Positions 1 to 9,544 of a DNA stretch of 9,544 nucleotides are shown piece by piece. Source of the stretch: a bacterium (GTDB taxonomy: Bacteria > JAHJDO01); the NCBI GenBank assembly GCA_030611945.1, contig JAUWOV010000066.1, forward strand, positions 1 to 9,544, read 5' to 3'. Under the pieces are notes generated by a model. The model was given only the letters and a program-made list of their open reading frames with translations. It was not told the DNA's origin and did no database searches. The position numbers were made by a program, and so were the translations under genes. Each line of letters opens with the position of its first letter. Position 1 is the stretch's first letter.

Positions 1-57
1 TGATGCTTCTTTCTTTATCTCCTTAAATATTCCCGTAGATACTATTAATATTTTCCT

Positions 58-89
58 GACCCCATCCCGAAAGCTTTCGGGATGGGGTC
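58..89. repeat. Perfect 32-bp palindrome
   Basis: The half-site GACCCCATCCCGAAAG is followed immediately by its exact reverse complement, giving 16 bp arms with no spacer. As RNA it would fold into a long GC-rich hairpin on either strand. No T-tract follows on either side, so a classical intrinsic terminator is unlikely. The trinucleotide CCT flanks it on both sides (55-57 and 90-92), which could be a tiny target duplication or chance. It is much more GC-rich than its surroundings, which suggests a dispersed intergenic repeat (REP- or MITE-like). That is inference, since only one copy lies in this window. Confidence 0.8.
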
Positions 90-95
90 CCTTGT

Positions 96-119
96 ATCCT
101 CCACCTAGGGGGTAAGGAT
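96..119. repeat. Imperfect inverted repeat next to the palindrome
   Basis: ATCCT at 96-100 pairs with AGGAT at 115-119 around an inner CC-A-CCTAGG-G-GG core with one mismatch. It begins seven bases after the 32-bp palindrome, so the two hairpins may form one structured element. No known riboswitch is recognised. Together with 58-89 it accounts for most of the structure in the gene-free stretch 1-150. The remainder of that stretch is AT-rich with no supportable gene. Confidence 0.35.
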
Positions 120-154
120 GTATCTTACCATTTCCAAAAAAAACTTTTTTTCTA

Positions 155-183
155 TTGACAACTAGCCAAAAGTTTAATATTCT
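155..183 (+). promoter_or_regulatory. Sigma-70-type promoter for the DUF4870-like gene
   Basis: A perfect -35 hexamer TTGACA (155-160) is followed after 17 bp by TATTCT (178-183), which matches four of six -10 positions. Transcription would begin near 190, giving a leader of about 20 nt that carries the Shine-Dalgarno AGGAG at 201-205, seven bases before the ATG at 213. The -35 is strong and the -10 moderate. The shifted alternative TAATAT (175-180) has poor spacing. Confidence 0.6.
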
Positions 184-212
184 TATACATATAAAAAAAG
201 AGGAGATTTAAA

Positions 213-557
213 ATGGCAGAAGATAAAAGAGTAGAACAGGTAACAGTTAAGCCTGAAATAGAAACAGACAAAAAAAATATTGAAGAAGGTAAGGCGCTGG
301 CTGTTATCAGCTATTTCTGGCTGATAAGCTTAATTGTTCTTCTTGTTAAGAAAGATAATGAATTTGTTTTATTCCATGCAAGACAAGGACTAGTACTGGC
401 AATATTAGCTACTGTCTTTTCCCTAATCCCCATAATTGGATGGCTACTGAATATAGTTGTTGTTATATTTGCAGTGGTTGGTATTGTAAAAGCACTTGCT
501 GGTGAAACATGGAAGATGCCTCTTCTTGGCGATTTTGCACAGAAAATAAAATTCTGA
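213..557 (+). CDS. Small membrane protein, DUF4870/Tic20-like
   Basis: This 114-residue protein has a charged, Lys/Glu-rich cytoplasmic N-terminus (residues 1-26), then three hydrophobic segments at about 27-44, 58-76 and 78-96. The motif F-H-A-R-Q-G lies between the first and second segments, and the ending is short and basic. The FHARQ motif before the second helix is typical of the DUF4870 (Tic20-like) family of small bacterial inner-membrane proteins, whose biochemical role is unknown. The ATG start is supported by AGGAG seven bases upstream and by a good promoter. It is the only plus-strand gene here. Its stop codon is separated by one base from the stop of mnmG on the other strand. No terminator hairpin is visible after it. 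Confidence 0.8.
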   Translation: MAEDKRVEQVTVKPEIETDKKNIEEGKALAVISYFWLISLIVLLVKKDNEFVLFHARQGLVLAILATVFSLIPIIGWLLNIVVVIFAVVGIVKALAGETWKMPLLGDFAQKIKF

Positions 558-558
558 A

Positions 559-2442
559 TTATTGGACTGCTAAACTTTTATAATGACTGCAAATTGGTAT
601 AATTGGTAGGGATTTGGTTTTCTTCAGGAATACCATCAGAATCATAATTGCTGCAGGGGTTACGCCAGAAATGCGGTTCGCCTGACCCAATGATACAGGC
701 TGGAATTTTTTTAACTTTTCCTTAATCTCTTTTGATAATCCTGGAATATTTGCATAGTCTAAACCTCTGGGAATCCTTATCCTCTCAAGATCCTTAAATC
801 TCTCTATATCCTTAATCTGCCTCTGAATAAAACCAGCATATTTGACCTCTATCTCCATCTGATTTAGCACATCGTCAGGCAAGTCAATCCCGAAAGCACT
901 AATATCAACTTCAGGACGTCTGAGAAATTCCTCCAGAGAAACAGTTTTTTTAATAGAAGGAATATTGAGCTTTTCAAGCCTTTGATTTGTTTCTTTTGAA
1001 GGTCTTATTTTCTCTCTTCTTAAATATTTTAATCCCTGTTCAATTTTTTTCTGCTTCTCAGCAGTTTTATCAAAATCCTCTTTTGAAACAAGGCCTGCTT
1101 CATACCCAATTTTTCTTAATCGCAAATCTGCATTATCTTCACGAATAACAAGGCGGTGCTCAACGCGTGAAGTAAACATCCTGTATGGCTCATTCGTACC
1201 CTTTGTTACAAGATCATCAAGCAATACACCAATATAACTGGTAGAGCGATCCAATATAAGAAGATCTCTTCCTTTCATCTTTAATACAGCATTTACCCCC
1301 GCAATCAGTCCTTGTGCTGCAGCTTCTTCATATCCTGTGGTGCCATTAATCTGTCCTGCCGTATATAAATTAGAAACCAGTTTTGCCTCTAAATAAGGAT
1401 AAATTTGTGTAGGATCCAGAACATCATGCTCTATTCCATAACCCATATGCATGGGCTTTGCCTTCTCCAATCCTTTGATTGAGTGTAAAAAATCCATCTG
1501 AATATCTTCCGGCAGACTTGTAGCAATACCGTTAGGATAGAAATCAAACGTATTCAGTCCCTCAGGTTCAAGAAATATCTGATGACGTTCTTTATCTGCA
1601 AACTTTACTATTTTGTCTTCAATTGAAGGACAGTATCGCACTCCTGTGCCATGGATTATGCCTGTAAACAGAGGCGACTTACTCAGTCCGGACCGGATAA
1701 TCTCATGTGTCATTTGATTGGTATGGGTAATATAGCAGGGAACTTGTTTTCTATCTATACATCGCGTTGAAAAAGAAAACGGTATTGGTTCTTTATCTCC
1801 CTCCTGAATCTGGAGTCCTGAAAAATCAATTGTTCTTCCATCCAATCTGGGACAGGTTCCTGTTTTAAAACGAAGGAGTTTAAAGCCCAGATTTTTTAAA
1901 GAATCCGACAATTTTGTTGCTGCTTTTTCTCCCATTCTGCCGCCTGGAAAGTGTTTAAAACCTATATGAAGCAACCCGTTCAGAAATGTGCCAGGAGTAA
2001 TAATCACTGCTTTGGAGAGAATGTTCCCAGAACTGGTTTTCACTCCGATAACAGACATATTTTTTACAACTAATCCTATAACCTGTTCCTCTGTTACATC
2101 CAGATTTTCCTGCTTATTTACAATATTTCTCATATAAAACTTGTACTTTTCCCTGTCTATTTGCGCACGCGAGGAACGTACTGCAGGACCTTTTGAAGAA
2201 TTGAGTTGGCGAAACTGTATGCCTGCATAATCAGCGGCCCTTGCCATTTCACCGCCAAGAGCATCTATTTCCTTAACAAGCTGACCCTTGCCTATTCCGC
2301 CAATTGCCGGATTACAGGACATAAAACCAATATTATCTTTATTCATTGTGACAAGAAGCGTCTTAGCGCCCATTCTCGCACTTGCCAGAGCAGCCTCGCA
2401 CCCTGCATGCCCCGCACCAACAACAATCACATCATATTTCAT
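559..2442 (-). CDS. mnmG: tRNA uridine-5-carboxymethylaminomethyl(34) synthesis enzyme MnmG (GidA)
   Basis: MnmG is an FAD-dependent cytoplasmic enzyme that works with the GTPase MnmE to add a (carboxymethyl)aminomethyl group to wobble U34 of tRNAs reading split codon boxes. Its 627 residues match the usual family length. Visible features are the FAD Rossmann motif GAGHAG (9-14), the SCNPAIGGIGKGQ segment (42-54), the family signature GTGVRYCPSIEDK (265-277) and the second signature AGQINGTTGYEEAAAQG (362-378). A helical C-terminal domain follows and contains RISGVTPAA. The last 20 or so residues, after FLKK, extend beyond where homologues usually stop. The ATG at 2442 has GAGG about five bases upstream. 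It is the last gene of the rluD-xseB-ispA-mnmG series, 79 bp after the prenyl synthase. mnmE is not in the window. Confidence 0.97.
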   Translation of the reverse strand: MKYDVIVVGAGHAGCEAALASARMGAKTLLVTMNKDNIGFMSCNPAIGGIGKGQLVKEIDALGGEMARAADYAGIQFRQLNSSKGPAVRSSRAQIDREKYKFYMRNIVNKQENLDVTEEQVIGLVVKNMSVIGVKTSSGNILSKAVIITPGTFLNGLLHIGFKHFPGGRMGEKAATKLSDSLKNLGFKLLRFKTGTCPRLDGRTIDFSGLQIQEGDKEPIPFSFSTRCIDRKQVPCYITHTNQMTHEIIRSGLSKSPLFTGIIHGTGVRYCPSIEDKIVKFADKERHQIFLEPEGLNTFDFYPNGIATSLPEDIQMDFLHSIKGLEKAKPMHMGYGIEHDVLDPTQIYPYLEAKLVSNLYTAGQINGTTGYEEAAAQGLIAGVNAVLKMKGRDLLILDRSTSYIGVLLDDLVTKGTNEPYRMFTSRVEHRLVIREDNADLRLRKIGYEAGLVSKEDFDKTAEKQKKIEQGLKYLRREKIRPSKETNQRLEKLNIPSIKKTVSLEEFLRRPEVDISAFGIDLPDDVLNQMEIEVKYAGFIQRQIKDIERFKDLERIRIPRGLDYANIPGLSKEIKEKLKKFQPVSLGQANRISGVTPAAIMILMVFLKKTKSLPIIPICSHYKSLAVQ

Positions 2443-2517
2443 TTTGCCTCATTCATAATTTTCATCCAAAGATGATATTTTAATGACTTTTTTATTTAAT
2501 TTATACTTTAACCTTTA

Positions 2518-3360
2518 TTACTCTTTCCTTTTTATTATAAACTTTGCAATTTGTCTGAGAATATCGGCTCTTTTGCCAAAACCATCAAGCTTCACCAATG
2601 CTTTATTTATCAAGTCTTCAGCTCTTTTCTTAGACTCTTCTATACCCAAAAAAGCAGGATAATTAAAACCCTTCTCCCTATCCAGCTTTTCATCCAATAT
2701 GTCGTCTTTAACCTGGAATGCGATCCCTATCAACTTCCCGTATTCGTACAATGCTTCCTCTTCCCTTTTGGTTGCTCCTGACAAAACAGCTCCAATCCTA
2801 AGAGAAACAGCAATAAGAGCCCCTGTCTTATGAGTGCAGACAAATTCCAGTTCAGGTAATTCAGCCTTATCCTTATCCCATGATATATCAACTACCTGCC
2901 CGCCTATCATACCAAATGTGCCAATCGCTTTGGATATTAGATTTATTACCCTTAATGCAAGCTTACTATCCTTTACCTCTTCAGATAGTATTTCAAACGC
3001 AATAGTCAATAATGCATCTCCTGCAAGAATAGCTATGTCCTCTCCAAACTTTTTATGAGAAGTCAACCTCCCTCTTCTATACTCATCATTATCCATAGCA
3101 GGCAGATCATCGTGAACTAATGAATAATTATGTATAAGTTCTATTGCGCACGCAGCCGGCAATAGTATTCTCTCTTCTTGCAAAAATATCTCTCCAGCAG
3201 CTAGCATCAAAATGGGTCTTAGCCGTTTCCCTCCTGAAAAAACACTATATCTTACAGCCTCATGTATGATCTGAGGATATTCAGTTTCCTTCGGCATATA
3301 CTTATCAAGTTTGCTGTCTACGATCTTCTTTTTTGCAGATAGGTAACCTTTTAAGTTCAT
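2518..3360 (-). CDS. ispA: Polyprenyl synthetase, farnesyl-diphosphate-synthase type
   Basis: This enzyme condenses isopentenyl diphosphate with allylic diphosphates to make C15 (possibly C20) prenyl diphosphates for quinone, undecaprenyl and other isoprenoid pathways. The 280-residue protein shows GGKRLRP (43-49) for IPP binding and the first Asp-rich motif DDLPAMD (84-90) with the four-residue insert typical of bacterial short-chain synthases. It also has HKTG (177-180) and the second Asp-rich motif DDILD (219-223). The NYSLVHDD context before the first motif resembles E. coli IspA, which favours FPP, but chain length cannot be fixed by eye. Its ATG overlaps the xseB TGA in an ATGA junction, so the two are probably translationally coupled. 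The xseB-ispA order is common in bacteria. Confidence 0.93.
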   Translation of the reverse strand: MNLKGYLSAKKKIVDSKLDKYMPKETEYPQIIHEAVRYSVFSGGKRLRPILMLAAGEIFLQEERILLPAACAIELIHNYSLVHDDLPAMDNDEYRRGRLTSHKKFGEDIAILAGDALLTIAFEILSEEVKDSKLALRVINLISKAIGTFGMIGGQVVDISWDKDKAELPELEFVCTHKTGALIAVSLRIGAVLSGATKREEEALYEYGKLIGIAFQVKDDILDEKLDREKGFNYPAFLGIEESKKRAEDLINKALVKLDGFGKRADILRQIAKFIIKRKE

Positions 3361-3593
3361 TTTTCTTTCTCGTTCAATTCAAATGGTTCTTTGCTTGCAA
3401 CGCCATTGACATCCTTCTTAAGTATCTCCACCTTTTTTTCCACTTCTCTCAATTTGACCGAGCAAAACTTCGCCAGCTTTACGCCTTCTTCAAAGAGTTC
3501 CAGAGATTTATCTAAAGAAACACTGCCCTCTTCCATCTCCTTTACTATGTTTTCCAGCTTGCTTAGAGCCTGCTCAAATTTTAATTTTTTCAT
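3357..3593 (-). CDS. xseB: Exodeoxyribonuclease VII small subunit
   Basis: XseB is the small helical subunit of exonuclease VII, which degrades single-stranded DNA in both directions. Several copies bind each catalytic XseA. The 78-residue sequence has the standard pattern: FEQALSKLENIVKEMEEG, then SLDKSLELFEEGVKLAKFC, then a Lys/Glu-rich helical end. Length and pattern are normal for the family. The ATG at 3593 lies inside the 3' end of rluD (20-bp overlap, different frame), with purine-rich AGGAAATCAGG upstream. The stop overlaps the ispA start by 4 bp. xseA is not in this window. It is frequently unlinked, as in E. coli, so its absence is not odd. Confidence 0.93.
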   Translation of the reverse strand: MKKLKFEQALSKLENIVKEMEEGSVSLDKSLELFEEGVKLAKFCSVKLREVEKKVEILKKDVNGVASKEPFELNEKEK

Positions 3594-4536
3594 AACCTGA
3601 TTTCCTTTCCATATCTATTAACTTTTTTATATCATCCGCTAAAGGCGCTATGAACTCTACGGCCTTATTTGAAATTGGATGAGAAAAACTAATTCTGTAA
3701 GCATGCAGTGCCTGACGATCAATTAGATCATTCAGCTTAAATTCTAACACTTCAGTTTTTCCGTATGTTTTGTCGCCTACAATCGGATAACCAAGATAAG
3801 CCATATGAACCCGAATCTGATGTGTCCTTCCTGTTCTTGGATGAGCGTTAATAAGTGTATCCTGATTGTAGCGTTCAAGTACGTTGAATTTAGTAAGCGC
3901 TCTCTTTCCGCCAACATAAGAAACTGCCATTTTCGTTCTATGCGATACACATCTGCCAATCGGTCTATCAATCTCGCCTTCATCCTGCGGAATCACTCCT
4001 CTTACAACAGCTATATAAGTCTTCTCCACTTTCCTGTTCTTAAACTGCTCTGCTAAATTAGCATGAGCGCTATTGTTTTTTGCTGCAATAAGAACCCCTG
4101 ATGTGTCCTTATCCAGCCTATGAACTATACCCGGACGCATAGTCCCATTCAAATCCGACAGTGTTTTGCAATGATACAATAGAAAATTCACAACTGTGCC
4201 GGATACAACTCCCTGCGCAGGATGTACAATAATCCCCGCAGGTTTATTAATAGCTATTATATTATCATCTTCATATAATATATTCAGCGCCATATTCTCT
4301 GGTTTCAGCTTTATCTCAGCGTTATCTTGAAGCTCTGGGATAGTTATTAATATCTTATCCCCTATCTTAAGAAAATATCCCGACTTTGTTTTTCCCCCAT
4401 TTACCAAAGCATGATTGGCAATAATCAGACTCTGAACAAAAGACCTGGAAACCATATCCAGTTTATTTGCCAGAAATTTATCTAATCGCTCCCCAACATT
4501 CTGCGCATCAGTTATAAATTTATATTCCGTATCCAC
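3574..4536 (-). CDS. rluD: RluD-family ribosomal large subunit pseudouridine synthase
   Basis: This enzyme converts specific uridines in 23S rRNA to pseudouridine. An S4 RNA-binding domain (GERLDKFLA onward, about residues 15-75) precedes the catalytic domain, which holds HRLDKDTSG with the catalytic Asp near residue 142 and the later motif PRTGRTHQIRVHMAYLGYPIVGD. The exact target (RluA, RluC or RluD site) cannot be read with certainty, so the symbol is a family-level choice. The start is the unusual point: the open frame extends into tRNA-Thr, and there is no ATG before the S4 domain. The best start is GTG at 4536, three bases past the tRNA 3' end, giving 320 residues. A GTG at 4545 inside the tRNA acceptor stem is the alternative. 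No clear ribosome binding site precedes either. It overlaps xseB by 20 bp. Confidence 0.88.
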   Translation of the reverse strand: MDTEYKFITDAQNVGERLDKFLANKLDMVSRSFVQSLIIANHALVNGGKTKSGYFLKIGDKILITIPELQDNAEIKLKPENMALNILYEDDNIIAINKPAGIIVHPAQGVVSGTVVNFLLYHCKTLSDLNGTMRPGIVHRLDKDTSGVLIAAKNNSAHANLAEQFKNRKVEKTYIAVVRGVIPQDEGEIDRPIGRCVSHRTKMAVSYVGGKRALTKFNVLERYNQDTLINAHPRTGRTHQIRVHMAYLGYPIVGDKTYGKTEVLEFKLNDLIDRQALHAYRISFSHPISNKAVEFIAPLADDIKKLIDMERKSGYEKIKI

Positions 4537-4538
4537 AG

Positions 4539-4611
4539 AGCCCACGACCAGAGTTGAACCGGTGACCTCATCATTACGAGTGACGTGCTCTACCAACTGA
4601 GCTACGTGGGC
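4539..4611 (-). tRNA. tRNA-Thr(CGT)
   Basis: All four arms fold. The acceptor GCCCACG pairs with CGTGGGC, the D-stem GCTC pairs with GAGC, the anticodon stem CGTCA pairs with TGATG around the loop CTCGTAA, and the T-arm has loop TTCAACT. The anticodon CGT (plus-strand 4576-4578) reads ACG, hence threonine. The discriminator is U and CCA is not encoded, so a CCA-adding enzyme is needed. The tRNA sits 10 bp after tRNA-Phe and 2 bp before the likely rluD start, so it is almost certainly cotranscribed with both. Confidence 0.95.
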
Positions 4612-4621
4612 ATAAAAAAAG

Positions 4622-4694
<73 letters not shown>

Positions 4695-4717
4695 AACTTA
4701 ACCTTAACACACTTGCA

Positions 4718-4745
4718 ATTATACAAAATTTTATATTAATGGCAA
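4718..4745 (-). promoter_or_regulatory. Promoter for the tRNA-Phe/tRNA-Thr/rluD unit
   Basis: Read on the minus strand, TTGCCA (-35, five of six positions) is followed after 16 bp by a perfect TATAAT (-10). It lies between the stop of the TudS-like gene (4750) and tRNA-Phe (5' end 4694), with the expected start near 4711. This is the strongest promoter seen in the window, fitting a tRNA operon. It may also drive the downstream rluD-xseB-ispA-mnmG series, since no other promoter is visible before rluD. Confidence 0.75.
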
Positions 4746-4749
4746 GCTT

Positions 4750-5226
4750 CTATTTAATTGCTTTCCCAATTTTTTTTATAGAAGCTACAAAATTCTTATA
4801 ATCAATTTCAAGAAATTTCATGCTCTTCCCTGTTCTTTTTTTTATCTCTTCAATAAAAATTCCATTTTCATTAACAAGCTTTTCTCCGCGATAGACCTTG
4901 CTTATGGAACATGAAGGGGAACGCACTATGCCAATTATTATTTTATGATCTATCCCATTGAAGTCTTTCATTGTTTTTACCACGTTTTGAGCTAATCTAC
5001 TGCAATGCTCTCTGAATCCTGTTATTTTTTCATACTCATCCTTTGTCATTTTAGCCCGCTTCCCAAGAAAAGAGAATTTAGGACATGGCAGCTGCTCCAA
5101 CAAAACATCATGTTCAGACATTAATTCACCAAGAGCCTTTACTATATTCACATCAGGTTTAGAAAGTCCGTCTGCTCTAACTTCAGGATTTAATAGACAA
5201 TGTGATACAAACAGAATAGTTTTCAT
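4750..5226 (-). CDS. TudS-related (DUF523-like) putative Fe-S desulfidase
   Basis: This 158-residue cytoplasmic protein begins KTILFVSHCLLN (Cys10), has QLPCPK (Cys48), FREHC (Cys75) and a late SPSC motif (Cys106). The pattern SHCxLN ... QLPCP ... SPSC resembles TudS and its relatives. In TudS, three conserved cysteines hold a catalytic [4Fe-4S] cluster that removes sulfur from 2-thiouracil. Activity here is inferred from the motifs and the substrate is unknown. Longer in-frame starts exist, but the ATG at 5226 is preferred. It overlaps the upstream TGA as ATGA, has GGGA about eight bases upstream, and places SHCLLN at the normal N-terminus. It is the last gene of its unit and is followed by the tRNA promoter. 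Confidence 0.65.
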   Translation of the reverse strand: MKTILFVSHCLLNPEVRADGLSKPDVNIVKALGELMSEHDVLLEQLPCPKFSFLGKRAKMTKDEYEKITGFREHCSRLAQNVVKTMKDFNGIDHKIIIGIVRSPSCSISKVYRGEKLVNENGIFIEEIKKRTGKSMKFLEIDYKNFVASIKKIGKAIK

Positions 5227-5909
5227 ATGCATTTCCCGCTCAACGGACAATTTTTGCACACTGGTTTTGTTTTGCAGTAATTCTTACCTAACTCAACTAG
5301 AAGAGCGTGAAACTCCTTATAAACTTCTACATCTTCTGGAATACTGCTTTCAAAAAATTTCTTTAATGACTCATAGTCCAAGTCATCTGTTAACTGCAGC
5401 CTTTCACAGATACGTTTTGTATAAGCGTCTATTACAAAAGAAGGTTTTCCTGCAGCATAAAGAATTATTGAATCAGCGGTTTCCGGACCAATGCCATTAA
5501 GTGACAGTAATTCAGCCCTCAGAGAACAAGTTTCTTTATTGAATAGTCTCTTTAAGCTGCCGTTATATTCTTTGAAAATGTAGGCGCATATACCCTTTAG
5601 TCTTCTGGCTTTCTGCCTGTAGAAACCTGTCGGCTTTACGTAGACTTCTAACTTCCCGAGAGGAAGATTAGATATTTTACATGGATCCAGAACATGACTA
5701 CTCTTCAAATTTTTAATAGCTTTTTCTACATTTCTCCAAGCTACCTGCTGGGTAAGAATTGCACCGACAACTACTTCAAAAGGAGTCTCTGCCGGCCACC
5801 AGTGCTGCGGATCGAAATGGGAAAGAAGGAATGTGTAAAACTCATAAGGATTAAGAAGTGGTTGTCTCTTTGACAGGTTCTTCAAGTTTCTTCTCTTCAG
5901 TTTCCTCAA
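5223..5909 (-). CDS. Endonuclease III-related HhH-GPD DNA glycosylase (COG2231 type)
   Basis: This is a base-excision DNA repair protein of the endonuclease III superfamily. Numbered from the TTG at 5909 (228 residues), it has HWWPAETPFEVVVGAILTQ (36-54), a helix-hairpin-helix LNGIGPETAD (137-146), the catalytic-type Asp161 in VIDAYTKR, and a C-terminal Cys cluster (212, 218, 221, 227) for a [4Fe-4S] cluster. The position of the Nth catalytic lysine is Glu (GPET), so a lyase activity like that of Nth is unlikely and a monofunctional glycosylase is more plausible. Cys spacing is x5-x2-x5 rather than the x6-x2-x5 of Nth. The start is uncertain: only TTG codons (5909 or 5885) precede the conserved region, and both overlap the upstream coiled-coil gene. 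The lesion recognised is unknown. Confidence 0.8.
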   Translation of the reverse strand: MRKLKRRNLKNLSKRQPLLNPYEFYTFLLSHFDPQHWWPAETPFEVVVGAILTQQVAWRNVEKAIKNLKSSHVLDPCKISNLPLGKLEVYVKPTGFYRQKARRLKGICAYIFKEYNGSLKRLFNKETCSLRAELLSLNGIGPETADSIILYAAGKPSFVIDAYTKRICERLQLTDDLDYESLKKFFESSIPEDVEVYKEFHALLVELGKNYCKTKPVCKNCPLSGKCI

Positions 5910-6216
5910 CCTTAACTTCTACAGGAGCCTCCTTCTTAGACTCATCCTCTACAGGCTTGTTTTCTACTGTTTTCTCAACTTTTGCAGGAGCCTCTTTGGG
6001 AGCTTCCTTCTTCGGTTCTGCTTTTTTCTTCTTTGATTCTTCTTCTTTCTGTTCTTTTCGCAGAATTTCGCTTACTAATCTTTGCTTTCTTTTTATTCTT
6101 TTCTTCAAAAGTCTTATTTCTTTATTTCCTGCTACTTTTTCTGCTTTCTCTATTTTCTCAGCAAGCTTTTTCTTTAGTGTCTCTATCTTCTGCTTCAAAT
6201 CATCAACTATCTTCAT
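5851..6216 (-). CDS. Lys/Glu-rich coiled-coil protein of unknown function
   Basis: I do not recognise this 121-residue protein. Residues 1 to about 65 are strongly helical and charged, with heptad-like spacing (DDLKQKIETLKKKLAEKIEK), and predict a coiled coil. Residues 66-121 are a low-complexity Lys/Glu/Pro/Ala tail with repeated PKKEAP/PKEAP-like units. It has no signal peptide, no membrane segment and no Cys. The ATG at 6216 has a clear GGAG about eight bases upstream, and a plausible promoter lies 47 bp further up, so it is probably a real gene and not a compositional artefact. Its 3' end overlaps the possible starts of the COG2231-type gene, suggesting translational coupling. Confidence 0.65.
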   Translation of the reverse strand: MKIVDDLKQKIETLKKKLAEKIEKAEKVAGNKEIRLLKKRIKRKQRLVSEILRKEQKEEESKKKKAEPKKEAPKEAPAKVEKTVENKPVEDESKKEAPVEVKVEETEEKKLEEPVKETTTS

Positions 6217-6262
6217 ATGCTTACTCCTAATTGTTTTAAGTTTACTACCAGTTCGCTACATT

Positions 6263-6291
6263 ATCATATTTCTAATTAATTAAAAAGTCCA
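6263..6291 (-). promoter_or_regulatory. Putative promoter for the coiled-coil/glycosylase/TudS-like unit
   Basis: On the minus strand TGGACT (-35, four of six positions) and TATGAT (-10, five of six) are spaced by 17 bp in the 169-bp gap between the zinc-ribbon gene and the coiled-coil gene. The predicted start near 6256 gives a leader of about 40 nt with GGAG before the ATG at 6216. The region is very AT-rich, so chance matches are possible. Confidence 0.45.
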
Positions 6292-6385
6292 TTTTTCATC
6301 TAAAAATGCTCTTTTCGTCATGAATGTTTCTTGCAAGAAGCACCTGTCCCAGTAGTAATCCTTTTATAAATTTGCACCTTCTTAC

Positions 6386-6628
6386 CTATCCTCTAACCAT
6401 TTTTGCCCCGCATTTAGGACAGTTGACATTGTAACATGGGGATCCTGCTTGATGCGGAATTTTTGTTCCGCAGCTTGGGCAAACGCAGTTTCCGCTTGGA
6501 CCTGCTCCAGGACGTGTGCCGTCCATTCTGCCGCGTCCTCCGCCTTGTCCTGCGCCAACTCCGCCTCCCATACCTCTTCCTGTTCCCGGACCCATTCCTC
6601 CTGGACCTGTTCCATCTCCTCTTGGCAT
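6386..6628 (-). CDS. Gly-rich zinc-ribbon small protein, likely partner of the MinD-type ATPase
   Basis: The 80-residue protein starts with a Met-Pro-Arg-Gly-Asp, then a Gly/Met/Arg-rich low-complexity stretch (residues 4-46) resembling the MPRGDGTGPxGMGPxTGRG opening of small proteins found beside MinD/NBP35-like ATPases in anaerobes. Residues 47-80 carry CVCPSCG, a middle Cys and CPKCG, forming a zinc-ribbon- or rubredoxin-like metal site. The ATG at 6628 has AGGAG about eight bases upstream and follows the ATPase stop by 16 bp, so it belongs to the same operon. An overlapping frame of similar length is open but looks like compositional shadow. Function is unknown; a metallochaperone, scaffold or redox adaptor for the ATPase is inferred from context. 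Confidence 0.75.
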   Translation of the reverse strand: MPRGDGTGPGGMGPGTGRGMGGGVGAGQGGGRGRMDGTRPGAGPSGNCVCPSCGTKIPHQAGSPCYNVNCPKCGAKMVRG

Positions 6629-6644
6629 TTGATCATCTCCTATG

Positions 6645-8498
6645 TTATTGATTTATGTTAATAAGAGAGTTTATTTTCTTCCAAATCTGTTTTATGCTTT
6701 TTACGACAGCTCCGTCTTCTGTATATTCAACAATGGACAATGCCTTCATTTGAGCTTCAGTCACCTTTTTATCGTACGGTATTGTTCCAATAAATTCAGC
6801 ATTATATTCATTGGCTATCTCTTTGATTTTTTCGGTCATATCTATATTCAGGTCATATTTGTTTACCACAACTCCGGACTTAACTCCAAAGTGTCTTGTT
6901 ACATCAAGAATGCGCTTCATATCATGAATACCAGATACAGTCGGCTCTGTAACAATCAAAGCATAATCAGCGCCTGTTATAGAAGCTATCACAGGACAAC
7001 CGGTTCCCGGAGCGCCGTCTATTATTAACTTGTTCTCATTGATCTCTGAAGCTGCATCGCATGCTTTGTCTCTTACTAATGTAACCAGCCTTCCTGAATT
7101 TTCTTCAGCTACTCCGAGTTTTGCATGAGTCATTGGCCCAAATCTTGTTTCCGAGACAAACCATTCTCCATTAACAGCATCTTCTACTTTTACAGCCGAA
7201 TCTTTACAAACAAGATAACATACACCGCATCCTTCACAGGCAATAGGATCAATACGGCATAATTCTTTTTCGAACTCGCTGTTGTAGTTTTCTATAGCCA
7301 AAAACCGACATGCGTCCTTACATCCATTACAGCCTGTGCATTTTTCCGGATCTATTTCAGCAATCACACCACCGCTAAAATTCCCTCTTTCTTTAATTTG
7401 CGGAGCTAAGAGCAGATGCAGGTCGGCTGCATCCACATCGCAGTCGGATATTATCGTCTTTTTGGCCAGAGCAACAAAAGAAGCTGTTAAAGAAGTTTTA
7501 CCTGTTCCGCCTTTTCCGCTTATAATAACTAATTCCTTTGGTTTATTTGCTGTAGAAAAAGCTGCAGGCTTGGCTTTTTCTATTTTTTTATCATCTGTTT
7601 TTTTTTCTTCTTTTTCCATAGAAGAATATATCTCTTTAACAACTCTCCTTTCCTGTGCTAATTTCTCTATCCTCTGCGCAATACTCTCAAACAACTTTCT
7701 ATACTGAGGAAGCTTTTCAAATACTATATCCCCTACAGAATAGACCTCTGCTATTCTCCTATCATCCGGAATCTCTCCTATAATTTCCAACTGAGCTTTT
7801 TTGCAGTATGCTTTGAGATTATCATCCATATATTCAGCGCGGTTAACCAAGACTACAGGTTCCTGATTTATCTTACGGCTCATATCCACAGCCAGTTTTA
7901 GATCATTTACTCCAAAGGGCGTGGGATCCGTAACAAGCACACACAGATCAACATCCTTTACTGTTTCCACAACAGGACATGCGGTTCCCGGAGAAGAATC
8001 AAATATATTTATTCCATTGCCGGCGCATTTTTTAACTCTTTTGATCAATCGGGGAGACATTCCTCCCTCACCGGTTTCAAGAAGCGCGTAATGGAAATCT
8101 ATTGCGCCGCTTTTCCCATGTTTCAAGACCCCTATTTTCTTATTCTCTTCAATAATTGCATCCGTTGGACAAACAATCTTACAGGCTCCGCAGACATGAC
8201 ACAATTGAGGAAAGAACAGAACCTTATCTTTTATTACAGCTATTGCATTATAATGACATGCATCCTGGCATTTACCGCATTTAATGCATTTCTCATCATC
8301 AACACCAACAGGCGTCATCAAGGTAATATCTTCTTCCTTATCAATACGGGGCTTGAGAAAAAGATGACCGTTCGGCTCTTCAACATCACAATCAAGATAA
8401 CAAACATTCCTGCCCTTTTTTGAAAAAGCAGTTGCTATATTAGTAGCAACAAAAGTTTTGCCTGTTCCGCCCTTACCGCTTGATATCGCTATATTCAT
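6645..8498 (-). CDS. Fused tandem MinD-superfamily P-loop ATPases, each with an inserted 2x[4Fe-4S] ferredoxin domain
   Basis: From the ATG at 8498 the protein is 617 residues and consists of two homologous halves. Half 1 has the deviant Walker A SGKGGTGKT (7-15), DCDVEE (36-41), two ferredoxin Cys sets (71/74/77/81 and 100/103/106/110) and SSPGTACPV (168-176). A charged linker (about 284-320) joins half 2: SGKGGTGKT (327-335), DCDVDA (352-357), Cys sets (387/390/393/397 and 421/424/427/431) and GAPGTGCPV (495-503). Such ATPases usually occur as two adjacent genes; here one uninterrupted frame covers both. MinD-type ATPases act as dimers with the signature Lys contacting the partner's nucleotide, so the fusion may be a built-in dimer. 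Role is unknown, plausibly Fe-S or metal cofactor handling or electron delivery. An upstream ATG at 8534 (+12 residues) is possible, but family proteins start at MxIAxxSGKGG. Confidence 0.9.
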   Translation of the reverse strand: MNIAISSGKGGTGKTFVATNIATAFSKKGRNVCYLDCDVEEPNGHLFLKPRIDKEEDITLMTPVGVDDEKCIKCGKCQDACHYNAIAVIKDKVLFFPQLCHVCGACKIVCPTDAIIEENKKIGVLKHGKSGAIDFHYALLETGEGGMSPRLIKRVKKCAGNGINIFDSSPGTACPVVETVKDVDLCVLVTDPTPFGVNDLKLAVDMSRKINQEPVVLVNRAEYMDDNLKAYCKKAQLEIIGEIPDDRRIAEVYSVGDIVFEKLPQYRKLFESIAQRIEKLAQERRVVKEIYSSMEKEEKKTDDKKIEKAKPAAFSTANKPKELVIISGKGGTGKTSLTASFVALAKKTIISDCDVDAADLHLLLAPQIKERGNFSGGVIAEIDPEKCTGCNGCKDACRFLAIENYNSEFEKELCRIDPIACEGCGVCYLVCKDSAVKVEDAVNGEWFVSETRFGPMTHAKLGVAEENSGRLVTLVRDKACDAASEINENKLIIDGAPGTGCPVIASITGADYALIVTEPTVSGIHDMKRILDVTRHFGVKSGVVVNKYDLNIDMTEKIKEIANEYNAEFIGTIPYDKKVTEAQMKALSIVEYTEDGAVVKSIKQIWKKINSLININQ

Positions 8499-8502
8499 AA
8501 TT

Positions 8503-8820
8503 TTAGGTATGTTCCTTTCCAAACCATCCATCATAAAATCTCTTCAAGTGCTCATAAAATTCCTTATCTGCTGTCTCTCTTTCTACATCTTCTTCTTTAA
8601 AAGAATATTCATACCCTGCGCAATAGCTCATCAGAATATCATTGGCATGAGTTATCTTTTTAAACATCTCCTCGCACTCCTTTTTCTTATCGTCAGAGCA
8701 TCTATCAGGATGGTGTTTTAAAGCAAGCTTCCTATACGCATTCCTTATCTCTTTCAACGTTGCTGTTTCTTCTATGCCTAACAGCTTCCGCGCTTCGTCA
8801 ATCTCTTTAAAATTTGCCAT
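8503..8820 (-). CDS. Short J-domain (DnaJ-like) co-chaperone
   Basis: J-domain proteins stimulate the ATPase of Hsp70 (DnaK) and recruit it to a client. From the ATG at 8820 this is 105 residues: EARKLLGIEETATLKEIRNAYRKLALKHHPD shows J-domain helices and the essential HPD (37-39), followed by helix III (EEMFKKITHANDILM). The roughly 35 residues after that are acidic and aromatic (ending RFYDGWFGKEHT). It has no Gly/Phe region and no zinc fingers, so it is a minimal class C J protein, probably dedicated to one client. A GTG start at 8838 would add six residues; neither start has a strong ribosome binding site. It overlaps the small secreted-peptide frame by 14 bp and ends 4 bp before the fused ATPase, making that ATPase the obvious candidate client. 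Confidence 0.88.
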   Translation of the reverse strand: MANFKEIDEARKLLGIEETATLKEIRNAYRKLALKHHPDRCSDDKKKECEEMFKKITHANDILMSYCAGYEYSFKEEDVERETADKEFYEHLKRFYDGWFGKEHT

Positions 8821-8974
8821 TTTTACAGTATTGTCCACCAGTTAAACATCCAGTTTTTTCGCACAATTTATCCCATTGGGATTGTATCGTTGTAGCATGC
8901 AAAGGCTCAAAATTTCGAGCCCCTATCATTAAGCATACGAATATTGCTAGAGTAAAAATTTTAAATAGTCTCAT
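8807..8974 (-). CDS. Predicted small secreted Cys-containing peptide (55 aa)
   Basis: This short frame has an ATG at 8974 and TAA at 8807-8809. Residues 1-27 read as a signal peptide: a basic start MRLFK, a hydrophobic core IFTLAIFVCLMIGA, and a candidate cleavage site after PLHA (position 27). The predicted mature part is about 28 residues with three Cys (38, 43, 50), a Trp and a Gly-Gly, ending NGKF. Cys14 does not fit a lipobox. AAAGGT lies 10-15 bases upstream, a weak ribosome site, and a promoter-like pair lies just before it. The stop overlaps the J-protein start by 14 bp, as in coupled genes. I recognise no homologue. Supporting evidence is the textbook signal-peptide layout filling an otherwise empty 156-bp gap. 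Confidence 0.5.
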   Translation of the reverse strand: MRLFKIFTLAIFVCLMIGARNFEPLHATTIQSQWDKLCEKTGCLTGGQYCKNGKF

Positions 8975-8994
8975 CTAAAAAATGACCTTTCTTG

Positions 8995-9544
8995 TTATAA
9001 TATTAAATCCTCATCTCTATTTTCAATTAACCTGCGCTCTCTTTGTAGCTCTTTCTTTAGTTCTTCCTCTGTTGGCAGGTAAAGCATATACTTTGAAGCA
9101 AACAATTGCTTGCTTTTATTAAGAACTGAGTATCTAGCTATGGCATCATTTTTTTCTGAGCATAAAATCAGACCAATGGTTGGATTGTCACCATCTAATT
9201 TGTCCACCTCTTCAAACATTCGAACATAGCCATCCATCTGGCCAATATCCTGATGAGTAAGCTTGCCGATTTTAAGGTCAATAAGCAGAAAACATTTTAG
9301 TATGTAATTGTAAAAGACCAAATCTATATAAAAATCCTCATCCTCAAAACGTATTCGTTTCTGACGGGCAACAAAGGAGAAACCTTTGCCGAGTTCCAGA
9401 AGAAATTGATGAAGATTGCTGATAATAGCAGACTCAAGGTTAGACTCACGTAGTTTCGGCGCGTCCGGCAAATTAAGAAATTCCAGAATATAAGGATCTT
9501 TAAGAACATCCACAGGTTCCAGAATATCCTTTTCTGTTTTTGCC
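8995..9544 (-). CDS. YhcG-type PDDEXK nuclease (DUF1016), C-terminal part; 5' end outside the window
   Basis: The frame is open to the right edge (at least 182 codons), so the true start lies beyond 9544; a GTG at 9513 is internal. The visible part is the PDDEXK nuclease domain of the YhcG family. It shows ESNLESAIISNL, FVARQKRI, DFYIDLVFY with a catalytic-type Asp, then LIDLKIG (Asp-x-Lys) about 15 residues later, GQMDGYV, and the conserved IGLILCSEKND ending in a helical YLPTEEELKKEL tail. Complete members have an extra N-terminal helical domain of comparable size. YhcG-like proteins often sit near restriction-modification or other defence genes, but nothing in this window shows such a link. 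The gene ends in TAA at 8995-8997. Confidence 0.9.
   Translation of the reverse strand, partial: AKTEKDILEPVDVLKDPYILEFLNLPDAPKLRESNLESAIISNLHQFLLELGKGFSFVARQKRIRFEDEDFYIDLVFYNYILKCFLLIDLKIGKLTHQDIGQMDGYVRMFEEVDKLDGDNPTIGLILCSEKNDAIARYSVLNKSKQLFASKYMLYLPTEEELKKELQRERRLIENRDEDLIL
8997..9026 (-). promoter_or_regulatory. Putative promoter of the secreted peptide/J-domain/ATPase operon
   Basis: On the minus strand TTGAAA (-35, five of six positions, plus-strand 9021-9026) and TATTAT (-10, five of six, 8997-9002) are 18 bp apart. The promoter lies inside the last codons of the YhcG-type gene. The start would fall near 8990, so the leader to the ATG at 8974 would be very short. If it is inactive, the operon would depend on readthrough from the nuclease gene. 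Confidence 0.4.

Follow-up and report, generated by a model that had tools for sequence, protein, structure and literature searches.

A fused pair of paralogous ferredoxin–MinD-type ATPases, probably of the Orp3/Orp4 type, encoded by a single bacterial gene

In the window, by which we mean the whole stretch of 9,544 nucleotides analysed here, a single gene encodes two complete ATPase units, each of which combines a MinD/ParA-type ATPase bearing SGKGGTGKT and DCDV motifs with an inserted 2x[4Fe-4S] ferredoxin of eight cysteines and a PGTxCPV motif. We propose, with a probability of roughly 0.6, that this gene specifies a covalently joined pair of Orp3- and Orp4-type ferredoxin-ATPases acting in the assembly of Fe-S or metal-sulfide cofactors. 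The fused form is new; the paired Orp3/Orp4-type family, which we take to be COG1149 ('MinD superfamily P-loop ATPase with inserted ferredoxin domain'), is already known, though poorly understood. Several lines of evidence support the proposal: the single frame with both units complete; the presence of fused homologues in at least three phyla, always in the order A-B and with split partners in the same order; the near-invariance of the ATPase and cluster motifs in both paralogues; the adjacency of split pairs to MrpORP, together with the published co-purification of Orp3 with Orp4 and their loading by MrpORP; the Fe-S- and metal-related operon of a genus-mate; the orp-like context of a second group of fused genes; and the match of the modelled cores to ApbC/MinD/ParF or NifH/HypB folds.

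On the minus strand, the frame stays open without interruption from 8534 to 6645 (629 codons). The ATG at 8498 is its likely start, yielding a 617 aa product, since the genus-mate gene is also 617 aa long and the family alignments begin at this ATG. Hence, the original prediction of one frame with two complete units at 6645-8498 fits this start, and the KGGTGKT, DCDV, PGTxCPV and eight ferredoxin cysteines that it named were each recovered where it placed them in both units (Table 1). On the fused protein, Pfam recognizes two CbiA/MinD-type ATPase stretches along with several 4Fe-4S dicluster matches. The units align to each other with 31% identity (E 2e-36), which marks them as genuine homologues. 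The resemblance of the DNA at the two P-loops, which had been offered as a further sign of common descent, is present (20 of 23 bases) but is expected from the common protein motif and constitutes no independent evidence.

Table 1. Features of the fused gene and its immediate neighbors; residue numbers count from 8534
Feature	Coordinates	Strand	Remarks
DnaJ-domain protein, directly upstream of the fused gene	8503..8838	-	Several related fused loci also have a similar J-protein nearby
Fused A-B ferredoxin/MinD-type ATPase gene	6645..8498	-	617 aa from the likely start, ATG 8498; alternative start 8534, 629 aa
Unit A, N-terminal, Orp3/Orp4-type paralogue A (probable)	7659..8498	-	
Unit A deviant Walker A, SGKGGTGKT	8454..8480	-	Both Lys in 65/65 A units
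Unit A ferredoxin insert, 8 Cys (C83-C122)	8169..8288	-	Cys 83, 86, 89, 93, 112, 115, 118, 122; invariant
Unit A PGTACPV	7971..7991	-	Cys186, 7 residues past Walker B-type Asp179
Charged linker, about 40 codons	7539..7658	-	Constraint weaker than in units A/B
Unit B, C-terminal, paralogue B, stop codon included	6645..7538	-	
Unit B deviant Walker A, SGKGGTGKT	7494..7520	-	Both Lys in 64/64 B units
Unit B ferredoxin insert, 8 invariant Cys + Cys426	7206..7340	-	Cys 399, 402, 405, 409, 433, 436, 439, 443; extra Cys426
Unit B PGTGCPV	6990..7010	-	Cys513, 7 residues past Asp506
Small Gly-rich four-Cys zinc-ribbon-like protein	6386..6628	-	DUF5320-like start (below Pfam cut-off); genes of this kind also occur beside other A-B loci, fused and split

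As the window comes from a draft metagenome assembly, judged without reads, the fusion might be suspected of being an assembly or frameshift artefact. However, the independent assemblies of two genus-mates (G003 and G004) contain the same full-length frame at 89% identity to that of the window, and a third (G001) shows it up to the contig end, where it is cut off; in a further genus-mate (G002), the fused gene is absent. Between the window and the genus-mates there are no indels, even in the linker, and dN/dS is 0.07-0.11 in units A and B as against 0.23-0.54 in the 40-codon linker. This is the pattern expected of two constrained domains connected by a translated, loosely constrained linker, and both units are under strong purifying selection. 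Taken together with more than 15 further fused homologues, these observations lead us to reject the artefact, the probability of which is negligible; a check for a frameshift or assembly error in the linker found none, and the fusion is genuine.

Counting fused against split versions, as the original prediction had suggested, revealed that the fusion recurs and is not unique to the window. In a broadly spread sample of 385 genomes, with matches at E up to 1e-40 taken as homologues, 126 bear a homologue, and strict ORF calling among the matches listed finds a fused gene in 15 of these 126: four from the window's genus, one of which is truncated, plus G340, G117, G049, G275, G222, G265, G290, G039, G192, G318 and G122. 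The split class was assigned by default, i.e., where no full-length match occurred among the matches listed. Seemingly fused long open frames in G031, G005, G107, G277, G383, G256, G313, G138, G193, G435 and G413 resolved as split under strict ORF calling and were dropped from the count. Within the phylum of G049, 7 of the 33 homologue-bearing genomes encode a fused version (G049, G398, G391, G396 with two copies, G395, G419 and G429), and, overall, fused homologues span at least three phyla: this one, that of G275 and that of the window's genus. In three genomes (G039, G222 and G318) a fused gene coexists with a split pair, and G117 has the fused form while G254 of the same genus shows separate A and B matches. 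Such a patchy distribution makes horizontal transfer of the fused gene likely. One scan of viral contigs recovered no relative and another only a 48-residue match.

The order of the units is always A-B in the fused homologues, and almost every locus examined has A next to B in one and the same order. In the split pairs, A lies upstream of B with an overlap of ~4 bp in 24 of 40 cases, a sign of translational coupling. Thus, the expectation that these ATPases are usually encoded by adjacent separate genes was borne out by the homologue search and strict ORF calling in the sampled genomes.

Regarding their origin, the two units had been attributed to an ancient tandem duplication. A tree built with 65 A and 64 B units, drawn from many families, separates A from B completely (support 1.0, branch 1.49), and this clean split shows A and B to be ancient paralogues, with a duplication that precedes the diversification of the family and is far older than the fusion. 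Hence, the antiquity of the duplication stood, whereas its placement in this gene did not: the split implies that the window gene joined two pre-existing partners rather than being itself tandemly duplicated. A recent tandem duplication is likewise rejected, as A and B separate across the whole family. In a concatenated tree, the fused proteins other than that of G192, which lies among the split pairs, fall into two firm groups (of 11 and 9 members); the two groups join as one clade with an SH-aLRT of 91 (99 without long branches), and at least two changes of state between fused and split are seen. In the tree of A alone the two groups fail to join, and an AU test does not reject all fused proteins as one clade (p 0.63). 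One fusion event or a few are possible on these trees.

The assignment of the fused protein and the split pairs to the Orp3/Orp4 type, which forms part of our main proposal and carries its probability, is based on locus structure and the published description of these proteins. Of the sampled genomes, 26 have a match over the cut-off of the MrpORP model (NF041136); comparing the positions of both matches places MrpORP ≤1.4 kb from a split pair in 18 of them, an arrangement also seen in the orp locus, which argues that the split pairs are of this type. Ordinary Mrp genes adjoin many other split pairs (e.g., in G031, G343, G181, G058 and G217). Around the Mrp match on contig C15 of G281 we noted an open frame of 24,252 aa, which is probably masked or N-rich sequence. 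Orp3 and Orp4 have been described as 41% similar proteins with two ferredoxin motifs each; Orp3 purifies together with Orp4 and Orp8, and all three receive Fe-S clusters from MrpORP (PMC6345978). Both fused units likewise display a deviant Walker A ATPase with an inserted 2x[4Fe-4S] ferredoxin, and the paralogues keep comparable company: MrpORP beside the split pairs, and an Mrp and two NifX-family genes beside the fused gene of the genus-mate.

In the window itself, the DnaJ and small zinc-ribbon protein genes are the only adjacent genes of context, the NifX genes being on another contig. The recurrence of similar flanking genes at several related loci suggests that a dedicated co-chaperone (the J-protein) and a small metal protein (the zinc ribbon) may belong to the system. 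Elsewhere, the minus strand of the window encodes a 2-thiouracil desulfurase (DUF523-like) family protein (4750-5259), the frame of which overlaps that of an upstream Endonuclease III-like HhH-GPD DNA glycosylase (5223-5909) with a terminal four-Cys run (CKTKPVCKNCPLSGKC) typical of its own [4Fe-4S] cluster, and, close to the contig end, a YhcG-type PDDEXK nuclease domain fragment (8995-9513). At the genus-mate locus (L098), the fused gene is preceded on the same strand by genes for Fur, DUF5320, ARMT1-like, Mrp (PF10609), methyltransferase, CoA-binding, DnaJ and a second methyltransferase protein, and followed by those for a small zinc-ribbon protein, a thioredoxin-like protein, PNPOx, a pyridine nucleotide-disulfide oxidoreductase, two NifX-family proteins and a NifU-like scaffold; here, the DnaJ, thioredoxin and first methyltransferase were assigned by reading the sequence. 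The Mrp, NifX-family, NifU-like, Fur, DUF5320 and thioredoxin components are those that support our proposal. The window's genome carries other genes of this operon at L137 (G000 contig C91, 259-10801), namely those for a methyltransferase, two radical SAM proteins, PNPOx, the oxidoreductase, two NifX-family proteins and Fur, followed by a metal ABC transporter and a TonB-dependent receptor, an arrangement indicating that the operon was rearranged within the genus. In the second fused group, the gene has two NifX-family genes and DUF5320 on one side and a sigma-54 activator on the other, matching the sigma-54 regulation of the orp operons (PMC3897727).

Across the 65 A and 64 B units, the signature lysine, the P-loop lysine, the DxD and all eight ferredoxin cysteines are invariant, and the PGxxC cysteine is retained in 64/65 A and 64/64 B units. 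In the SIMIBI class, the nucleotide site of each subunit is completed by the signature lysine of its partner; hence, both sites would be intact in an A-B sandwich. The PGxxC cysteine lies seven residues past the Walker B-type Asp, a register that it shares with NifH Cys132 in a C-terminal alignment of low column confidence; alignment to NifH through the ferredoxin insert is meaningless, and the C-terminal part alone was used. An AlphaFold model of the fused protein from five input sequences (pLDDT 53, pTM 0.42) is too weak for the geometry by which the nucleotide sites would face each other within one chain. Fold matching was confined to the ATPase cores of this low-confidence model: core A matches ApbC, ParF and MinD, and core B NifH/HypB, with Z ~19-22, the best match being ApbC (Z 22.3, rmsd 2.9 over 203 residues).

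From architecture, conservation, spread and context, we infer the following mode of action. Units A and B would fold together into a pseudo-symmetric intramolecular ATP sandwich, in which the signature lysine of each reaches the nucleotide of the other. The ferredoxin inserts would carry up to four [4Fe-4S] clusters, probably loaded by an Mrp/NBP35 carrier, and the binding and hydrolysis of ATP might gate the transfer of electrons or clusters to the NifX-family metal-sulfide proteins. The fusion would then fix the 1:1 ratio and the pairing of A with B, which are elsewhere achieved via translational coupling of overlapping genes. A bridging metal site may also be present. A more specific version, which we hold to be doubtful, is that the PGTxC cysteines of A and B meet on the pseudo-twofold axis of the single chain to hold a fifth, asymmetric metal or Fe-S site; the protein would then be a naturally occurring nitrogenase-type Fe protein in single-chain, hetero form, with the four ferredoxin clusters feeding this site internally, and would act on the NifX-family metal-sulfide proteins.

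Two other readings of the architecture need to be weighed against this mechanism. The fused chains could instead pair between molecules (A-A', B-B' or A with the B' of another chain), with the fusion merely tethering the units; this would accord with the homodimers formed by NBP35/Mrp proteins (PMC6345978) and with the interdomain geometry left unfixed by the AlphaFold model. Against it, A and B keep to adjacent positions and one order, Orp3 is recovered with Orp4, and the flexible linker, of roughly 35-40 residues, permits an intrachain fold. Moreover, ArsA, with two homologous ATPase halves connected by a flexible linker, pairs them within one chain (PMC2963123), which is a precedent for the one-chain working of two joined halves; on balance, we consider pairing between molecules rather unlikely. 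Alternatively, the protein might be a MinD/ParA-like switch localizing a complex, with its ferredoxin clusters serving as a redox sensor. Its best sequence matches are indeed archaeal MinD/ParA-type proteins, ORP proteins have been proposed to act in septum/Z-ring positioning (PMC4672049) and MrpORP is mainly polar in the cell (PMC6345978). However, no MinC, MinE, ParB or FtsZ gene was recognized beside the fused loci, where the neighbors are Fe-S/metal genes, and the curated MinD models fall well short (minD_bact 79.6 bits against a cut-off of 212.9; minD_arch 113.4 against 201.75). As the near-total conservation of the cysteines also speaks against it, a positioning role seems improbable.

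Returning to the joined Orp3-Orp4-type pair, the recurrence of a genuine fusion suggests that A and B ordinarily function together as matched partners in the assembly of metal clusters; such a fusion is strong evidence that the joined proteins act as a 1:1 pair. This is of consequence for a family that is widespread in anaerobes, nearly always paired and almost without assigned function. The fused form offers one chain to express, to mutate half by half and to crystallize, making the use of ATP and clusters by an Orp3/Orp4-type pair, a long-open question, directly testable.

Among known systems, the Mrp/NBP35 proteins (ApbC, MrpORP) are Fe-S-linked deviant Walker A ATPases of the same superfamily. 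However, Mrp and MrpORP carry, after PPGTGDEP, a CxxC that binds a bridging, inter-subunit [4Fe-4S] cluster and defines membership (PMC6345978), whereas A and B have PGTxCPV and the inserted ferredoxin and lack this CxxC. The contrast originally drawn with the Mrp/NBP35 homodimers was thus the wrong comparison, the more so as the closest characterized proteins, Orp3 and Orp4, already form a hetero-complex (PMC6345978). With the NifH/BchL Fe proteins, the modelled cores share the fold (Z ~19-20) and the units a conserved cysteine in the Cys132 register. They differ in the ferredoxin insert and nonidentical halves; of the two NifH cluster cysteines, Cys97 has no invariant counterpart among the 65 A and 64 B units, and the nifH model scored far below its cut-off. 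ArsA (R773) is similar in linking two ATPase halves in a single chain, a likeness of architecture alone and not of homology: intragenic duplication gave rise to ArsA, which acts on As(III)/Sb(III), whereas the window gene joined two old paralogues with ferredoxin inserts. The nearest counterpart is the Orp3-Orp4 pair (DVU2103-DVU2104) of the Desulfovibrio vulgaris ORP complex, with its two related proteins of two ferredoxin motifs each, paired genes, MrpORP and NifX-family neighbors and, as in one fused group, sigma-54 control. In D. vulgaris these are two separate genes, as against one polypeptide in the window, the clade of which has Mrp, DnaJ and NifU-like genes instead of MrpORP.
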